A stretch of 64,000 bases of DNA from Cellulomonas sp. KH9 (GTDB lineage Bacteria; Actinomycetota; Actinomycetes; Actinomycetales; Cellulomonadaceae), in NCBI RefSeq assembly GCF_900114185.1, contig NZ_FOSE01000002.1, forward strand, positions 745,909 to 809,908, read 5' to 3'. Below the pieces are notes generated by a model. It saw only the letters and a list, made by a program, of their open reading frames with translations, ran no database searches and had not been told where the DNA came from. Both the position numbers and the translations under genes were made by a program. Shown here in pieces: positions 1-64,000 of this stretch. Within the stretch, counting starts at the first letter, position 1, and every line of letters starts with the position of its first letter.

Positions 1-220
1 GACCCGTCGTCCACCGCACGACGTCGTCCAGCGCGTACATGCCGACCGAACCGTCCGGCTGCATGACGAGCACCTGCGCGCCGCCCGGCGCGAGCAGGGC
101 CTGACCGGGGGCCAGCTGCTCACCGGGTCGCAGGACGTCCTCGCCAGGCCCGGCCAGCGCGGGCAGGGCGCCGGCCAGCACCAACCCTGCGGTGACCACC
201 ACGATCGCGACACGTCGCAC
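1..220 (-). CDS. secreted lectin-like protein, N-terminal part only
   Basis: Only the first 73 codons are in the window; the gene continues beyond base 1. The product opens with Arg residues, then a hydrophobic stretch (VAIVVVTAGLVLAGALPALA), which reads as a signal peptide. After it come LAPGQALLAP and VLVMQPDGSVGMY, the G/Q/D spacing seen in bulb-type mannose-binding lectin (B-lectin) domains. GTG at 220 is preferred because GGGGGAG sits 5 bases upstream; a GTG 6 bases earlier would overlap that site. The family call is inferred from one partial repeat, so the function is unproven. Confidence 0.6.
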   Translation of the reverse strand, partial: MRRVAIVVVTAGLVLAGALPALAGPGEDVLRPGEQLAPGQALLAPGGAQVLVMQPDGSVGMYALDDVVRWTTG

Positions 221-350
221 GCGCACTCCCCCCGGCTCACCGCGCGGCGCTCCCCTGGGCCGGCGTGGTGGCTCGGGTCCAGGCGATCATCTGCGTCACG
301 GATGCGCAACCCGTTGCGCCGGATTCGTCCCCCTGACCCCGGCCCCGCGC

Positions 351-2357
351 TCAGCCGTCCTGCGCATCGGCTCCGCCGTCCGGGGTCGCGCCCGGGCCCT
401 CCTGGGGGTCACGACCGACCGTCCCGTCGCCCGGCGCACCGCCGTCCTGGTCGGTCGCGTCGTCGGCGTCGCCCAGCGCGGGCAGCGGCCACGGCTGCGG
501 GCTGCCGACCGTGACGGTCGCATCGGGCGCGACCCGCACGACCTGCAGGTCCAGCAGCCGGCGTGACTCCGGGTCGAACCGCAGCACGGTCATCTCGGCC
601 ACCCCGCGCAGCGGGCCGACGGTCGGCTGGTTGAGGGTGGCACCCGCGGTGCTCCCCGAGATGTACCGGACGCCCGACCCGACCTGCTCCGGACCCGACC
701 GGCGGTGCAGGTGCCCGGAGACCTGCGCGGGGACGCACCCCGCCTCGAGCGCCTCGTCGCCCACCGCCGGGGTGTGGACCAGGAGCAGGTCGACCGCCCC
801 GTCCTCGCACGCCGTCTCGGCGAGCCGCTCCCCCGCCTCCGCCACCGTCTCGTCGGCGGCCGACGCGGTGCCGCCGGCGCCCACGCGGGTCTCGTTGGGG
901 TCGCTGTCACCGAGGATGCGGACCCCGGCGACGTCGATCACGGACCCGTCGAGCACGGTGGCGCCGGCACGCGCGTAGTTCGCGGTCGTCTCGCGCGAGT
1001 CGTGGTTGCCCGGCGACGTCACCAGCGCCACCCCCGGCGGGACGGCACGCGCGAACGACGTCACGCAGTACTGCTCGACGGACGTCCCGTTCATGGTCGT
1101 GTCGCCCGCGTCGAGCACGGCTGCTGCACCGGAGAGGCGCGCGAGCGTGCCGATCAGCGGGGCCATCCCGACGTTGCAGTGCAGGTCGGACACGACGACC
1201 AGCACCACCGGCTCGACCTCCGGCTCGGGCTCGGCGGACGGCGTGCGGCTCGGGAGCGACGCGCTCGGACGCGCCGTCGCGGTGACGTCCTCGCCCGCCG
1301 CACCCGTCAGCGCGTCCCCGCCTGCGTCCGCCCCGTCCGGGATGCCGTCCTGACCGTCGCCGGCACCGCCCCCGACACCGTCGGGGGACGCGCCGGCGTC
1401 GCCGTCGCTGCCCGCCCCCTCGGCTCCGTCCCCGCCCGTCCCCGTGCCGTCGTCGCCGGCCGCACGCTGCGCGGCCTCCTGCGCGGCCTGCTCGGCGAGC
1501 AGCAGCGCCTCCTGGGCCTCCCAGTCCTCCCACGCCAGGACGAGCGCGTCGTCGGCCGCCCGGTAGAACTCCTCGTTCTGCCGCCAGGCGTCCACCGCGT
1601 AGGCGCCGTAGGTGTCGATGACACCGCCCAGCCTGCCGGTGACGCGGGCGCCCTCCAGCGGGGTGCCGTCGAAGACGGCCGAGGCGAGCTGCGCCGGCTC
1701 CTGCCGCTCGTGGGGGCCGACGCTCGACGTGAGCACCGTCGTGCCGACCACGACGGCGAGGCCGCCGGCAGCCAGCGGGCGGGCGTGCGCGGCGAGCTGC
1801 TCCGTGAGCTCGCGCCGCCGCGGGCCGCCGAGCAGCGCACGTCCCAGCCAGAAGACGACCACGAGCACGACGAACGCCGCCCCGGACCGCAGCAGCGCGT
1901 CCCGCACGAGGGCGTTCGCGACGTCCTGCACGGCCGCGGCCGGGCCGGAGAAGAAGGCCACGTACGCGTTGAGGTCCTCCCCGAGCGCCTGCAGGGTGCG
2001 CGCCTCGCCGAGCTCGGTGACGGACGCCGGGATCTCCTGCACGGTCGCCCGCAGGCCGAGGGTCGCCGGCAGCGGCGAGTCGAGCTGGAGCGTGCCGAGC
2101 GGGCCGAAGTCGATCGTCACCGTCGCGTCGGTCGTGACGTCGTAGCGCGTCACGTGGGGCCCGAGGGACGCCTGCACGCTCGCGGTCGTCACACCGAAGA
2201 CGACGGACACCAGGACGCCCGCCACGACGAGCCCGATCGCCGACCACCACCCGTGCCGGGGCCGCCACCGGCGCACCGCGCGCAGCACCCGCACGACGTG
2301 TCGACGCGCACGCAGCAGCCGGCCGGGCGCCGGCACGTCGTTCGTCGGACCTCCCAC
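351..2357 (-). CDS. membrane-anchored metallophosphoesterase
   Basis: 668 aa. The C-terminal domain (about residues 384-620) has the calcineurin-like metallophosphoesterase motifs in order: SDLH (390-393), DAGD (416-419), GNHD (450-453), a lone His in LLLVHTP (528) and GHLH (548-551). These are the residues that bind two metal ions. The N-terminal half has hydrophobic segments near residues 40-62 and 160-177 and a third near 195-212. A Gly/Asp/Ala-rich linker (about 300-365) separates the membrane part from the catalytic domain, and another acidic low-complexity tail ends the protein. It probably hydrolyses a phosphoester at or outside the membrane; the substrate is unknown. The GTG start at 2357 is the longest option; later starts are possible. 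Confidence 0.8.
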   Translation of the reverse strand: MGGPTNDVPAPGRLLRARRHVVRVLRAVRRWRPRHGWWSAIGLVVAGVLVSVVFGVTTASVQASLGPHVTRYDVTTDATVTIDFGPLGTLQLDSPLPATLGLRATVQEIPASVTELGEARTLQALGEDLNAYVAFFSGPAAAVQDVANALVRDALLRSGAAFVVLVVVFWLGRALLGGPRRRELTEQLAAHARPLAAGGLAVVVGTTVLTSSVGPHERQEPAQLASAVFDGTPLEGARVTGRLGGVIDTYGAYAVDAWRQNEEFYRAADDALVLAWEDWEAQEALLLAEQAAQEAAQRAAGDDGTGTGGDGAEGAGSDGDAGASPDGVGGGAGDGQDGIPDGADAGGDALTGAAGEDVTATARPSASLPSRTPSAEPEPEVEPVVLVVVSDLHCNVGMAPLIGTLARLSGAAAVLDAGDTTMNGTSVEQYCVTSFARAVPPGVALVTSPGNHDSRETTANYARAGATVLDGSVIDVAGVRILGDSDPNETRVGAGGTASAADETVAEAGERLAETACEDGAVDLLLVHTPAVGDEALEAGCVPAQVSGHLHRRSGPEQVGSGVRYISGSTAGATLNQPTVGPLRGVAEMTVLRFDPESRRLLDLQVVRVAPDATVTVGSPQPWPLPALGDADDATDQDGGAPGDGTVGRDPQEGPGATPDGGADAQDG

Positions 2358-2395
2358 GCGGCGAGCCTAGACGCGACCGCCCGGTGCGCTCGGCG

Positions 2396-3187
2396 TCAGG
2401 CGCGCGCGTCGCGCCAGCGCACCCAGCGCTCCGCCTCGCTCAGGTCGTAGTCCGGTCCGCTCGCGCCGCACGTGAACAGCCGCACGCCCGCGGCGTAGAG
2501 CTCGTCCCCGACCTGCTCCGGGTCCGACCCGTCGACGCCCAGCGACCGCGTGACGAGCGCAGCGGTGTCCCGCCCGACGGCCGCGCCGTGCTCGTCGAGG
2601 ATCGCGCTCTTGCGTCGCAGCGTGTCCACGTCGCCGAACGAGTGCCAGATGTCGGCGTGCTCCGCGACGATCCGCAGCGTCTTGCGCTCACCGCCGCCGC
2701 CGATCATCACCGGGATGTCGCGGGTCGGTGCGGGGTTCATCGCCGCCCAGCGCGACCGGATCCGCGGCATCGCCTGCGCCAGGTCGGCGATCCGCGACCC
2801 CGCGGTGCCGAACTCGTAGCCGTACTCCGTGTAGTCGCGCTCGAACCAGCCGGCGCCGATGCCGAGGATCAGCCGGCCGCCGCTGATGTGGTCGACCGTG
2901 CGGGCCATGTCGGCCAGCAGGTCCGGGTTCCGGTACGAGTTGCACGTGACGAGCGCGCCGATCTCGACGCGGCTCGTCTGCTCGGCCCAGGCACCCAGCA
3001 TCGTCCAGCACTCGAAGTGCTTGCCGTCGGGCTCCCCGCTGAGGGGGAAGAAGTGGTCCCAGTTGAACACCACGTCCACGCCGATGTCCTCGGCACGGCG
3101 CACCGCGTCCCGGATCTGCGCGTAGTCGGCGTGCTGGGGCTGGATCTGGACGCCGACGCGCACGTCGGTCGCGGGGGTCTGGGTCAC
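2396..3187 (-). CDS. LLM class F420-dependent oxidoreductase
   Basis: 263 aa from GTG at 3187. The fold is the luciferase-like (bacterial luciferase / F420 reductase) TIM barrel: the start RVGVQIQPQHADY, the FNWDHFFP segment, and the region DHISGGRLILGIGAGW are typical of actinobacterial LLM enzymes that use reduced F420 or FMN. The open frame extends 76 codons upstream, but that extension is Arg/Pro-rich and looks non-coding, so the start directly before TQTPATDVRVG is chosen. Substrate unknown. It stands alone, 38 bases from the metallophosphoesterase start, with the same orientation. Confidence 0.85.
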   Translation of the reverse strand: MTQTPATDVRVGVQIQPQHADYAQIRDAVRRAEDIGVDVVFNWDHFFPLSGEPDGKHFECWTMLGAWAEQTSRVEIGALVTCNSYRNPDLLADMARTVDHISGGRLILGIGAGWFERDYTEYGYEFGTAGSRIADLAQAMPRIRSRWAAMNPAPTRDIPVMIGGGGERKTLRIVAEHADIWHSFGDVDTLRRKSAILDEHGAAVGRDTAALVTRSLGVDGSDPEQVGDELYAAGVRLFTCGASGPDYDLSEAERWVRWRDARA

Positions 3188-3239
3188 CGGGACACGGTAG
3201 CGCCGCGACGCGCGGCGGGCGCGGCGGGCCCGGCGCGGG

Positions 3240-4958
3240 TCACTGGTAGGTGACCAGGTCGGGGACGGGCTCCACGCGGTACGTCGCGGCCGGGTCGAGC
3301 ATCGGCAGGTCCTCGTCGTAGAAGTTCTTCCAGCCCCAGTGCACCGGCGGCGCGCCGGCGCGCAGCGCGGCCCACGTGCCGGCCTTGGCACCCTGGGTGC
3401 CCTGCCCGTCGACATGGATCAGCGGGGCCAGCTCGTCGAACGACGTGTCCAGCCGCTCCCGCTCGGTGATCATGCGCAGCGAGAACTGGTGCAGCACGAA
3501 CATCTTCTGCGGCAGCGCCCGCTCCCGCGTGAAGCCCGCCAGCCAGGCGGCCGTCGCGTTCACCTCGTCGATGCCGACGGAGCCGATCTGGCGCAGGTGC
3601 ACCTGGTCGGGGGCGAGCCGCCACTCGGGGTCGAGCGCGAGCCCCACGTGGGGCAGCTCGAGGAGTTCGGCGTACGCCTGCGCCTGGGTGACGAAGTCGG
3701 TGCGCCCGGGCTGCAGGTCCAGCAGGACGTACTGCCCCGCGGCGGCCGCCGCGTCGACCAGCGGGCGCAGGTCGTCGACCGCCCGGCGGCGCGAGTACGT
3801 CTGGTCGTCCTCCGGCCCGGCCGAGGCGATGGTCGCGATGATCTCGACCGCGGGCACGACGGTGTCGGACGTCAGGTCCGCGTACATCGCCGCGTGCTCC
3901 TGCGCGCGGGCGACGGTCGCGGGGACGTCCTGCTCCCCCAGCACCCCGAGCGCACCCGACCCGGGCGTGCCGTAGAGCGCCACGTACTTCTTGCCGGGCT
4001 GCCCCGCGACCGCGGGGAACACCAGCTGGCCGCCACCCGGGAGCTCGACGCCGGTCCGCGCGGTCGCCACGCGGGCGGCCAGCAGGTCCGACTGCCCGAA
4101 GGTCGGCCCGAACGCGACGACGGCCGCCGGGTCGGCCTGCGCCAGCGCCTGCACCGTGGCCGTGGTGGCCCGCGGGTCGCCCCCGGGCACGTCGAGCACG
4201 TCGACGTCGAGCGCGCGCAGGGTCGCCAGCGCCGCGGTCGGCACGGGGCCGTCCGCGAGCGCGAGCACGTCCGGCACCGCCGCGGGCGTGGTCGACGGGA
4301 GGCCGGCCGGGGCGGGTGTCGCGGACGGCGTCGCCGACGGGGCGGGCTGCGTCGGGGCGGCGGGCGCCGGCGCCCCGTCGAGGACCAGGACGGCGGGTTC
4401 CGGACCGGCGAGGGCGCGGACGGCGTCGACCTCCCCGCCGACGGGCACGGGCGTGGCCGGGCCGAACCGGTGACCGGTCGCGGCGGCGAGCGCGGCGCCG
4501 TCGGCCCCGGACGGCACCCGCACGCGCACGACGTCGGCGGGCAGCGCGTCGTCCGGGACGTCGCCCACCACCAGGAGGTGGGCGGCGCCCAGGCGCGCCA
4601 GCTCGGCGCGGACGTCGGCGCCACCGCCCGCGAGCAGCAGCGGGGCACCGAGGGCGACCGCCGCGGTGGCCCCCGTGAGCCCGCCGGCGACGTCGCCCGC
4701 TGCCGCCACGACGGCGACCGGCGCCGCGTCGAGCAGGGCGGCCGAGGTGCTCGCCGCGGCCGTCGCCTCGTCCCCGTCGACGACCGTGGCCGCTGCCGGA
4801 CGCGCCGCGGGGACCACGGAGAGCGCGGCCGAGGCCGTGGGCGTGGTCGCCTCCGTGGGGGCGGCGCCGGGCGTGCCCGCCGTGCAGGCCGCGAGCACCC
4901 CGAGGAGCAGCACGACCACGCACCCGCGCACCCGCGCACCGCCGCCGAGACCCGCCAC
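3240..4958 (-). CDS. lipoprotein with repeat-like N-terminus and TIM-barrel-like C-terminus
   Basis: 572 aa. Start GTG at 4958 follows the strong ribosome site GGGAGGTGAGG. The signal region GCVVVLLLGVLAAC ends in a lipobox (LAAC), so it is probably lipid-anchored outside the cell. Residues about 60-150 (AVALGAPLLLAGGGADV, then LGAAHLLVVGDVP) resemble a cell-wall-binding repeat 2 unit. An Ala/Pro/Thr linker follows. The C-terminal 250 residues (VLLDLQPGRTDF, VGLALDPEW, HWGWKNFYDED) look like a conserved actinobacterial barrel domain with possible glycoside-hydrolase ancestry. I cannot assign an enzyme activity. The domain readings are inferences from pattern, not a search. Confidence 0.7.
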   Translation of the reverse strand: MAGLGGGARVRGCVVVLLLGVLAACTAGTPGAAPTEATTPTASAALSVVPAARPAAATVVDGDEATAAASTSAALLDAAPVAVVAAAGDVAGGLTGATAAVALGAPLLLAGGGADVRAELARLGAAHLLVVGDVPDDALPADVVRVRVPSGADGAALAAATGHRFGPATPVPVGGEVDAVRALAGPEPAVLVLDGAPAPAAPTQPAPSATPSATPAPAGLPSTTPAAVPDVLALADGPVPTAALATLRALDVDVLDVPGGDPRATTATVQALAQADPAAVVAFGPTFGQSDLLAARVATARTGVELPGGGQLVFPAVAGQPGKKYVALYGTPGSGALGVLGEQDVPATVARAQEHAAMYADLTSDTVVPAVEIIATIASAGPEDDQTYSRRRAVDDLRPLVDAAAAAGQYVLLDLQPGRTDFVTQAQAYAELLELPHVGLALDPEWRLAPDQVHLRQIGSVGIDEVNATAAWLAGFTRERALPQKMFVLHQFSLRMITERERLDTSFDELAPLIHVDGQGTQGAKAGTWAALRAGAPPVHWGWKNFYDEDLPMLDPAATYRVEPVPDLVTYQ

Positions 4959-5106
4959 GACCACCTCACCTCCCGGGCACGGACGCTCCGCGCACCGGTC
5001 CGCCACTGTAGGCAGCGTGGCGCCGGGACGCAGCCCACGAGGTCGGGCCGCCGGCGGCACGGACGCGCGATCGCGCCGCCCCGGGCGGCGGACGCTCGGG
5101 ACGGGC

Positions 5107-5739
5107 CTAGATGCCCGTCATGCGGTGGTCGTGCCCGAACCCCTCGAGGAACCGCGGGCCCTCCTGCTCCAGCTCGGCCTGCCACGCCGCCGCCCAGCCG
5201 GCGTACGGCGCGCGCGCGAGCCCGTCGTTGGCGAACCGCGGGTCCACGGTCACCTCGGTCACGCAGAAGTCCGGGATCGCGAGATCCGTCACCGGGCCGC
5301 CGCGCTCCACCTCGGCGACGACGAGAGGGGCGTTGGCCCCGGCGAACACGTCGACGACCCAGCCGTCCTCACCGAGCCACACCGAGTGCCGGACCTTGGC
5401 GACCCGCGCACCGCCGCGCCGCACCATCTCGACGCCGACGAGCGGGTCGATCTCCCGCTCCGCCTCGTACCGGGTGCCACCGTTCATCGGCCCCTTGACG
5501 GTGACCGCGCAGAAGTCGACCTGGTCGGCGTACCGCTCGAGCAGCGTCGTCTCGTCCGTGCGGACGTCGACACCGACCACCGACGACACCTGCGCGCGCA
5601 CGCGCAGCGCGAACCCGGCGTCGGCGAGGTAGTAGCTCTGCACGATCAGCGCGGGGGCGGCGTCCAGCAGCTCGGGCGGGACGTCGCGCGCGACGAACCG
5701 CCGCTCGAACTCGAAGTCGCCGTACCCCGTGTCGCTCAT
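5107..5739 (-). CDS. CYTH domain protein
   Basis: 210 aa from ATG at 5739. It opens with FEFERRF, a variant of the ExExK-type signature of the CYTH superfamily (class IV adenylate cyclases, thiamine triphosphatases, inorganic triphosphatases). Alternating charged strands follow (TVKGPMNGGTRYEAEREI, VRHSVWLGEDGWVVDVF, VVAEVE), which form the tunnel that binds triphosphate and metal. The likely activity is hydrolysis of an inorganic or organic triphosphate. It could instead be a cyclase; sequence alone does not decide. It is divergent from the hydrolase gene at 5870. Confidence 0.78.
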   Translation of the reverse strand: MSDTGYGDFEFERRFVARDVPPELLDAAPALIVQSYYLADAGFALRVRAQVSSVVGVDVRTDETTLLERYADQVDFCAVTVKGPMNGGTRYEAEREIDPLVGVEMVRRGGARVAKVRHSVWLGEDGWVVDVFAGANAPLVVAEVERGGPVTDLAIPDFCVTEVTVDPRFANDGLARAPYAGWAAAWQAELEQEGPRFLEGFGHDHRMTGI

Positions 5740-5869
5740 CCCTGCCACCCGTCCGCCGACCCCACGGCCGCCCGGACACACCGTACCCACCGCGGCGCCG
5801 GAACCCGCAGGGACCTGCCGCAGACCGCGACGCCAGGTCCGGGGCAGCGTTCCGTGGCACAGTGCTGGG

Positions 5870-7762
5870 ATGACGAGGGGGGCGTCGGGGGACGCGGCGA
5901 CGGCGCACGACCCGGCGGACGCGGGCCGAGACCCTCCGCACGACCCCGCCCGCGACAGGTCGCAGGACCCGACCGCCGCGCCGCCGTCGCCGGACGCCCC
6001 GCGCACCGACAGGACGCGCGCGAGCGGGTCGGGCACCCCGGTGCGCGGCCGCGGTGCCCGTGCCGCGTCCGCCGTCGCCCGGTGGTGGCGGCGCTTCTCG
6101 CCCGCCGGGCTCGTCGGCGCGCTGGTGCTCTTCGCCGCGGCGCTCGGGCCGTCCCTGCTGCCGCGCAGCCCGCTGTACCAGGGCGTCATCGGCGGGGTCT
6201 GCGCCGCGATCGGCTACGCCGTCGGCGCCGCGGTCGGGTGGGGCGGGCGACGGATCGGGCTGCGCGCCCCGTGGCCCGAGCGCCGGGCACGGACCGTGCG
6301 GCTGGTCGGCGGGCTCGTCGCCCTGGCCGTCGTGGTGGCGGCGGCGGTCGTCGACACCGACTGGCAGGCGAGGTCCCGCGCCCTGCTCGACATGGGACCG
6401 CCGCCGCCCGCGCGGCCGCTCCTCGTCGTCCTGCTGGCCGCGCTGGTGGCTCTGCTGCTCGTGCTCCTCGCCCGCGGGCTGCGGGCCGTGGTGCGCGCCG
6501 TGGCACGCCTGACGAGCCGGCTGCTGCCGCCGGTCCCCGCCCGCCTGCTCGCGGTGGTCGTGGTGGCCGTCGTGACGTACCTGCTGGTCGACGGCACCCT
6601 GGTCGCCGGTGTGCGGCACCTGATGACGACGACGTACGCGGACCGCGACGAGCAGACGTACCCCGACGAGGTGCGCCCGGCCGACCCGCTGCGCAGCGGC
6701 TCGCCCGCGTCCCTGTCGCCGTGGGAGTCGCTGGGCCGGGAGGGCCGGCGGTTCGTCTCGGGCGGCCCGGACGTCGCGCAGCTCGCCGACCTGTCGGCCG
6801 CCGCCGGCCTCGACCGTGAGGTCCAGGAGCCGATCCGGGTCTACGCGGGCCTGGACAGCGACGACGACCTCGACGAGCTCGCGTCCCTCGTCGTCGACGA
6901 GCTCGACCGCACGAACGCGTGGGACCGGTCCGTCCTCGTCGTCGTCACCACGACCGGCACGGGGTGGGTCGACCCGGCGTCGGCGGCGGCCGTCGAGATG
7001 ATGTGGGGCGGCGACAGCGCGATCGCCGCGATGCAGTACTCCTACCTGCCGAGCTGGGTGAACTTCGTCGGGGACCGCGCGACGCCGGTGGCGGCGGGCC
7101 GCGCCCTCTTCGAGGCGGTGCACGCGCGCTGGTCGCAGCTGCCCGAGGACGACCGACCGGCGCTGTACCCGTTCGGCATCTCGCTGGGCAGCTTCGGCTC
7201 GCAGGGCGCGTTCTCGAGCCTGCAGGACGTCACCGCACGCACCGACGGCGCGGTCTGGGCCGGCACGCCGGGCACGACCCCGCTGTGGCGGCGGCTCACG
7301 GACGACCGGCAGCCGGGGTCGCCCGAGATCCGCCCCGTCCTCGACGAGGGCCGCACGGTGCGCTGGGGCCGGACGCTGCGCGACGTGGACGGCGCCTCCC
7401 TGGCCGACGACGGCACCGCGACCTGGGAGGACCCCCGCGTCGTGTACCTGCAGCACCCCTCCGACGGGGTCGTGTGGTGGACCCCGGACCTGCTGCTGCA
7501 CGAGCCCGACTGGCTGCGCGAGCCGCGCGGGGCGGACGTGCTGCCGGACGTGCGCTGGTTCCCCGTCGCGACGTTCTGGCGTGTCCTCATCGACCTGTTC
7601 GTCGCCGGTCAGTCGCCCGCCGGGCACGGGCACACGTACGTGGGTGAGTACGCCGACGCGTGGGCGGCGGTGGCACCGCCGCCCGGCTGGACGCCCGCGG
7701 CGACCGACGCCGTGCGCGCCGTGCTCGACGCCCCCACCGACACGTCGGTCGGCGGCCGCTGA
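5870..7762 (+). CDS. integral membrane alpha/beta hydrolase
   Basis: 630 aa. After a charged N-terminal tail of about 70 residues there are four to five hydrophobic segments (about 80-230). A soluble C-terminal domain follows with the nucleophile elbow FGISLGSFGS (GxSxG) and LPSWVNFVGD, matching the two-part actinobacterial family of membrane alpha/beta hydrolases (Pfam Abhydrolase_9 type). It probably acts as a lipid or ester hydrolase at the membrane; substrate unknown. ATG at 5870 is chosen; the frame is open 47 codons further upstream but that part overlaps the CYTH gene start region. Confidence 0.78.
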   Translation: MTRGASGDAATAHDPADAGRDPPHDPARDRSQDPTAAPPSPDAPRTDRTRASGSGTPVRGRGARAASAVARWWRRFSPAGLVGALVLFAAALGPSLLPRSPLYQGVIGGVCAAIGYAVGAAVGWGGRRIGLRAPWPERRARTVRLVGGLVALAVVVAAAVVDTDWQARSRALLDMGPPPPARPLLVVLLAALVALLLVLLARGLRAVVRAVARLTSRLLPPVPARLLAVVVVAVVTYLLVDGTLVAGVRHLMTTTYADRDEQTYPDEVRPADPLRSGSPASLSPWESLGREGRRFVSGGPDVAQLADLSAAAGLDREVQEPIRVYAGLDSDDDLDELASLVVDELDRTNAWDRSVLVVVTTTGTGWVDPASAAAVEMMWGGDSAIAAMQYSYLPSWVNFVGDRATPVAAGRALFEAVHARWSQLPEDDRPALYPFGISLGSFGSQGAFSSLQDVTARTDGAVWAGTPGTTPLWRRLTDDRQPGSPEIRPVLDEGRTVRWGRTLRDVDGASLADDGTATWEDPRVVYLQHPSDGVVWWTPDLLLHEPDWLREPRGADVLPDVRWFPVATFWRVLIDLFVAGQSPAGHGHTYVGEYADAWAAVAPPPGWTPAATDAVRAVLDAPTDTSVGGR

Positions 7763-7918
7763 CCTGCGGCGACACCGTCCGTCCGGCGCCCCGGACGCCG
7801 GGTGTGAGAGGGTGGGTACCGAGAGGCAGCGCGATCGACCGCGCGCCCGCGTCGTGGAGTCCCCCCGGGAATCGTGCGGCGGACCCCGACTTCTTCAGCC
7901 CGAGAGGCACCTTTCCCT

Positions 7919-9550
7919 GTGACGACCTTCACCGACCTCGGCGTGCCCGAGGTGCTGGCCCGCGCCCTCGCCGCCCAGCAGATCACCTCCCCCTTCCCGA
8001 TCCAGACCGCGACGCTCCCGGACACCCTGCGGGGCGCCGACGTGCTCGGCCGCGGCCGCACCGGGTCCGGCAAGACGCTCGCGTTCGCCCTGCCCGTCGT
8101 CGCGCGCCTCGCCGCGTCGGGCACGCAGCGTCGCGCCCGCCGCCCGCGCGCCCTGGTGCTGTGTCCCACCCGTGAGCTGGCCACGCAGATCGACGCGGTC
8201 TTCGCGCCGCTGGCCGCGGCCGTCGGTCTGCGCACGGCGACGATGTTCGGCGGCGTCGCGCAGTCGCGCCAGGTCAGCGCCCTGGACCGTGGCGTCGACG
8301 TGCTGGTCGCCTGCCCGGGCCGCCTCGAGGACCTGCTGAAGCAGGGCCTCGTCACGCTCGACGGCATCGAGATCACCGTGCTCGACGAGGCGGACCACAT
8401 GGCCGACCTCGGGTTCCTGCCCGTCGTGCGCCGCCTGATGGACCGCACGCCGACGCGCGGCCAGCGCCTGCTGTTCTCCGCGACGCTGGACAACGGCGTC
8501 GGCACCCTCGTGGACCGCTACCTGACCTCCCCGGTGGAGCACGCGGTCGACCCGGCCGCGCAGACCGCCGTCGCGAGCACGCACCACGTCCTGGAGGTCG
8601 CCGACGCGGCCGCCAAGCGCGCCGTCGTCGAGACGCTCGCGGCCGGTCCCGGCCGGCGGGTGCTGTTCATGCGGACCAAGCACCACGCCAAGAAGCTGGC
8701 GCGCCAGCTCACGCTCGCCGGGATCCCGGCGGTCGACCTGCACGGCAACCTGGGCCAGGGCGCCCGGGAGCGCAACCTCGAGGCGTTCTCCTCGGGCCGC
8801 TCGCGCGTGCTGGTCGCCACGGACATCGCGGCCCGCGGGATCCACGTCGACGAGGTCGAGCTGGTCGTGCACGTCGACCCGCCGGCCGAGCACAAGGCGT
8901 ACCTGCACCGCTCCGGTCGCACGGCCCGGGCCGGCGCCAGCGGCACGGTGCTGACGCTGCAGCTGCCCGAGCAGCGGGCCGACGTGCGGTCCATGACCCG
9001 CGCCGCCGGCATCACCGTCACGCCCGTGGCCGTCACGCCCGGCGACGACCTGGTGCGCCGGCTCGCCGACGCACCCGGCTCGGTGCCCGCCGCCAACGGC
9101 GGCACACCCGCCCCGAGCGGCCCGGCGTCCGGCACGGTCATGACGGGCGACCGCTCCTCCGCGTCCGGCCGCACCCGCTCCGGCGGTCAGGGCGGCTCGG
9201 GTCGCAGCCAGGCCCCCGCGCGCGGCCGGACCGGTGCCCGCGGTACCGCCGCGCCGACCGGTGGCGCCCGCCCGGCGGCCCAGCCCGACGCCGCCGGACG
9301 ACGTCGCTCCGGCTCCCGCGCCGCGTCGCGCCCCGCCGGCCCGGCCACCGCCTGGACGTCCGAGTCCGGCAGCCCGGCCCGGACCGACGCCTCCGGCGAC
9401 GGTCGCGGCCGGGGTACCGCCCCGGGCGGTTCCGGTCCGGCCACGGGCCGCGACACGCGCGCCGGTGACGCGACCGGCGCCCCGCGCCGCCGCCGGGGCG
9501 GCCGCGGCCGCGGCCGCGCGGGTGCTCCGGCGGGCGCACCCACGGCCTGA
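7919..9550 (+). CDS. DEAD-box ATP-dependent RNA helicase
   Basis: 543 aa. Motifs in order: F-T-D-L-G then the Q motif (PFPIQ), Walker A GRTGSGKT (46-53), PTRELA, the DEAD motif in VLDEADHMADLGF, SAT, and the second RecA-domain motifs VATDIAARGIH and HRSGRTARAG. From about residue 395 the tail is low-complexity, rich in Arg, Gly, Ala, Pro and Thr, as in RNA-binding tails of cold-shock and ribosome-assembly helicases. The start is GTG at 7919, about ten bases after GAGAGG; no better candidate gives the Q-motif region. The 156 bases before it may be a 5' leader. Confidence 0.93.
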   Translation: MTTFTDLGVPEVLARALAAQQITSPFPIQTATLPDTLRGADVLGRGRTGSGKTLAFALPVVARLAASGTQRRARRPRALVLCPTRELATQIDAVFAPLAAAVGLRTATMFGGVAQSRQVSALDRGVDVLVACPGRLEDLLKQGLVTLDGIEITVLDEADHMADLGFLPVVRRLMDRTPTRGQRLLFSATLDNGVGTLVDRYLTSPVEHAVDPAAQTAVASTHHVLEVADAAAKRAVVETLAAGPGRRVLFMRTKHHAKKLARQLTLAGIPAVDLHGNLGQGARERNLEAFSSGRSRVLVATDIAARGIHVDEVELVVHVDPPAEHKAYLHRSGRTARAGASGTVLTLQLPEQRADVRSMTRAAGITVTPVAVTPGDDLVRRLADAPGSVPAANGGTPAPSGPASGTVMTGDRSSASGRTRSGGQGGSGRSQAPARGRTGARGTAAPTGGARPAAQPDAAGRRRSGSRAASRPAGPATAWTSESGSPARTDASGDGRGRGTAPGGSGPATGRDTRAGDATGAPRRRRGGRGRGRAGAPAGAPTA

Positions 9551-9562
9551 CCTGCTCCACCC

Positions 9563-9616
9563 CGACGGGCCCGCGAGCCGGTCGACCACCTCGGTCGGCC
9601 GCTCGCGGGCCCGTCG
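9563..9616 (+). terminator. hairpin terminator after the helicase gene
   Basis: A perfect 16-bp stem (9563-9578 pairs with 9601-9616) with a 22-base loop lies 12 bases after the helicase stop. There is no long T tract, as is usual for GC-rich actinobacteria. It would insulate the helicase from the pectate lyase gene. Confidence 0.7.
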
Positions 9617-9676
9617 TCGTCGGGGGCCGGGATTGCGTTTTCCGCCCGATCTGTGACACCCTCGTCCGGGCGCTGA

Positions 9677-9688
9677 GAAACCGGTTTC
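9677..9688. promoter_or_regulatory. putative LacI-type operator GAAACCGGTTTC (copy 1)
   Basis: A perfect 12-bp palindrome with a central CG, 29 bases before the pectate lyase start codon, so it would overlap a promoter or the start of the transcript. The identical 12-mer occurs upstream of the second pectate lyase at 21377-21388. The size, symmetry and central CG fit LacI/GalR-family operators, which commonly control polysaccharide-use genes. The regulator itself is not in the window. Confidence 0.6.
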
Positions 9689-9717
9689 CGGCGCCGTCAG
9701 GAGACGAAGGGGTCCCC

Positions 9718-11748
9718 ATGCGTGACGCTCTGCCCCCGCACCCGACGCGCGGCACGCCCCGCCGGTGGGTCGTCGTCCTCGCCACCCTCGCGACGGCGCT
9801 GGTCGCCGTCCCCGCACCCGCGTCCGCCGGCGGCGACACGGGCGGCGAGGCCCGTGATCTCGGCCGCGAGACCCTCGCCCCCGGTGACGGCTGGGCCTCG
9901 TGGTCGGGCGTCTCGCGTCCGGAGGGCCGCGTCGTCCAGGCCACCGGCACCACGGGGGGCGCCGACGCGGCCGCGGCACAGGTGTACGTCGTCGACACGT
10001 GGACGCAGCTGCGCGACGCCCTCGGAGGGCGCCCCGGCTCCACCGGCACCACGGCGCGCACGGTCACCGAGCCCCGCATCGTGTACGTCCGCGGCACGAT
10101 CGACGCGTCCGTCCGCGCCGACGGGACCCGCGCCACGTGCGACGACCACGCCCGCCAGGTCACCGTCGCCGGGAGCGGAGCGCCCTTCTCCATGGCCGGC
10201 CACATCGCCCACTTCGACCCCGAGGGGCCGTGGGGGCGCACCGACCCCAGCGGGCCGCTCGAGGACGCCCGGGTGGCGGCCGCGGCCGTGCAGGCCGCCC
10301 AGACGCAGCAGCACGTCGGGTCCAACGTGACGATCGTCGGCGTCGGGGACGCCCGCATCGTCGGGGCCAACCTGCGGATCCGGGACGCGTCGAACGTGAT
10401 CGTCCGCAACCTGACGCTGTCCGACGCCTCGGACTGCTTCCCCCAGTGGGATCCCGGTGACACCGGCGCCGGCAACTGGAACTCCGCCTACGACAACCTC
10501 TCCGTGTGGTCCTCGACCAGCGTGTGGGTCGACCACCTCCGGCTCGACGACGGGGACCACCCCCCGGCCACGACCCGGACCGTCTACGGGCGCCCGTACG
10601 AGGTGCACGACGGGCTGCTCGACGTCACCCACGGCTCCGACCTCGTCACCGTCTCGTGGACGCACTTCCACGACCACGACAAGACGAGCCTGGTCGGCTC
10701 GTCGGACTCGCGGACGCAGGACCGCGGGCAGCACCGCGTCACGTACCACCACAACCTCTGGACGGACGTGGGCCAGCGCGCGCCCCGGGTGCGGTACGGC
10801 GACGTCCACGTCTACAACAACGTCTACGAGCAGACGCGTGCAGCCGGGTACACATACCTCCTGGGTGCGGGCGTCGAGTCGAGCATCGTCGCCGAGCAGA
10901 ACGTGGTCGACCTGGCCCCCGGCGTCGACCCGGCGTCCGTGGTCACGGCCTGGAAGGGCACCATGCTGCGCGAGGAGGGCACACTGGTCCGGGGCGAGCC
11001 CGTGGACCTGGTGGCCGCCTTCAACGCCACCGCGCAGCCCCCGCTCCTGGACACGGCGCGGTGGACCCCCGGGGACCACTACGCACCGGACGTCCAGCCC
11101 GCGGATCAGGTCGCCGACGCCGTCCGCGCGGGTGCGGGTGCCACGCTGCCGTCGGGCACACCGGGCGCGTCGCGCGCTCCTGACGCCCCGTTGCTCTCCC
11201 ACGACGACGGCTGGGACACGGGGCTGCACGACGGTCGGTTCACCGTCACCTCCACCCTGTGGTGGGGCCAGAACGCCACCGTCGTGCGGCTCCTGGAGAA
11301 CGGCGTGCTGGTCGACGCACAGCGGGTGGACCCGCGCACCCCGCACGCGCAGCGCGCGACGTTCACCGTCTCCGGGCGACCCGACGGCACGTACACGTAC
11401 GTCGCCGAGGCGCTCAACCCCTGGGGGACGGCCCGCTCCGCCCCGCTCACGGTCACCGTGAGCGACGCGAGCCCGGGCACCCCGCGACTGAGCGCCGCGA
11501 CAGGGGCCGACGGCACGCCGACCGTGACGGCGACCCTCTGGTGGGGCACCAACGCCACCGAGTACGTGCTCACCGCCGACGGGGTCGAGGTCGACCGCCA
11601 GGTACTCGTCGCGCGCACACCGCACGGCCAGACCGTCAGCACGTCCACCGCCGGCTGGGCGCCGGGCACGCACACCGTCGTCGCGACGTTCCGCAACGCG
11701 GTCGGTGAGGCCTCGAGCCTTCCCCTCGAGGTGCGGGTCGGAGGCTGA
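9718..11748 (+). CDS. secreted pectate lyase (PL1 type) with two C-terminal repeats
   Basis: 676 aa from ATG at 9718, preceded by GACGAAGGGG. A signal peptide ends at PASA (about residue 37). The parallel beta-helix catalytic part (about 85-440) carries VWVDHL (calcium-site region), TYHHNLW and RAPRVRYGDVHVYNN, the hallmark motifs of pectate/pectin lyase family 1; the Arg in RAPRVR is the expected catalytic base. It cleaves polygalacturonate by beta-elimination outside the cell. Residues about 495-584 and 586-676 are two related repeats (each with TLWWGxNAT and RTPH), probably beta-sandwich accessory modules. A palindromic operator lies just upstream. Confidence 0.92.
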   Translation: MRDALPPHPTRGTPRRWVVVLATLATALVAVPAPASAGGDTGGEARDLGRETLAPGDGWASWSGVSRPEGRVVQATGTTGGADAAAAQVYVVDTWTQLRDALGGRPGSTGTTARTVTEPRIVYVRGTIDASVRADGTRATCDDHARQVTVAGSGAPFSMAGHIAHFDPEGPWGRTDPSGPLEDARVAAAAVQAAQTQQHVGSNVTIVGVGDARIVGANLRIRDASNVIVRNLTLSDASDCFPQWDPGDTGAGNWNSAYDNLSVWSSTSVWVDHLRLDDGDHPPATTRTVYGRPYEVHDGLLDVTHGSDLVTVSWTHFHDHDKTSLVGSSDSRTQDRGQHRVTYHHNLWTDVGQRAPRVRYGDVHVYNNVYEQTRAAGYTYLLGAGVESSIVAEQNVVDLAPGVDPASVVTAWKGTMLREEGTLVRGEPVDLVAAFNATAQPPLLDTARWTPGDHYAPDVQPADQVADAVRAGAGATLPSGTPGASRAPDAPLLSHDDGWDTGLHDGRFTVTSTLWWGQNATVVRLLENGVLVDAQRVDPRTPHAQRATFTVSGRPDGTYTYVAEALNPWGTARSAPLTVTVSDASPGTPRLSAATGADGTPTVTATLWWGTNATEYVLTADGVEVDRQVLVARTPHGQTVSTSTAGWAPGTHTVVATFRNAVGEASSLPLEVRVGG

Positions 11749-11771
11749 CGCGGCCGGGTCCGCCCGGCCAC

Positions 11772-11806
11772 GCGCCGCCCGTCCGCCCTCCCCGGACGGG
11801 CGGCGC
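11772..11806. terminator. bidirectional hairpin terminator
   Basis: A perfect 14-bp stem (11772-11785 with 11793-11806) and 7-base loop between the convergent pectate lyase and sigma factor genes. It can serve both strands. Confidence 0.75.
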
Positions 11807-11877
11807 ACCGCTCGTCCGGGGCCCACCGCTGGTCCGGGACCGTCCGCGCGTCGGCGCCGCGGGCACAACCCTCACAG

Positions 11878-12978
11878 TCAGTCCAGCTCGGTCGGCAGCC
11901 CGAACCGCGCGAACAGGTCCTCGTCGAACCACGCCGTCACGTGGCGCACCCCCGCCGCGGTCACCGCGACCTGCTGGAGCTGGAACGCGCGGTGCCTGCC
12001 CTCGGCGTCGCGCATGTACATCGCGAACGACGGCAGGCCGTTGGCCGCGGTCGGTACCAGGCGCATGTCCCCCGCCGCCCGGGCCGGGCACCACGTGCCG
12101 ATGAGCTCGCCCACCGCGCGCGGGCCGGTGTACCACCCGGGGAAGGGCGGCATCTCCCACACGACGTCCGCGGCCAGCAGCTCGACGATCGCGGCGACGT
12201 CGTACGCCTCGAAGGCCGCGACGTACCGGGCGAGGAGCTCCTGCCGGCGCGGGTCGGTGGGCTCCAGGGGCGTGACGTCCTGGACGTTGGCCATGTGGGC
12301 CCGCGCCCGCTGCAGCGTGGAGTTCACCGCGGCCACCGACAGCGCCAGGGCGTCGGCCACCTCGGCGGCCGACCACGCGAGCACGTCCCGCAGCAGCAGC
12401 ACGGCACGTTGCTGGGCCGTGAGGTGCTGGAGCGCCGCGACGAAGGCGAGCCGCACCGTGTCGCGGTCCACCGTCGTCTCCGCCGGGTCGGCCGGGGCCG
12501 TGGCCCACACGAGGCGGTCGGGCATCGGCTCCAGCCACGCCGTGGCGTGGTCCTCGCGCGGCCGCTCGCGGGGGTCCGCGGCCGGCGCACCGAGTCCCGT
12601 GGGCAGCGGCCGGCGTCGCCGGCCCTCGAGGTGCGTCAGGCAGGTGTTGGTCGCGATGCGGAACATCCACGTGCGCAGCGACGACCGGTTCTCGAACCCC
12701 CGCATCGCACGCCACGCGCGCAGGTACGTCTCCTGCAGCATGTCCTCCGCGTCGTGCACCGACCCCGTCATCCGGTAGCAGTGCGCGAGGATCTCGCGGC
12801 GCAACGGTGCGAGCCGCGCCGCGAAGTCGTCCGCCGTCAGGTCCTCGGCGCCGGGGCCGGCCCGCTGTCCGGCGCCGGGGCCGGGCTCCGGGGCGCGGCT
12901 GCCGGCGGTCCCGCCAGCGGCCGGCGGGGCCGGCTGGGTCGTGGCTCCGGTCGTGGTTCCCGATGTGGTCGTCGTCAC
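11878..12978 (-). CDS. sigma-70 family (ECF) factor with SnoaL-like C-terminal domain
   Basis: 366 aa from GTG at 12978. After a disordered Thr/Pro/Gly head (about 45 residues) comes region 2 (LAHCYRMTGSVHDAEDMLQE, LRAWRAMRGFENRSSLRTW), then region 4 (LTAQQRAVLLLRDVLAWSAAEVADALA). The last 120 residues (RYVAAFEAYDVAAIVELLAADVVWEMPP onward, abridged) are a SnoaL/NTF2-like domain. This layout matches the SigG / TIGR02960-type ECF group, which lack a classic anti-sigma factor and are thought to be self-regulated by the tail domain. A VOC-family gene starts divergently 112 bases away and may be a target or partner. Confidence 0.88.
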   Translation of the reverse strand: MTTTTSGTTTGATTQPAPPAAGGTAGSRAPEPGPGAGQRAGPGAEDLTADDFAARLAPLRREILAHCYRMTGSVHDAEDMLQETYLRAWRAMRGFENRSSLRTWMFRIATNTCLTHLEGRRRRPLPTGLGAPAADPRERPREDHATAWLEPMPDRLVWATAPADPAETTVDRDTVRLAFVAALQHLTAQQRAVLLLRDVLAWSAAEVADALALSVAAVNSTLQRARAHMANVQDVTPLEPTDPRRQELLARYVAAFEAYDVAAIVELLAADVVWEMPPFPGWYTGPRAVGELIGTWCPARAAGDMRLVPTAANGLPSFAMYMRDAEGRHRAFQLQQVAVTAAGVRHVTAWFDEDLFARFGLPTELD

Positions 12979-13089
12979 ACTTCGACGGTAGCGGCCACCA
13001 CCGACATCGTCACCACCCGACGAGACCCGGCCTCCGCGCCGGTCGGCACACCCACGACGTCCCTCCGTCCCGCACCGCAGGGAGCACCC

Positions 13090-13491
13090 GTGGACCGCAT
13101 GATCGTCGTCAACCTGCCGGCCCGGGACCTGACCGCGTCGCGCGGGTTCTACACCGGCCTCGGCATGGTCGTGGACGAGATGCTCAGCGACGAGGACGTC
13201 GTCTGCGTGCTGGTGTCGCGCACGGTGTGCGTCATGCTGCTGCGCCCCGCGCGGTTCGCGGAGGTCACCGGGCTGCCCGTGGTCGACGCCCGCACCGCGA
13301 CGCAGGTCGTCCTCTGCCTCGCTGCACCGTCGCGCGCCGACGTCGACGCCCTGGCCGCCGCAGCCCTGGCCGCGGGCGGGACGGAGGTCGGGGCGGACCC
13401 CCGCACCACGTCTCCGTACGCGCGGACGCTCGCCGATCCCGACGGGCACGTCTGGGAGCTGCTGCACCCGGGCTGCGCACCGGACACCTGA
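13090..13491 (+). CDS. VOC (glyoxalase/bleomycin-resistance superfamily) protein
   Basis: 133 aa from GTG at 13090, with GGGAGCACCC upstream. Two paired beta-alpha-beta-beta-beta units are visible: it opens with IVVNLPARDLTASRGFYTGL and closes with TLADPDGHVWELLHPG; the final Glu is the typical metal-ligand position of VOC proteins. The exact activity (dioxygenase-like, glyoxalase-like, or binding protein) is not clear. It is divergent from the SnoaL-tailed sigma factor, so the two may share a control region at 12979-13089. Confidence 0.83.
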   Translation: MDRMIVVNLPARDLTASRGFYTGLGMVVDEMLSDEDVVCVLVSRTVCVMLLRPARFAEVTGLPVVDARTATQVVLCLAAPSRADVDALAAAALAAGGTEVGADPRTTSPYARTLADPDGHVWELLHPGCAPDT

Positions 13492-13526
13492 CGTCGAGCA
13501 GGCCGCCGCGTGCCAGACTCGGTGCC

Positions 13527-14033
13527 GTGCCCGCCCCCGTCGACGCCTACGCCCCGGACGACCACCTCGACGGGCGCACGCTCCTCGTCGCGGCCGCCTA
13601 CGTCGTCCTGCGGCGCCCCGGGGACGACGGCGACGAGGTGCTGCTGCAGCGCCGCGCCGGCACCGGGTACATGGACGGGTGGTGGGGGCTGCTCGCGGGC
13701 CACGTCGACCGCGACGAGTCCGTCCACGAGGCGGCCGTGCGCGAGGCGGCCGAGGAGTCGGGCGTGGTCGTCGCACCCGACGCGCTGCAGCCCCTGACCG
13801 CGCTGCACCGGTTCGAGCGCGGCGGCCCGCAGGTCGAGCAGCGCGTCGACGTCTTCTTCCTGGTGACCCGGTGGACCGGCGAGCCCACGCTGCGGGAGCC
13901 CGACCGGGCCGCCGCCATGGGCTGGTTCCCGCTGCGCGCGCTGCCGGGGCGGGTCGTGCCGCACGAGCGCCTCGTGCTCGACCTGCTCGCGTCCGGCTCC
14001 CCCGTGCCGGCGGTCGTCTCGCTCCCCCGCTGA
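13527..14033 (+). CDS. Nudix hydrolase
   Basis: 168 aa from GTG at 13527. The Nudix box runs from GHVDRDES through REAAEESGV and has every required Gly, Glu and Arg, so a metal-dependent pyrophosphohydrolase acting on a nucleoside diphosphate-linked compound is expected. It is preceded by LLQRRAGTGYMDGWWGLLAG, typical of MutT/ADP-ribose-type members. Substrate unknown. It lies 35 bases after the VOC gene on the same strand and may be cotranscribed with it. Confidence 0.88.
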   Translation: MPAPVDAYAPDDHLDGRTLLVAAAYVVLRRPGDDGDEVLLQRRAGTGYMDGWWGLLAGHVDRDESVHEAAVREAAEESGVVVAPDALQPLTALHRFERGGPQVEQRVDVFFLVTRWTGEPTLREPDRAAAMGWFPLRALPGRVVPHERLVLDLLASGSPVPAVVSLPR

Positions 14034-14197
14034 GCCCTCACCCCGCCCCGCTGAGCCCTCGTCCCGCCCCGCTGAGCCGTCGCCCGACCCTGCCGGGCCG
14101 CGCTGCTCCGGCACCCCTCGCCCCCCGCTGAGCCGAGCGGGTGGAACGTCGCCCCCCGCGGCCGCGCCCGGCTCCGCACGGGCACCGGCGGGCTACC

Positions 14198-15703
<1,506 letters not shown>

Positions 15704-15725
15704 CCAGCCCGGGCAGCACCGGGGC

Positions 15726-15810
15726 GCACGGCACCGAGGGGCACGGCACGGACCCGCACGGCACGGACCCGCACGGCAGGGACCCGCACGGCAGGGACCC
15801 GCACGTCACG
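15726..15810. repeat. 15-bp tandem repeat array
   Basis: Units start at 15726, 15741, 15756, 15771, 15786 and 15801. Copies at 15741 and 15756 are identical (GCACGGCACGGACCC); those at 15771 and 15786 differ from them by one base (GCACGGCAGGGACCC); the outer two are degenerate. It lies in the gap between the convergent AAA+ ATPase and ppc genes, just before a hairpin. The 15-bp unit keeps reading frame, but no start codon or gene is supported across it. Confidence 0.85.
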
Positions 15811-15825
15811 GGCGGCCGGACGCCC

Positions 15826-15862
15826 GACGCCCCCGCGCCGACCGGGTCGGTGCGGGGGCGTC
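15826..15862. terminator. hairpin terminator between AAA+ ATPase and ppc
   Basis: A 16-bp stem (15826-15841 with 15847-15862, one G-T pair) with a CCGGG loop. It lies 18 bases beyond the ppc stop and 122 bases beyond the ATPase stop, so it probably ends both convergent transcripts. Confidence 0.75.
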
Positions 15863-15880
15863 GTGGCGGACGCGGGGGTG

Positions 15881-18556
15881 TCAGCCCGTGTTCTGCAGAC
15901 CGGCCGCGACGCCGTTGACCGTGAGCAGCAGCAGCCGGCGCAGCTCCTCCGCCGACTGCGGGTCCTGGCCCGTGCGCAGCCCGCGCAGGGCGCGCAGCTG
16001 CAGCAGCGACAGGGCGTCCACGTACGGGCTGCGCAGCTGCACGGCACGTCCGAGGATCCGCCGGCGCGAGAGCACGCCCGTGCTGCCGGTGGTGGCCAGC
16101 ACCCACTGCCGGGTCAGCCGCATCTCGTCGAGCACCTGCTGCGCCAGGTCGTCCCGGTCGCCCAGGGCCAGGTAGCGGGCGGCGATGCGCTCGTCGGTCT
16201 TCGCGAGCGACATCTCGACGTTGTCGATGATCGTCGCGAACAGCGGCCACTCGGCGTAGGCCGTGCGCAGCTCCTCCACGTCGCCGACCGTGTCGAGCGC
16301 CGTGCCGAGCCCGTACCACCCCGCGAGGTTGATGCGGGCCTGCGACCAGGAGAACACCCACGGGATCGCCCGCAGGTCGTCCAGCGACGAGACGGACAGT
16401 CCGCGGCGGGCCGGTCGGGAGCCGATCGGCAGCAGACCGATCTCCTCCAGCGGGGTGACCTGGGCGAACCAGGCCGGGAACCCCTCGGAACGGACCAGCG
16501 CGTGGAACCGCTCGCGGGACGCCACGTCCAGGCGGGACGCCAGGTCGGCGAACCGCGCGGCGGCCTCGGTGTTGCGCTGCGCGACGCTCGGCGCGTCGGC
16601 GAGCAGGGTCGCCGCGGCGACCTGCTCGATGTGGCGCGTGGCGATGTCGGGGTCGCCGTACCGGGCGAAGATGACCTCGCCCTGCTCGGTGAGCTTGAAC
16701 CGGCCGTCGACCGAGCCCGGGGGCTGGGCGAGCACGGCACGGTTGGCCGGGCCGCCCCCACGGCCGAGCGCACCGCCACGCCCGTGGAACAGCGTGAGCA
16801 CGATGTCGTTGCGACGCGCCCAGTCGGCGATCCGGCGCTGCGCGTCGTCGAGGGCCAGTGTCGCCGAGAGCGGCCCGACGTCCTTGGAGGAGTCGGAGTA
16901 GCCGAGCATGACCTCCACGCGCCGGCCGTTGGCCGCGAGCCGCTCCTGCACCCGCGGGTGCTCGAGGGCGGCGTCGAGGATCTCGACGCTGTTCTGCAGG
17001 TCCGCGAACGTCTCGAACAGTGGGATCGCGTCGATGACGGGCGCGTGCTCCGGCCCGCCGAAGGCCAGATCGGCCAGCCGGTAGACCGCCGGCAGGTGCT
17101 CGGGCGACTGCGTGAAGGACACGATGTAGCGCCGTGCCGCGGCGACGCCGAGCCGGCGCTGGACCGTCCCCAGCGCGCGGAAGGTGTCGAGGACCTCGAC
17201 GGTCATCGGCTGCAGGTCGCCGTCGACGCCGTGCTCCTCGATGTCCGCGAGCGCGGCCGCGTGCACCTGCGAGTGCTGCCGCACCTCGAGCTCCGCGAGG
17301 TGGAAGCCGAAGGTCTGCACCTGCCAGATGAGCCGCTGCAGGTCCCCGTACGCGGCGCGCCGGGCGCCGGCCGACTGCAACGAGTCCTGCACGGTGCGCA
17401 GGTCCGCCTCGAGCTCGTCAGGGGTGGCGTACGCGAGGTCGGCGTCGCGCCGACGGGTCGCGGCGATCCGCTCGATGATGCCCAGCAGGGCGCGCCGGTG
17501 CGGCTCGTTGGGGGCGTCGCCCGCGATGCGGGAGGTCATCGCGTCCGACAGCGAGCGCTGCCGCTGCCACAGGGCGCTGAGCTCGGGGGACGCGGGGGTC
17601 CCGGCCGCGTCGAGGGTGAGGCCGTCGGCCGTGCGGCGTGCGGACACGAGCAGCGCGTCGAGGGCGTGCTCCGAGGCCAGCGCCGCCGCGGCGCGCGTCA
17701 CCTCCGCCGTGACGTTGGGGTTGCCGTCGCGGTCGCCGCCGATCCACGAGCCGAGCCGCGCGAACGGCGCGACCAGGGGCGCGGTGGTGCCGGCGTCCCG
17801 CTCGAGCAGCCAGTCGTCCAGCCGCCGGTAGACCGTGGGCAGCACGTCGGCCAGCGTCGAGTCGACGATCGACAGGACGGTGGCGACCTCGTCGAGGACG
17901 GTCGGCTTCTCGGCCCGCAGCGGGGAGGTGCGCCACAGCGTGTCGATCTCGGCCAGCAGGCGGCGCTCGTTCTCCGCCAGCGTGGTCCCGCCGATGTGCA
18001 GCGCGTCGCGCTCGGCGACGAGCTCGGCGATGCGCCGGATGGCGCGCGCGACCGCGCGCCGGCGGGCCTCGGTCGGGTGGGCGGTGAAGACCGGGCGGAA
18101 CTCGAGGTCGCGCAGGCGGGCGCGGGCCTCGTCCTCGCCCACCTCGGCGACGAGCTGCTGGTACGCCGCCGGCAGCGAGTCGTCGGGAGCCAGCTCGTGG
18201 GGCGCCAGGCGCGACTCACGGTCGTGCAGCACGCGGACGCGGTGGTACTCCTCGGCCAGGTTGGCGAGGTGGAAGTAGCACGTGAACGCCCGCGCCACCT
18301 GTTCCGCCCGCTCGTGGCTGAACCCGGCGACGAGCTCCTCGGCCTGCGCCAGCGCGTGCCCGTTGGGCTCGCTGTGCGAGGCGATGGCGAGCTCGCGCAG
18401 GCGCTCGACGTCGGCGAGCAGGTCCTCCCCGCCGGCCTCGCGCAGCACACGTCCCAGCAGCTCCCCGAGGAGCCGGACGTCGTTGCGCAGGAGCTCGGGT
18501 ACCTCATGGCTGACGACGCCGCGAGGGACGTCCGGCCTGATCTCGGCTTCTGTCAC
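15881..18556 (-). CDS. ppc: phosphoenolpyruvate carboxylase
   Basis: 891 aa from GTG at 18556, the usual bacterial length. It adds bicarbonate to PEP to make oxaloacetate, refilling the TCA cycle. Diagnostic motifs: FTAHPTEARRR (catalytic His), GGDRDGNPNVT, GYSDSSKDVG, FHGRGGALGRGGGP, FSWSQARINLAGWYGLG, and the conserved C-terminal end QNTG, which is the allosteric/active-site tail of PEPC. The start is supported by family length rather than by a good ribosome site. It is a single gene, ended by the hairpin at 15826-15862; the gene at 18639 is divergent. Confidence 0.97.
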   Translation of the reverse strand: MTEAEIRPDVPRGVVSHEVPELLRNDVRLLGELLGRVLREAGGEDLLADVERLRELAIASHSEPNGHALAQAEELVAGFSHERAEQVARAFTCYFHLANLAEEYHRVRVLHDRESRLAPHELAPDDSLPAAYQQLVAEVGEDEARARLRDLEFRPVFTAHPTEARRRAVARAIRRIAELVAERDALHIGGTTLAENERRLLAEIDTLWRTSPLRAEKPTVLDEVATVLSIVDSTLADVLPTVYRRLDDWLLERDAGTTAPLVAPFARLGSWIGGDRDGNPNVTAEVTRAAAALASEHALDALLVSARRTADGLTLDAAGTPASPELSALWQRQRSLSDAMTSRIAGDAPNEPHRRALLGIIERIAATRRRDADLAYATPDELEADLRTVQDSLQSAGARRAAYGDLQRLIWQVQTFGFHLAELEVRQHSQVHAAALADIEEHGVDGDLQPMTVEVLDTFRALGTVQRRLGVAAARRYIVSFTQSPEHLPAVYRLADLAFGGPEHAPVIDAIPLFETFADLQNSVEILDAALEHPRVQERLAANGRRVEVMLGYSDSSKDVGPLSATLALDDAQRRIADWARRNDIVLTLFHGRGGALGRGGGPANRAVLAQPPGSVDGRFKLTEQGEVIFARYGDPDIATRHIEQVAAATLLADAPSVAQRNTEAAARFADLASRLDVASRERFHALVRSEGFPAWFAQVTPLEEIGLLPIGSRPARRGLSVSSLDDLRAIPWVFSWSQARINLAGWYGLGTALDTVGDVEELRTAYAEWPLFATIIDNVEMSLAKTDERIAARYLALGDRDDLAQQVLDEMRLTRQWVLATTGSTGVLSRRRILGRAVQLRSPYVDALSLLQLRALRGLRTGQDPQSAEELRRLLLLTVNGVAAGLQNTG

Positions 18557-18638
18557 GGGAGAAAGGTAGTTGACCCGGCGCACGGTGCGCCCGCCCCGAC
18601 CGCCCTGTGGTCGCGGCGGCGCGTGCCATGCTGGGCGC

Positions 18639-19073
18639 GTGAGCTGGTTCCGCCGTCGCCCCGAGGTCCCGGCCGACGTCACCACCGGGTTCTGCGCGGC
18701 GGAGGCGCCGGCGATGCAGCGCTCGATCCTCGCCGCCCTGGGCATGGGCGACCGCCCCGCGCCGGCGCGGGTCCCGGCACGGCTGGTGGTGGAGCACGGC
18801 GCCGACGACCGGCTGGTCCTGGTCTGGCGCAACGTCATCGTCGGCTTCGTGCCCGCCGGGGCGGCACCGCCGCTCGCGGCCGCGCTCGCGGCGGCCGGGG
18901 ACGCCGCGCTGGTCGTGCCGGGCGTGGCGCACCGGACGGACGGCACGTGGCGCATCTGGGTCGGCGACGTCCCCGACGACGGCTTCCCGCCCGTGCCCGA
19001 GGGGCTCGACACGCTGCCACCGCCCGAGCCGACGATCCTCGGTGTGCCCGTGAGACGCCCGGACGGGCACTGA
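18639..19073 (+). CDS. conserved hypothetical protein
   Basis: 144 aa from GTG at 18639. The product opens with SWFRRRPEVP and holds two hydrophobic beta-rich stretches (RLVLVWRNVIVGFVPAG and AALVVPGVAHRTDG) and an acidic, Pro-rich end. No signal peptide, membrane segment or known motif is evident. It is divergent from ppc with 82 bases between, and followed 58 bases later by a MarR regulator on the same strand. Coding is supported by codon bias and position; I do not recognise a function. Confidence 0.65.
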   Translation: MSWFRRRPEVPADVTTGFCAAEAPAMQRSILAALGMGDRPAPARVPARLVVEHGADDRLVLVWRNVIVGFVPAGAAPPLAAALAAAGDAALVVPGVAHRTDGTWRIWVGDVPDDGFPPVPEGLDTLPPPEPTILGVPVRRPDGH

Positions 19074-19098
19074 CGCACACCGCGGCACGCGGCTCATC

Positions 19099-19112
19099 GT
19101 TGTCGCTTCAAC
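19099..19112. promoter_or_regulatory. possible MarR autoregulatory site
   Basis: A short inverted repeat (GTTG, 6-base gap, CAAC) lies 20-33 bases before the MarR gene start, close to a possible -10 hexamer TACCCT at 19120-19125. MarR proteins often bind such sites in their own promoter. The arms are only 4 bp, so this is weak. Confidence 0.3.
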
Positions 19113-19131
19113 ATCGGCGTACCCTGGAGGA

Positions 19132-19629
19132 GTGACCTCCGAGACCCCCTGGCTGACGCCGGCCGAGCTGCGCGCCTGGCTCGGGCTGGTGGCCGTCGCC
19201 GAGCTCCTGCCGGCCCAGCTCGACTCGCAGCTGCAGCGCGACGCCGGTCTGACGCACTTCGAGTACCAGGTGCTGGCGATGCTGTCCGAGGCGGAGGACC
19301 GCACGCTGCGGATGTCGGCGCTGGCCCGCCGCACCAACGCCACGCTCCCCCGCCTCTCGCACGTCGTGCGCCGGCTCGAGGAGCGCGGGCTGGTGGAGCG
19401 GGCGCCGTGCGCCACGGACCGCCGCGCGACGAACGCGCACCTCACGCCCGACGGCTGGGACCTGGTGGTGCGGACGGCCCCGGGGCACGTCGCGACCGCC
19501 CGGGCGCTCGTGATCGACGCGCTGACGCCCGAGCAGGTCACCCTGCTCGAGGAGCTCAGCCGGGCGATGCTGCACCGCCTCGACCCCGAGGGGCGCCTCA
19601 CGCCGCCGCTCGACGAGCTCGCCGGCTGA
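19132..19629 (+). CDS. MarR family transcriptional regulator
   Basis: 165 aa from GTG at 19132, with TGGAGGA directly before it (unusually close). The winged helix shows in TLRMSALARRTNATLPRLSH (recognition helix) and VVRRLEERGLVERAPCATDRR (wing), with dimer helices at both ends (LPAQLDSQLQRDAGLTHFEY; PEQVTLLEELSRAMLHRLD). Ligand unknown. The next gene is the convergent pectate lyase, but nothing shows that this protein controls it; the palindrome upstream of the lyases looks like a LacI-type site, not a MarR site. Confidence 0.9.
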   Translation: MTSETPWLTPAELRAWLGLVAVAELLPAQLDSQLQRDAGLTHFEYQVLAMLSEAEDRTLRMSALARRTNATLPRLSHVVRRLEERGLVERAPCATDRRATNAHLTPDGWDLVVRTAPGHVATARALVIDALTPEQVTLLEELSRAMLHRLDPEGRLTPPLDELAG

Positions 19630-19691
19630 CGACGCCGCACGGCCGGGGGCGGCCGGGGCGCGCTGCCCCGACGACCCCCGACCGGACCGGC

Positions 19692-21275
19692 TCAGCCGGC
19701 GTACGTCTCGACCTCCGCGACGCGCGGTGTGCCGGTCGACGCGAGGATCTCCACGTTGAGCTTGGTCAGGGACGTGGCCCGGAAGGTCAGGGTCCCGGCA
19801 CCGTCGCCCGTGGCGAGCACGGCGCCCGTGGAGTTGTCGACGACCCGCCACGCCCCGACGGACCCCGCGGAGCCTGCCGGCTCGCGCAGCACGACCCGGG
19901 CGACCGTGGTCGCCGAGCCCCACTTCACCGAGATGCGGCCCGTCGAGCCGTTCGGCTGCCAGTACGTGCTCAGCGAGCCGTCGATCGCGTTGCCGTAGCT
20001 GGTGCCGCCGCCCTTGCCGGAGCCGTCGGCGCCCGCGCCCAGGCTGAGGTTGCGCCCCACGGGCGGCGCGGTGGGCGTCGGCGTGGACGGCTGTGCCGAC
20101 GGAATGGGGCCTGCGGTGGGGCCCGTGGTCGGCGCGGACGTCGGCGCCGCCGTGGGTGCCGGGCTCTGCGGCGTGCAGGACCCGTTCGACACCTGGTTGC
20201 CCTTGTTCGCCCCCGCGGTGGCCCGCACCAGCGCCGGCACGCAGCTCGCGCCGTCGAGCCGGTACGAGTACGGGACCGAGACCGTGGTGGTCGACGTGAC
20301 GTTCGGACCCGCGGGGTTCGTGTCGCTCCCCCGCGACGACCAGGTCACGTCGTCGAACACGTTGCCGGAGACCTGCCAGTAGCCCGGCAGGTCCGTGTAG
20401 AACGTGCCGAGCACGTCCTTCGAGTCCTCGAAGTAGTTGTTGTCGACCTTGGCCCTGCCGCCGGCGCGGGCGTTGATCCCCGACTCCTTGATGCCGACGT
20501 AGTGGTTGTTGAAGATGTGCGCCGTCGCCCCGCGCAGCAGCGGCACGCGTGAGTCGAGGTTCTCGTAGAGGTTGTGGTGGTAGGTCACCGGGCCGTTGCC
20601 CAGGTCGCTGTCGCCGGACCCGACGAGGCCCCCACGGCCGGAGTTGCGCAGGATGCTGTACGAGAGCGTCACGTACCGCGTGTCTCCCTTCATGTCGAAC
20701 AGGCCGTCGTACCCCTCGGACTCCCCGCCGGACGCCTCGAGCGTCACGTGGTCGACCCAGACGTTGCTGACACCGCTCTCCATGCCGATGGCGTCGCCGC
20801 CGTTGGACGTGGGCGACCCGGACTTCTTGACGTTCCGGACGGTGACGTTCTGGACGATGATGTTGCGCGCCTCGCGGATGTGGATGCCGACCTGGTCGAA
20901 CACCGCGCCGCTGCCGACGCCCACGAGCGTCACGTTGCTCACCTGCTTGAGCTCGATGACGCCGGCGGCCGTGCTGCAGCTGCTGCCGGAGACCTTGGCG
21001 GTGTTGGCGTGGTTGACGGTGCCGGACACCTCGATGACGATCGGGGTGCTGCTGCTCGCGCGGCCGCACAGGGCCTCGTGGATCTGGGTGCCGGTCGTGG
21101 CGCGGACGGTCCGCCCGCCGGCGCCGCCGGTGGTGCCTCCGTTCTGCGAGGCGAAGCCGTCGGCGGCGCCGGTGGCCGCCTGGGCAGGGATGGTCAGCAC
21201 GGACACGCCGACGGCCGTGGCCAGGGCCGCAGCGACCCCGGTCGCCAGGAGTCGTGTCGCGACAGGTCGTCTCAT
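19692..21275 (-). CDS. secreted pectate lyase (PL1 type) with C-terminal F5/8 type C-like domain
   Basis: 527 aa from ATG at 21275. A signal peptide ends at PAQA (about residue 33). The beta-helix lyase domain (about 45-350) has VWVDHVTLE, TYHHNLYENLDSRVPLLRG and AHIFNNHYVG. A Pro/Thr linker (about 368-407) leads to a 120-residue C-terminal domain (NAIDGSLSTYWQP, RVVLREPAG, FRATSLTKLNVEI) typical of F5/8 type C (discoidin-like, CBM32-type) carbohydrate-binding modules. It differs from the first lyase in accessory modules but should act on the same kind of substrate. The identical palindrome lies 101 bases upstream of its start codon. Confidence 0.92.
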   Translation of the reverse strand: MRRPVATRLLATGVAAALATAVGVSVLTIPAQAATGAADGFASQNGGTTGGAGGRTVRATTGTQIHEALCGRASSSTPIVIEVSGTVNHANTAKVSGSSCSTAAGVIELKQVSNVTLVGVGSGAVFDQVGIHIREARNIIVQNVTVRNVKKSGSPTSNGGDAIGMESGVSNVWVDHVTLEASGGESEGYDGLFDMKGDTRYVTLSYSILRNSGRGGLVGSGDSDLGNGPVTYHHNLYENLDSRVPLLRGATAHIFNNHYVGIKESGINARAGGRAKVDNNYFEDSKDVLGTFYTDLPGYWQVSGNVFDDVTWSSRGSDTNPAGPNVTSTTTVSVPYSYRLDGASCVPALVRATAGANKGNQVSNGSCTPQSPAPTAAPTSAPTTGPTAGPIPSAQPSTPTPTAPPVGRNLSLGAGADGSGKGGGTSYGNAIDGSLSTYWQPNGSTGRISVKWGSATTVARVVLREPAGSAGSVGAWRVVDNSTGAVLATGDGAGTLTFRATSLTKLNVEILASTGTPRVAEVETYAG

Positions 21276-21376
21276 CGTTGCCTCTTCTCGTCGTCGAGCA
21301 CGGTCGGACCGGTGCGTGCCCCGCGGGATGCACCGTCCGGCCCGGTCGCACCGCGACGATGCGGTGCACTGGGACG

Positions 21377-21388
21377 GAAACCGGTTTC
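21377..21388. promoter_or_regulatory. putative LacI-type operator GAAACCGGTTTC (copy 2)
   Basis: Perfect 12-bp palindrome identical to 9677-9688, here in the 226-base region between the pectate lyase (minus strand) and the small gene at 21502 (plus strand). A further sequence GAGCGCTTTC at 21401-21410 is partly like the core of cellulose-regulator (CelR) boxes, but matches poorly outside the centre. Confidence 0.6.
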
Positions 21389-21501
21389 TCGACCGTAGGC
21401 GAGCGCTTTCCCCCGCAGCAAGGTGTCCGCGGGCGACGAAACCTTTAGCCGCCGGCCCCGGCCCCTCGACCCCGGCCGCCCGCCCGTGCCACGCTGCCCG
21501 G

Positions 21502-21795
21502 ATGAGCGCCCTGACGTTGTGCTGCCTGCTGCGGGCCGTCCCCGGCCGGGAGGCGGCCCTGCAGGCCTACGAGGACGCCGTGCTGGCCCTGCTGCCCGAC
21601 CACGGCGGCAGCGTCCTGCAGCGCGCCGTGGGCGACGGGGGCGACGGGCAGCCGCACGAGGTCCAGATCCTGCGGTTCCCGGACGCGGCAGCGCTCGACG
21701 CCTACGTCGCCGACCCCCGGCGCGCGCGGATGGCCGACGAGCGGGACCGGGTCGTCGCCCGGACGGAGGTGTTCCCGGTCGCCCTGCGGACCTGA
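21502..21795 (+). CDS. small DUF1330/dimeric alpha-beta barrel-like protein
   Basis: 97 aa from ATG at 21502. The pattern LTLCCLLRAVPGREAALQAYEDAVLALLPDHGG (shown in part) followed by HEVQILRFPDAAALDAYVADPRR looks like the ferredoxin-like dimeric barrel of DUF1330 or antibiotic-monooxygenase-type proteins. No catalytic residues can be assigned. It stands alone and ends just before a large hairpin. Confidence 0.7.
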   Translation: MSALTLCCLLRAVPGREAALQAYEDAVLALLPDHGGSVLQRAVGDGGDGQPHEVQILRFPDAAALDAYVADPRRARMADERDRVVARTEVFPVALRT

Positions 21796-21814
21796 CGTCC
21801 CCCGGAAACGCCGA

Positions 21815-21856
21815 AGGCCGCGTCGGGTTCCTGGTCCCAGGATCCTGACGCGGCCT
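21815..21856. terminator. long hairpin terminator
   Basis: Arms 21815-21834 and 21837-21856 pair over about 20 bp with one mismatch and one G-T pair, leaving a 2-base loop. It lies between the convergent DUF1330-like gene and tRNA-Ala and can stop both. Confidence 0.75.
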
Positions 21857-21872
21857 CGCCGTCGTTCTCGGG

Positions 21873-21945
21873 TGGAGCTGAGGGGACTCGAACCCCTGAC
21901 CCCCTGCATGCCATGCAGGTGCGCTACCAGCTGCGCCACAGCCCC
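21873..21945 (-). tRNA. tRNA-Ala (anticodon GGC)
   Basis: 73 bases without the CCA end. On the minus strand it starts GGGGCTG and ends CAGCTCC plus discriminator A (one G-T pair). The anticodon stem-loop is CCTGC-ATGGCAT-GCAGG, giving anticodon GGC for alanine. The T arm reads GGGGTTCGAGTCCCC. CCA is not encoded. Confidence 0.95.
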
Positions 21946-21988
21946 GTGGTCCGCGGACGGACCCCGTCGCCCCGAAGGGCGCCCGGTG

Positions 21989-22019
21989 AGTCTAGGACGA
22001 ACGAGCCGCAGAACGCCAA
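21989..22019 (-). promoter_or_regulatory. possible promoter for tRNA-Ala
   Basis: On the minus strand TTGGCG (22014-22019) and TAGACT (21989-21994) are separated by 19 bases; transcription would begin some 37 bases before the tRNA. The spacing is long, so this is tentative. Confidence 0.35.
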
Positions 22020-22058
22020 TCGCGCCCCGGCAGGGGCCGTGTGACGTGCGACATGCCG

Positions 22059-22760
22059 TCAGTCCGGGTCACGTGTGGCGTCGTCGGCGGCCTCCTGCGC
22101 GGGCTCCGGGTCGGGGCCGGCGTTCCAGTCCGCGGAGGCGTCGGTCGGCCCCACGTTGTAGCCCAGCAGACGCCAGGCCGGGTCCGCGTCGGCGGACGAC
22201 GCGGCCAGCAGCTCGGCCCAGTGGGCGTTGTGCATGCCGACGATGCCGCGCCACTCGGGGTCCTGCCCGAGCAGGTCGGCCACGACCGAGCCGAGCGCCG
22301 AACCGTGCGACACGACGACGAGCGTCCCGCCCTCGGGCGTGCGCCCCACCTGGTCGCGCACGGCCTCCCCCATGCGGGCCGCGACCTCGGCGCGCGTCTC
22401 GGCGCCGACCCCGACCGGGTCCCCGCCGGCTCGCCACTCGCGGAACTCCTGCGGCCAGCGGGCCTCGATGTCGTGGCCGGTCATGCCCTCCCACTCGCCG
22501 AAGGCCCGCTCCCGCAGCCGCGGGTCCAGCTCCACGGGGACGCCGACCGCGCGGGCCAGGTACCCCGCGGTGTCGACCGCGCGCGAGAGGTCCGACGCGA
22601 CGATGCGCACCGGGCGGTGGCGGGCGGCCAGGCGCGCCGCGGAGACCCGCGCCTGCCAGTGCCCGACCTCGTCCAGGGGGATGTCGATCTGTCCCTGCAG
22701 CCGGGCCAGGGCGTTGTAGGCCGTCCGCGCGTGCCGCCAGAGCAGCAGGTGCTGCCTCAC
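22059..22760 (-). CDS. histidine phosphatase superfamily protein
   Basis: 233 aa from GTG at 22760, which overlaps the rsfS stop by 4 bp (GTGA). The phospho-acceptor motif is RHARTAYN, an RHA variant of the usual RHG. Also present are ASDLSRAVDTA, ERAFGEWEG and VVSHGSALG, the second catalytic His. It is a phosphoglycerate-mutase-like phosphatase; the substrate is not known. It is the last gene of the nadD-rsfS operon. Confidence 0.88.
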   Translation of the reverse strand: MRQHLLLWRHARTAYNALARLQGQIDIPLDEVGHWQARVSAARLAARHRPVRIVASDLSRAVDTAGYLARAVGVPVELDPRLRERAFGEWEGMTGHDIEARWPQEFREWRAGGDPVGVGAETRAEVAARMGEAVRDQVGRTPEGGTLVVVSHGSALGSVVADLLGQDPEWRGIVGMHNAHWAELLAASSADADPAWRLLGYNVGPTDASADWNAGPDPEPAQEAADDATRDPD

Positions 22761-23140
22761 GCGTCGGCCTGCTCGCCCCGCTCGTCCGGGGGAAGCTCGA
22801 TCACCGGGCAGTCCTTCCAGAGCCGCTCGAGGGCGTAGTAGACGCGGTCCTCGGCGTGCTGCACGTGCACGACGACGTCACCGAAGTCGATGAGCACCCA
22901 GCGGCCCTGGGCCTTGCCCTCGCGGCGCACGGGCTTCGCACCGAGCTTGTGCAGGGACTCCTCGACGGCGTCGACGATCGCGCCGACCTGCCGCTCGTTC
23001 GTCCCGGACGCGATGAGGAACACGTCCGTGAGGACGAGCTGCTCGCTCACGTCGAGCGCGATGATCTCCTGCGCCTTGAGGTCGGATGCGGCGCGGGCGG
23101 CGGCGTGGGCCAGCTCGATCGCACGGGTGCTCGCGGGCAC
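22757..23140 (-). CDS. rsfS: ribosome silencing factor RsfS
   Basis: 127 aa from GTG at 23140, with GAGGAG five bases upstream. Iojap/DUF143 motifs: KAQEIIALDVSEQLVLTDVF (shown up to 20), IASGTNERQVGAIVD, WVLIDFGDVVVHV and RVYYALERLWKD. The protein binds L14 on the large subunit and blocks joining of the subunits when nutrients fall. It sits downstream of nadD, the usual bacterial order, separated here by a Pro-rich membrane protein gene. Confidence 0.95.
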   Translation of the reverse strand: MPASTRAIELAHAAARAASDLKAQEIIALDVSEQLVLTDVFLIASGTNERQVGAIVDAVEESLHKLGAKPVRREGKAQGRWVLIDFGDVVVHVQHAEDRVYYALERLWKDCPVIELPPDERGEQADA

Positions 23141-23189
23141 GTGGGCTCCTCGGGTCGGGGGGCGGCGCGGCCGGGGAGACCGCCGCCGC

Positions 23190-23251
23190 GGGATGCGGGT
23201 GGTACGGGATGCGGTGGTGCCGGGTGCGGGGGTGCCGGGCGGTGCACTGCC
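23190..23251. repeat. degenerate G-rich repeats of about 15 bp
   Basis: In the 161-base gap between rsfS and the Pro-rich membrane protein, units such as GGGATGCGGTGGTGCC (23206), GGGTGCGGGGGTGCC (23222) and GGGCGGTGCACTGCC (23237) follow one another. Apart from the rsfS ribosome site nothing else is seen in this gap. Confidence 0.5.
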
Positions 23252-23301
23252 GGGCGCAGCCCCGCCGGACGCGGCGGTGCGGGTCGGTCGGGTGCCGTCG
23301 C

Positions 23302-24630
23302 TCAGAGCGGGCCGGCGCGGCTCGTGACCCAGCCGCTCACGGCGGCCGCGGCCTCGGCGGCGCCGTCGGCGCCGCGCGTCCGGATGTAGAGCAGCATGAT
23401 GAGGAAGCCGAGCACGAAGGCCACGGCCGCCAGGATCAGGACGTGCAGCCAGGTGTACGGGTGGATCCGCCGTCCCGGCTCGTCGTCGTCCTCGTCGTCC
23501 AGGTCGTCCTCGTCGTACGGCGGACGCGAGACACCCCACGGCGGGGCGGCCTTCTCGTCGGAGGCCCCGGCCACGGGGTCGGGGCCCGCGACGGGCGTCC
23601 GCGGCCAGCCGTCGACCGCCGGCTCCCCCGCGGCCCGCTGGGGTGCCGCGGGCGCGGCCGGGGCACCGCCCGGCGTCCAGACGGGGGACGCCGTCGGTGC
23701 GGCGGACGCCGCGGGCGCCGGCACGGCGGGCTCGACGCGCGGCGAGGCCGGCTCGGTGCGCGGTGCGGTCGCGGCGGATGCCTGGAACGAGCTGAGGGAC
23801 GGCGTCGGCCCGGCCGGCCGCCGGTCGTCGGACGAGGGCTGCGAGGGCGTCCAGGGCGCGGGCGGCTGACCGGTGGGCGCTGCCTGCGTGCCGGGGCCCC
23901 AGGCGGAGGTGCGGGGCGGGGCCGCGGCCGGCGGGGCCGCGGCCGGCGGGGCCGCGGAGGCCGCCCAGCTGGGTGCACCGGAGGGCGAGGCGGTCGCGCC
24001 CGGCTCCCGGTTCCACGGGGTGCGCGCCTCGGGGCGCGAGGTCGCCGCGGGGCCCGACGGCTGCGACGGGGGCTGCGCCCACGGGCGTGCCGGCGACGCC
24101 GCCGCCGAGGGGCCACCGGTCGGGCGCGACGTCGCGGGGGCGTCGGCACCCTGCGGGGCGCCCCAGGACGGGCCCGCGGCGGCGGGGCGGGGCGCCGTCG
24201 ACGGCACCGGGCGGTGCTGCGGGGTCGCGGGGCGCGGCGCCGGCGGCGGCGTCCCCGGACGCGGCGCCGTGGGGCCGGACGTCCGCGGGCCGGCCGTCGG
24301 GTCGAGTGCCGCGTCACGGTACGACCGTCGCGAGCGGGACGCGTCACCGACGGCCGGGCCCTGCGCGGGCGCCGGAGCCGGGGCACCCGGCCCCGTCGCC
24401 GCGGGCCGCGGGGTCGGCTGGACGGCACCCGCCGACCAGGCGGGCGTACCGCCGGCAGCGGCCGACGACGTCCCCGCGGGCGGGGTCACGAGCCTGCTGC
24501 GCATGGCGCGGCGCGACGCGGGTGCGACCGGCTCGTCGGACGGGGGCAGCGGGGCACCGGAGCCCTGGCCACCGTCCTGGGCCGCCCGCTCCATCTCACG
24601 ACGGCGGCGGCGCTCTCCGGGTTCACTCAT
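23302..24630 (-). CDS. Pro/Ala-rich single-pass membrane protein
   Basis: 442 aa from ATG at 24630, overlapping the end of nadD by 8 bp. The start is charged ([15 protein letters not shown]), then about 340 residues of low-complexity Pro, Ala, Gly, Ser and Thr. An acidic patch ([17 protein letters not shown]) precedes one membrane helix ([20 protein letters not shown], about residues 395-414) and a short outer tail. With a long cytoplasmic disordered arm it could be a scaffold or tether, but no function is known. Its place between nadD and rsfS suggests co-expression with both. Confidence 0.72.
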
Positions 24631-25240
24631 CACGACCTCGATACAACCTGTGCTTGGCGATGTACTGGACGACCCCGTCGGGGACGAGATACCACACCGG
24701 CTCCGCAGCACGCGCACGCGCACGGATGTCGGACGAGGAGATCGCGAGGGCCGGGACCTCCAGCACGTCGACCCGCCCGGCGGGCAGGCCGTCCACCGAC
24801 AGCGGGTGCCCGGGGCGGGTGACCGCCACGAACCGCGCCATGTCGAACAGCTCGGCAGCATCCTTCCACGTGAGGATCTGCGCGATCGCGTCCGCGCCGG
24901 TGATGAAGAAGAGGTCGGCGTCCGGGCGCTCGGTCTTGAGGTCCCGCAGCGTGTCGACCGTGTAGGTGAGTCCGGCGCGGTCGATGTCCACGCGGCTCAC
25001 CGTGAACCGGGGGTTCGACGCCGTCGCGATCACCGTCATGAGGTACCGGTGCTCGGCGGGCGAGACGTCGACGTGCTGCTTGAACGTGGGCTGCCCCGTC
25101 GGCACGAACACGACCTCGTCGAGATCGAACCGCGCGGCGACCTCGCTCGCGGCCACCAGGTGGCCGTGGTGCACGGGGTCGAACGTGCCACCCATCACCC
25201 CGAGGCGTGGGCGGGCAGGGACCCCCGTGGTGGCCGGCAC
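24623..25240 (-). CDS. nadD: nicotinate-nucleotide adenylyltransferase
   Basis: 205 aa from GTG at 25240. It joins ATP and nicotinate mononucleotide to make deamido-NAD. Nucleotidyltransferase motifs: [18 protein letters not shown] (the GTFDPxHxGH signature), [25 protein letters not shown] and [10 protein letters not shown] (ISSTxIR type). The family length is normal. Gap of 2 bases to the small gene upstream and an 8-bp overlap with the gene downstream show an operon. Confidence 0.96.
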
Positions 25241-25242
25241 CG

Positions 25243-25398
25243 TCAGTGGCGCGTCCCGACGGAGCGGAAGGCGTACGTCACGAGGAGCATCGCCAGGAGC
25301 CCCACGAACGCGCCGACACCGAAGACGGCCGGCGCGAACGGCAGCGCCTCGGAGTGCTCGGCGGCGGTCTCTGCCGCGGCGATGAGGGTGGCGTGCAC
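25243..25398 (-). CDS. small membrane protein upstream of nadD
   Basis: 51 aa from GTG at 25398, with a perfect AGGAGG five bases before it, which fixes the start despite an open frame further upstream. One membrane helix (about 23-43: [20 protein letters not shown]) follows an acidic N-terminus, and the protein ends in a basic tail (RSVGTRH). It stops 2 bases before nadD, so it is surely cotranscribed. No function known. Confidence 0.78.
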
Positions 25399-25530
25399 GT
25401 CGTCCTCCTGGGGGTTCACGTCGGTCCTGCGGGTCGGTGGCGGCACACGCCCGGGAGGGGCCCGCGCCACGGCCACCCAGTCTCGCACGCGGGGCCGTGG
25501 TGCAGGACCACCGACCGCCCGCCGGGCGGG

Positions 25531-26835
25531 TCAGGGACGCACGTGGCCGTCACCGTGCACGACCCACTTGGTGGTGGTCAGCTCGGACAGGCCCATCGGA
25601 CCGCGCGCGTGCAGCTTCTGCGTGGAGATGCCGATCTCGGCACCGAGCCCGAACTGCCCGCCGTCCGTGAACCGCGTGGACGCGTTCACGATGACCGCGG
25701 CCGCGTCCACCTCCGCCACGAACCGCTCGGAGGCGCGCAGGTCCCGCGTGACGATCGCCTCGGTGTGCCCGGTGGACCACCGCCGCACGTGCGCGACGGC
25801 GGCGTCGAGGTCCTCCACCACGCGGACCGCGAGGTCGAGCGACAGGTACTCGGTGCCCCAGTCCTCCTCGGTCGCGGGGACCGCGGCGGCCCCCGCCGGC
25901 ACGTGCGTCAACGTCACCTCGTCCCCGTGGACCGTCACCCCGGCCGTCGCCAGCGCCGTGAGCGCCGCCGGCAGGAAGGTGTCGGCCACGTCACGGTGCA
26001 CGAGCAGGGTCTCGACCGCGTTGCACACCCCGACGCGCTGCGTCTTCGAGTTCAGCAGGATCGCCAGCGCGTCGGCGTGGTCGGCGCTCGCGTCGACGTA
26101 CAGGTGGCAGTTGCCCACGCCGGTCTCGATGACCGGCACGGTGGCCTCCCGCACGACCGTCGCGATGAGGTCCGCTCCCCCGCGCGGCACGAGCACGTCC
26201 ACCAGGCCGCGCGCGTGCATCAGCGCGACGGCCCCCGGACGCCCCCACGCGTCGACGGACTGGACCAGGTCGCCCGGGAGCCCCTGCGCCTCCAGCGCGT
26301 CGGCCAGGACCCGCACGACGACCTCGTTGGACCGTGCCGCGGCGGACCCGCCGCGCAGCACCACGGCGTTCCCGCTCTTCAGGGCGAGGCCCGCGGCGTC
26401 CACCGTGACGTTCGGGCGCGCCTCGTAGATCATCCCGACGACGCCCATCGGCACCCGGACCTGCCGCAGCCGCAGCCCGTTGGGCAGCGTCGACCCGCGC
26501 ACGACCTCCCCGACGGGGTCCGGGAGGGCCGCGAGCTCCCGCAGGGCGTCGGCGATCGCCGCGACGCGCTCCGGCGTCAGCGCGAGCCGGTCGAGCAGGC
26601 CCGGCGACATCCCGGCTGCGCGCTCCCGCTCGACGTCCTGCACGTTCGCGGCCAGCACCCGGTCGGTCGCAGCCACCAGCGCGTCGGCCATGGCGTGCAG
26701 CGCGGCGTCCTTGGTGGCCCGCGTCGCGGTGGCCAGGGTGCGGGACGCCTCGCGGGCACGACGCGCGACGGCGAGGACCGCCTCCTCGGGGTCGACGAGC
26801 GCGGCGGGTGTCGACTGCTCCAGCGACGTGGTCAT
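25531..26835 (-). CDS. proA: gamma-glutamyl phosphate reductase
   Basis: 434 aa from ATG at 26835. It reduces gamma-glutamyl phosphate with NADPH, the second step of proline synthesis. Typical motifs: [36 protein letters not shown], the catalytic Cys in [26 protein letters not shown], and [20 protein letters not shown]. It follows proB by 67 bases, consistent with a proBA unit. The 132 bases to the next gene hold the ribosome site of the small membrane protein. Confidence 0.97.
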
Positions 26836-26902
26836 GCCACCCAGGCTAGTCGCGCACGGGGCGCGGGTGCCGACCCCTCCCGCACCGTGGGCAGCCGCGG
26901 CG

Positions 26903-28051
26903 TCAGCGCCGCCGGCGCACCAGCACGAGGTCGTCACGGTGCACGAGCTCGCGGTCCCAGCCCGGGCCGAGCTCGGTCCGCAGCTCGCCCGTGGTGCGGC
27001 CCAGCAGCTGCGGGACCTCCTGCGAGCCGTAGGCGACCAGCCCGCGGGCGACGACCTCACCGGAGCCGTCGACGAGCTCGATGGGGTCACCCGCCTCGAA
27101 CGTCCCCTCGACGTCGGTGACGCCCGCGGGCAGCAGCGACGTGCGCCGGTCGACGACCGCACGCACCGCGCCGTCGTCCAGCACCAGCCGGCCGCGCGTG
27201 CGTGCCGCGTGCGCGAGCCACAGCAGGCGGATGGAGCGGCGCCGCCCGGTCGCCGCGAACCACGTGCCCACGTCCTGCCCCGCCAGCGCGTCGCCGGCGC
27301 GCGCGGCCGACGTGAGCACCACCGGGATCCCGGACTGCGTGGCGATGGCGACCGACTCCAGCTTGGTCACCATGCCGCCGGTCCCCACCGCGCTGCCGCG
27401 GGCCGTGACGTCGATGCCTGCGAGCTCGTCGAGCGCGCGCACGTCGGCGATCCGCCGCGACCCGGCACGTGAGGGCGGACCGGTGTAGAGCGCGTCGACG
27501 TCGGTGAGCAGCGCGAGCGCGTCGGCGTGCACGAGGTGCGACACCAGGGCCGCGAGCCGGTCGTTGTCGCCGAACCGGATCTCGTCGGTCGCCACCGCGT
27601 CGTTCTCGTTGATGATCGGGACGACGCCCAGGTCCAGCAGCCGCGTGAGCGTGCGGTGCGCGTTGCGGTACTGCCCGCGGCGCCACGTGTCCTCAGCCGT
27701 GAGCAGCACCTGGGCGACCGTGACGCCGTGGTTCGCGAAGGCGCGCGTGTAGTGCGCCACCAGCAGCCCCTGCCCCACGGACGCGGCGGCCTGCTGCGTC
27801 GCCAGGTCGCGCGGGCGTGCGGCCAGGCCGAGCGGGCCGATGCCCGCCGCGATCGCACCGGACGACACGAGGACGACCTGGGTGCCGGCGGCCCGCCGGG
27901 CGGCGAGGACGTCGACCACCGCGCCGAGCCGCGCGGGGTCGAGGTGCCCGTCGGGCGTCGTCAGCGAGGACGACCCCACCTTGACGACGATGCGGCCCGC
28001 ACCGGGCAGCTGGTCACGTCCCGACAGGGCGGCGGCACTCACGGCACCCAT
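26903..28051 (-). CDS. proB: glutamate 5-kinase
   Basis: 382 aa from ATG at 28051; a GTG four codons... further in is also possible. It phosphorylates glutamate, the first and feedback-controlled step of proline synthesis. Amino acid kinase motifs: [46 protein letters not shown], and [17 protein letters not shown]-terminal PUA domain (about 275-382: [26 protein letters not shown]) is present as in most bacterial ProB. It lies between obg and proA, a common actinobacterial order. Confidence 0.96.
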
Positions 28052-28129
28052 GATGCCCCGCGCCGCCCCCGGTCCCACGCACCGCCCGACCTGCGGACGC
28101 GGCGGTCCCGAGGGCGGGCGGTGCACCGG

Positions 28130-29650
28130 TCAGGCGTCGTCCGGGTCCGTCCACACACCCTGCTCGCGCTCCGTCCACAGCTCGGAGCGCGCGGCCGCCT
28201 TGGCGTCCATGCGCTCGGTGTACTCGCGGCGCTTCTGGCCGCGGGTCGGACGCGCCCGGTCCTCCAGACGCACGTCCGTGCCGCGCGGGCCGCCGAGCAG
28301 CTCGGACCCCGTGAGGAGCGTGGGCTCCCAGTCGAAGACCACCGCGTTCTCGTCCGGCCCGATGCGGACCTCGTCACCCGCGACGGCACCGGCCTTGTAC
28401 AGCGCGTCCTCGACCCCGGCGCGCGCGAGCCGGTCGGCCAGGTAGCCCACGGCCTCGTCGTTGGAGAAGTCCGTCTGGCGCACCCACCGCTCGGGCTTCT
28501 CACCCCGGATGGCGAACCAGACCTGGCCGCCGCCCTCGCGCCGCTTCACCGTGAAGCCGGTCTCGTCCACCGCACGGGGACGCAGCACGACGCGTGTCGG
28601 CTCGACCGCCGGCGCGGCGCGGCGCGCCGCGGCGACCCGCTCGGCGAGCGCGAATGTCAGGGGCCGCAGCCCTTCGTGGCTCGCGGTCGAGATCTCGAAG
28701 ACGGACAGCCCCCGGGCCTCGAGCTCGGGGCGCACGAGCTCGGCGAGCTCGCGTGCCTCGGGGACGTCGATCTTGTTGAGCACGACGACGCGCGGCCGCT
28801 CGGTGAGCGGCACACCGCCGGCGGCCACCGCCAGGTCCTCCGCGTACGCGGCGAGCTCCTGCTCGAGCACATCGAGGTCCGTGACGGGGTCGCGGTCCGG
28901 CTCGAGCGTCGCGCAGTCCAGCACGTGCACCACGACGGCGCAGCGCTCGATGTGCCGCAGGAACTCCAGCCCGAGGCCCTTGCCCTGCGACGCACCGGGG
29001 ATCAGCCCGGGGACGTCCGCCACGGTGTAGCGCGCGTCACCGGCCTGCACGACGCCCAGGTTCGGCACGAGGGTCGTGAACGGGTAGTCCGCGATCTTGG
29101 GCCGGGCGGCGGAGATCGCCGCGACGAGGCTCGACTTGCCCGCGGACGGGAACCCGACCAGTGCCACGTCGGCGATGGTCTTCAGCTCGAGGACGACGTC
29201 CGCCTCCTCGCCCGGCTCCCCCAGCAGCGCGAAGCCGGGAGCCTTGCGGCGCGGCGACGAGAGCGCGGCGTTGCCGAGCCCGCCGCGTCCCCCGGCGGCG
29301 ACGACGTAGCGCGCACCGGCTCCGACGAGGTCGGCGAGCACGGTGCCGTCGGGCGACTTCACGACGGTCCCGTCGGGCACGCTCAGGACGAGGTCGTCCG
29401 CGGTCGCGCCGCTGCGGTGGTCGCCCATGCCCTGGCCGCCCGAGGCGGCCCGGCGGTGGGGCAGGTGGTGGAACGGCAGCAGCGTGGTGACCTGAGGGTC
29501 GACCTCGACGATCACCGACCCGCCGTTGCCGCCGTTGCCGCCGTCGGGGCCGGCGAGCGGCTTGAACTTCTCGCGGTGGATGGACGCACAACCGTGCCCA
29601 CCGTCACCGCCGGTCGCGTGCAGCACGACACGGTCGACGAACGTCGCCAC
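28130..29650 (-). CDS. obg: Obg family GTPase
   Basis: 506 aa from GTG at 29650, with AGGAGG seven bases upstream. The Obg domain starts [20 protein letters not shown] and has the Gly-rich loops ([13 protein letters not shown]). The G domain has G1 [11 protein letters not shown]2 TTLVPNLG, G3 DVPGLI and G4 NKID. An OCT domain follows ([28 protein letters not shown]), then a basic tail. It works in large-subunit assembly and stress signalling. A strong hairpin separates it from rpmA, so it probably has its own promoter; its leader holds a 24-bp tandem duplication. Confidence 0.97.
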
Positions 29651-29667
29651 GGCTGGACCTCCTTGTT

Positions 29668-29709
29668 CTGCGGGTACTGCTCTCGCTTGTCCTGCGGGTA
29701 CTGCTCTCG
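29668..29709. repeat. 24-bp tandem duplication in the obg leader
   Basis: The 18-mer CTGCGGGTACTGCTCTCG occurs exactly at 29668-29685 and 29692-29709 (period 24). On the minus strand the doubled unit would read R-E-Q-Y-P-Q-(D/N)-K in one frame. It ends right before the obg ribosome site. Confidence 0.85.
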
Positions 29710-29721
29710 ATCGTCATACGC

Positions 29722-29754
29722 CGAAGGGGCGCACCGCACCGGTGCGCCCCTTCG
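29722..29754. terminator. hairpin terminator between rpmA and obg
   Basis: A perfect 14-bp stem (29722-29735 with 29741-29754) and 5-base loop, 28 bases after the rpmA stop on the minus strand. Confidence 0.75.
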
Positions 29755-29781
29755 ACCGTGAAGCTGGGGTGTGTCGCGACC

Positions 29782-30039
29782 TCAGGCGTCGGCGACCACG
29801 ATGTCGATGACCTTGCGGCCACGACGCGTGCCGAACAGCACCGAGCCCGCGGCCAGCGCGAACAGCGTGTCGTCGCCGCCACGGCCGACGTTGTCGCCCG
29901 GGTGGAAGTGCGTGCCGCGCTGGCGGACGATGATCTCGCCGGCCTTGACGACCTGACCGCCGAAGCGCTTGACGCCGAGGCGCTGCGCGTTCGAGTCGCG
30001 ACCGTTGCGCGAGGAGCTCGCGCCCTTCTTGTGTGCCAT
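29782..30039 (-). CDS. rpmA: 50S ribosomal protein L27
   Basis: 85 aa. It begins [20 protein letters not shown], the direct (uncleaved) L27 N-terminus that reaches the peptidyl transferase centre, and has [20 protein letters not shown] and the [10 protein letters not shown] loop. It follows rplU by 56 bases, the standard rplU-rpmA pair. Confidence 0.98.
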
Positions 30040-30095
30040 GACTGACCTGCTCTCCGGGTTTCAGAAACGGGGGCGACCGCCGAGGCGGCGCGGGC

Positions 30096-30416
30096 TCACT
30101 TGATGCCGGTGACCTTCAGGCGCGTCAGCTTCTGGCGGTGACCCTGGCGCTTGCGGTAGCCGGTCTTGTTCTTGTACTTGAGGATGTCGATCTTGGGACC
30201 CTTCTCGTCCCGCACGACCTCCGCCGTCACCGTCACCCCGGCCAGGGCCGCGGCGTCGGTGGTGACCTTGTCCCCGTCGACGAGCAGGAGCGCCGGCAGC
30301 TGGACCGACGACCCCGCCCCGGCGGCGAGGCGGTCGACGACGACGACGTCGCCGACGGCGACCTTCTCCTGGCGGCCGCCAGCCTTCACGATCGCGTACA
30401 CCACGTTGCTGCTCAT
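30096..30416 (-). CDS. rplU: 50S ribosomal protein L21
   Basis: 106 aa from ATG at 30416. It has the L21 signature [38 protein letters not shown] and the basic end [24 protein letters not shown] at 30404 (VVYAIV) is an alternative start and would match the shorter form of the family. First gene of rplU-rpmA, with a long leader and a good promoter upstream. Confidence 0.97.
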
Positions 30417-30430
30417 CTCTGCTCGTCGGA

Positions 30431-30469
30431 CCTGCTCATCGGTGCTACGTCTGTCCTGCTCGTCGGTGC
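30431..30469. repeat. 24-bp-spaced duplication in the rplU leader
   Basis: CCTGCTCATCGGTGC (30431-30445) and CCTGCTCGTCGGTGC (30455-30469) differ by one base and are offset by 24 bases, the same period as the duplication before obg. It sits 15-53 bases before the rplU start. Confidence 0.65.
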
Positions 30470-30549
30470 CGCTCGACCCGCCGGACCCCGCGCGCCGCCC
30501 AGCCACGAGGGCGGGGGTTCGCGTCGGCGGTGTCGTCCGCGGCGCCTGA

Positions 30550-30572
30550 CCGGGTCCGTGCGACGGACCCGG
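30550..30572 (-). promoter_or_regulatory. stem-loop in the rplU leader
   Basis: A perfect 10-bp stem (30550-30559 with 30563-30572) and 3-base loop, in the roughly 210-base leader between the promoter and the L21 start. Ribosomal protein leaders often carry autoregulatory structures; that role is inferred here. Confidence 0.45.
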
Positions 30573-30632
30573 GTCCGAGTGTCCTCGGGGGCACGTCCAC
30601 CTCCCGGTACGTGCGTGACGCACCGACGTTCT

Positions 30633-30661
30633 AGGGTACGGACCCGTTCGCGCCCGGTCAA
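30633..30661 (-). promoter_or_regulatory. promoter of rplU-rpmA
   Basis: On the minus strand TTGACC (30656-30661), 17 bases, then TACCCT (30633-30638): a close match to the housekeeping sigma consensus with ideal spacing. Transcription would start near 30626, giving a leader of about 210 bases. Confidence 0.7.
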
Positions 30662-30672
30662 ACGGGCCCCGC

Positions 30673-30703
30673 CGTGACGCCCGCCGTGGTGGCGGGCGTC
30701 ACG
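30673..30703. terminator. hairpin terminator after rne
   Basis: A perfect 13-bp stem (30673-30685 with 30691-30703) with loop GTGGT, 10 bases beyond the rne stop and just upstream of the rplU promoter. Confidence 0.75.
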
Positions 30704-30713
30704 TGCGGGGACG

Positions 30714-33700
30714 TCAGTCGTCGGACTGCTGCGGTGCCGTCGTGGGCCCCGCGCCACCGTCCGCGGGCGCGTCCTGCACGTCCGGGCCGGTCCCGTCCGC
30801 CTCGTCGTCGACCGCGAAGACCTCGGGGGCGACGGCGTGCAGCTCGAGCTGGGCGTCCGTGGTCGCGGCCCTCGTCGCGCGCCGACGGCGGGGCTCCCGC
30901 ACCACGGCGCCGAGCTCGGCCATGACGTCGAGCGTCGCGGCACCGTGACCGGTGTCCGCCGCGGCGGCGGGCACCTGCTCGGCGTCCGTCGGCGTGACGG
31001 CCCCGGGCGACACGTCGGGCGCGACGTCGGGGGTCGAGCCCTCGGGCCGGTCGGCGTCGTGATCGTGCGCGTGGGCCGCCGCCGCGGCGATCGTCGCGAG
31101 CGTGGCCTTGACCGCCTCACGCGCCTCCGGGAGCACCGGCACCGCGGGGGCGGGCGCGGCGCCCGCGTCGGCCGCCGCACGCTTGCGTCGCGACCGCTTC
31201 GACTCGCCCTGCTCGGCCGCCGGCTGCGGCGCCGTGGTCTCCGGCCGCCCGTTCCGGCCCACCGGGTCGGTGTGGACGATGAAACCGCGTCCGTGGCAGT
31301 GCTCGCAGGTCTCGCTGAACGCCTCGACCAGACCCTGCCCGACACGCTTGCGCGTCATCTGCACGAGACCGAGCGACGTGACCTCGGCGACCTGGTGCTT
31401 GGTGCGGTCGCGCCCGAGGCACTCGACGAGCCGACGCAGCACGAGGTCACGGTTGGACTCGAGCACCATGTCGATGAAGTCGATGACGATGATGCCGCCG
31501 ATGTCGCGCAGCCGGAGCTGGCGCACGATCTCCTCGGCCGCCTCGAGGTTGTTGCGGGTGACCGTCTCCTCGAGCGTCCCGCCCGCACCGGTGAACTTGC
31601 CGGTGTTGACGTCGACGACCGTCATGGCCTCGGTGCGGTCGATGACCAGCGACCCGCCGGACGGCAGCCAGACCTTGCGGTCCATGCCCTTGGCGAGCTG
31701 CTCGTCGACGCGGTGGACCGTGAACACGTCCTGGGTGCCGGTCCACTTCTCGACGCGCGCCGCCAGGTCGGGTGCCAGGTCGCCCACGTAGGTCGAGATC
31801 GTCGACCACGCGTCGTCGCCCTGCACCACCAGGGAGGAGAAGTCGTCGTTGAAGATGTCGCGGACCACGCGGATCGCCATGTCCGGCTCGCCCTGCAGCA
31901 GGGCGGGCGCGTTGGCGGTCTTCCGCTTCTTCTCGATCGCCTCCCACTGGCCCTGCAGGCGGGCGACGTCGGCGCGCAGCTCGTCCTCGCTGGCCCCCTC
32001 GGCCGCGGTGCGCACGATGACGCCGGCCGAGTCGGGCACGAGGTCGCGCAGGATCTTCTTCAGGCGCGAGCGCTCGGTGTCGGGGAGCTTGCGGCTGATG
32101 CCGGTCATGCCACCGCCGGGCACGTACACGAGGTAGCGGCCGGCGAGCGTGATCTGGCTCGTGAGGCGCGCGCCCTTGTGGCCGATCGGGTCCTTGGTGA
32201 CCTGCACCAGAACCGCGTCACCGGACTTGAGCGCCTGCTCGATGCGGCGCGGCTGGCCCTCGAGGCCGGCCGCGTCCCAGTTGACCTCGCCCGCGTAGAG
32301 CACGGCGTTGCGGCCCTTGCCCACGTCGACGAACGCCGCCTCCATGCTGGGCAGCACGTTCTGCACGCGGCCCAGGTACACGTTGCCGACCATCGAGGCC
32401 TGCGCCTGGTTCGAGACGTAGTGCTCGACGAGCACGCCGTCCTCGAGGACCGCGATCTGCGTGCGGCTGTCGACCTCGCGCACCACCATCGAGCGCTCGA
32501 CGGACTCGCGCCGCGCCAGGAACTCGGCCTCGGTGATGATCTGGCGGCGCCGACCGGCGTCGCGACCCTCACGCCGACGCTGCCGCTTCGCCTCGAGCCG
32601 GGTCGAGCCGCGCAGCGCGGTGACCTCGTCGCCCGACGACCGGCGCCGCGGCTCCTCCGCCGCGTCACCCCGGGCACCGCGGCGACGACGGCGGCGACGA
32701 CGGCTCGAGCCCGAGCCCTCGTCCTCACCGGAGTCGTCCGCCGTGTCGGTGCCGGCCTCGGCGTCCGCGTCGTCGTCACCGGCCGCCTCGCCGGTCGCGT
32801 CGTCGTCGCCGGCGTCCGCACGCCCGCGCCGGCCGCGGCCCCCGCGGCGGCGGCGACGGCGGCCGGACGCACCGTCCTCGTCCTGCTCGTCGTCGCCGTC
32901 GGCGCCCTCGGCGGTGACGGTCGCGACGTCGTCCGACGTGTCCTCGGCGGTGACGGACGCCTCCGTCGCCTCGTCGTCGGTCGCCTCGGCCGTCAGGTCG
33001 TCGGCGGAGCCCGTCTCCTCGACGTCCGACCCGCCACGGCGGCCACGTCCCCGGCGGCGGCGCGGCCGGGCCGCACCCTCCTCCGCGGCGGGCTGGGCGG
33101 CGTCGGGCGTGGTGACCTCGGCGGCCGGGGCGTCCTGCTCCTCGACCTCGGCGCGCGCGGTGCCGGAGATCTCCTCGGGCGACCCCGTGGAGGCCTGCGC
33201 CCGGCGGCGCCGCGGGCGGACCGCGGCGTCCGGCGCCTGGAAGAGCAGCGCGGTCGTGGCGAGGCGTGCGCGGGCCGGGGGCTCGTCGGCGGTGCGGACG
33301 GGTCCCAGCTCGGCGAGGACGTCGAGCGCGGCCGTGCTGCGCGCCGCGTCACCCGACCCGGCGTCACCCGACCCGGAGTCGTCCGGTGCGGGGCCGTCGG
33401 TCGTCGCCCCGTCGGCCCCGGCGGCGTCGGGCGTGGCCTCCGCGGTGTCGGTGTCCTGCGCGGCACGGCCGGTGCGGCCGCCGCGGCGACCCGAGCGGCG
33501 CCGGCGCGGTGCACGCTCCTCGGCCTCCTCGGCCACGGACTCGGCCACACCGCTGGCCTCGGGCTCGTCGGCGTCCTGCGCCTCGGGCGCGGTCACCTCT
33601 GCGGTCTCGGCGGCGATCTCGGCGTCGGCCTCGGAGTCCTCGTCCACGACGTCCTCGGCCACGACGTCCGGCGAGGGCGGCTCGGCCGCGGGTGCCGGCT

Positions 33701-34019
33701 CCGCCGCGGGCTGCGGTGCTGCCTCCGGGGCCGGGGCGCCGTCGAGCACGACGGTGCGCGTCACGCGGCGCGACCGGCGCGCACGCGTCGGTGCGGCGGC
33801 CGGCGGTGCGGCGGGCGGCTCGACGGCCGCGGGCTCCTCGGCCACCGGCTCCGGGGCCGGCGCGACCGGCGCCTCGGGCACCTCGGCGTGCGGTGCCGGG
33901 GCGGCGGGTGCCGCGTCGGGCGTCACGACGTCACGGACCACGCGGCGGCGTCGCTTGCGGGGCGCCGCGTCGGCGACCTCGGTGACGTCGGCGTCGGAAG
34001 GGTTCTCGGGAGTGTTCAC
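30714..34019 (-). CDS. rne: ribonuclease E/G
   Basis: 1101 aa from GTG at 34019. The catalytic core sits in the middle to C-terminal half (about 490-930): S1-type RNA-binding region (GNVYLGRVQNVLPSMEAAFV), the 5' sensor, the metal-binding Asp residues in VVDVNTGKF and GGIIVIDFIDM, and the Zn-link CEHCHGRG near residue 906. The first 480 residues and last 150 are disordered, with acidic Ala/Glu/Asp runs mixed with Arg clusters ([13 protein letters not shown] type), as in other actinobacterial RNase E/G, where they bind RNA and degradosome partners. It starts mRNA decay and rRNA/tRNA processing. It is first of a minus-strand series with rplU-rpmA-obg. Confidence 0.95.
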   Translation of the reverse strand: MNTPENPSDADVTEVADAAPRKRRRRVVRDVVTPDAAPAAPAPHAEVPEAPVAPAPEPVAEEPAAVEPPAAPPAAAPTRARRSRRVTRTVVLDGAPAPEAAPQPAAEPAPAAEPPSPDVVAEDVVDEDSEADAEIAAETAEVTAPEAQDADEPEASGVAESVAEEAEERAPRRRRSGRRGGRTGRAAQDTDTAEATPDAAGADGATTDGPAPDDSGSGDAGSGDAARSTAALDVLAELGPVRTADEPPARARLATTALLFQAPDAAVRPRRRRAQASTGSPEEISGTARAEVEEQDAPAAEVTTPDAAQPAAEEGAARPRRRRGRGRRGGSDVEETGSADDLTAEATDDEATEASVTAEDTSDDVATVTAEGADGDDEQDEDGASGRRRRRRGGRGRRGRADAGDDDATGEAAGDDDADAEAGTDTADDSGEDEGSGSSRRRRRRRRGARGDAAEEPRRRSSGDEVTALRGSTRLEAKRQRRREGRDAGRRRQIITEAEFLARRESVERSMVVREVDSRTQIAVLEDGVLVEHYVSNQAQASMVGNVYLGRVQNVLPSMEAAFVDVGKGRNAVLYAGEVNWDAAGLEGQPRRIEQALKSGDAVLVQVTKDPIGHKGARLTSQITLAGRYLVYVPGGGMTGISRKLPDTERSRLKKILRDLVPDSAGVIVRTAAEGASEDELRADVARLQGQWEAIEKKRKTANAPALLQGEPDMAIRVVRDIFNDDFSSLVVQGDDAWSTISTYVGDLAPDLAARVEKWTGTQDVFTVHRVDEQLAKGMDRKVWLPSGGSLVIDRTEAMTVVDVNTGKFTGAGGTLEETVTRNNLEAAEEIVRQLRLRDIGGIIVIDFIDMVLESNRDLVLRRLVECLGRDRTKHQVAEVTSLGLVQMTRKRVGQGLVEAFSETCEHCHGRGFIVHTDPVGRNGRPETTAPQPAAEQGESKRSRRKRAAADAGAAPAPAVPVLPEAREAVKATLATIAAAAAHAHDHDADRPEGSTPDVAPDVSPGAVTPTDAEQVPAAAADTGHGAATLDVMAELGAVVREPRRRRATRAATTDAQLELHAVAPEVFAVDDEADGTGPDVQDAPADGGAGPTTAPQQSDD

Positions 34020-34497
34020 GGGAGGCAAGCGGGTGCTCCTGGGTACCGGGGAGCCCGCCCACACGACGTGCACCCCCAGGCGGTCGGTCGTCGCTCACGT
34101 CCGGTCGACCCGGTGCGGCGACGGAAGTCGTCGGTCGCGCCCGCCGCACCGTCCGGCGCCATCGCCTGCCAGGCCGTCTCGGGGCTCCAGGCTGGAGCCC
34201 GCCGAGGGCGGGGCGGCGGCTGGCCTGCACGGGCACTGCTGCGGCGAGCTCGTCGGTCCCGGCGGTGTGGACGTCGGGACCAGTGACGAGTATCGCACAG
34301 GACCCCGCTCCCACCGCCCGTGAGCAGGGTGAGTTGACGACGTGTCGTCAGCACCCGGGACCAACGTCCTGCCGTCCCCCTGCGGCCCGGCCTACCGTCG
34401 AGGGAGACACGCGCCGTGCGGCGCGTGCCGAGATCCTGCCGCGACCCGTCCGGCCGCACGCTCCTGCCCGCCCCCTCGCACCCGTCCGGAGACCCGC
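34020..34497. other. long divergent intergenic region, rne and cydA
   Basis: 478 bases with no supported gene. It must hold both promoters. A 9-bp inverted repeat with a 1-base centre (34182-34200, GGGCTCCAG/CTGGAGCCC) lies on the rne side and could fold in a 5' leader; RNase E is self-regulated through its leader in some bacteria. A separate palindrome lies at 34335-34350 on the cydA side. GGAG at about 34488 serves cydA. Confidence 0.6.
34335..34350. promoter_or_regulatory. palindromic candidate operator upstream of cydA
   Basis: TGACGAC-GT-GTCGTCA: two perfect 7-bp arms around 2 bases, 148 bases before the cydA start. TTGACG at 34334-34339 could also act as a -35 element, placing an operator on top of the promoter. 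It does not match the Rex consensus (TTGTGA-N6-TCACAA) or the DevR box. Regulator unknown. Confidence 0.5.
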
Positions 34498-36021
34498 GTG
34501 GACGCCCTCGACCTGGCCCGCTGGCAGTTCGGTATCACGACCGTCTACCACTTCATCTTCGTCCCGCTGACGATCGGGCTCTCCCCGCTCGTCGCGATCA
34601 TGCAGACCGCGTGGGTCCGCACGGGCAACGAGCGGTGGCTCCGGCTCACCAAGTTCTTCGGCAAGCTGCTGCTCATCAACTTCGCGATCGGTGTCGCCAC
34701 CGGCATCGTGCAGGAGTTCCAGTTCGGCATGAACTGGTCGGAGTACTCGCGGTTCGTCGGTGACGTGTTCGGGGCGCCGCTCGCCATGGAGGCGCTGGCC
34801 GCGTTCTTCGTCGAGTCCACGTTCCTCGGGCTGTGGATCTTCGGCTGGGACAAGCTGCCGAGGAAGATCCACCTCGCGTGCATCTGGGCGGTGGCGATCG
34901 CCACGAACCTGTCCGCGTACTTCATCCTCGCGGCCAACTCCTGGATGCAGCACCCGGTCGGCACCACGTTCAACCTGGAGACCGGCCGCGCGGAGATGAC
35001 CGACATCGTCGCGGTCCTCACCAACCCCACGCTCCTCGCGGCGTTCCCGCACACCATCGCGGCCGCGTTCCTCACCGCGGGCACCTTCGTCGCCGGCATC
35101 GCCGCCTGGTGGATGGTGCGGCTCGTGCGCTCGGGCCAGGTCGACAAGGCCCGCGACGTCTACCGTCCCGCGGTGGTCCTCGGGCTGGTGACCATGCTCG
35201 TCTCGGGCGCCGGGGTGGCCCTGTCGGGCGACTGGCAGGCCAAGCTCATGTTCCAGCAGCAGCCGGCGAAGATGGCCGCCGCCGAGGGGCTGTGCACCTC
35301 GCAGGAGGGCGCGCCCTTCTCGATCCTGGCGATCGGCGACCTGACGAACGACTGCGACAACGTCCGCCACATCCTCGAGGTGCCCGGCCTCACGTCGTTC
35401 CTGGCCACCAACGACTTCGACGCACCGATCCGCGGCGTGGACGAGCTCCAGGAGGAGTACACGCAGTGGATCGCCGAGTGGGACGAGGCCAACGGCGTCG
35501 ACTCCGGCGTCGACGAGGACACGCGGTTCTACCCGAACCTGGCCGTCACCTACTGGTCGTTCCGGCTCATGATCGGGCTGGGCGTCGGGTCCGCCGCGCT
35601 GTCGCTGGCCGCGCTGTGGCTGCTGCGCCGCAAGGGCTCGGTCACCGGCAACGTCTGGTTCGGCCGCCTCGGCCTGGCGGCCATCGCGACCCCGTTCCTC
35701 GCCTCGGCGTTCGGCTGGATCTTCACCGAGATGGGGCGCCAGCCCTGGGTGGTCGCACCCAACCCCGACGCGTCCGGCGTCGACGGCGTCTGGCTGCTCA
35801 CGGCACGCGGCGTGAGCGAGGTCGTCAGCCCCGGCATGGTCCTGTTCTCGATGATCGGGTTCACCCTGCTGTACGGCGTGCTCATGGTCGTGTGGTTCCG
35901 GCTCATGAAGCGGTACGCCGCGCAGGGCGTCGCCGACACCGAGCACGACCCCAGCCCCGAGGCCAACCCGCCGTCCGACGACGCCGACGGGACCACCCGT
36001 CCGCTGTCCTTCGCCTACTGA
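34498..36021 (+). CDS. cydA: cytochrome bd ubiquinol/menaquinol oxidase subunit I
   Basis: 507 aa from GTG at 34498. It carries the haems of the bd oxidase and oxidises quinol while reducing O2 with high affinity. His18 in TVYHFIF is a haem b595-type ligand; the GRQPW motif (EMGRQPWVV) and many membrane helices are in place. The length is that of the short Q-loop form found in actinobacteria. First gene of cydABDC. Confidence 0.98.
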   Translation: MDALDLARWQFGITTVYHFIFVPLTIGLSPLVAIMQTAWVRTGNERWLRLTKFFGKLLLINFAIGVATGIVQEFQFGMNWSEYSRFVGDVFGAPLAMEALAAFFVESTFLGLWIFGWDKLPRKIHLACIWAVAIATNLSAYFILAANSWMQHPVGTTFNLETGRAEMTDIVAVLTNPTLLAAFPHTIAAAFLTAGTFVAGIAAWWMVRLVRSGQVDKARDVYRPAVVLGLVTMLVSGAGVALSGDWQAKLMFQQQPAKMAAAEGLCTSQEGAPFSILAIGDLTNDCDNVRHILEVPGLTSFLATNDFDAPIRGVDELQEEYTQWIAEWDEANGVDSGVDEDTRFYPNLAVTYWSFRLMIGLGVGSAALSLAALWLLRRKGSVTGNVWFGRLGLAAIATPFLASAFGWIFTEMGRQPWVVAPNPDASGVDGVWLLTARGVSEVVSPGMVLFSMIGFTLLYGVLMVVWFRLMKRYAAQGVADTEHDPSPEANPPSDDADGTTRPLSFAY

Positions 36022-36031
36022 GGAGCCCGTC

Positions 36032-37081
36032 ATGGACCTCCCCGTCGTCTGGTTCCTCCTCATCGCCGTCCTGTGGACCGGCTACCTGGTCCTCGAGGGC
36101 TTCGACTTCGGCATCGGCATGCTGCTCGCGATCCTGCCGCGGGGCGACAAGCTGCGCCGCGAGAAGGAGCGGCGGCTGATGATCAACACGATCGGCCCGG
36201 TGTGGGACGGCAACGAGGTGTGGCTGCTCACCGCCGGCGGTGCGACGTTCGCCGCCTTCCCCGAGTGGTACGCCACCTTGTTCTCGGGGTTCTACCTGCC
36301 GCTGTTCCTCATCCTCATCGCGCTGATCGTGCGTGTCGTCGCCTTCGAGTGGCGCGGCAAGATCGACTCCCCGCAGTGGCGCACGTGGGCGGACCGCGCG
36401 CTGATCTTCGGCTCGTTCGTGCCGGCCCTGCTCTGGGGCGTGGCGTTCGCGAACCTCGTGCGCGGCGTCGAGCTGGACGCGAACCACCAGTACGTCGGCG
36501 GGTTCTTCGCGCTGCTGTCGCCGTTCGCCCTGCTCGGCGGTGTGGTCACGCTGAGCATCTTCCTGACGCACGGCGCGATCTTCCTCGCGATGAAGACGGA
36601 CGGCGAGATGCGGGAACGTGCCGGTACCTTCGCGGCGCGCAGCTCCGTCGTGACGCTCGTCGTCGCCGGCGTGTGGGCCGTGTGGGCGCAGGTCGCCCAC
36701 AGCGGCGAGGCCTGGACCTGGGCCGCCGTCGCGGTCGCCGCCGTGGCGCTCGTCCTCGTGGTCGTCGCCACCCGGCAGCGGCGCGAGTCGCTGGCGTTCG
36801 GCGGGTCGGCCGTGGCGATCGTCGCCGCCGTCGTGCTGATCTTCGGGTCGATGTTCCCCGACGTGATGCCCGCGTTCGACCCGGCGAACTCGCTGACGAT
36901 CGAGAACGCGTCGTCCACCGACTACACCCTGACGGTCATGACCTGGGTCGCGGTGATCCTCACGCCGATCGTGCTGCTCTACCAGGGGTGGACCTACTGG
37001 GTCTTCCGCAAGCGGCTGACGATCGAGCACATCCCCGAGTCGGTCGGGCTCACCTTCGAGCGCGTGGTCTCGCGGTCCTGA
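36032..37081 (+). CDS. cydB: cytochrome bd oxidase subunit II
   Basis: 349 aa from ATG at 36032 with GAGGAG eight bases upstream. It opens LPVVWFLLIAVLWTGYLVLE and has GFDFGIGMLLAI, INTIGPVWDGNEVWLLTAGG and MTWVAVILTPIVLLYQGWTY, the conserved pattern of CydB. It pairs with CydA in the membrane to form the oxidase core. 10 bases from cydA. Confidence 0.98.
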   Translation: MDLPVVWFLLIAVLWTGYLVLEGFDFGIGMLLAILPRGDKLRREKERRLMINTIGPVWDGNEVWLLTAGGATFAAFPEWYATLFSGFYLPLFLILIALIVRVVAFEWRGKIDSPQWRTWADRALIFGSFVPALLWGVAFANLVRGVELDANHQYVGGFFALLSPFALLGGVVTLSIFLTHGAIFLAMKTDGEMRERAGTFAARSSVVTLVVAGVWAVWAQVAHSGEAWTWAAVAVAAVALVLVVVATRQRRESLAFGGSAVAIVAAVVLIFGSMFPDVMPAFDPANSLTIENASSTDYTLTVMTWVAVILTPIVLLYQGWTYWVFRKRLTIEHIPESVGLTFERVVSRS

Positions 37082-37100
37082 GCATGGTCTGCTGGACGGC

Positions 37101-38768
37101 GTGAAGCCCCTCGACCCCCGCCTGCTGCGGTACGCACGGGCCGCCCGGGGCTACCTCGCCCTCACGGTCGCGCTCGGCGTGCTGACCGGCGGGCTCGTCG
37201 TCGCCCAGGCCCTGCTGCTGGCGCACGCCCTGGGCTCCGCCGTCGCGGACGGGGCGACGCCGGAGGACATCGCCCCGCTCGCCGGCTGGCTGCTGCTCGT
37301 CGTCGTCGCACGGGCGCTCGTCGCCGGGACGCAGGAGCGCTACGCGCACCGGGCCGCGACACGTGCCGTCGCCGAGCTGCGCGAGCGCGTCGTGGCGCAC
37401 GCCGCCGCGGTCGGGCCGCGGCGCGCGGCACCGACCGACGGCGCGAGCCTCGTGACCCTGGCCACCCGCGGCCTCGACGCGCTCGAGCCGTACTTCGTGC
37501 GCTACCTGCCGCAGCTCGTGCTGGCCGCCACGCTCACGCCGGCGACGCTGCTCGTCGTCCTCGGGCTGGACTGGGTGTCCGCCGCGATCCTCGCGGGCAC
37601 CGTGCCGCTCGTGCCGCTGTTCATGTGGCTCGTGGGCGTCATGACGCAGGGACGCTCGGAGCGCGGCCTCGCGGTCATGCAGCGTCTGGGCGCGCAGGTG
37701 CTCGACCTCCTGGCCGGCCTCTCGACGCTGCGCGCCTTCGGGCGCGAGCGCGGACCGGCCGCCCGCGTGCGCGAGCTGGGGGACGCGCACCGCCGGGCGA
37801 CCATGGGCACGCTGCGCATCGCCTTCCTCTCGGGGATGGTCCTCGAGCTGCTGACGACGCTGTCCGTCGCGCTCGTCGCCGTCGGCATCGGCCTGCGGCT
37901 GGTGTACGGGCACCTCGACCTCGTGACGGGGCTCGCCGTGCTCGTGCTGGCACCGGAGGTGTTCAACCCGCTGCGCCAGGTCGGCCTGCACTTCCACGCG
38001 TCCACGGACGGCGTCGCCGCCGCGGACCGCGCCTTCGCCGTGCTCGAGGTCCCCGTGCCGGCGGCCGGGGGCCGCCCCGCTCCCGACCTCACCGGCGGCG
38101 TCGTGCGTGCCCGCGGGGTCGCCGTGCGGGCCCGGGGCGGCTGGGCGCCCGCCCCCGTCGACGTCGAGCTGCGCCCCGGGCGGGTGGTCGCGCTCGTCGG
38201 CCCGTCCGGCGCCGGCAAGTCGACGACGGTCGAGGTGCTGCTCGGCCTGCTCCCCCCCGACGAGGGGACGGTGGAGCTGGAAGCCGCCGACGGCACGGTC
38301 ACCGCCCTGCCCGACGTCGACCTGCCCGACTACTGGCGCCAGGTCACCTGGCTCCCGCAGCGCCCCGTGCTCGAGCCCGGCACGGTCGCGCAGGTGCTCG
38401 GCTCCCCCGCCCCGGCCGAGCGCGACCGGGCGGCGGCCCTCACCGGGCTGGACGCCGTCGTGGCGGACCTCCCGGCCGGGTGGGACACCGTCCTGGGCAC
38501 GGGCGGGGCGGGGCTGAGCGTCGGGCAGCGGCAGCGGCTCGCGCTCACCCGGGCGCTGCTGCGTCCCAGCCCGGTGGTCGTGCTCGACGAGCCCACGGCC
38601 CACCTGGACGCCGCGGGCGAGCAGGTGGTCCTGGCTGCCCTCGACGCGCTGCGGGCCGCCGGGTGCGCCGTGCTGCTCGTCGCCCACCGCGCGTCGCTCG
38701 CGAGCCGCGCCGACGAGCTGGTGCACGTCGTCCCCTCGGCCGCGGACACCGAGCAGGTGACGCGATGA
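37101..38768 (+). CDS. cydD: ABC exporter CydD, cytochrome bd assembly
   Basis: 555 aa from GTG at 37101, 19 bases after cydB. Six membrane helices precede an ATPase domain with Walker A GPSGAGKST, signature LSVGQRQRLALTRALL and Walker B VVVLDEPTAHLD. CydDC exports thiols (glutathione/cysteine in E. coli) or haem-linked reductant needed for bd assembly. The stop overlaps the cydC start by 4 bp (ATGA). Confidence 0.94.
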   Translation: MKPLDPRLLRYARAARGYLALTVALGVLTGGLVVAQALLLAHALGSAVADGATPEDIAPLAGWLLLVVVARALVAGTQERYAHRAATRAVAELRERVVAHAAAVGPRRAAPTDGASLVTLATRGLDALEPYFVRYLPQLVLAATLTPATLLVVLGLDWVSAAILAGTVPLVPLFMWLVGVMTQGRSERGLAVMQRLGAQVLDLLAGLSTLRAFGRERGPAARVRELGDAHRRATMGTLRIAFLSGMVLELLTTLSVALVAVGIGLRLVYGHLDLVTGLAVLVLAPEVFNPLRQVGLHFHASTDGVAAADRAFAVLEVPVPAAGGRPAPDLTGGVVRARGVAVRARGGWAPAPVDVELRPGRVVALVGPSGAGKSTTVEVLLGLLPPDEGTVELEAADGTVTALPDVDLPDYWRQVTWLPQRPVLEPGTVAQVLGSPAPAERDRAAALTGLDAVVADLPAGWDTVLGTGGAGLSVGQRQRLALTRALLRPSPVVVLDEPTAHLDAAGEQVVLAALDALRAAGCAVLLVAHRASLASRADELVHVVPSAADTEQVTR

Positions 38769-40627
38769 GCACCCCGCCCCCGACCCTCGCTCCCCCGCCC
38801 GTCGACGGCCCCGCCCGCCCCGCCCGGGGCACCCTGCGACGCGCGGTCCGCCTGCTCGACGTGAACCCGCGGCGGGTCGCGCTGGCCGTCCTGCTCGGCA
38901 CCCTCGCGCTCGGGTGCGCGGTCGCGCTCGCCGCCGTGTCGGCGTGGCTGATCGCCCGCGCGTCGCAGATGCCGCCCGTGCTGGAGCTCTCGGTCGCCAC
39001 CGTGGCGGTCCGCGCGTTCGGCATCGGGCGCGGTCTCATGCGCTACCTGGAGCGCCTCGTGTCGCACGACGTCGCGCTGCGCGGCATGGCGAACCTGCGC
39101 ACCACGCTCTACGAGCGGCTCGCCGAGGGCTCGCCCCGCGCGCTGCTGGGCGTGCGCCGCGGGGACCTGCTCGCGCGGGTCGGCGCGGACGTCGACGCCG
39201 TGGGCGACGTCGTGGTCCGCGGGCTGCTCCCGGCCGGGGTCGCGGTGACCCTCGGCGTGGGCACGTCGGTGGCGATGGCCCTGTTCTGGCCGCCCGCCGG
39301 GCTCGCGCTGGCGCTGAGCCTGCTGGCGGCGGGCGTGCTCGCCCCCTGGCTCGCGGCCCGCGGCGCCCGGACGACCGAGGAGCGCGGCGTCCTGGCCCGG
39401 GCGCGCATGAGCGCCACGTCGCTGGGCGTGCTGGACGACGCCGGACCCTTGGCCGTCTCAGGACGCCTCGGCGGCGAGCTCGACGCGCTGCGGGCGGCGG
39501 ACGCGGACCTGGCGCGCGCCACCGACGCCGGGGCCCGCCCGGCAGCGGTCGCGGCGGGGATCGGCCAGCTCGCCGTCGGCGCGGCGGTCCTCGCCGCGCT
39601 CGTCACCGGCGTGCCTGCCGTGCGGGCGGGGCTGCTCGCCCCGGTGGAGCTGGCGGTGATCGTGCTGACGCCCCTGGCCGCGTTCGAGGCGACCTCGCTG
39701 CTGCCGGCGGCCGCCGTGCAGGTGCAGCGCTCGCGTGCCGCCGCGGCACGCGTCCTCGCGCTGCTCGACGACGCCGACGACGCGCACGGGAGCCGGGCAC
39801 CGAGCGCCACGACCGCCGTCGCGCCGCCGCCGTCCACGCCGCCGTCCGCGCCGGGGTCCGCGCCGCGCGCCGTGGGGGGCCCGACGCTCGTCGCGCGCGA
39901 CCTGGCGTGCGGCTGGCCGGGGCGTCCCGCGGTCCTCACCGGTGTCGACCTCACGCTGTCGCCGGGCCGGCGGCTGGCCGTCGCCGGACCGAGCGGCGAG
40001 GGCAAGACCACGCTGCTGCTCACGCTCGCGGGGCTGCTGCCACCCGTCGCGGGCGGGGTGACCCTCGACGGGTCGCCCCTGGCCGCGGTCGGCCGGGCGC
40101 AGGTCGTGCGCGACGTCGTGGTGACGAGCGAGGACGCGCACGTCTTCGGCACGTCCGTCCTCGAGAACCTGCGCGTCGCGCGCGGCGACGTGACACCCGA
40201 GGAGGCCACCGACGCCCTGCGCCGCGCCGGTCTCGGTGCGTGGCTCGCCGCCCTGCCCGACGGGCTCGACACGGTCGTCGGCTCCGACGCCCGCACCGTG
40301 TCCGGGGGCGAGCGCCGGCGCCTGCTGCTGGCCCGCGCGCTGCTGAGCGACGCGGCGCTGCTGCTCGTCGACGAGCCCGCCGAGCACCTCGACCCGGCCA
40401 CCGCGGACACGCTCCTGGACGAGCTGTGGCACGCGCCGCCGACGCGCGACGGGCGTGCCCGGGGCGTCGTGCTCGTCAGCCACCGGCTCGCGCCGCTGGC
40501 CGCCGCCGACGAGGTGCTGTGGCTCGCGGACGGGCGGGTCGCGGCGCGTGGCACCCACGTGGACCTGGTCGCGCGCGTGCCGGGCTACCGTGAGGCCGTG
40601 CAGGCCGAGCAGCAGGAGACGTCGTGA
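38765..40627 (+). CDS. cydC: ABC exporter CydC, cytochrome bd assembly
   Basis: 620 aa from ATG at 38765, coupled to cydD by an ATGA overlap. The membrane domain (about 25-300) is followed by a Pro/Ser linker (about 340-375) and an ATPase domain with Walker A GPSGEGKTT (Glu in a position usually Ser or Ala), VVTSEDAHVFGTSVLENLRV as Q-loop, signature VSGGERRRLLLARALL and Walker B LLLVDEPAEHLD. It forms the heterodimer with CydD. Its stop overlaps the histidine kinase start by 4 bp. Confidence 0.94.
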   Translation: MSTPPPTLAPPPVDGPARPARGTLRRAVRLLDVNPRRVALAVLLGTLALGCAVALAAVSAWLIARASQMPPVLELSVATVAVRAFGIGRGLMRYLERLVSHDVALRGMANLRTTLYERLAEGSPRALLGVRRGDLLARVGADVDAVGDVVVRGLLPAGVAVTLGVGTSVAMALFWPPAGLALALSLLAAGVLAPWLAARGARTTEERGVLARARMSATSLGVLDDAGPLAVSGRLGGELDALRAADADLARATDAGARPAAVAAGIGQLAVGAAVLAALVTGVPAVRAGLLAPVELAVIVLTPLAAFEATSLLPAAAVQVQRSRAAAARVLALLDDADDAHGSRAPSATTAVAPPPSTPPSAPGSAPRAVGGPTLVARDLACGWPGRPAVLTGVDLTLSPGRRLAVAGPSGEGKTTLLLTLAGLLPPVAGGVTLDGSPLAAVGRAQVVRDVVVTSEDAHVFGTSVLENLRVARGDVTPEEATDALRRAGLGAWLAALPDGLDTVVGSDARTVSGGERRRLLLARALLSDAALLLVDEPAEHLDPATADTLLDELWHAPPTRDGRARGVVLVSHRLAPLAAADEVLWLADGRVAARGTHVDLVARVPGYREAVQAEQQETS

Positions 40628-42396
40628 ACGAGTACCGGGGCGAGATGCGGGAGGTGGCGGGACGGCTCCCGACGGCGGGGACGCCGTTCGAGCGCGGGGT
40701 CATCAGCGACCGCCCGCCGGCCCCCGCTCCCCTCACCGGGGACGCGCTGACGGACCTGCTCGGTGCGATGCTCGCGGTCGCCGGTCATCTCGAGCTGTCC
40801 GCCGTCCTCGACCGCTTCGTGCAGGTCAGCGCCGAGCTGACGCACGCCCGGTACGGCGCGATCAACGTCCTGGACGACTCGGGGACCTCGACGACGTTCG
40901 TCTACACCGGCGTGCCGACCGCTGTCGCACGGATGCTGCGGCACCCCCCGCACGCGCAGGGCGTCCTGGGGCAGATCCCCCACGAGGGCGTGCTGCGCCT
41001 GGACGACCTGACCCAGCACCCGGCGTTCCAGGGCTGGCCGGCCCACCACCCGCCCATGGGGTCGTTCCTCGGGGCGTCGGTGAAGGTCGGCGAGCACGTG
41101 TTCGGCCAGCTCTACCTCTCGGAGAAGGAGGGCGGCGGCCCGTTCACCGCGGGCGACGAGCGGATGGTGGTCGCCCTGGCCGCCGCCGCCGGGGTCGCCG
41201 TCGCCAACGCCCAGCTCTACGCCGAGGCGGAGCGCCGGGAGCACTGGCTGCGCGCCGGCCAGGACATCACCACCATGCTCCTCGAGGGCGTGGACGAGGA
41301 GTCGGCGCTCGAGCACGTGGCACGCACCGCGCGCGAGGTCGCCGGCGCGGACACCGCCGCGCTCGCCCTGCCCGGCATGGGCGGCGAGCTGTTCATCGAG
41401 CTGGCCGACGGCTACCACGCGGCCGAGCTGACGGGCCTGGTCATGCCCCGCGGCGGACGCGCCTGGACGGTCCTCGAGGAGGGCCGCGGGCTGCTCACGC
41501 CGTCCCTGTCCGCGTCGCGGACCGTCAAGGTCGACGAGATGCGCGCCTTCGGCCCGGCGATGTTCGCCCCGCTGCACTCCTCCGGCCGCGGCGTCGGCGT
41601 GCTCGTCCTGCTGCGCCGCATCGGCCGCACCCCGTTCGACGAGCGCGACCTGGCCACCGCCGAGTCGTTCGCCGCCCAGGCGGCCCTCGCGTACGTGCTC
41701 GCCGAGGCCCGGCACGCGCAGGACGTCGCCGCCCTCCTCGACGAGCGCGAGCGCATCGCGCGGGACCTGCACGACCTGGCCATCCAGCAGCTGTTCGCGA
41801 CCGGCATGCAGCTGGAGACCGTGCGTCGCCGGGCAGCGCGCGGCGTCGACCCCCAGGAGCTCACGAGCATCGTCGAGGAGGCCCTGGACAACGTCGACAG
41901 CTCGGTGCGCCAGATCCGCCAGATCGTCTACGCGCTGCGTGACCCGGACGCCGCCACGGGGCTGGTCGAGCGCCTGCGCCGCGAGGCGTCGCTCGCCCGC
42001 ACCGGCCTGGGCTTCGCCCCGTCCCTGGTGCTCTCGCTCGACGGCGAGGACCTGTCGCAGGACGACGTCGACGCGCAGGACCACATCGACGAGCGCCTCG
42101 AGCAGCAGCTCACCGACGACGTCGTGGCCGTGGTGCGCGAGGGGCTGGCCAACGCCGCGCGGCACGCGCAGGCGTCCTCGGTGGCCGTCCGCGTCGCGGT
42201 GCGCGGGTCCGGGCCGACCGGGTCGGTCGAGGTCGACGTCGAGGACGACGGCGTGGGCCTGCCCGCCGGCCGGGAGCGCAGCTCCGGGACGGGCAACCTG
42301 GCGGCCCGCGCGCGGCAGCACGGCGGGACGTTCAGCATCGGCACCGCACCCAGCGGCGCGGGCACGCTGCTCATGTGGCAGGCGCCGCTCGGCTGA
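40624..42396 (+). CDS. DevS/DosS-like GAF-domain sensor histidine kinase
   Basis: 590 aa from GTG at 40624, which overlaps the cydC stop (GTGA), so it is translated with the cyd operon. Two GAF domains (about 55-200 and 222-365) come before a HisKA_3 dimer/phospho-acceptor helix (RIARDLHDLAIQQLFA, His383) and a C-terminal HATPase domain (REGLANAARHA, EDDGVGLP, GTGNLAARA). GAF-1 has WPAHHPPMGSFLG (His141-His142), matching the region that holds the haem ligand in mycobacterial DosS/DevS. This suggests an O2, NO or redox sensor. The LuxR-type regulator at 42458 is its likely partner. Confidence 0.9.
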   Translation: MNEYRGEMREVAGRLPTAGTPFERGVISDRPPAPAPLTGDALTDLLGAMLAVAGHLELSAVLDRFVQVSAELTHARYGAINVLDDSGTSTTFVYTGVPTAVARMLRHPPHAQGVLGQIPHEGVLRLDDLTQHPAFQGWPAHHPPMGSFLGASVKVGEHVFGQLYLSEKEGGGPFTAGDERMVVALAAAAGVAVANAQLYAEAERREHWLRAGQDITTMLLEGVDEESALEHVARTAREVAGADTAALALPGMGGELFIELADGYHAAELTGLVMPRGGRAWTVLEEGRGLLTPSLSASRTVKVDEMRAFGPAMFAPLHSSGRGVGVLVLLRRIGRTPFDERDLATAESFAAQAALAYVLAEARHAQDVAALLDERERIARDLHDLAIQQLFATGMQLETVRRRAARGVDPQELTSIVEEALDNVDSSVRQIRQIVYALRDPDAATGLVERLRREASLARTGLGFAPSLVLSLDGEDLSQDDVDAQDHIDERLEQQLTDDVVAVVREGLANAARHAQASSVAVRVAVRGSGPTGSVEVDVEDDGVGLPAGRERSSGTGNLAARARQHGGTFSIGTAPSGAGTLLMWQAPLG

Positions 42397-42424
42397 CCGG
42401 GCGTCCCGGGCACGGGCGTCCCGG

Positions 42425-42450
42425 GCGGCGCACCGGCGACGGTGCGCCGC
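42425..42450. terminator. bidirectional hairpin terminator
   Basis: An 11-bp stem (42425-42435 with 42440-42450) with a GCGA loop, between the convergent histidine kinase and response regulator genes. Confidence 0.7.
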
Positions 42451-42457
42451 GGGGCCG

Positions 42458-43150
42458 TCAGTGCCCGGGCTCGGCCCGCCAGCCGGAGTTCTTGCGCGAC
42501 GCCACCCAGGCGGCGACCTGCGTGCGTCGCTGCAGCCCCATCTTCGCCAGCAGCGACGTGATGTGGTTCTTCACCGTCTTCTCGGCGACACCGAGGCGCT
42601 CGGCGATCTCGCGGTTGGACAGGCCCTCGCCGATGAGGTCGAGCACGCGCAGCTCGCTGGGCGTCAGCGACTCCGTCGGGTCCTCGTGGCCGGCACGGCG
42701 GCGGGCGACCGTGCGGTCGTCGAGCAGCGTGCGCCCGGCCGCCACGGCGCGGATCACGTCGGTGATCTCCGCCCCGCGGACGCTCTTGAGCAGGTAGGCG
42801 GCCGCACCGGCGTCGAGCGCCGCGGCGAGCGCGTCGTCGTCGTCGAACGACGTCAGGACGACGGCGCGCGCCTCGGGCAGCGTCTCGCGGACCTGCTGGA
42901 TGAGGTCGATGCCCGTGCCGTCCGGCATCTGCAGGTCGACGAGCATGACCTGCGGCCGCACCAGGTTGGCGCGCCGGACGCCGTCGGCGACCGACCCGGC
43001 CTCGGCGACGACGGTCATGCCGTCGGTGCGCTCGACGACCTCGGCGATGCCGCGGCGGACGACCTCGTGGTCGTCGACGATCATGACGGAGATGGGTCCG
43101 GGCCGGGCGCCCGGTGCGGGCGGCGGCGTCGACTGACTCGTGGCTGACAC
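42458..43150 (-). CDS. NarL/LuxR-family response regulator (DevR-like)
   Basis: 230 aa from GTG at 43150. The receiver domain has ISVMIVDDHEVVRRGI (acidic pair), phospho-acceptor Asp in VMLVDLQMPDGTG, the Thr/Ser position in VVLTSFDD and Lys in AYLLKS. The C-terminal LuxR helix-turn-helix is SLTPSELRVLDLIGEGLSNR then EIAERLGVAEKTVKNHI. It lies tail-to-tail with the DevS-like kinase and is the same output type as DevR, so the two very probably form a pair. Targets are not proved; cydABDC is the obvious candidate. Confidence 0.92.
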   Translation of the reverse strand: MSATSQSTPPPAPGARPGPISVMIVDDHEVVRRGIAEVVERTDGMTVVAEAGSVADGVRRANLVRPQVMLVDLQMPDGTGIDLIQQVRETLPEARAVVLTSFDDDDALAAALDAGAAAYLLKSVRGAEITDVIRAVAAGRTLLDDRTVARRRAGHEDPTESLTPSELRVLDLIGEGLSNREIAERLGVAEKTVKNHITSLLAKMGLQRRTQVAAWVASRKNSGWRAEPGH

Positions 43151-43169
43151 CCTGGCATCGTATCGACCC

Positions 43170-44114
43170 GTGACCACGATCCTCCTCCCGACATCCGTCC
43201 ACGGCGCGCCGTCGCTGCCCACGGGCGTCACCACCGTCCCCTACGACGTCGCCGCGCCGCCGCCGCCGCAGGCCGCGCACGCCGACGCGGTCGTCGTCTG
43301 GGGCAACCCCGACGACCGGTTGGCCGAGCTCGCCGCCGCCGCGCGCCACGTGCGGTGGGTGCAGACCCTGGCCGCGGGCCCCGACGCCGTCCTCGCCGCG
43401 GGGTTCGCCCCCGGGGCTGTCGTGACCAACGGGCGCGGCCTGCACGACGCGACCGTCGCCGAGCACGTCCTCGCGCTGACGCTCGCGTGCGTGCGCAGCG
43501 TGCCCGGCATGGTCCGGGCGCAGGCGGCGCACCGCTGGGCCGACGAGCTCGGCGGCCTGCAGCCCCTGCACGACCCCGCGCGGGTGCGCACCCTGACGGA
43601 CGCGCACGTGACCGTCTGGGGCTTCGGCTCGATCGCGGCCCGCCTGACACCGCTCCTGAGGGGTCTGGGTGCCCGTGTGACGGGCGTGGCGACCATGGCG
43701 GGGGTGCGCGACGGGGTGCGCGTCGTGACGCCCGCCGACCTGCCCGAGATCCTGCCGACGACGGACGTGCTCATCGGGCTGCTCCCGGCGCGGGACTCGA
43801 CGCACCACGCGATCGACGCCCGGGTGCTGGGCCTGCTGCCGACCCGCGCGTGGGTCGTCAACGCGGGCCGCGGCTCGACGCTCGACGAGGACGCGCTGCT
43901 CGCCGCGGTCCGCGCGCACGGCATCGCGGGGGCGGCGCTCGACGTGTTCGACACCGAGCCGCTGCCGGCCGGCTCACCGCTGTGGGACGAGCCGGACGTG
44001 CTGATCAGCCCGCACGCGGCAGGTGGGCGACCGGTCGGCTGGCAGGACCTGGTGGCGGAGAACGTCGACCGCTTCCTGGCCGGTCGCCCCCTGCGCAACG
44101 TCGTGCCGCGGTGA
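43170..44114 (+). CDS. D-isomer 2-hydroxyacid dehydrogenase family protein
   Basis: 314 aa from GTG at 43170; a GTG at 43140 would overlap the divergent regulator start and is less likely. The NAD-binding core shows VTVWGFGSIAARLTPLLRGL, then VLIGLLPARDSTHHAI, VVNAGRGSTLDEDALLAAV and the active-site pair TEPLPAGSPLWDEPDVLISP followed by His. This matches the SerA/LdhA-like superfamily reducing a 2-ketoacid. Substrate unknown. Only 19 bases separate it from the divergent response regulator, so their promoters overlap. Confidence 0.85.
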   Translation: MTTILLPTSVHGAPSLPTGVTTVPYDVAAPPPPQAAHADAVVVWGNPDDRLAELAAAARHVRWVQTLAAGPDAVLAAGFAPGAVVTNGRGLHDATVAEHVLALTLACVRSVPGMVRAQAAHRWADELGGLQPLHDPARVRTLTDAHVTVWGFGSIAARLTPLLRGLGARVTGVATMAGVRDGVRVVTPADLPEILPTTDVLIGLLPARDSTHHAIDARVLGLLPTRAWVVNAGRGSTLDEDALLAAVRAHGIAGAALDVFDTEPLPAGSPLWDEPDVLISPHAAGGRPVGWQDLVAENVDRFLAGRPLRNVVPR

Positions 44115-44120
44115 GCCGCG

Positions 44121-45137
44121 TCAGGCGCGCGGGCGCCGGGGGCGGGGCTGGCAGCGGGGGCAGGTGAAGGACGACCGGTTGGCGAACGCGTCGCGCCGCA
44201 CGGGCGTGCCGCACCGCGGGCACGGACGGCCCTCCTGGCCGTAGACCGCCAGGGACCGGTCGAAGTAGCCCGACGCGCCGTTGACGTCGACGTACAGCGC
44301 GTCGAAGCTCGTCCCGCCCTGGGCCAGCGCCTCGGACATGACCTCCGCGGCGGCGTCCAGGACGCGCGCCACCTCGGCGCGCCGCAGCGTCGCGGTGGGG
44401 CGGCCCCCGTGCAGCCGCGCGCGCCACAGCGCCTCGTCCGCGTAGATGTTGCCGATGCCCGACACGAGCGTCTGGTCGAGCAGGGCGCGCTTGAGCTCGG
44501 TGCGCCGGGACCGCACGGCGTCGACCACGGCAGCGCGGTCGAGCGCCGGGTCCAGCAGGTCGCGGGCGATGTGCGCGACGGGCGCCGGCACGACGGCCCG
44601 CGGCGAGCCGAGCCCACCGGGCGCGCCGTCGGCGGTCGGGAGCAGGTCCGGCACGGACAGGTGCCCGAAGGTGCGCTGGTCCACGAAGTCCAGGGCCGAC
44701 CCGTCGTCGAGGGCGAACCGCACGCGCAGGTGCGGGTGGTCGACCCAGCCCTCCGGGCCGGGCGCGGCCACGAGGTCGGGCACGTCGACCGGGTCGGGCG
44801 GCCCAGGACGGTCGAGGCGGCCCGCGGGGCCGGTCACCACGACGGTCGCGGGCCGTCCCGGCCCACGCACCAGCAGCTGGCCGCTCATGCCGAGGTGCGC
44901 CAGCAGGGCGTCGTCGCCGTGCCCCGGCCCGGCGTCGAGGAGCAGCCACAGGAACTTCCCGCGCCGCACCGCGGCCTCGAGCCGCCGTCCCGTCAGGCGC
45001 GCGGCGAAGTCGACAGGACCGCCGTCGTGCCGGCGCACGGAGTAGTCGCGCCGCACCTCGACGCCGACGACGGTGCGGCCGAGCACGTGCCGCGCGAGGC
45101 CGTCACGGACGGTCTCGACCTCGGGGAGCTCGGGCAC
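44121..45137 (-). CDS. mutM: formamidopyrimidine-DNA glycosylase
   Basis: 338 aa from GTG at 45137. It removes oxidised purines such as 8-oxoG and cuts the strand. The catalytic N-terminus PELPEVETV (Pro2, Glu3), Lys in [30 protein letters not shown] and the zinc finger [10 protein letters not shown]...CPRC are all present. A Pro/Gly-rich insert of about 30-35 residues (about 95-135) makes it longer than the usual 270-290. It follows rnc by 3 bases, so it is cotranscribed. Confidence 0.95.
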
Positions 45138-45140
45138 GCG

Positions 45141-45881
45141 TCAGCGCGGCTCGACGGCCGCGTCCTGCGTCGCCCCGGCGTCGGCCGCCGCGGCGTCGCG
45201 CAGCGCGCTCAGGGTGGTCCACGCGGCTGCGGCGGCCTCCTGCTCCGCGACCTTCTTGGCCGGTCCGGTGCCGCTGCCGCGGACCTCGCCGCCCACGACC
45301 GCCCGGGCGGTGAACGTGCGGGCGTGGTCGGGGCCCTCGCCCGTGACCTCGTAGTACGGAGCGCCGAGCCCGAGTGCGGCGGACAGCTCCTGCAGGGAGG
45401 TCTTCCAGTCGAGGCCGGCGCCCAGGTCGGCGGCGGCGGCCAGGGTCGGGCTCACCAGGCGGTCGACCAGCTCGCGCGCCGGCTCGAGACCGTGGGAGAG
45501 GTAGACCGCGCCGAAGATCGCCTCGAGCGTGTCGGACAGGATCGAGTCCTTGTCCTTGCCGCCGGTGGCGAGCTCACCCTTGCCGAGCAGCACGTAGTCG
45601 CCGAGGTCGAGGGTGCGCGCGACGCGGGCGAGGGCGCGCTGCGACACGGTGGCCGCGCGCATCTTGGCCAGGTCGCCCTCCGAGTGCGAGGGGTGCGCCC
45701 GGTACAGGTGCTCGGTGACGACGAGCCCCAGCACGGTGTCGCCCAGGAACTCCAGGCGCTCGTTGGTGGGGATGCCGCCCGCCTCGTGGGCGAACGAACG
45801 GTGCGTCAGTGCCAGCACGAGAAGCTCGGGGTCCAGGTGGACCCCGAGCTTCTCGAGGAGCTGCTGCGCTGCCGTGCTCAC
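45141..45881 (-). CDS. rnc: ribonuclease III
   Basis: 246 aa from GTG at 45881. The RNase III domain has the signature NERLEFLGDTVLGLVV and the second acidic cluster DSILSDTLEAIFGAVYL; a C-terminal double-stranded RNA-binding domain follows (DWKTSLQELSAALG, GSGTGPAKKVAEQEAAAAA). It processes rRNA precursors and structured mRNA. The start codon has no good ribosome site but overlaps the stop of a tiny upstream frame (45878-45913), hinting at coupling. Operon rpmF-rnc-mutM. Confidence 0.96.
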   Translation of the reverse strand: MSTAAQQLLEKLGVHLDPELLVLALTHRSFAHEAGGIPTNERLEFLGDTVLGLVVTEHLYRAHPSHSEGDLAKMRAATVSQRALARVARTLDLGDYVLLGKGELATGGKDKDSILSDTLEAIFGAVYLSHGLEPARELVDRLVSPTLAAAADLGAGLDWKTSLQELSAALGLGAPYYEVTGEGPDHARTFTARAVVGGEVRGSGTGPAKKVAEQEAAAAAWTTLSALRDAAAADAGATQDAAVEPR

Positions 45882-45913
45882 GCGACGTCGGTGTCGACGG
45901 GTGTGCCGGTCAT
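45878..45913 (-). other. possible 11-codon leader frame coupled to rnc
   Basis: ATG at 45913 opens MTGTPVDTDVA and stops with TGA overlapping the rnc GTG (GTGA). The same 4-bp overlap joins many true gene pairs in this window. No strong ribosome site precedes it, so it may be chance. Confidence 0.3.
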
Positions 45914-45927
45914 CGTCTGCCCGAGGG

Positions 45928-46125
45928 TCAGACGGCCTCGTGCTCGCTGCGCACGGCCTCGACGTAGCGACGGCCGTTGTACGCACCGCACGACGGGCAC
46001 GCGATGTGCGGCCGCGTCTGCGACTTGCACTGGGGGCAGGTGGTGAGCGTCGTGGCAGTGGTCTTCCACTGCGACCGACGCGCACGGGTGTTGCTGCGCG
46101 ACATCTTGCGCTTCGGAACCGCCAC
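45928..46125 (-). CDS. rpmF: 50S ribosomal protein L32 (zinc form)
   Basis: 65 aa from GTG at 46125. It begins MAVPKRKMSRSNTRARRSQW and has a four-Cys zinc ribbon (TCPQCKSQ and CPSCGAYNGR), the zinc-binding form of L32. It lies 2 bases after the DUF177 gene, the normal yceD-rpmF pair. Confidence 0.97.
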   Translation of the reverse strand: MAVPKRKMSRSNTRARRSQWKTTATTLTTCPQCKSQTRPHIACPSCGAYNGRRYVEAVRSEHEAV

Positions 46126-46127
46126 GG

Positions 46128-46706
46128 TCAGCTCTCTCTCTTCTCGTCGTCAGGACCCAGCAGCCCGCCGAGGGCGGCCCACCGGGGGTCGATCGTGTCG
46201 TGCGTGTGGTCCGGGTCGTCCGCGAGCCGCTCCCCGCACTGCGGGCACAGGCCCGGGCAGTCCGGCCGGCACAGGGGCCGGAAGGGCAGCGCGGGCACGA
46301 CCGCGTCCCGCAGCGCGGGCTCGAGGTCGACCAGGTCGCCCTCCAGCTCGCGCACGTCCTCGTCCTCGTCGTCCCCGCTGTCGACCGCGGCCTCGGCACG
46401 CTCAGGGTAGACGTACAGCTCCTGCACCGTGGCGTCGACAGGCTCGACGACCCGGTCCAGGCACCGCACGCACTCCCCGACGGCCTCGCCGTGGATCGAC
46501 CCGGAGACCAGGACCCCCTCCATGACCGCCTCGAGCCGCAGATCCAGCTCGAGGTCGCTCCCGGCGGGGATGCCGATCATGCCACTGCCGAGCTCGTCGG
46601 GTGCCGCGACGGTCCGCTGCACGGTCCGCATCGATCCCGGACGTCGGCCGAGCTCGTGCGTCTCGAGCACGAACGGCGAACGGGGATCGAGGTGGGCTGG
46701 GCGCAC
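46128..46706 (-). CDS. DUF177 (YceD) family protein
   Basis: 192 aa from GTG at 46706. The DUF177 pattern is clear: VSGSIHGEAVGECVRCLD in the middle and the Cys-rich FRPLCRPDCPGLCPQCG near the end. The family is linked to 23S rRNA/large-subunit assembly and is nearly always next to rpmF, as here. An upstream frame extension is Arg-rich and rejected. The 178-base gap to the next gene upstream should hold its promoter. Confidence 0.9.
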   Translation of the reverse strand: MRPAHLDPRSPFVLETHELGRRPGSMRTVQRTVAAPDELGSGMIGIPAGSDLELDLRLEAVMEGVLVSGSIHGEAVGECVRCLDRVVEPVDATVQELYVYPERAEAAVDSGDDEDEDVRELEGDLVDLEPALRDAVVPALPFRPLCRPDCPGLCPQCGERLADDPDHTHDTIDPRWAALGGLLGPDDEKRES

Positions 46707-46884
46707 GGTCCGGTCCCCTCGTTCCAGGTGGTGCCGTGCGCGGACGCGCGGCACCGAGTTGATGGCATTGACGGCTCGGCCCACGCCATGACAGGCAGGA
46801 CCAACCGTCAACTCTACGTCACGTCGGACGCTCGCCCAAACCACGGGGCGACGTCGGCGCCCGCCACGCGACCAGGACGGGCCG

Positions 46885-47385
46885 TCAGCCCGCCTCGCCG
46901 GGGGCGAGCCGGCCGGCGAGCTTGGCCCGCCCGGCCTGGACCTGCGACAGCACCTTGCCCAGGTCGATCTCGAAGTCCGCGAGCCGGCGGTCGCAGTAGT
47001 CGTCGGCGTCCCGCCGCAGCGCCTGCGCCGTCTCCTGCGCGTCGGCGACGATCTGTGCCGCGCGCTCCTGCGCCGCGACGACGACGCTCTCCTGCTCCAC
47101 CAGCTCGGCGGCGCGGGCCCGCGCCCGGGCCAGGACGGCGTCCGCCTCGGCCTGGGCCGCCTGGCGCGCCGCATCGGCGTCGGCCAGCACCTCGTCGGCG
47201 CGGTACAGCTGGTCCGGCAGCGCCGCGCGCACCTGGTCGACGAGCTCCAGCAGCTCGGCCCGGTTGACCAGCACCGACGAGGACATCGGCATGGCCCGGG
47301 CCTGCGCCACCGCCTCCTCGATCGCGTCGAGGACCCCCGCCACCCCCTCGGTGCGCTCCTCGGTGTCGTCCACGTGCTCCGTCAT
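46885..47385 (-). CDS. coiled-coil protein (DivIVA/ATP-synthase b-like)
   Basis: 166 aa from ATG at 47385, which overlaps the coaD stop by 4 bp. The central part (about 60-140: ADADAARQAAQAEADAVLAR, AQERAAQIVADAQETAQALR) is a long Ala/Glu/Arg heptad-rich coiled coil, and the protein opens with acidic residues. It resembles small DivIVA-like proteins encoded beside coaD in actinobacteria. Role unknown; possibly a cytoskeletal or septum adaptor. Confidence 0.82.
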   Translation of the reverse strand: MTEHVDDTEERTEGVAGVLDAIEEAVAQARAMPMSSSVLVNRAELLELVDQVRAALPDQLYRADEVLADADAARQAAQAEADAVLARARARAAELVEQESVVVAAQERAAQIVADAQETAQALRRDADDYCDRRLADFEIDLGKVLSQVQAGRAKLAGRLAPGEAG

Positions 47386-47888
47386 CGTCCGTCCTCTCCC
47401 CCACCCGCCGACGCGGGTGCCAGTGCCTGCCGCACGGCCGCCGCCACCGCGGGCGTCACCATGTCGTCGATCGGCCCGCCGTGCCGGGCCACGTCCTTGA
47501 CCAGGGACGACGCGATGTGCGCCAGCCCGGGGTCGCCGAGGACGAAGACCGTCTCGACCCCCGACAGGTGCCGGTTCATCAGCGCCATCGCGAGCTCCGC
47601 GTCCAGGTCCGCACCGCTGCGCAGCCCCTTGACGACCGCACGGGCCCCCAGGTCGCGCACGAGGTCGACCAGCAGGCCGTCGGTCGCCACGACGCGCACG
47701 CCGTCGGTGCCCGCCAGGGCGTCCTGCGCCAGCCGCACGCGCTCCTCAGGTCCCAGCAGGGACCGCTTGGACGAGTTGTGCGCGACCGCCACGACGACCT
47801 CGTCGAACATCGTCCGGGCACGCCGCACGACGTCGACGTGACCCAGCGTGATCGGGTCGAACGACCCCGGGCAGACCGCGATGCTCAC
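47382..47888 (-). CDS. coaD: phosphopantetheine adenylyltransferase
   Basis: 168 aa from GTG at 47888 (a TTG three codons earlier is less likely). It makes dephospho-CoA from pantetheine phosphate and ATP. Motifs: VCPGSFDPITLGHVDVV (T/HxGH signature), NSSKRSLLGPEERVRL, VVKGLRSGADLDAELAMALM and SSLVKDVARHGG. Same operon as the coiled-coil gene; the GNAT gene at 47947 is divergent. Confidence 0.97.
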   Translation of the reverse strand: MSIAVCPGSFDPITLGHVDVVRRARTMFDEVVVAVAHNSSKRSLLGPEERVRLAQDALAGTDGVRVVATDGLLVDLVRDLGARAVVKGLRSGADLDAELAMALMNRHLSGVETVFVLGDPGLAHIASSLVKDVARHGGPIDDMVTPAVAAAVRQALAPASAGGGEDGR

Positions 47889-47946
47889 GGACGCCAACCT
47901 ACGTCACGCACCCGCGACGGTCCCGGCGGCAGGCCGCTAGCGTGCG

Positions 47947-48567
47947 GTGATGGCGACGATCCGGCCCGCGACCCCGGCGGACGCGCCCGACCTGCGCACG
48001 GTCTGCGCGCTCGCGTACCGCGACAACCCGCTGATGCGCTGGGTCCTGCCCGACGACGCGACCCGCACGGACGCGTGCGCCGCCTGGCTGGGGCCCTCCC
48101 TGGACCGGTACGTCGCGACCGGCCGCGTCGACGTGCTGACGGTCGACGACGAGCCCGTCGCGCTGGCGGCCTGGCGGCTCCCCGGTGCGGACGCCACGCC
48201 GCACGTCACGGCCACGCTCCCCCGCCCCGCGGGCGTGCTGCAGGCCCTGGTCGGCGCGCATCGCGCGGCGGAGGTGCTCGGCGCGCTGGGCCGGGCGTCG
48301 GACCTCGCGCCGACCACGCCGGGCCCCTACCTCAACTACCTCGCCGTGCACCCGGACCACCAGGGGCACGGCCTCGGTGGGCAGCTGCTGCGCCACGGGC
48401 TGGCGGGGACGGCCGGTGCGGGGGGCACGGCCTGGCTCGGCACGACCGACCGCCGCAACCTGCCGTTCTACGGGCGCCACGGTCTCGTGGTGGCCGGGGT
48501 GGTGACGCTGGGCACCTCCGGGCCGGACCTCACGGTCCTGCACGCGCCTCCCCACCCGCCGTCCTGA
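47947..48567 (+). CDS. GNAT family N-acetyltransferase
   Basis: 206 aa from GTG at 47947 or ATG at 47950 directly after. The GNAT core shows the fourth strand and acetyl-CoA loop as LNYLAVHPDHQGHGLGGQLL (Q-x-x-G-x-G/A type) and the C-terminal RRNLPFYGRHGLVVAG. The N-terminus is TIRPATPADAPDLRTVCALA. Substrate unknown. First of a set of genes that interrupt the coaD-rsmD block. Confidence 0.88.
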   Translation: MMATIRPATPADAPDLRTVCALAYRDNPLMRWVLPDDATRTDACAAWLGPSLDRYVATGRVDVLTVDDEPVALAAWRLPGADATPHVTATLPRPAGVLQALVGAHRAAEVLGALGRASDLAPTTPGPYLNYLAVHPDHQGHGLGGQLLRHGLAGTAGAGGTAWLGTTDRRNLPFYGRHGLVVAGVVTLGTSGPDLTVLHAPPHPPS

Positions 48568-48610
48568 CGCCGCGGTTGCGGGCCGGGCCGGGCCCCGCGA
48601 GCCTGTCCGG

Positions 48611-49840
48611 ATGACGGGCACCGGGCGAGACCACGACATCGTCCTCCTCGGAGCGACCGGGTTCGCCGGCGCGCTCGTGGCCGAGCACCTCGCCCGGCAC
48701 GCACCGCCGGACACGCGTGTCGCGCTCGCCGGACGGTCCGCCGACCGGCTCGCCGAGGTCCGCGAGGGGCTTCCCGAGGTGGCCCACGGCTGGCCGCTCC
48801 TCGCGGCGGACACCGGCGACGACGCGTCGCTGCGGGCGCTCGCCCGGGGCACCCGCGTGCTGGTGAGCACCGTCGGGCCGTACCTCCAGCACGGGATGCC
48901 GGTCGTCGAGGCGTGCGCCCGGGCAGGGACCCACTACGCGGACCTCACCGGCGAGGTGCCCTTCGTGCGGCGCGCCGCGGACGCGTTCGACGACGTGGCC
49001 CGCGCCACCGGGGCCCGGCTGGTGCACGCGTGCGGGTACGACGCGGTCCCGTCCGACCTCGCGATGCTCACCCTGCACCGGCGGGTGGCGGCGGACGGCG
49101 CCGGCACGCTCCGCCACGTCCGGCTCGTCGCGTCCGCGCGGGGCGGGCTGAGCGGCGGGACGATCGCGTCGGTCCGCGGCCTCGCGGAGCTCGCAGCGCG
49201 CGACGCGCAGGTGCGGCGCCTGCTGGCCGACCCGTACGCCCTGAGCCCCGACCGTGCGGCCGAGCCCACCGTCCCCCAGCCGCCGGACCTCCCCGTCCCC
49301 GGCCGGACGGTCGACGGCGGCTGGGTCGGCCCGGCGCCCATGGGCTCGTTCGACTCCCGCCTGGTGCGGCGCTCCAACGCGCTGCAGGGCTGGGCGTACG
49401 GCCGCGACCTGCGCTACCAGGAGGTCGCCTGGACGGGCCGCGGGCTGCGCGGGGCGCTGGCCGCGGCCGGGCTCGCCGCGGGCCTGCCGCTCGGGCTCGC
49501 GGCCCTCGCCGTCCCGCAGGCCCGCGCCCTCCTCGGACGGTTCGTGCCCGCTCCCGGCACGGGTCCCGACGAGGAGACCCGCCGCACGGGGTGGTTCCGC
49601 ATGGAGGTGCACGCGCTGACGACCGACGGGCACGCGTACCGGGCGCTCGCGGCGGGCAGCGGCGACCCGGGCTACGCGGCGACGTCCGTGATGCTCGGCC
49701 AGAGCGCCCTGGCGCTCGCGCTCGACGGCGACCGGCTCCCGGACCGCGCCGGCTCGCTCACCCCGGCCGCGGGGCTCGGGGACGTGCTCGTCGAGCGGCT
49801 GCGTGCCGCGGGCCACACCTACGAGGCCGCGCCGCGCTGA
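48611..49840 (+). CDS. saccharopine dehydrogenase-like / trans-acting enoyl reductase family protein
   Basis: 409 aa from ATG at 48611. The Rossmann N-terminus IVLLGATGFAGALVAEHLAR and the sequence VSTVGPYLQHGMPVVEACAR with GTHYADLTGE are diagnostic of this family, which in mycobacteria includes enoyl reductases of lipid synthesis. A C-terminal hydrophobic part (GLAAGLPLGLAALAVPQARA) may touch the membrane. Real substrate unknown. 43 bases after the GNAT gene on the same strand. Confidence 0.85.
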   Translation: MTGTGRDHDIVLLGATGFAGALVAEHLARHAPPDTRVALAGRSADRLAEVREGLPEVAHGWPLLAADTGDDASLRALARGTRVLVSTVGPYLQHGMPVVEACARAGTHYADLTGEVPFVRRAADAFDDVARATGARLVHACGYDAVPSDLAMLTLHRRVAADGAGTLRHVRLVASARGGLSGGTIASVRGLAELAARDAQVRRLLADPYALSPDRAAEPTVPQPPDLPVPGRTVDGGWVGPAPMGSFDSRLVRRSNALQGWAYGRDLRYQEVAWTGRGLRGALAAAGLAAGLPLGLAALAVPQARALLGRFVPAPGTGPDEETRRTGWFRMEVHALTTDGHAYRALAAGSGDPGYAATSVMLGQSALALALDGDRLPDRAGSLTPAAGLGDVLVERLRAAGHTYEAAPR

Positions 49841-49853
49841 GGCCGGGTGCGCG

Positions 49854-50540
49854 TCAGAGCCCCCAGCGGGAGGCGGCCGCGCGCCGCTCCATGTCCGTGA
49901 CGTGCGGCGGCTCGCGCCGCTCCTGCACGAAGAGCCACGCGAGGCTCGCGGCCGGCGCACGCCCGGTGGCGCCGTGAGCGTCGGCGACGATCGCGTCGAC
50001 GAGGCGCGGGGTCAGCCCCAGGCGCGGCAGCTCGGCGGTCACCGCCGTCGCCAGGTCGTCGGGGACGGTGTGCGCGTCGTGCCCGAAGTCCATCGCGATG
50101 CCCGCCCGCGTCAGGGCCACCTCGGCCTGCTTGTGCTCGGCGATCCCGACCGACGTGTGCAGGGCGACCGCGTCCCACACGGTGTCCGCCGTCGCTCGCG
50201 GCAGGCCCTGGTCGAGTGCGAAGGACCGCGCCAGGTCCGCCCCCTCGACCTCGAAGCGCCGGTCGCCCCGCGCCGGCGCGTGCAGCCCGGTGTCGTGCAG
50301 GACGCACGCGACGAACAGCGCGGTGTCGTCGAAGTCCGTGCCCACGCGCCACCCGCGCGTGGCGGCTGCGACGCGCGCGAAGACCCAGCTGCGCACGCTG
50401 TGGTGGAGCAGGTGGTCGGGCTCGAGCTCGCGTGCCAGGGCGAGCGCGGCACGCGGGACGGGACCGGACGGCAGCGCGAGCCTGCCGTCGTCGAGGAGGT
50501 CGACCAGGCCGTCGGCCGGTGTCGTGGACGAGATCGCCAT
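49854..50540 (-). CDS. HD domain protein, cyanamide hydratase-like
   Basis: 228 aa from ATG at 50540. The HD metal site is spread over HHSVRSW, CVLHDTGLH (His-Asp pair) and DAVALHTSVGIAEH. The order HHSVRSW then LHDTGLH resembles the cyanamide-hydratase-like HD group, but hydrolase activity on a phosphoester or other small molecule is equally possible. It converges on the reductase gene and is divergent from the RsbQ-like gene 188 bases away. Confidence 0.82.
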   Translation of the reverse strand: MAISSTTPADGLVDLLDDGRLALPSGPVPRAALALARELEPDHLLHHSVRSWVFARVAAATRGWRVGTDFDDTALFVACVLHDTGLHAPARGDRRFEVEGADLARSFALDQGLPRATADTVWDAVALHTSVGIAEHKQAEVALTRAGIAMDFGHDAHTVPDDLATAVTAELPRLGLTPRLVDAIVADAHGATGRAPAASLAWLFVQERREPPHVTDMERRAAASRWGL

Positions 50541-50728
50541 GGCCCCTATGGTGGCGCGCGGCGCCCGGGCCCGCGAGAGCCGCGACCGCCACGCGTGCGC
50601 AGGATCGCGCCAACCCGCCGCCCGGGTCCACCGGAGCACGGTCCCCCACGGTCTCCGGTGGTCCGCATGGTGCCATCGGTGCGCGCCCGGCCGGTGCTGC
50701 CCCCGCACCGAGTCGTTAGCCTCGTCGG

Positions 50729-51535
50729 GTGAGCGCGGTCGACCGGCACGCCGTCCACGTCTCGGGGGTGCCCGGGGCGCGCCCCCTGCTGTTCGCCCAC
50801 GGGTTCGGGTGCGACCAGCACATGTGGCGGTACGTCGCGCCGCACTTCGAGGACCGGTTCACCGTCGTGACGTTCGACCACGTGGGCGCCGGCGCCTCCG
50901 ACCTGTCCGCGTACGACCCCGCACGGCACGCCTCGCTCGAGGGCTACGCCCAGGACGTCCTGGCGATCGTCCGGGAGCTCGACCTGCGCGACGTGGTCCT
51001 CGTCGGCCACTCGGTGTCGGCGATGATCGGGGTGCTCGCGAGCATCGCCGAGCCCGACCGGTTCGCCGGCCTCGTCCTCGTCTGCCCCTCGCCGCGGTAC
51101 CTCGACGACGACGGGTACACCGGGGGCTTCACCCGCGCCGACATCTGCGAGCTGCTGGAGTCGCTGGACAGCAACTACCTCGGGTGGTCCAGCGCCATCG
51201 CCCCGGCGATCATGGGCAACCCGGACCGCCCGGAGCTCGGCGCCGAGCTCACCGCGAGCTTCTGCCGCACCGACCCGGACATCGCGCGCCGGTTCGCGCG
51301 CGCGACCTTCCTCTCCGACGACCGCGCCGCGCTGCCCCGGGTGACGGTGCCGACGCTGGTGCTGCAGTGCACGCACGACGTCATCGCCCCCCTCGCGGTC
51401 GGCGAGTACGTCCGCGACGCCGTGCCCGGTGCACGGCTGGTCCTGCTGGACGCGACGGGGCACTGCCCCAACCTCAGCGCCCCGGAGGCGACCACCGCCG
51501 CCGTCGCCGCGTTCGTGGACGAGGGCCTGGGGTGA
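50729..51535 (+). CDS. RsbQ-like alpha/beta hydrolase
   Basis: 268 aa from GTG at 50729. RsbQ-type features: the first HGFGCDQHMWR, nucleophile Ser95 in LVGHSVSAMIG, Asp217 in CTHDVIAP and His245 in ATGHCPNLS. In Bacillus subtilis RsbQ works with the PAS phosphatase RsbP to sense energy stress, probably by making or cleaving a small ligand. The next gene, overlapping by 4 bp, is exactly such a PAS-PP2C phosphatase, so the pair is well supported. Promoter region 50541-50728 is shared with the HD gene. Confidence 0.9.
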   Translation: MSAVDRHAVHVSGVPGARPLLFAHGFGCDQHMWRYVAPHFEDRFTVVTFDHVGAGASDLSAYDPARHASLEGYAQDVLAIVRELDLRDVVLVGHSVSAMIGVLASIAEPDRFAGLVLVCPSPRYLDDDGYTGGFTRADICELLESLDSNYLGWSSAIAPAIMGNPDRPELGAELTASFCRTDPDIARRFARATFLSDDRAALPRVTVPTLVLQCTHDVIAPLAVGEYVRDAVPGARLVLLDATGHCPNLSAPEATTAAVAAFVDEGLG

Positions 51536-52740
51536 GCGTCCGGCGCCGCGGGCACGCCGAGGTCGTCCACGCCGCGCTCGTCGACGACGCCCCGGAGCTG
51601 CGGGACGACCGCGCGCCCTGCGGGTATCTCGCGACCACCCCGGACGGGGTCATCGTCCAGGTCAACGGGACGTTCCTCGCCTGGACGGGCCACCGCCGCG
51701 AGGACCTCGTCGGCCGCCGGCGGTTCGTGGACCTGCTGCCGGCCGGCGGGCGGATCTACCACGAGACGCACTACTCCCCCACGCTGCGCCTGCAGGGCGC
51801 GGCCCGCGAGGTGGCGCTCGAGATCGTCTGCGCGGACGGGCGACGCCTGCCGGTGCTGGTCAACTCGGTGCTGGACCGGGACGACGACGGCAGCCCGCGC
51901 GCCATCCGGACCGCCGTCTTCGACGCCACCGAGCGGCGCCGCTACGAGCAGGAGCTCCTCGCCGCCAAGCGGCGCGCCGAGGACTCCGAGGAGCGGGCGC
52001 TGCGGCTCGCGCAGACCCTGCAGCAGACCCTGATCCCCCCGACCCCGCCCCACGTGCCGGGGCTGGACGTGGCGGCGGTCTACCGCCCCGCGGGCGACGG
52101 CCGGCACGTGGGCGGCGACTTCTACGACGTGTTCCAGGTCGCCCCCGACGACTGGGTCGCGGTGCTCGGCGACGTCCAGGGCAAGGGGGCGGAGGCCGCG
52201 GTCGTCACCGCCCTGGCCCGGTACACCGTGCGCGCCGCGGCCGTGGACCACGAGGCACCGCGCGACGTGCTGGCGACGCTGGACGACGTGCTGCGCCGGG
52301 CGGACACGGACCGTTTCTGCACCGCGGTCCTCGCACGGCTGCGCCGCACCCACGGCACCTGGCGGGCGACGGTGGCGTGCGGCGGGCACCCGCTGCCGCT
52401 GCTGCGGCGTCCGGGCCGCCGGACGGTGGGCGTCGGCGCGCACGGCCCGCTGCTCGGCATCCTCCCGGCCCCCGTCTTCACGGACACGGACGTGACGCTC
52501 GGGCCCGGTGACGCGCTCGTCCTGTTCACGGACGGCGTCACCGAGGGGCGCGGGCGACGCGGCGAGCTCTACGGGGACGACCGTCTGCGGGCCGTCGTGG
52601 ACGATCACCGGGGCCCGGCGGCCGACGTGACGGAGGCGATCCTCGCCGACGTCATGACCTACCAGGCGGACGACGCCCGCGACGACATCGCGGTGGTCAC
52701 CGTCGCGGTGGACGGCACCGCCGGCACGGGGCCGTCCTGA
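51532..52740 (+). CDS. RsbP-like PAS/PP2C (SpoIIE-type) phosphatase
   Basis: 402 aa from GTG at 51532, overlapping the RsbQ-like stop (GTGA). A PAS domain (about 30-135: GYLATTPDGVIVQVNGTFLA, then the linker TERRRYEQELLAAKRRAEDS) leads through a coiled coil to a SpoIIE/PP2C domain (about 175-395). Metal-binding positions are in GGDFYD, LGDVQGKG, LFTDGVTEG and DDIAVVTV. It should dephosphorylate a serine-phosphorylated anti-anti-sigma factor (RsbV-like) to free a stress sigma factor. That factor and its anti-sigma are not in the window. Confidence 0.9.
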   Translation: MSVRRRGHAEVVHAALVDDAPELRDDRAPCGYLATTPDGVIVQVNGTFLAWTGHRREDLVGRRRFVDLLPAGGRIYHETHYSPTLRLQGAAREVALEIVCADGRRLPVLVNSVLDRDDDGSPRAIRTAVFDATERRRYEQELLAAKRRAEDSEERALRLAQTLQQTLIPPTPPHVPGLDVAAVYRPAGDGRHVGGDFYDVFQVAPDDWVAVLGDVQGKGAEAAVVTALARYTVRAAAVDHEAPRDVLATLDDVLRRADTDRFCTAVLARLRRTHGTWRATVACGGHPLPLLRRPGRRTVGVGAHGPLLGILPAPVFTDTDVTLGPGDALVLFTDGVTEGRGRRGELYGDDRLRAVVDDHRGPAADVTEAILADVMTYQADDARDDIAVVTVAVDGTAGTGPS

Positions 52741-52759
52741 TCCCGGGACGCGGCGGACG

Positions 52760-53332
52760 TCAGGCGGGACGTTCCCCGAACCACACCCGGGTCTCGCCGT
52801 AGCGGCGGTCGTCCGAGGGGGCCAGCGGCTGCGGCCACGTCGGGGCGGCCGCGCGCGAGGAGCGCTCCACCACCACGACGCCGCCCGGGGCGGTGCAGCG
52901 GGCGACGCCCGCGAGCGCCGCCGCGAGCGCGTCCTCCGCCAGGTCGTACGGCGGGTCCAGCAGCACGAGGTCGAACACCTCACCGGCGGGCCCGTCGGCG
53001 GGTGCCAGACGGCTCAGGTACCGGTCGACCCGGTCGGCCACGACCTCGACCCGGTCCGTCAGACCCAGCCCGCGCGCGTTGCGACGGCAGACGTCGGCGG
53101 CCGTCCGCGCGGCGTCGACGAGCACGACGTGCACCGCACCGCGGCTCGCCGCCTCGAGGCCGAGGGCACCGGACCCGGCGTAGAGGTCGAGCACCCGGGC
53201 ACCGTCGACGGCGTCCAGGTGCTCCAGCCGCGAGAACAGGGCCTCGCGGACGCGTTCGCTGGTGGGCCGCGTGCCGGACGGGGGCACGACGAGCGTGCGC
53301 CCGCCCGCGCTGCCCGCGACGATCCGGGTCAC
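52760..53332 (-). CDS. rsmD: 16S rRNA (guanine966-N2)-methyltransferase
   Basis: 190 aa from GTG at 53332, overlapping the stop of the ABC permease gene by 4 bp. SAM motif I is VLDLYAGSGALGLEAASRGA, the catalytic motif LVLLDPPYD (DPPY) and the opening TRIVAGSAGGRTLVVPPSGT with RPTSERVREALF are those of RsmD. It methylates G966 in the small subunit. Usually next to coaD; here about 4.9 kb of other genes lie between. Confidence 0.95.
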   Translation of the reverse strand: MTRIVAGSAGGRTLVVPPSGTRPTSERVREALFSRLEHLDAVDGARVLDLYAGSGALGLEAASRGAVHVVLVDAARTAADVCRRNARGLGLTDRVEVVADRVDRYLSRLAPADGPAGEVFDLVLLDPPYDLAEDALAAALAGVARCTAPGGVVVVERSSRAAAPTWPQPLAPSDDRRYGETRVWFGERPA

Positions 53333-55011
53333 GGGGTCGCCCCCTTGCCCTGGTCCTGCTGCTCGAGCATCCGTTCCATCCAGCCCTTCTCGGCGGTCGA
53401 CGACGCGATCAGCACTGCCACCACGGACAGCGCGAGCTGCGCGGTCACCATGACGGTGACGACGTCCGTCAGCCCGATGGCGATCCACAGCGGCAGCAGG
53501 CAGAACGCCACCAGGTCCGGACCGCGTGCGATGACCTGCAGCACCCCCGACGGCAGCGCACCCGCCGGGGTCGCGATCAGCGGCTTGTCCCAGCGGGGGG
53601 CGGGCCGGTACGCCGCGCGCACGGCGGCGGCCGCCCACACGGGGGCCGACGCGACCGCCAGCACCAGCCAGTGCTGCGGGGCGCCCGCCCAGACGCCCAC
53701 CGCGGTGAGCGCGACGAGGGACCACCCGAGCATGACCAGCCCCGGGACGACCATCCGCAGGCGCCGCACCGTGCGGTCGTCGAGCGGCAGCAGCCGGTCC
53801 AGGACGGGGGCCATCTCGGCCCACCGGGCGCCCTCCGCGCTCGCGCTCGACGCCATCCACCCGCCGAGCAGCACGGCGAGGAGCACCCCGACGGGGCTCG
53901 CCAGCTGCGGGACGACCGTGGCGAGGACCGGCAGACCGGCCGCGACGACGAGCTGCACGACGTGCCGCAGCGAGCGGCGCAGCACCACGAGGTCGGCCGT
54001 CACGAGCGCGGTCGCCGGGCCGCGCGCGGTCCGCAGGCGGGACACCCAGCGCCGCGACGTCGCGGCGGCGCCACCGGTCAGCGCCCGCCCCAGCTCACGG
54101 GAGTCCAGCGAGACGACGGCGCCCACCGCCTGCGTCGCCACCGAGCCGCCCTCGCGCAGCGCACGGCCGGGCAGGTCCCCCAGGCGCCGGTCGACGACCA
54201 CGGCGAGCACCGCCGCGAGGACGGCGGCACCGGCGACGACCGGCCAGGACGGCCCCGGCAGGGTCGCGGGGGCGCGACCGCCGAGCAGGACGGCGACGGC
54301 CAGCAGGGGCGCCGTCACCAGCAGGGCGTCGCCCACCAGCGCGATGCGGCGACGCGGCACGCCGAGGCTCTGCGCCACGGCGGCCGCGAGGACGACGACG
54401 GCGGCGACGGCAGCCCCGAGCAGCCCGGCACGGACCAGCGCCGCCGCGCCCGTCGCCAGCAGCCCGGCCTCGAGGACGATCACGACCAGGGCGCCGGTCA
54501 GCGCCGCCACGACAGGGACGCGCGCGGCCGCGGGCCGCAGCAGGCCGCGGCGGTCGACGGGCAGCGGCAGCCACCACGCGGCCTGGGCACCCTCCACGCC
54601 GACCGGACCCAGCCGACCGGCCGTCGACAGCAGCACGCCGGTGGCGGCCAGCAGCAGCACGGCGACCAGCACGGGCAGGCTCAGGCCGCCGCCGGCGTCG
54701 CGCACGGGCGGTGCGGGCGGCAGGGAGTCGCCCAGCTGCTGCACGACGCCCAGCACGATCAGCACGGAGATGGCCACGCTGGTCGCGGCGGTGTACACGT
54801 CGGTCAGGAGGGAGCCGACGGACGCGCCGGCGCGGGCCCGCGCGGCCTGCGCGGTGTACCGGCGGACGGTCCGCGCGGACGGCACCTCGCCGAGGTCGAA
54901 GTCGCCGACGAGCGGGTCCTCGTCGACGTCGTACGGGTCGGTGCCGTACGGCTCGGCGTCGTGCGGCTCGCCGGCGTGCGGGTCGCCCGCGGGCGCGTCG
55001 ACGTCGGTCAC
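53329..55011 (-). CDS. ABC transporter permease (DUF6297-type)
   Basis: 560 aa from GTG at 55011, overlapping the ATPase gene stop by 4 bp. After an acidic N-terminal tail (DAPAGDPHAGEPHDAEPYGT) there are about 12 membrane helices. The pairing with a single ATPase of exporter type points to a two-part ABC exporter; the substrate is unknown. Its stop overlaps rsmD, so the exporter and a housekeeping methyltransferase share a transcript. Confidence 0.82.
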   Translation of the reverse strand: MTDVDAPAGDPHAGEPHDAEPYGTDPYDVDEDPLVGDFDLGEVPSARTVRRYTAQAARARAGASVGSLLTDVYTAATSVAISVLIVLGVVQQLGDSLPPAPPVRDAGGGLSLPVLVAVLLLAATGVLLSTAGRLGPVGVEGAQAAWWLPLPVDRRGLLRPAAARVPVVAALTGALVVIVLEAGLLATGAAALVRAGLLGAAVAAVVVLAAAVAQSLGVPRRRIALVGDALLVTAPLLAVAVLLGGRAPATLPGPSWPVVAGAAVLAAVLAVVVDRRLGDLPGRALREGGSVATQAVGAVVSLDSRELGRALTGGAAATSRRWVSRLRTARGPATALVTADLVVLRRSLRHVVQLVVAAGLPVLATVVPQLASPVGVLLAVLLGGWMASSASAEGARWAEMAPVLDRLLPLDDRTVRRLRMVVPGLVMLGWSLVALTAVGVWAGAPQHWLVLAVASAPVWAAAAVRAAYRPAPRWDKPLIATPAGALPSGVLQVIARGPDLVAFCLLPLWIAIGLTDVVTVMVTAQLALSVVAVLIASSTAEKGWMERMLEQQDQGKGATP

Positions 55012-55694
55012 AGCGCGACCCGCGCGATGCGGTCCGCCGCCTCGGCGGGCGACAGGACGCTCGACGCGTCGTCCGCGACGTGCACCGCCTGCGTGCACAC
55101 CGCAGCGACGAGGTCGGGGTCGTGCGTCGCGATCAGGACCGCACCGCCGGCCTCGCGCTCCGCTCGCAGCCGGTCCGCGAGCCGCGCCCGCATCCGCTGG
55201 TCCAGCCGCTGCTCCGGCTCGTCGAGCACGAGCAGCGACCGCGGCCGCACCAGCCCGGCCGCGAGCAGCAGCCGGCGTCGCTGACCGGAGGACAGGGAGA
55301 CGGGCGTCGCGCGCGCGTGGTCCGCCAGGCCGAACTCGTCCAGCAGGGTGGCCACCTCGTCCTGGGCGTCGAGGACGCCGTGGCCCCGCGCGGTCAGGTA
55401 CAGGTGCTCCGCCACCGTCAGCGCAGGGAAGTAGGCGTCGTCGTCGAGGACGGACGACACCGCGCGCCGGAACCACACCTGGCGCTCGTCGACCGGGCGG
55501 CCCAGCACCTCGACGCGCCCCGCCACGGGCTCGAGCAGGCCCAGGACGGTCTTGAGGACGGTGGACTTGCCCGATCCGTTGGCGCCGACGAGCGCGACGG
55601 CGCGCCCCTCGCCCAGCGTGAACGAGACCGGCGCGCACACGGGTGCCGCTCCGTAGCCGACCTGCAGATCACGCACACGCACCACCGGAGCCAT
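55008..55694 (-). CDS. ABC transporter ATP-binding protein
   Basis: 228 aa from ATG at 55694. Walker A GANGSGKST, signature SLSSGQRRRLLLAAGLV (SSGQ instead of SGGQ), Walker B LLVLDEPEQRLD and the switch ATHDPD are present. It is of the exporter/ABC-2 type. The Asp/Gln-rich EPEQRLDQRMRARL after Walker B is typical of the class. It drives the permease at 53329. Confidence 0.9.
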   Translation of the reverse strand: MAPVVRVRDLQVGYGAAPVCAPVSFTLGEGRAVALVGANGSGKSTVLKTVLGLLEPVAGRVEVLGRPVDERQVWFRRAVSSVLDDDAYFPALTVAEHLYLTARGHGVLDAQDEVATLLDEFGLADHARATPVSLSSGQRRRLLLAAGLVRPRSLLVLDEPEQRLDQRMRARLADRLRAEREAGGAVLIATHDPDLVAAVCTQAVHVADDASSVLSPAEAADRIARVAL

Positions 55695-55743
55695 GCGGCC
55701 AGGGTAGCCAGCGCCCGCGCCTGCTGACGCCGGCGGCCGCGCC

Positions 55744-57987
55744 TCAGGCGCGGTCGAGGAACTCCTCGCGCTCGCCCGCCAGCGACGCCTCGATCGCCGA
55801 GCGGAGCGCCGGCCAGGCCCCCAGGTCGGCGTCGCGCTCGACCAGAGCGCGCGCGTCGGTGCGGGCCCGCGCGATGACGTCGGCGTCCCGGGTCACGCGC
55901 AGCAGCCGCAGCGAGCTGCCGCGCCCGTGCTGGGCGGCGCCGAGCACGTCACCCTCGTGGCGCAGCTCCAGGTCGAGCGCGGCCAGCTCGAACCCGTCGG
56001 TCGTGGCCGCGAGCGTCTCCAGGCGCGTGTGGGCGTCGGTCCCCGGCTGCGCCGCGCTGACCAGCAGGCACAGCCCCGGCCGCGACCCGCGCCCCACCCG
56101 GCCGCGCAGCTGGTGCAGCTGCGACAGGCCGAACCGGTCCGCGTCGAGCACGACCATGACGGTCGCGTCGGGCACGTCCACGCCGACCTCGACGACGGTG
56201 GTGGACACGAGCACCGGCGCCTCGCCCGAGGCGAACGCCGCGAACGCCCGGCCCTTCTCCTCAGGGCTCAGCCGTCCGTGCAGCACGCCGATGCCGATCC
56301 CGGCGAGGTCGGGCCGCGCCCGCAGCTCCTCGACCACGTCCAGCACCGCCCGCAGGGGTCGTCGCTCCCCCGGCGCCGGCGCGCCGACCGTCGGGTCGGC
56401 GTCGAGCACGAGGTCGGACCCGTCCTCGTCGGCCGGGTCGCCCGCGGTGGCGTCCCCGTCGATCCGCGGGCACACGACGTACGCGCGCCCGCCGCCGGCG
56501 ACCTCCTCGCGCACCCGCTGCCAGGTGCGGTCGGTCCAGCGGGGGTTGTCGGCCGGCACGGTGTGGGTGGTGATGCCCTGCCTCCCGGCCGGCACCTCGC
56601 TGAGCACCGACGTCTCGAGGTCCCCGAAGACGGTCATCGCCACGGTCCGCGGGATCGGGGTCGCCGTCATGACCAGCGTGTGCGGGGTGCGACCCGCCTT
56701 GGCGCGCAGCGCGTCGCGCTGCTCGACGCCGAACCGGTGCTGCTCGTCGACGACCACCAGACCGAGGTCGGCGAACTGCACGTCCTGGGACAGCAGCGCG
56801 TGGGTCCCCACGACGATCCCCGCGGCCCCGCTCGCGGCGTCGAGCATCGCCGCCCGGCGGGCCGCCGTCGGCAGCGACCCGGTGAGGAGCGCCACCCGGG
56901 TCGCCCGGCTCGCCCCGCCGAGGAACCCGCCCTCGGCCAGGTCCCCGAGCAGGCCGCGCAGGGTGCGCGCGTGCTGGGCCGCGAGCACCTCGGTGGGTGC
57001 CAGCAGCGCCGCCTGCCCGCCCGCGTCGACGACCTGCAGCATCGCGCGCAGCGCCACCACGGTCTTGCCCGAGCCCACCTCGCCCTGCAGCAGCCGCTGC
57101 ATGGGACGCGGTGCGGCCAGCTCGGCCGCGATCTGCTCCCCGACGGTGCGCTGGCCCGCCGTCAGTGTGAAGGGCAGCCGCTCGTCGAAGGCGTCGAGCA
57201 GACCGTCCGCCCGCGGCGGGCGGGCGACCGCCTCCTCACGGGCGACGCGGGCGCGGCGGCGGGCCAGCTCGGCCTGCAGCACCAGCGCCTCCTCGTACCG
57301 CAGCCGCTCGCGGCCCCGCTGCCAGTCCACCTCGGCCTGCGGCACGTGCACCAGCCGCAGCGCCTCCAGCAGGGTCGGCAGCGCGTCGCGCTCGCGCAGG
57401 TCGGCGGGCACGGGGTCCGGCACGTCGGCCTCCCGCAGCGGGTCGAGCACGGTGCGCACGGCCTGCGCGACCTTCCACGACTCGAACCCGGCGACGGCCG
57501 GGTAGACCGGGATCGGTCGCCCCGCCTCGAGCAGCGCCTCGTCCTCGTCGTGGGCGTCGTCGTCGGCGCCGAACAGCCGGCACTCGGGGTGCATGAGCTG
57601 CAGGGTGTCGCGGTAGACGGACACCTCACCCGTGAACAGCCCGCGGCGCCCCGGGCGCAGCTGCCCCTGGCGCCACTCCAGCTTCTTGACGTGCGAGGCG
57701 AAGAACGTGAGCTCGATGCGGCTGCGGCCGTCCGTGATGGTCGACTGCAGCAGCCCGCGCCCCTGGGCGGTGGGGCGCAGCGACGTCCGGACGACCTCGG
57801 CGACGACCGTGACGTGCTCCCCCACGCGCAGGCTCGCCATGTCGGTGAGCGTGCCCGGCTCGGCGTACCGCCGCGGGTAGTGCCGCAGCAGGTCGCCGGC
57901 GGTGGTGAGGCCGAGCTTGCCCAGGGCCTTGGCGGTGCGGGCGTTCAGCTTCGTCAGCGGCACGCCCAGCGGGTCGGCGGCGAGCAC
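55744..57987 (-). CDS. recG: ATP-dependent DNA helicase RecG
   Basis: 747 aa from GTG at 57987. A wedge/OB domain (about 60-165: LLRHYPRRYAEPG, GQLRPGRRGLFTGEVS) precedes the helicase core with Walker A GEVGSGKT, the DEQH motif (VVVDEQHRFGVEQRDALR), TATPIPRT and the C-terminal LHGRLSPEEKGRAFAAFASG and QLRGRVGRG. RecG remodels stalled replication forks and Holliday junctions. It follows the DAK gene by 1 base, the usual order. Confidence 0.96.
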   Translation of the reverse strand: MLAADPLGVPLTKLNARTAKALGKLGLTTAGDLLRHYPRRYAEPGTLTDMASLRVGEHVTVVAEVVRTSLRPTAQGRGLLQSTITDGRSRIELTFFASHVKKLEWRQGQLRPGRRGLFTGEVSVYRDTLQLMHPECRLFGADDDAHDEDEALLEAGRPIPVYPAVAGFESWKVAQAVRTVLDPLREADVPDPVPADLRERDALPTLLEALRLVHVPQAEVDWQRGRERLRYEEALVLQAELARRRARVAREEAVARPPRADGLLDAFDERLPFTLTAGQRTVGEQIAAELAAPRPMQRLLQGEVGSGKTVVALRAMLQVVDAGGQAALLAPTEVLAAQHARTLRGLLGDLAEGGFLGGASRATRVALLTGSLPTAARRAAMLDAASGAAGIVVGTHALLSQDVQFADLGLVVVDEQHRFGVEQRDALRAKAGRTPHTLVMTATPIPRTVAMTVFGDLETSVLSEVPAGRQGITTHTVPADNPRWTDRTWQRVREEVAGGGRAYVVCPRIDGDATAGDPADEDGSDLVLDADPTVGAPAPGERRPLRAVLDVVEELRARPDLAGIGIGVLHGRLSPEEKGRAFAAFASGEAPVLVSTTVVEVGVDVPDATVMVVLDADRFGLSQLHQLRGRVGRGSRPGLCLLVSAAQPGTDAHTRLETLAATTDGFELAALDLELRHEGDVLGAAQHGRGSSLRLLRVTRDADVIARARTDARALVERDADLGAWPALRSAIEASLAGEREEFLDRA

Positions 57988-57988
57988 G

Positions 57989-59533
57989 TCAGTCCACCCC
58001 CACCCACCACGCGGGGCCGACCGCGGGGCCCGCGACGACGACCTCGAGCTCCGGGTGCGCGGCGCCGAGCGCGTCGGCGACGGCACGCACCTGCGCCCCG
58101 TCGACCGTGCCGTGCACGAGGGTCAGCCCCTGCGCGTCGTGCGCGTCGCGCAGCAGGTCGACCACCGTCCCGGGCACGGTCCCGAGGTCCGTGGGCACGG
58201 CGGCGCGCAGCCGCCGCAGCGCCGCGCGTCCCGCGTCCGGCGCCACCTGCGGGTCCGCCACGAGCGCCAGGCACGCCACGACCGCCGGCCCGTCCCCCGC
58301 CGCGGCCAGCACGTCGCAGGTCGGCACGTCAGGAGTCGCCAGGTCACGGGTCGGCAGGCCGCAGTCCGGCAGGTCGGGCGTGCCCGTACCGGGCGCCGGG
58401 GGGACCCCGACGCCCGCGTCCACGACCACGACGTGCCCGGCCCGTGTGTCGACCGCCGCGCGGGTGACCTGCTCCGCGTCGGTGCGCCCGCCCACGAGCG
58501 TCACCGCGCCGCACGTGGCGTACCACGCGGCGAGCCCGGGCGACCGGGTGAGCACCACGAGGCCCCGCTCGGCCGGCGCCGGCTCGTCCACCCGCCGCAC
58601 GACGACCTGCTCGCGGACCTCGGCGGGCACCAGCGCCAGGGCGACGGCCGGGTCGTCGCAGTGGACGTGGGCGTGCCACGCGGGGCCCGCGTCGACCACG
58701 GCGACCGCGTCGCCCACGCCCTGCAGCGCCGCCGCGAGGCCGTCGAGACCGTCCCACGTGGCGTGCACCAGCATCATCACCTCGTAGGCGCCGCCACCGG
58801 CCGGTGGGCAGGAGGCGACGACGTCGGCCCGGGCCTCGGGCAACCACGCCAGGTCCACGTCCTGCGCACCGCCGGGCGCCCCGCCCGTGCGCAGCGTCCG
58901 GACGAGCGCGTCGACCACCACCAGCAGGGCGCAGGCGCCCGCGTCGACGACGCGGGCCGCGCGCAGCACGTCGTGCCCGGCGCTGAGCAGTGCGAGGTCC
59001 GCGCGCGCCGCGGCGGCGGCGTCCGCCAGCACGTCGACGGCGGCGGTGCGGGTGCCCAGCCCGCGACGGGCGTGCGCGGCCACCTCCCGCGCGACCGTCA
59101 GGACGGTGCCCTCCTGCGGGTCGGGCACCGCGGCGGCCGCGGCGCGCGCGGCGCGCTCGAGCGCACCGACGAGAAGTGCGGCACCCGCCCCGTCGGTCGC
59201 GGTGGGCGGGAGCGTGTCCGGCACCCCGTCCGCGAACCCGACCAGCCACTGGCTGAGGATGATCCCCGAGCTGCCGCGTGCCGCCCGCGCCGCCCCCGCG
59301 GCGAACACCGCCAGGAGCTCCGCGGCACCGGCGTCGCCGCCCGCCCTCGCCACCGCCTGCGCACCGCCCGCGACGGTCAGGGCGACGTTGGAGCCGGTGT
59401 CCGCGTCCGGCACCGGGAACACGTTGACCGCGTCGATCCGCTCCCGGGCCGCCCGGCAGGCCGCGAGGGCGCCCTCGGCCCACGCGCGCACGACCGCGGC
59501 GTCGAGCGCGACGTGCTGCACGACGACCTCCAC
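57989..59533 (-). CDS. DAK2/FakA-like (YloV family) protein
   Basis: 514 aa from GTG at 59533 with GGGGAGG six bases before. The N-terminal DhaL-like kinase domain has VNVFPVPDADTGSNVALT (Asp ligands of Mg-ATP) and GARGSSGIILSQWLVGF (abridged). The C-terminal half has the Ser/Asp-rich fatty-acid-kinase pattern. In Firmicutes FakA phosphorylates fatty acids held by FakB; the actinobacterial role is less clear. The gene sits next to recG and rpmB as in most Gram-positive genomes. Confidence 0.88.
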   Translation of the reverse strand: MEVVVQHVALDAAVVRAWAEGALAACRAARERIDAVNVFPVPDADTGSNVALTVAGGAQAVARAGGDAGAAELLAVFAAGAARAARGSSGIILSQWLVGFADGVPDTLPPTATDGAGAALLVGALERAARAAAAAVPDPQEGTVLTVAREVAAHARRGLGTRTAAVDVLADAAAAARADLALLSAGHDVLRAARVVDAGACALLVVVDALVRTLRTGGAPGGAQDVDLAWLPEARADVVASCPPAGGGAYEVMMLVHATWDGLDGLAAALQGVGDAVAVVDAGPAWHAHVHCDDPAVALALVPAEVREQVVVRRVDEPAPAERGLVVLTRSPGLAAWYATCGAVTLVGGRTDAEQVTRAAVDTRAGHVVVVDAGVGVPPAPGTGTPDLPDCGLPTRDLATPDVPTCDVLAAAGDGPAVVACLALVADPQVAPDAGRAALRRLRAAVPTDLGTVPGTVVDLLRDAHDAQGLTLVHGTVDGAQVRAVADALGAAHPELEVVVAGPAVGPAWWVGVD

Positions 59534-59677
59534 CCGCACCTCCCCTGACCGACGTCGACCCGGACCCGGCACGGCTCCGGGCCCCGCACCGGGCACCGCA
59601 CCGGGCACCGCAGGGGTCCCGCACGTGCCGGCTGCGGGCTCCCGTCCGCGGCCCACTGTCCCGCACCGTACCCACAT

Positions 59678-59707
59678 TTGGGCGTCACCCCGGCGATGGG
59701 CTAGTCT
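59678..59707 (+). promoter_or_regulatory. candidate rpmB promoter
   Basis: TTGGGC (59678-59683), 18 bases, then TAGTCT (59702-59707; fits the TAnnnT -10). Expected start near 59714, leaving a leader of about 154 bases before rpmB. Confidence 0.5.
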
Positions 59708-59771
59708 TGCCCGGTTGCCCGGACCACCGTCCGGCACCCCCACAGACCTTCCGACGCACCGCCGTGCGGTC

Positions 59772-59789
59772 CCGGGCCCGCGGGCCCGG
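59772..59789. repeat. 18-bp perfect palindrome in the rpmB leader
   Basis: CCGGGCCCGCGGGCCCGG, about 79 bases before the rpmB start. As RNA it can fold only with a loop in the centre, or pair between molecules; as DNA it is a symmetrical protein site. It may also simply reflect local GC bias. Confidence 0.6.
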
Positions 59790-59867
59790 CCGATGCGCGG
59801 GAGCGCGGGACGTGCACGACCCCGGGTCGCCCGTCGGCCCGCGACAGGACAGAACCAGGAGAAGACC

Positions 59868-60059
59868 GTGGCTGCCAACTGCGACGTCTGCGCCAAGCGC
59901 CCGAGCTTCGGGCACAGCATCTCGCACTCCCACGTGCGTACGAAGCGGCGTTGGAACCCGAACATCCAGCGCGTGCGCGTCGTCGTCGCCGGGACCCCGA
60001 AGCGCCTCAACGTGTGCACCTCGTGCCTCAAGGCCGGCAAGGTCCAGCGCGCCGTCTGA
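59868..60059 (+). CDS. rpmB: 50S ribosomal protein L28
   Basis: 63 aa from GTG at 59868 with CAGGAGAAGACC upstream. L28 features: AANCDVCAKRPSFGHSISHS, RTKRRWNPNIQRV and the paired Cys in NVCTSCLKAGKV. The CxxC pairs mark the zinc-containing form. Divergent from the DAK gene; ended by a hairpin. Confidence 0.97.
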   Translation: MAANCDVCAKRPSFGHSISHSHVRTKRRWNPNIQRVRVVVAGTPKRLNVCTSCLKAGKVQRAV

Positions 60060-60118
60060 GCCGCTGCACCGCCCGGCGACCCGACGGGACGCACGGCGCG
60101 GACGCACCAACGACACGC

Positions 60119-60152
60119 CGAGGGCCCGCGAGCACCAGCTCGCGGGCCTTCG
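60119..60152 (+). terminator. hairpin terminator after rpmB
   Basis: A 15-bp stem (60119-60133 with 60138-60152, one G-T pair) and an ACCA loop, 60 bases after the rpmB stop. Confidence 0.75.
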
Positions 60153-60183
60153 TGCTGCCCGCGACCTGTGGCAGGGTGTCGGC

Positions 60184-60708
60184 ATGGCCGAGCACATCGA
60201 CGAGGTCACCATCCGTCCCGCGACCACCGACGACGCGGCGGAGATCGCTGCCGTGCACGTGCGCTCGTGGCAGGAGGCCTACGCCGGCATCGTCCCGGCG
60301 GAGCACCTGCGGTCGCTCGATCCCGACAGCCGCAGGGAACGGTGGGCGCAGATGCTCGCCGCCGGTCCGGCCGACCACGTCCGCACGCTCGTCGCGGAGT
60401 CCGACGGGCGCCTGCTCGGCTTCGCGACGTACGGCCCGAGCCGTGACGAGGACGCCCGCCGCGGGGAGCGCGAGATCTACTCGATCTACCTGGACCCCGG
60501 CACGTGGGGGCACGGCGTGGCACGGGACCTGATCCGCAGCGTGCTCGCCGAGGTGGGCGAGCGCACCCCGATGGCGCTGTGGGTGCTGGCGGACAACGCC
60601 CGCGCCCGGCACTTCTACCGCCGCCACGGGTTCTCGCCGGACGGCGTCGAGCGGCTCGAGACCATCGGCGGTGCGGACCTGCTCGAGGTGCGGTACCGCC
60701 GCGGCTGA
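60184..60708 (+). CDS. GNAT family N-acetyltransferase
   Basis: 174 aa from ATG at 60184. It shows VTIRPATTDDAAEIAAVHVR, then SWQEAYAGIVPAEHLRSL, a strand EIYSIYLDPGTWGHGVARDL (acetyl-CoA loop) and NARARHFYRRHGFSPDGVE. It fits the common single-domain GNAT group for small-molecule or protein acetylation; substrate unknown. It stands alone after the rpmB hairpin. Confidence 0.9.
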   Translation: MAEHIDEVTIRPATTDDAAEIAAVHVRSWQEAYAGIVPAEHLRSLDPDSRRERWAQMLAAGPADHVRTLVAESDGRLLGFATYGPSRDEDARRGEREIYSIYLDPGTWGHGVARDLIRSVLAEVGERTPMALWVLADNARARHFYRRHGFSPDGVERLETIGGADLLEVRYRRG

Positions 60709-60807
60709 CCCGCCGGGCCGCAGGTGACACGTCTCGGCCCGACGCGCCGGGTGCCGCGGCCGCCATGACCTGGGCGTCACGACCCGTGCGTCACGACCCG
60801 CGGTGCG

Positions 60808-61782
60808 TCACCCGCCGAAGTGGTCCCACCCCGGGGCGACCGTCGGGGCCGCACCCGCCACGAGCACGTCCTCGGCCCCCCGCTCACGCACGACGCCGAC
60901 CGCACGGAACGGCGGCGGCAGCACCGCGTCCGGCGGGAACGTCGCGAGCAGGCCGTGGTCCTCTCCCCCGGCCAGCACCCAGCCGACCGGGTCGGCACCG
61001 AGCAGCGCGGCCGCCGGCCCGAGGCGCGCGACGTCGTCGGCGAACACGTCGCCGGGGGCGTCGAGGGCGAGCGTCACGCCGCTCGCCCGGGCGAGGCGCC
61101 CCGCGTCGACCAGCAGCCCGTCCGACACGTCGAGCATCGCGGTGGCGCCCGCCCGGGCCGCCGCCGGCCCGGCGGCCAGGGCGGGCTCGGGCGAGCGGTA
61201 GGCGGCCACCAGACCCGGGTCGGCGTCCTCGCGCCCCGCCGTGAGCAGACCGAGGCCGGCCGCGGACCATCCCCGGCGTCCCGCGTGGGCGACCACGTCA
61301 CCGGGCCGGGCACCCCCGCGCCGCACCGGGGCGCGCCCCTCGAGGTCCCCGTGCGCGGTCACCGACACCATGAGCGCCGGACCCGACGACAGGTCGCCGC
61401 CCACGACACCGACGTCGAGCGGCCGGCACGCGTCCCCGAGCCCGCGCGCGAGGTCCTCGACCCACGCGACGGGCGTCTCCCGCGGCACCACGAGAACGAC
61501 GACCAGGGCGACCGACCGCGCGCCCATGGCGGCGACGTCGGCGAGGTTCTGCATGGCCGCGCGCCGACCGACGTCCTGCCCGCTCGACCAGCGGCGGCGG
61601 AAGTGCACGTCCTCGACCAGCACGTCGCACGTCACGACGTAGCGGCCGTCGGGGGCGGCGACCACGGCCGCGTCGTCGCCGGGCGGGACCAGCGTGCCGG
61701 AGCCCACGGGCAGGTGCGGGAGGATCAGGTCCAGCAGGCCCTGCTCGGTGAGGTCGGACACGACGGCAGGATCCCGGGGCAC
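60808..61782 (-). CDS. thiL: thiamine-monophosphate kinase
   Basis: 324 aa. It makes thiamine diphosphate from the monophosphate, the last step of thiamine synthesis. PurM/AIRS-fold motifs: PPGDDAAVVAAPDGRYVVTC, DVLVEDVHFRRRW, NLADVAAMGA, GGDLSSGP, MLDVSDGLLVDAGRLARAS and AGGEDHGLL. The start at 61782 fits the family. No TPP riboswitch pattern is seen in the 78 bases upstream. Confidence 0.95.
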   Translation of the reverse strand: MPRDPAVVSDLTEQGLLDLILPHLPVGSGTLVPPGDDAAVVAAPDGRYVVTCDVLVEDVHFRRRWSSGQDVGRRAAMQNLADVAAMGARSVALVVVLVVPRETPVAWVEDLARGLGDACRPLDVGVVGGDLSSGPALMVSVTAHGDLEGRAPVRRGGARPGDVVAHAGRRGWSAAGLGLLTAGREDADPGLVAAYRSPEPALAAGPAAARAGATAMLDVSDGLLVDAGRLARASGVTLALDAPGDVFADDVARLGPAAALLGADPVGWVLAGGEDHGLLATFPPDAVLPPPFRAVGVVRERGAEDVLVAGAAPTVAPGWDHFGG

Positions 61783-61860
61783 GGGACCACGCTAGACGCT
61801 GCGTCGCGGTGCGTGGGCCCACGGGCGTGGGCACCACCGCGCGACGGGTAGCGTGGCGGC

Positions 61861-62334
61861 GTGCACCACCGTCCCACCGCCGCCGCCCTCGCGGCGAGCA
61901 GCGCACTCCTCCTCCTGACGGCCTGCGCCCCGACCGTGCCCGTGACGGTCGCCCCGCACGCCACCGACCCCGTGTGCGCCTCGGTCGTGCTGGCGCTGCC
62001 GGACTCGCTCGGCGACGGGCTGGACCGCCTCGACACCGACGCCCAGGCCACCACGGCGTGGGGCGAGCCCGGTGCGGCGCTCGTGCTGCGGTGCGGCGTC
62101 GAGCCGCCGGGACCCACCACCGACCAGTGCCGGTCCGTCACGACGCCGCAGGGCCCGACGATCGACTGGGTGGTCGTCGAGGACGACGGCGACTGGACCT
62201 TCACCACGTACGGCCGGGTCCCGGCGGTCGAGCTGCGGGTGCCCGAGGCCGTCGCGACGACCTACTCGACGTCCTTCGTCGACCTGCTCGGACCGGCGGT
62301 CGCCCTCACGGAGCAGCAGCGCAGCTGCCTGTGA
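61861..62334 (+). CDS. DUF3515 family lipoprotein
   Basis: 157 aa from GTG at 61861. A lipobox (LLLTAC, Cys22) follows a short hydrophobic signal. The mature part has DPVCASVVLALPDSLGDGL, TAWGEPGAALVLRCGV and IDWVVVEDDGDWTFTTYGR, the DUF3515 pattern. This actinobacterial family is typically encoded next to ddl and thiL, as here. Function unknown; a cell-envelope role is likely from the neighbours. Confidence 0.85.
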   Translation: MHHRPTAAALAASSALLLLTACAPTVPVTVAPHATDPVCASVVLALPDSLGDGLDRLDTDAQATTAWGEPGAALVLRCGVEPPGPTTDQCRSVTTPQGPTIDWVVVEDDGDWTFTTYGRVPAVELRVPEAVATTYSTSFVDLLGPAVALTEQQRSCL

Positions 62335-62346
62335 CGGGCGCCGCCC

Positions 62347-63519
62347 TCAGCGCAGGCCGGTGGGCCGCTCGAGCGCGAGGCCGACCAGCTCGTCGACGAG
62401 GTCCGCGTAGTCCAGGCCCGTGACCTGCCACATCCGCGGATACATCGAGTACGGCGTGAAGCCGGGCATGGTGTTGATCTCGTTGACGACGACGTCGCCG
62501 TCGGGGGTCACGAACACGTCGACGCGGGCGAGGCCCTCGCAGCCCACGGCCTCGAACGCGCGCACCGCGACGTCCTGCACGCGTGCGACGACGTCGGGGT
62601 CGAGGTCGGCGGGGCAGGACAGCGTGACGCCCGCCTCGTCGAGGTACTTGGCCTCGAAGTCGTAGAAGCTGTGGCGGGCGTCGGTGACGACGATCTCACC
62701 GGGCAGCGACGCGCGGGGCGCGACGCCCCCGCGACCGCCGAGCACACCGCACTCGATCTCGCGTCCGACGAGACCGGCCTCGACGATCACCTTCGGGTCG
62801 TGCTCGCGGGCCGCGGCGACCGCCGCCGGGAGGTCGGCGGCGTCGTCGACGCGGGAGATCCCCAGGCTCGACCCGGCGCGGGCCGGCTTGACGAACAGCG
62901 GCAGACCGAGGTCCTCCACCCACGACGCGAGGGTCGCGTCGTCGGCCGGCCGCCCACCCGGCAGCACCCGGAAGGGGCCGACGGTCAGGCCGGAGCCGGC
63001 CAGCACGAGCTTCATCATGTGCTTGTCCATGCCCACGGCCGACGCCAGGACGCCCGAGCCGACGTAGCGCAGGTCGGCCAGCTCCAGCAGGCCCTGCAGC
63101 GTGCCGTCCTCGCCGAACGGGCCGTGCAGCAGCGGGAAGACGACGTCGACGGCACCGAGCGGGGCGTCGAGACGACCGTCGCGGATCACCTGCACGTCGT
63201 GCTCGCCCGTGCCCTGCGGCAGCAGCACGCGCGTCGCGGTGTCCTCGACCTCCGGCAGGCGCCCGTCGCGGATCACCCAGCGCTGGGGGTCGTCGTCGGC
63301 GAGGACCCACTGGCCCGTGCGCGTGATGCCGACGGCGACCACGTCGTACCGGCTGCGGTCGATGGCGCGCAGCACGCCGCCGGCTGTCGCACAGCTGATG
63401 GCGTGCTCGCCGGAGCGCCCCCCGAAGAGCACCATGACCCGGGGGCGGCGACCGCCGGCGGGAGCGTCACCACCGCTGCGGGTGCCGTCGTCGGGCAGGG
63501 GCATCTCGGTGGCGTCCAT
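62347..63519 (-). CDS. ddl: D-alanine-D-alanine ligase
   Basis: 390 aa from ATG at 63519. It joins two D-Ala for peptidoglycan. ATP-grasp motifs: VMVLFGGRSGEHAISCATAG, PLLHGPFGEDGTLQGLLEL, GSGVLASAVGMDKHMMK, PLFVKPARAGSSLGISRV, EINTMPGFTPYSMYPRMW. The last two are the ATP/Mg and D-Ala sites. The first about 27 residues are an extra acidic/Gly-rich lead. Convergent with the DUF3515 gene, 12 bases between stops. Confidence 0.96.
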   Translation of the reverse strand: MDATEMPLPDDGTRSGGDAPAGGRRPRVMVLFGGRSGEHAISCATAGGVLRAIDRSRYDVVAVGITRTGQWVLADDDPQRWVIRDGRLPEVEDTATRVLLPQGTGEHDVQVIRDGRLDAPLGAVDVVFPLLHGPFGEDGTLQGLLELADLRYVGSGVLASAVGMDKHMMKLVLAGSGLTVGPFRVLPGGRPADDATLASWVEDLGLPLFVKPARAGSSLGISRVDDAADLPAAVAAAREHDPKVIVEAGLVGREIECGVLGGRGGVAPRASLPGEIVVTDARHSFYDFEAKYLDEAGVTLSCPADLDPDVVARVQDVAVRAFEAVGCEGLARVDVFVTPDGDVVVNEINTMPGFTPYSMYPRMWQVTGLDYADLVDELVGLALERPTGLR

Positions 63520-63592
63520 CGCGCACCGACCCTACCCTCCCGCGCTCCGGTCGTGGGCCCGCCCGGCACCCCGCCGGGCGTAGCCTGCCCCG

Positions 63593-64000
63593 GTGACCAC
63601 GCCGGTGCCCGACGCCCCCGCCCCGCGACCCGACGGCCGACCCACGGCCCCCTCGCCGCGCACCCTCGCGGTCAGCGCCGGGCGCCCCGCCCGCACCCCC
63701 GGTGCGGCGCTCAACCCGTCGGTGGTGCTCACCTCGACGTTCGTCTCGCAGGGCACGCCCGCCACGGGCGAGCTCGTCTACGGCCGCATCGGCACCCCCG
63801 CCTGGGAGCCCTTCGAGGAGGCGCTGGCGGTGCTCGAGCGCACCGACCACGCGGCCACCGGGCGACCGGTCACGGGGCCGCCCGCCACCGTGTTCGCGTC
63901 CGGCATGGCGGCGGTCGACGCGACCGTCTCGCTCGTGCCGGTGGGTGGGCGCGTGGTCGTGCCGCGCCACGCGTACCAGGTGACGCTCGTGCTGCTGGGC
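63593..64000 (+). CDS. PLP-dependent Cys/Met metabolism enzyme, N-terminal part
   Basis: The first 136 codons from GTG at 63593; cut by the window end. After a disordered Pro/Ala-rich lead, LNPSVVLTSTFVSQGTPATG and YGRIGTPAWEPFEEALAVLE then FASGMAAVDATVSLVPVGGR are the N-terminal and cofactor-loop motifs of the cystathionine gamma-synthase / gamma-lyase family. The PLP lysine lies outside the window. Which reaction (synthase, lyase, or O-acetylhomoserine sulfhydrylase) cannot be told from this part. Confidence 0.85.
   Translation, partial: MTTPVPDAPAPRPDGRPTAPSPRTLAVSAGRPARTPGAALNPSVVLTSTFVSQGTPATGELVYGRIGTPAWEPFEEALAVLERTDHAATGRPVTGPPATVFASGMAAVDATVSLVPVGGRVVVPRHAYQVTLVLLG

What the first reader, a model, noticed from the sequence alone, without database searches (positions are those of the whole stretch)
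9677..21388. Two distant pectate lyase genes share one 12-bp palindromic operator
GAAACCGGTTTC is found at 9677-9688 (29 bases before one lyase) and 21377-21388 (101 bases before the other), in opposite gene orientations and about 12 kb apart. A perfect 12-mer recurring only at these two promoters is unlikely by chance. Its size and central CG fit a LacI-family repressor, so the two secreted lyases probably form a pectin regulon with one regulator encoded elsewhere.
Basis: partly seen in the sequence, partly recalled or inferred. Interest (0 to 1): 0.7.

Follow-up and report, generated by a model that had tools for sequence, protein, structure and literature searches.

The report
Pectin regulon of a LacI-type repressor
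A soil bacterium places the same 12-letter DNA switch in front of two pectin-cutting enzyme genes, and a near-copy pair in front of a distant regulator gene and sugar-uptake operon, so these most likely form one pectin-response circuit that many relatives share; this is a sound but fairly ordinary kind of circuit.

Summary
GAAACCGGTTTC occurs exactly twice in the 4.17 Mb genome, at these two promoters. The only one-mismatch copies are a pair 45 bp apart between a sugar ABC transporter operon and a LacI-family gene on another contig. The two lyases are the genome's only PF00544 (PL1) genes.

In 81 genomes of the genus (Cellulomonas, judged from a named relative), the exact site occurs in 23 of 29 genomes with this regulator and 2 of 52 without. 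Of 30 exact sites, 28 precede pectin enzymes (21 Pel1, 5 Pel2, one pectinesterase, one weakly assigned PelX-like protein); the other two lie in the two genomes lacking the regulator. The operator pair is kept before 27 of 29 regulators. Candidate promoter positions suit a repressor.

Unforeseen: the regulator is a LacI protein fused to DUF6807, and both lyase promoters share a second conserved element. Binding, inducer and sign of control are untested. The 12-mer equals the core of the published PtxS operator: a new member of a known kind.

The parts
9677..9688 (.). Operator B1, GAAACCGGTTTC, 29 bp before pel1
   Evidence: the exact site also precedes 20 Pel1 orthologues in the genus
9718..11748 (+). 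pel1: 676-aa predicted secreted PL1 pectate lyase
   Evidence: PF00544 E 1.7e-45; signal-like N-terminus by eye
9633..9638 (+). Candidate -35 (TTGCGT) of pel1
   Evidence: read by eye from the footprint of 21 Pel1 promoters; the consensus scanner found no promoter
9657..9662 (+). Candidate -10 (CACCCT) of pel1, 18 bp after the -35
   Evidence: by eye; inferred
9630..9643 (+). Element A of pel1 (GGATTGCGTTTTCC), a second conserved block that overlaps the candidate -35
   Evidence: ATTGCG found in 21 of 21 Pel1 promoters; aligned on it, the consensus is GGATTGCGcTTnCC
21377..21388 (.). Operator B2, GAAACCGGTTTC, 101 bp before pel2
   Evidence: exact or one-mismatch site before 19 Pel2 genes including this one
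19692..21275 (-). pel2: 527-aa predicted secreted PL1 pectate lyase
   Evidence: PF00544 E 1.3e-31; signal-like N-terminus by eye
21392..21397 (-). Candidate -10 (TACGGT) of pel2; operator B2 starts 3 bp downstream of it
   Evidence: TAnnnT at this place in 18 of 19 Pel2 promoters listed (L144 has GACATT); inferred
21416..21421 (-). Candidate -35 (TTGCTG) of pel2, 18 bp spacer
   Evidence: by eye; the consensus scanner found no promoter
21398..21411 (-). Element A of pel2 (GGAAAGCGCTCGCC), a second operator-like imperfect palindrome between -35 and -10
   Evidence: consensus ggaaa.cg.tc.cc over 19 Pel2 promoters; place confirmed by the genome search

Best explanation
The two 12-mers are operators of one LacI-family regulator, a fusion of LacI and DUF6807 encoded on another contig (C2:665035-667047). 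It most likely represses four promoters: pel1, pel2, the divergent ABC sugar-transporter operon, and its own gene, which overlaps a Gfo/Idh/MocA oxidoreductase gene. A pectin breakdown product imported by that transporter would bind the periplasmic-binding-protein-like domain, release the repressor and switch on lyase secretion and uptake together. Shown: the sites, their near-uniqueness, the linkage to one LacI gene, conservation and co-occurrence. Inferred: binding, repression, the identity of the inducer, the transporter's substrate.
For: Two exact and two one-mismatch sites in the genome; the one-mismatch pair lies directly upstream of a LacI gene. That protein has LacI HTH, Peripla_BP_3 and DUF6807; its segment GVSRATVSRVMNG is found in no other of the 28 LacI HTHs of the genome. 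Relatives at E 1e-100 or better in 29 of 81 genus genomes; an operator pair 45 or 46 bp apart in front of 27 of the 29. Exact site in 23 of 29 genomes with and 2 of 52 without, Fisher p 1.2e-12, phylogeny ignored. 28 of 30 exact sites precede pectin enzymes. Of 30 one-mismatch sites outside the divergon in 15 regulator-bearing genomes, 22 precede pectin genes. By my reading the sites overlap a -35 or lie about 3-15 bp after a -10.
Against: No binding or expression data. The rhamnogalacturonan lyase (PL11) gene two genes from the regulator has no site within three mismatches in its promoter. Of the same 30 one-mismatch sites, 5 lie inside genes and 3 are unassigned. One-mismatch hits have background: 49 of 60 genus genomes have a match within one mismatch, most of the genomes without this regulator included. 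The Pel1 sample was found through its exact site and is biased; the planned search of lyase promoters in regulator-less genomes failed. In genomes below the 1e-100 threshold (G009, G028, G063) a LacI protein without DUF6807 but with the same segment sits beside near-copies, and 3 of 14 sites fetched from four such genomes (G009, G028, G035, G063) precede a PL1 or PL9-like gene, so the site is not read by the fusion alone across the genus.
Confidence: 0.85

Rival explanations
1. The sites are operators of the same regulator, but it activates the lyases, or acts both ways, and does not simply repress them.
For: Some LacI-family proteins also activate (recalled, CcpA). A second conserved element A lies upstream in both lyase promoters, so control may be composite.
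Against: Site B lies 3 bp after the candidate -10 in pel2 and about 3-15 bp after it in pel1 promoters, and over the candidate -35 of the regulator gene, places where a bound protein would block polymerase.
Confidence: 0.07
2. Another of the 27 LacI paralogues is the true reader of the two lyase sites, and the LacI-DUF6807 protein reads only its own promoter.
For: 28 LacI HTHs in the genome; one of them (L058) has a similar segment, GVSRATASRALAG. Two two-mismatch sites here lie beside other LacI genes (L006, L030). In two relatives a one-mismatch site lies between a different LacI gene and an altronate-dehydratase gene (L137, L142); in G065 an exact site lies before another LacI gene.
Against: No paralogue here has the identical segment; no other LacI promoter in this genome has a site within one mismatch; the exact sites co-occur with LacI-DUF6807.
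Confidence: 0.06
3. The 12-mer is a chance repeat or a general promoter element.
For: Places within two mismatches are fairly common in this GC-rich genome (40 against 4 for the control).
Against: No control hit in 81 genomes against 30 exact sites, and 28 of the 30 beside pectin genes.
Confidence: 0.02

Closest known systems
PtxS, LacI-family repressor of 2-ketogluconate genes in Pseudomonas (PMC5902321, passages only)
   Same: Published operator TGAAACCGGTTTCA contains this exact 12-mer; a site in its own promoter; site near the -10.
   Different: The flanking T and A are absent at both sites here; targets are pectin lyases and an ABC transporter, not gluconate genes; the regulator here carries DUF6807. 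The PtxS sequence was not compared.
LacI-family regulons in general (PMC4052901, passages only)
   Same: Even palindrome with central CG, autoregulation, upstream position; glucuronate/galacturonate regulators (ExuR, KdgR, UxaR, UxuR) are listed there.
   Different: A term search of its main text gave 0 for pectin, PtxS, Cellulomonas and fusion; its supplements were not seen.
Actinomycetales LacI-type RhaR, rhamnose and rhamno-oligosaccharide regulon (PMC3870299, passages only)
   Same: LacI-type regulator of sugar and oligosaccharide uptake in actinomycetes.
   Different: Its motif was not available to me for comparison; here the targets are pectate lyases.
PecR and other pectin regulons of Caldicellulosiruptor bescii (PMC8579813, passages only)
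   Same: Coregulated secreted pectate lyases, and uptake of pectin oligosaccharides by CUT1-family ABC transporters.
   Different: PecR is AraC-family and is encoded next to its lyases.

Membership tests
LacI/GalR family of transcription factors | LacI-type HTH at the N-terminus | tested here: met
   PF00356, 52 bits, cut-off 27
LacI/GalR family of transcription factors | Periplasmic-binding-protein-like effector domain | tested here: met
   PF13377 E 3.7e-35; PDB matches to GntR, ribose repressor, CcpA and PurR entries
LacI/GalR family of transcription factors | Even palindromic operator with central CG | tested here: met
   GAAACCGGTTTC; rule from passages of PMC4052901
LacI/GalR family of transcription factors | Site in its own promoter (common, not universal) | tested here: met
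   one-mismatch copies at C2:664888 and 664933 before the HTH at 665080; a pair before 27 of 29 relatives
LacI/GalR family of transcription factors | Operator binding released by a sugar ligand | not testable with these tools
   needs protein work
PtxS orthologous group | Operator core GAAACCGGTTTC | tested here: met
PtxS orthologous group | Controls 2-ketogluconate genes (kgu, gad) | tested here: not met
   the site-bearing promoters of this genome (within one mismatch) serve two lyases, a transporter and the regulator with a Gfo/Idh/MocA gene
PtxS orthologous group | Sequence orthology to PtxS | not tested
   PtxS was not fetched
KdgR of soft-rot enterobacteria (recalled as IclR family) | IclR-type regulator | tested here: not met
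   the Pfam scan of this protein lists LacI-type, periplasmic-binding-protein-like, general HTH and DUF6807 domains, no IclR

The most novel reading that the evidence does not exclude
The regulator is a sensor and enzyme in one chain: its DUF6807 half, which keeps conserved His-rich stretches and whose gene overlaps that of a Gfo/Idh/MocA oxidoreductase, chemically acts on a pectin-derived sugar, so that substrate turnover and not simple ligand binding sets lyase expression. DUF6807 would then gain a defined biological role.
Probability: 0.2. Interest if true: 0.65.

Novelty: new member of a known kind. Interest (0 to 1): 0.42.

Why it matters
It names a regulator, its operator and a testable regulon for pectin use in a genus of plant-biomass degraders (recalled), and it ties a domain of unknown function (DUF6807) to a pectin circuit. 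The 12-mer in front of a gene could serve to predict pectin-induced genes in about a third of the genus (29 of 81 genomes carry the regulator at 1e-100). The two-operator divergon with near-fixed spacing and the second shared element A are concrete objects for promoter work.

Tried and rejected
Chance or general promoter element: rejected. Sites at two mismatches as further regulon members in this genome: 25 of 36 inspected, none beside a gene recognised by eye as pectin-related, treated as background; 11 not inspected. PL11 rhamnogalacturonan lyase near the regulator as a member: no site within three mismatches in its promoter. Sigma-70 consensus scan of both promoters: nothing found, so the -35 and -10 assignments rest on conservation and my reading. 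Structure of DUF6807: single-sequence prediction gave mean pLDDT 36.8 and was discarded, with no fold search; no PDB sequence match at E 1. Papers: seven hold GAAACCGGTTTC (listing), of which I opened one (passages); one paper with DUF6807, which only counts it as a Pfam number; 'PmoA family protein' with LacI 0 papers; Cellulomonas, LacI, pectin and regulator together 9 papers, listing only, none showing such a regulon in title or abstract start; Cellulomonas, pectate lyase, transcription and regulon together 0; other searches. So I found no report of this regulon or fusion in that library, which lacks most subscription journals.
Full report
Observation. The window lies in a 4.17 Mb genome in 11 contigs. 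Genome-wide there are two exact copies, two one-mismatch copies and no copy of the reversed control within one mismatch; base composition predicts about 0.04 exact and about 2 one-mismatch copies. The genome has two PF00544 (PL1) genes, and both carry the exact site.

The regulator. Both one-mismatch copies (GAAACCGGTTCC and GGAACCGGTTTC) lie 45 bp apart on contig C2, in the gap between a leftward ABC transporter operon (two permeases and a solute-binding protein) and a rightward ORF. That ORF has a LacI HTH, a Peripla_BP_3 domain and a C-terminal DUF6807 domain. It overlaps by 4 bp a Gfo/Idh/MocA oxidoreductase gene; a PL11 rhamnogalacturonan lyase gene follows on the other strand. Of 28 LacI HTHs in the genome, this alone has GVSRATVSRVMNG; the nearest is GVSRATASRALAG in L058.

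Conservation of regulator and operator. In 58 genomes (own, genus, order) 25 had a match at 1e-60. In 81 genus genomes 29 had one at 1e-100, own included. Of these 29, 26 match over both halves (G025 in two pieces); G072 and G013 are partial on short contigs, and G100 matches in the LacI half only. In front of 27 of the 29 an operator pair is present: 26 with both copies within one mismatch, one (G025) with one copy at two mismatches; start-to-start spacing is 46 bp in 21 and 45 bp in 6. The other two are G072, whose gene is cut by a contig end but which has a pair on another contig, and G100, with single sites. The 1e-100 line was my choice: three genomes just below it (G009, G028, G035; 1e-94 to 1e-96) match in the LacI part only and have no exact site.

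Conservation of targets. The exact 12-mer occurs 30 times in 25 of 81 genomes; the reversed control never. It occurs in 23 of 29 regulator-bearing and 2 of 52 other genomes (Fisher p 1.2e-12, relatedness ignored). Of the 30 sites, 21 precede Pel1 genes (20 by BLAST, the window's own included, one read by eye in L186), 5 Pel2 genes, one a pectinesterase gene (L122) and one a gene for a PelX-like beta-helix protein (L148; NCBIfam PelX E 2.3e-68 but below its cut-off; Pfam Beta_helix below cut-off). The two others, before a gene that looks like recO (by eye, G063) and before another LacI gene (G065), lie in the two genomes without this regulator. In the 15 regulator-bearing genomes that had one-mismatch sites outside the divergon, I fetched all 30 such sites: 14 precede Pel2 orthologues, 4 a third PL1 lyase with ricin-type lectin domains, 2 a PL3 lyase, 2 an altronate/galactarate-dehydratase gene that faces another LacI gene; 5 lie inside called genes and 3 are unassigned, two of these near PL1 fragments at contig ends. 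Five regulator-bearing genomes, own included, had none; nine were not searched at one mismatch. Pfam was run on representatives only.

Against a tight link with the fusion. Within one mismatch, 49 of 60 genus genomes have at least one match, so single one-mismatch hits carry background. I fetched 14 sites from four genomes without the regulator (G009, G028, G035, G063): 3 precede a PL1 or PL9-like gene (L174, L171, L176), and in three of these genomes a LacI protein without DUF6807, with the same recognition segment in the two that I read (L172, L157), sits beside near-copies, a Gfo/Idh gene and a similar ABC transporter. The LacI half is therefore probably enough to read the site. The search of Pel2 promoters in regulator-less genomes failed twice.

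Promoter anatomy. Aligned on the site, 18 of 19 Pel2 promoters have TAnnnT three bases before the operator, and 21 Pel1 promoters share GGATTGCG, then TG..A...T, before it. In the divergon the inner operator overlaps a candidate -35 of the regulator (TTGGGA, 17 bp, TATGTT-like), and the outer one lies about 9 bp after a candidate -10 of the transporter operon. These assignments are mine; the consensus scanner, run on the two window promoters, found none. The layout fits steric repression.

A second shared element. Both lyase promoters carry another conserved block A: consensus ggaaa.cg.tc.cc in Pel2 and GGATTGCGcTTnCC in Pel1. It resembles cre-like LacI operators (recalled). Within one mismatch of GGAAAGCGCTYTCC the genome has pel2 and three further places, beside a gene that looks like a GH51 arabinofuranosidase and beside oxidoreductase or transporter genes, names by eye; within two mismatches the pattern (9 forward, 12 reverse) is little above its control (7 and 4). 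Control of the lyases may therefore be composite. The A-to-B distance in Pel1 promoters falls in two classes, 33-34 bp (9) and 45-47 bp (12).

What is known. The 12-mer is the core of the PtxS operator TGAAACCGGTTTCA of Pseudomonas (PMC5902321, passages), so the motif type is not new. LacI-family sites are mostly even palindromes with central CG, as here (PMC4052901, passages). I found no paper in the held library on this regulon or on a LacI-DUF6807 fusion (listings, and passages of four papers).

Limits. No binding or expression data; the genus name is from the nearest named relative (Cellulomonas telluris, 84% identity of the regulator); the Pel1 sample was found through its exact site; genomes are related, so counts are not independent.

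Verdict.

Noticed in passing
9630-9643 (+) and 21398-21411 (-): A second conserved, operator-like element (A) in both lyase promoters, resembling cre/LacI sites; three more places within one mismatch in the genome beside sugar-type genes (by eye), though within two mismatches it is little above its control.
   Followed up: partly
L016:10035-12050 (C2:665035-667047): LacI repressor fused to DUF6807; 26 of 29 genus relatives match over both halves, and the fusion also appears in a different family of the same order (G047, 57% identity).
   Followed up: partly
L172:5600-6628, L157:5129-6151: Related LacI proteins without DUF6807 but with the same recognition segment, next to a Gfo/Idh gene and a similar ABC transporter, with near-copies of the site.
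   Followed up: partly
L016:13247-15523: CBM2-PL11 rhamnogalacturonan lyase gene beside the regulator without the 12-mer; a second LacI gene is divergent from it.
   Followed up: partly
21502-21795 (+): 97-aa ORF divergent from pel2, 113 bp from operator B2; the same neighbour is kept in G069 (L152), so it may share control.
   Followed up: no
L126, L130, L132, L153, L158, L163, L167: In these seven loci the Pel1 site lies between pel1 and a divergent conserved 180-aa protein gene about 62-63 bp away, possibly co-regulated.
   Followed up: no
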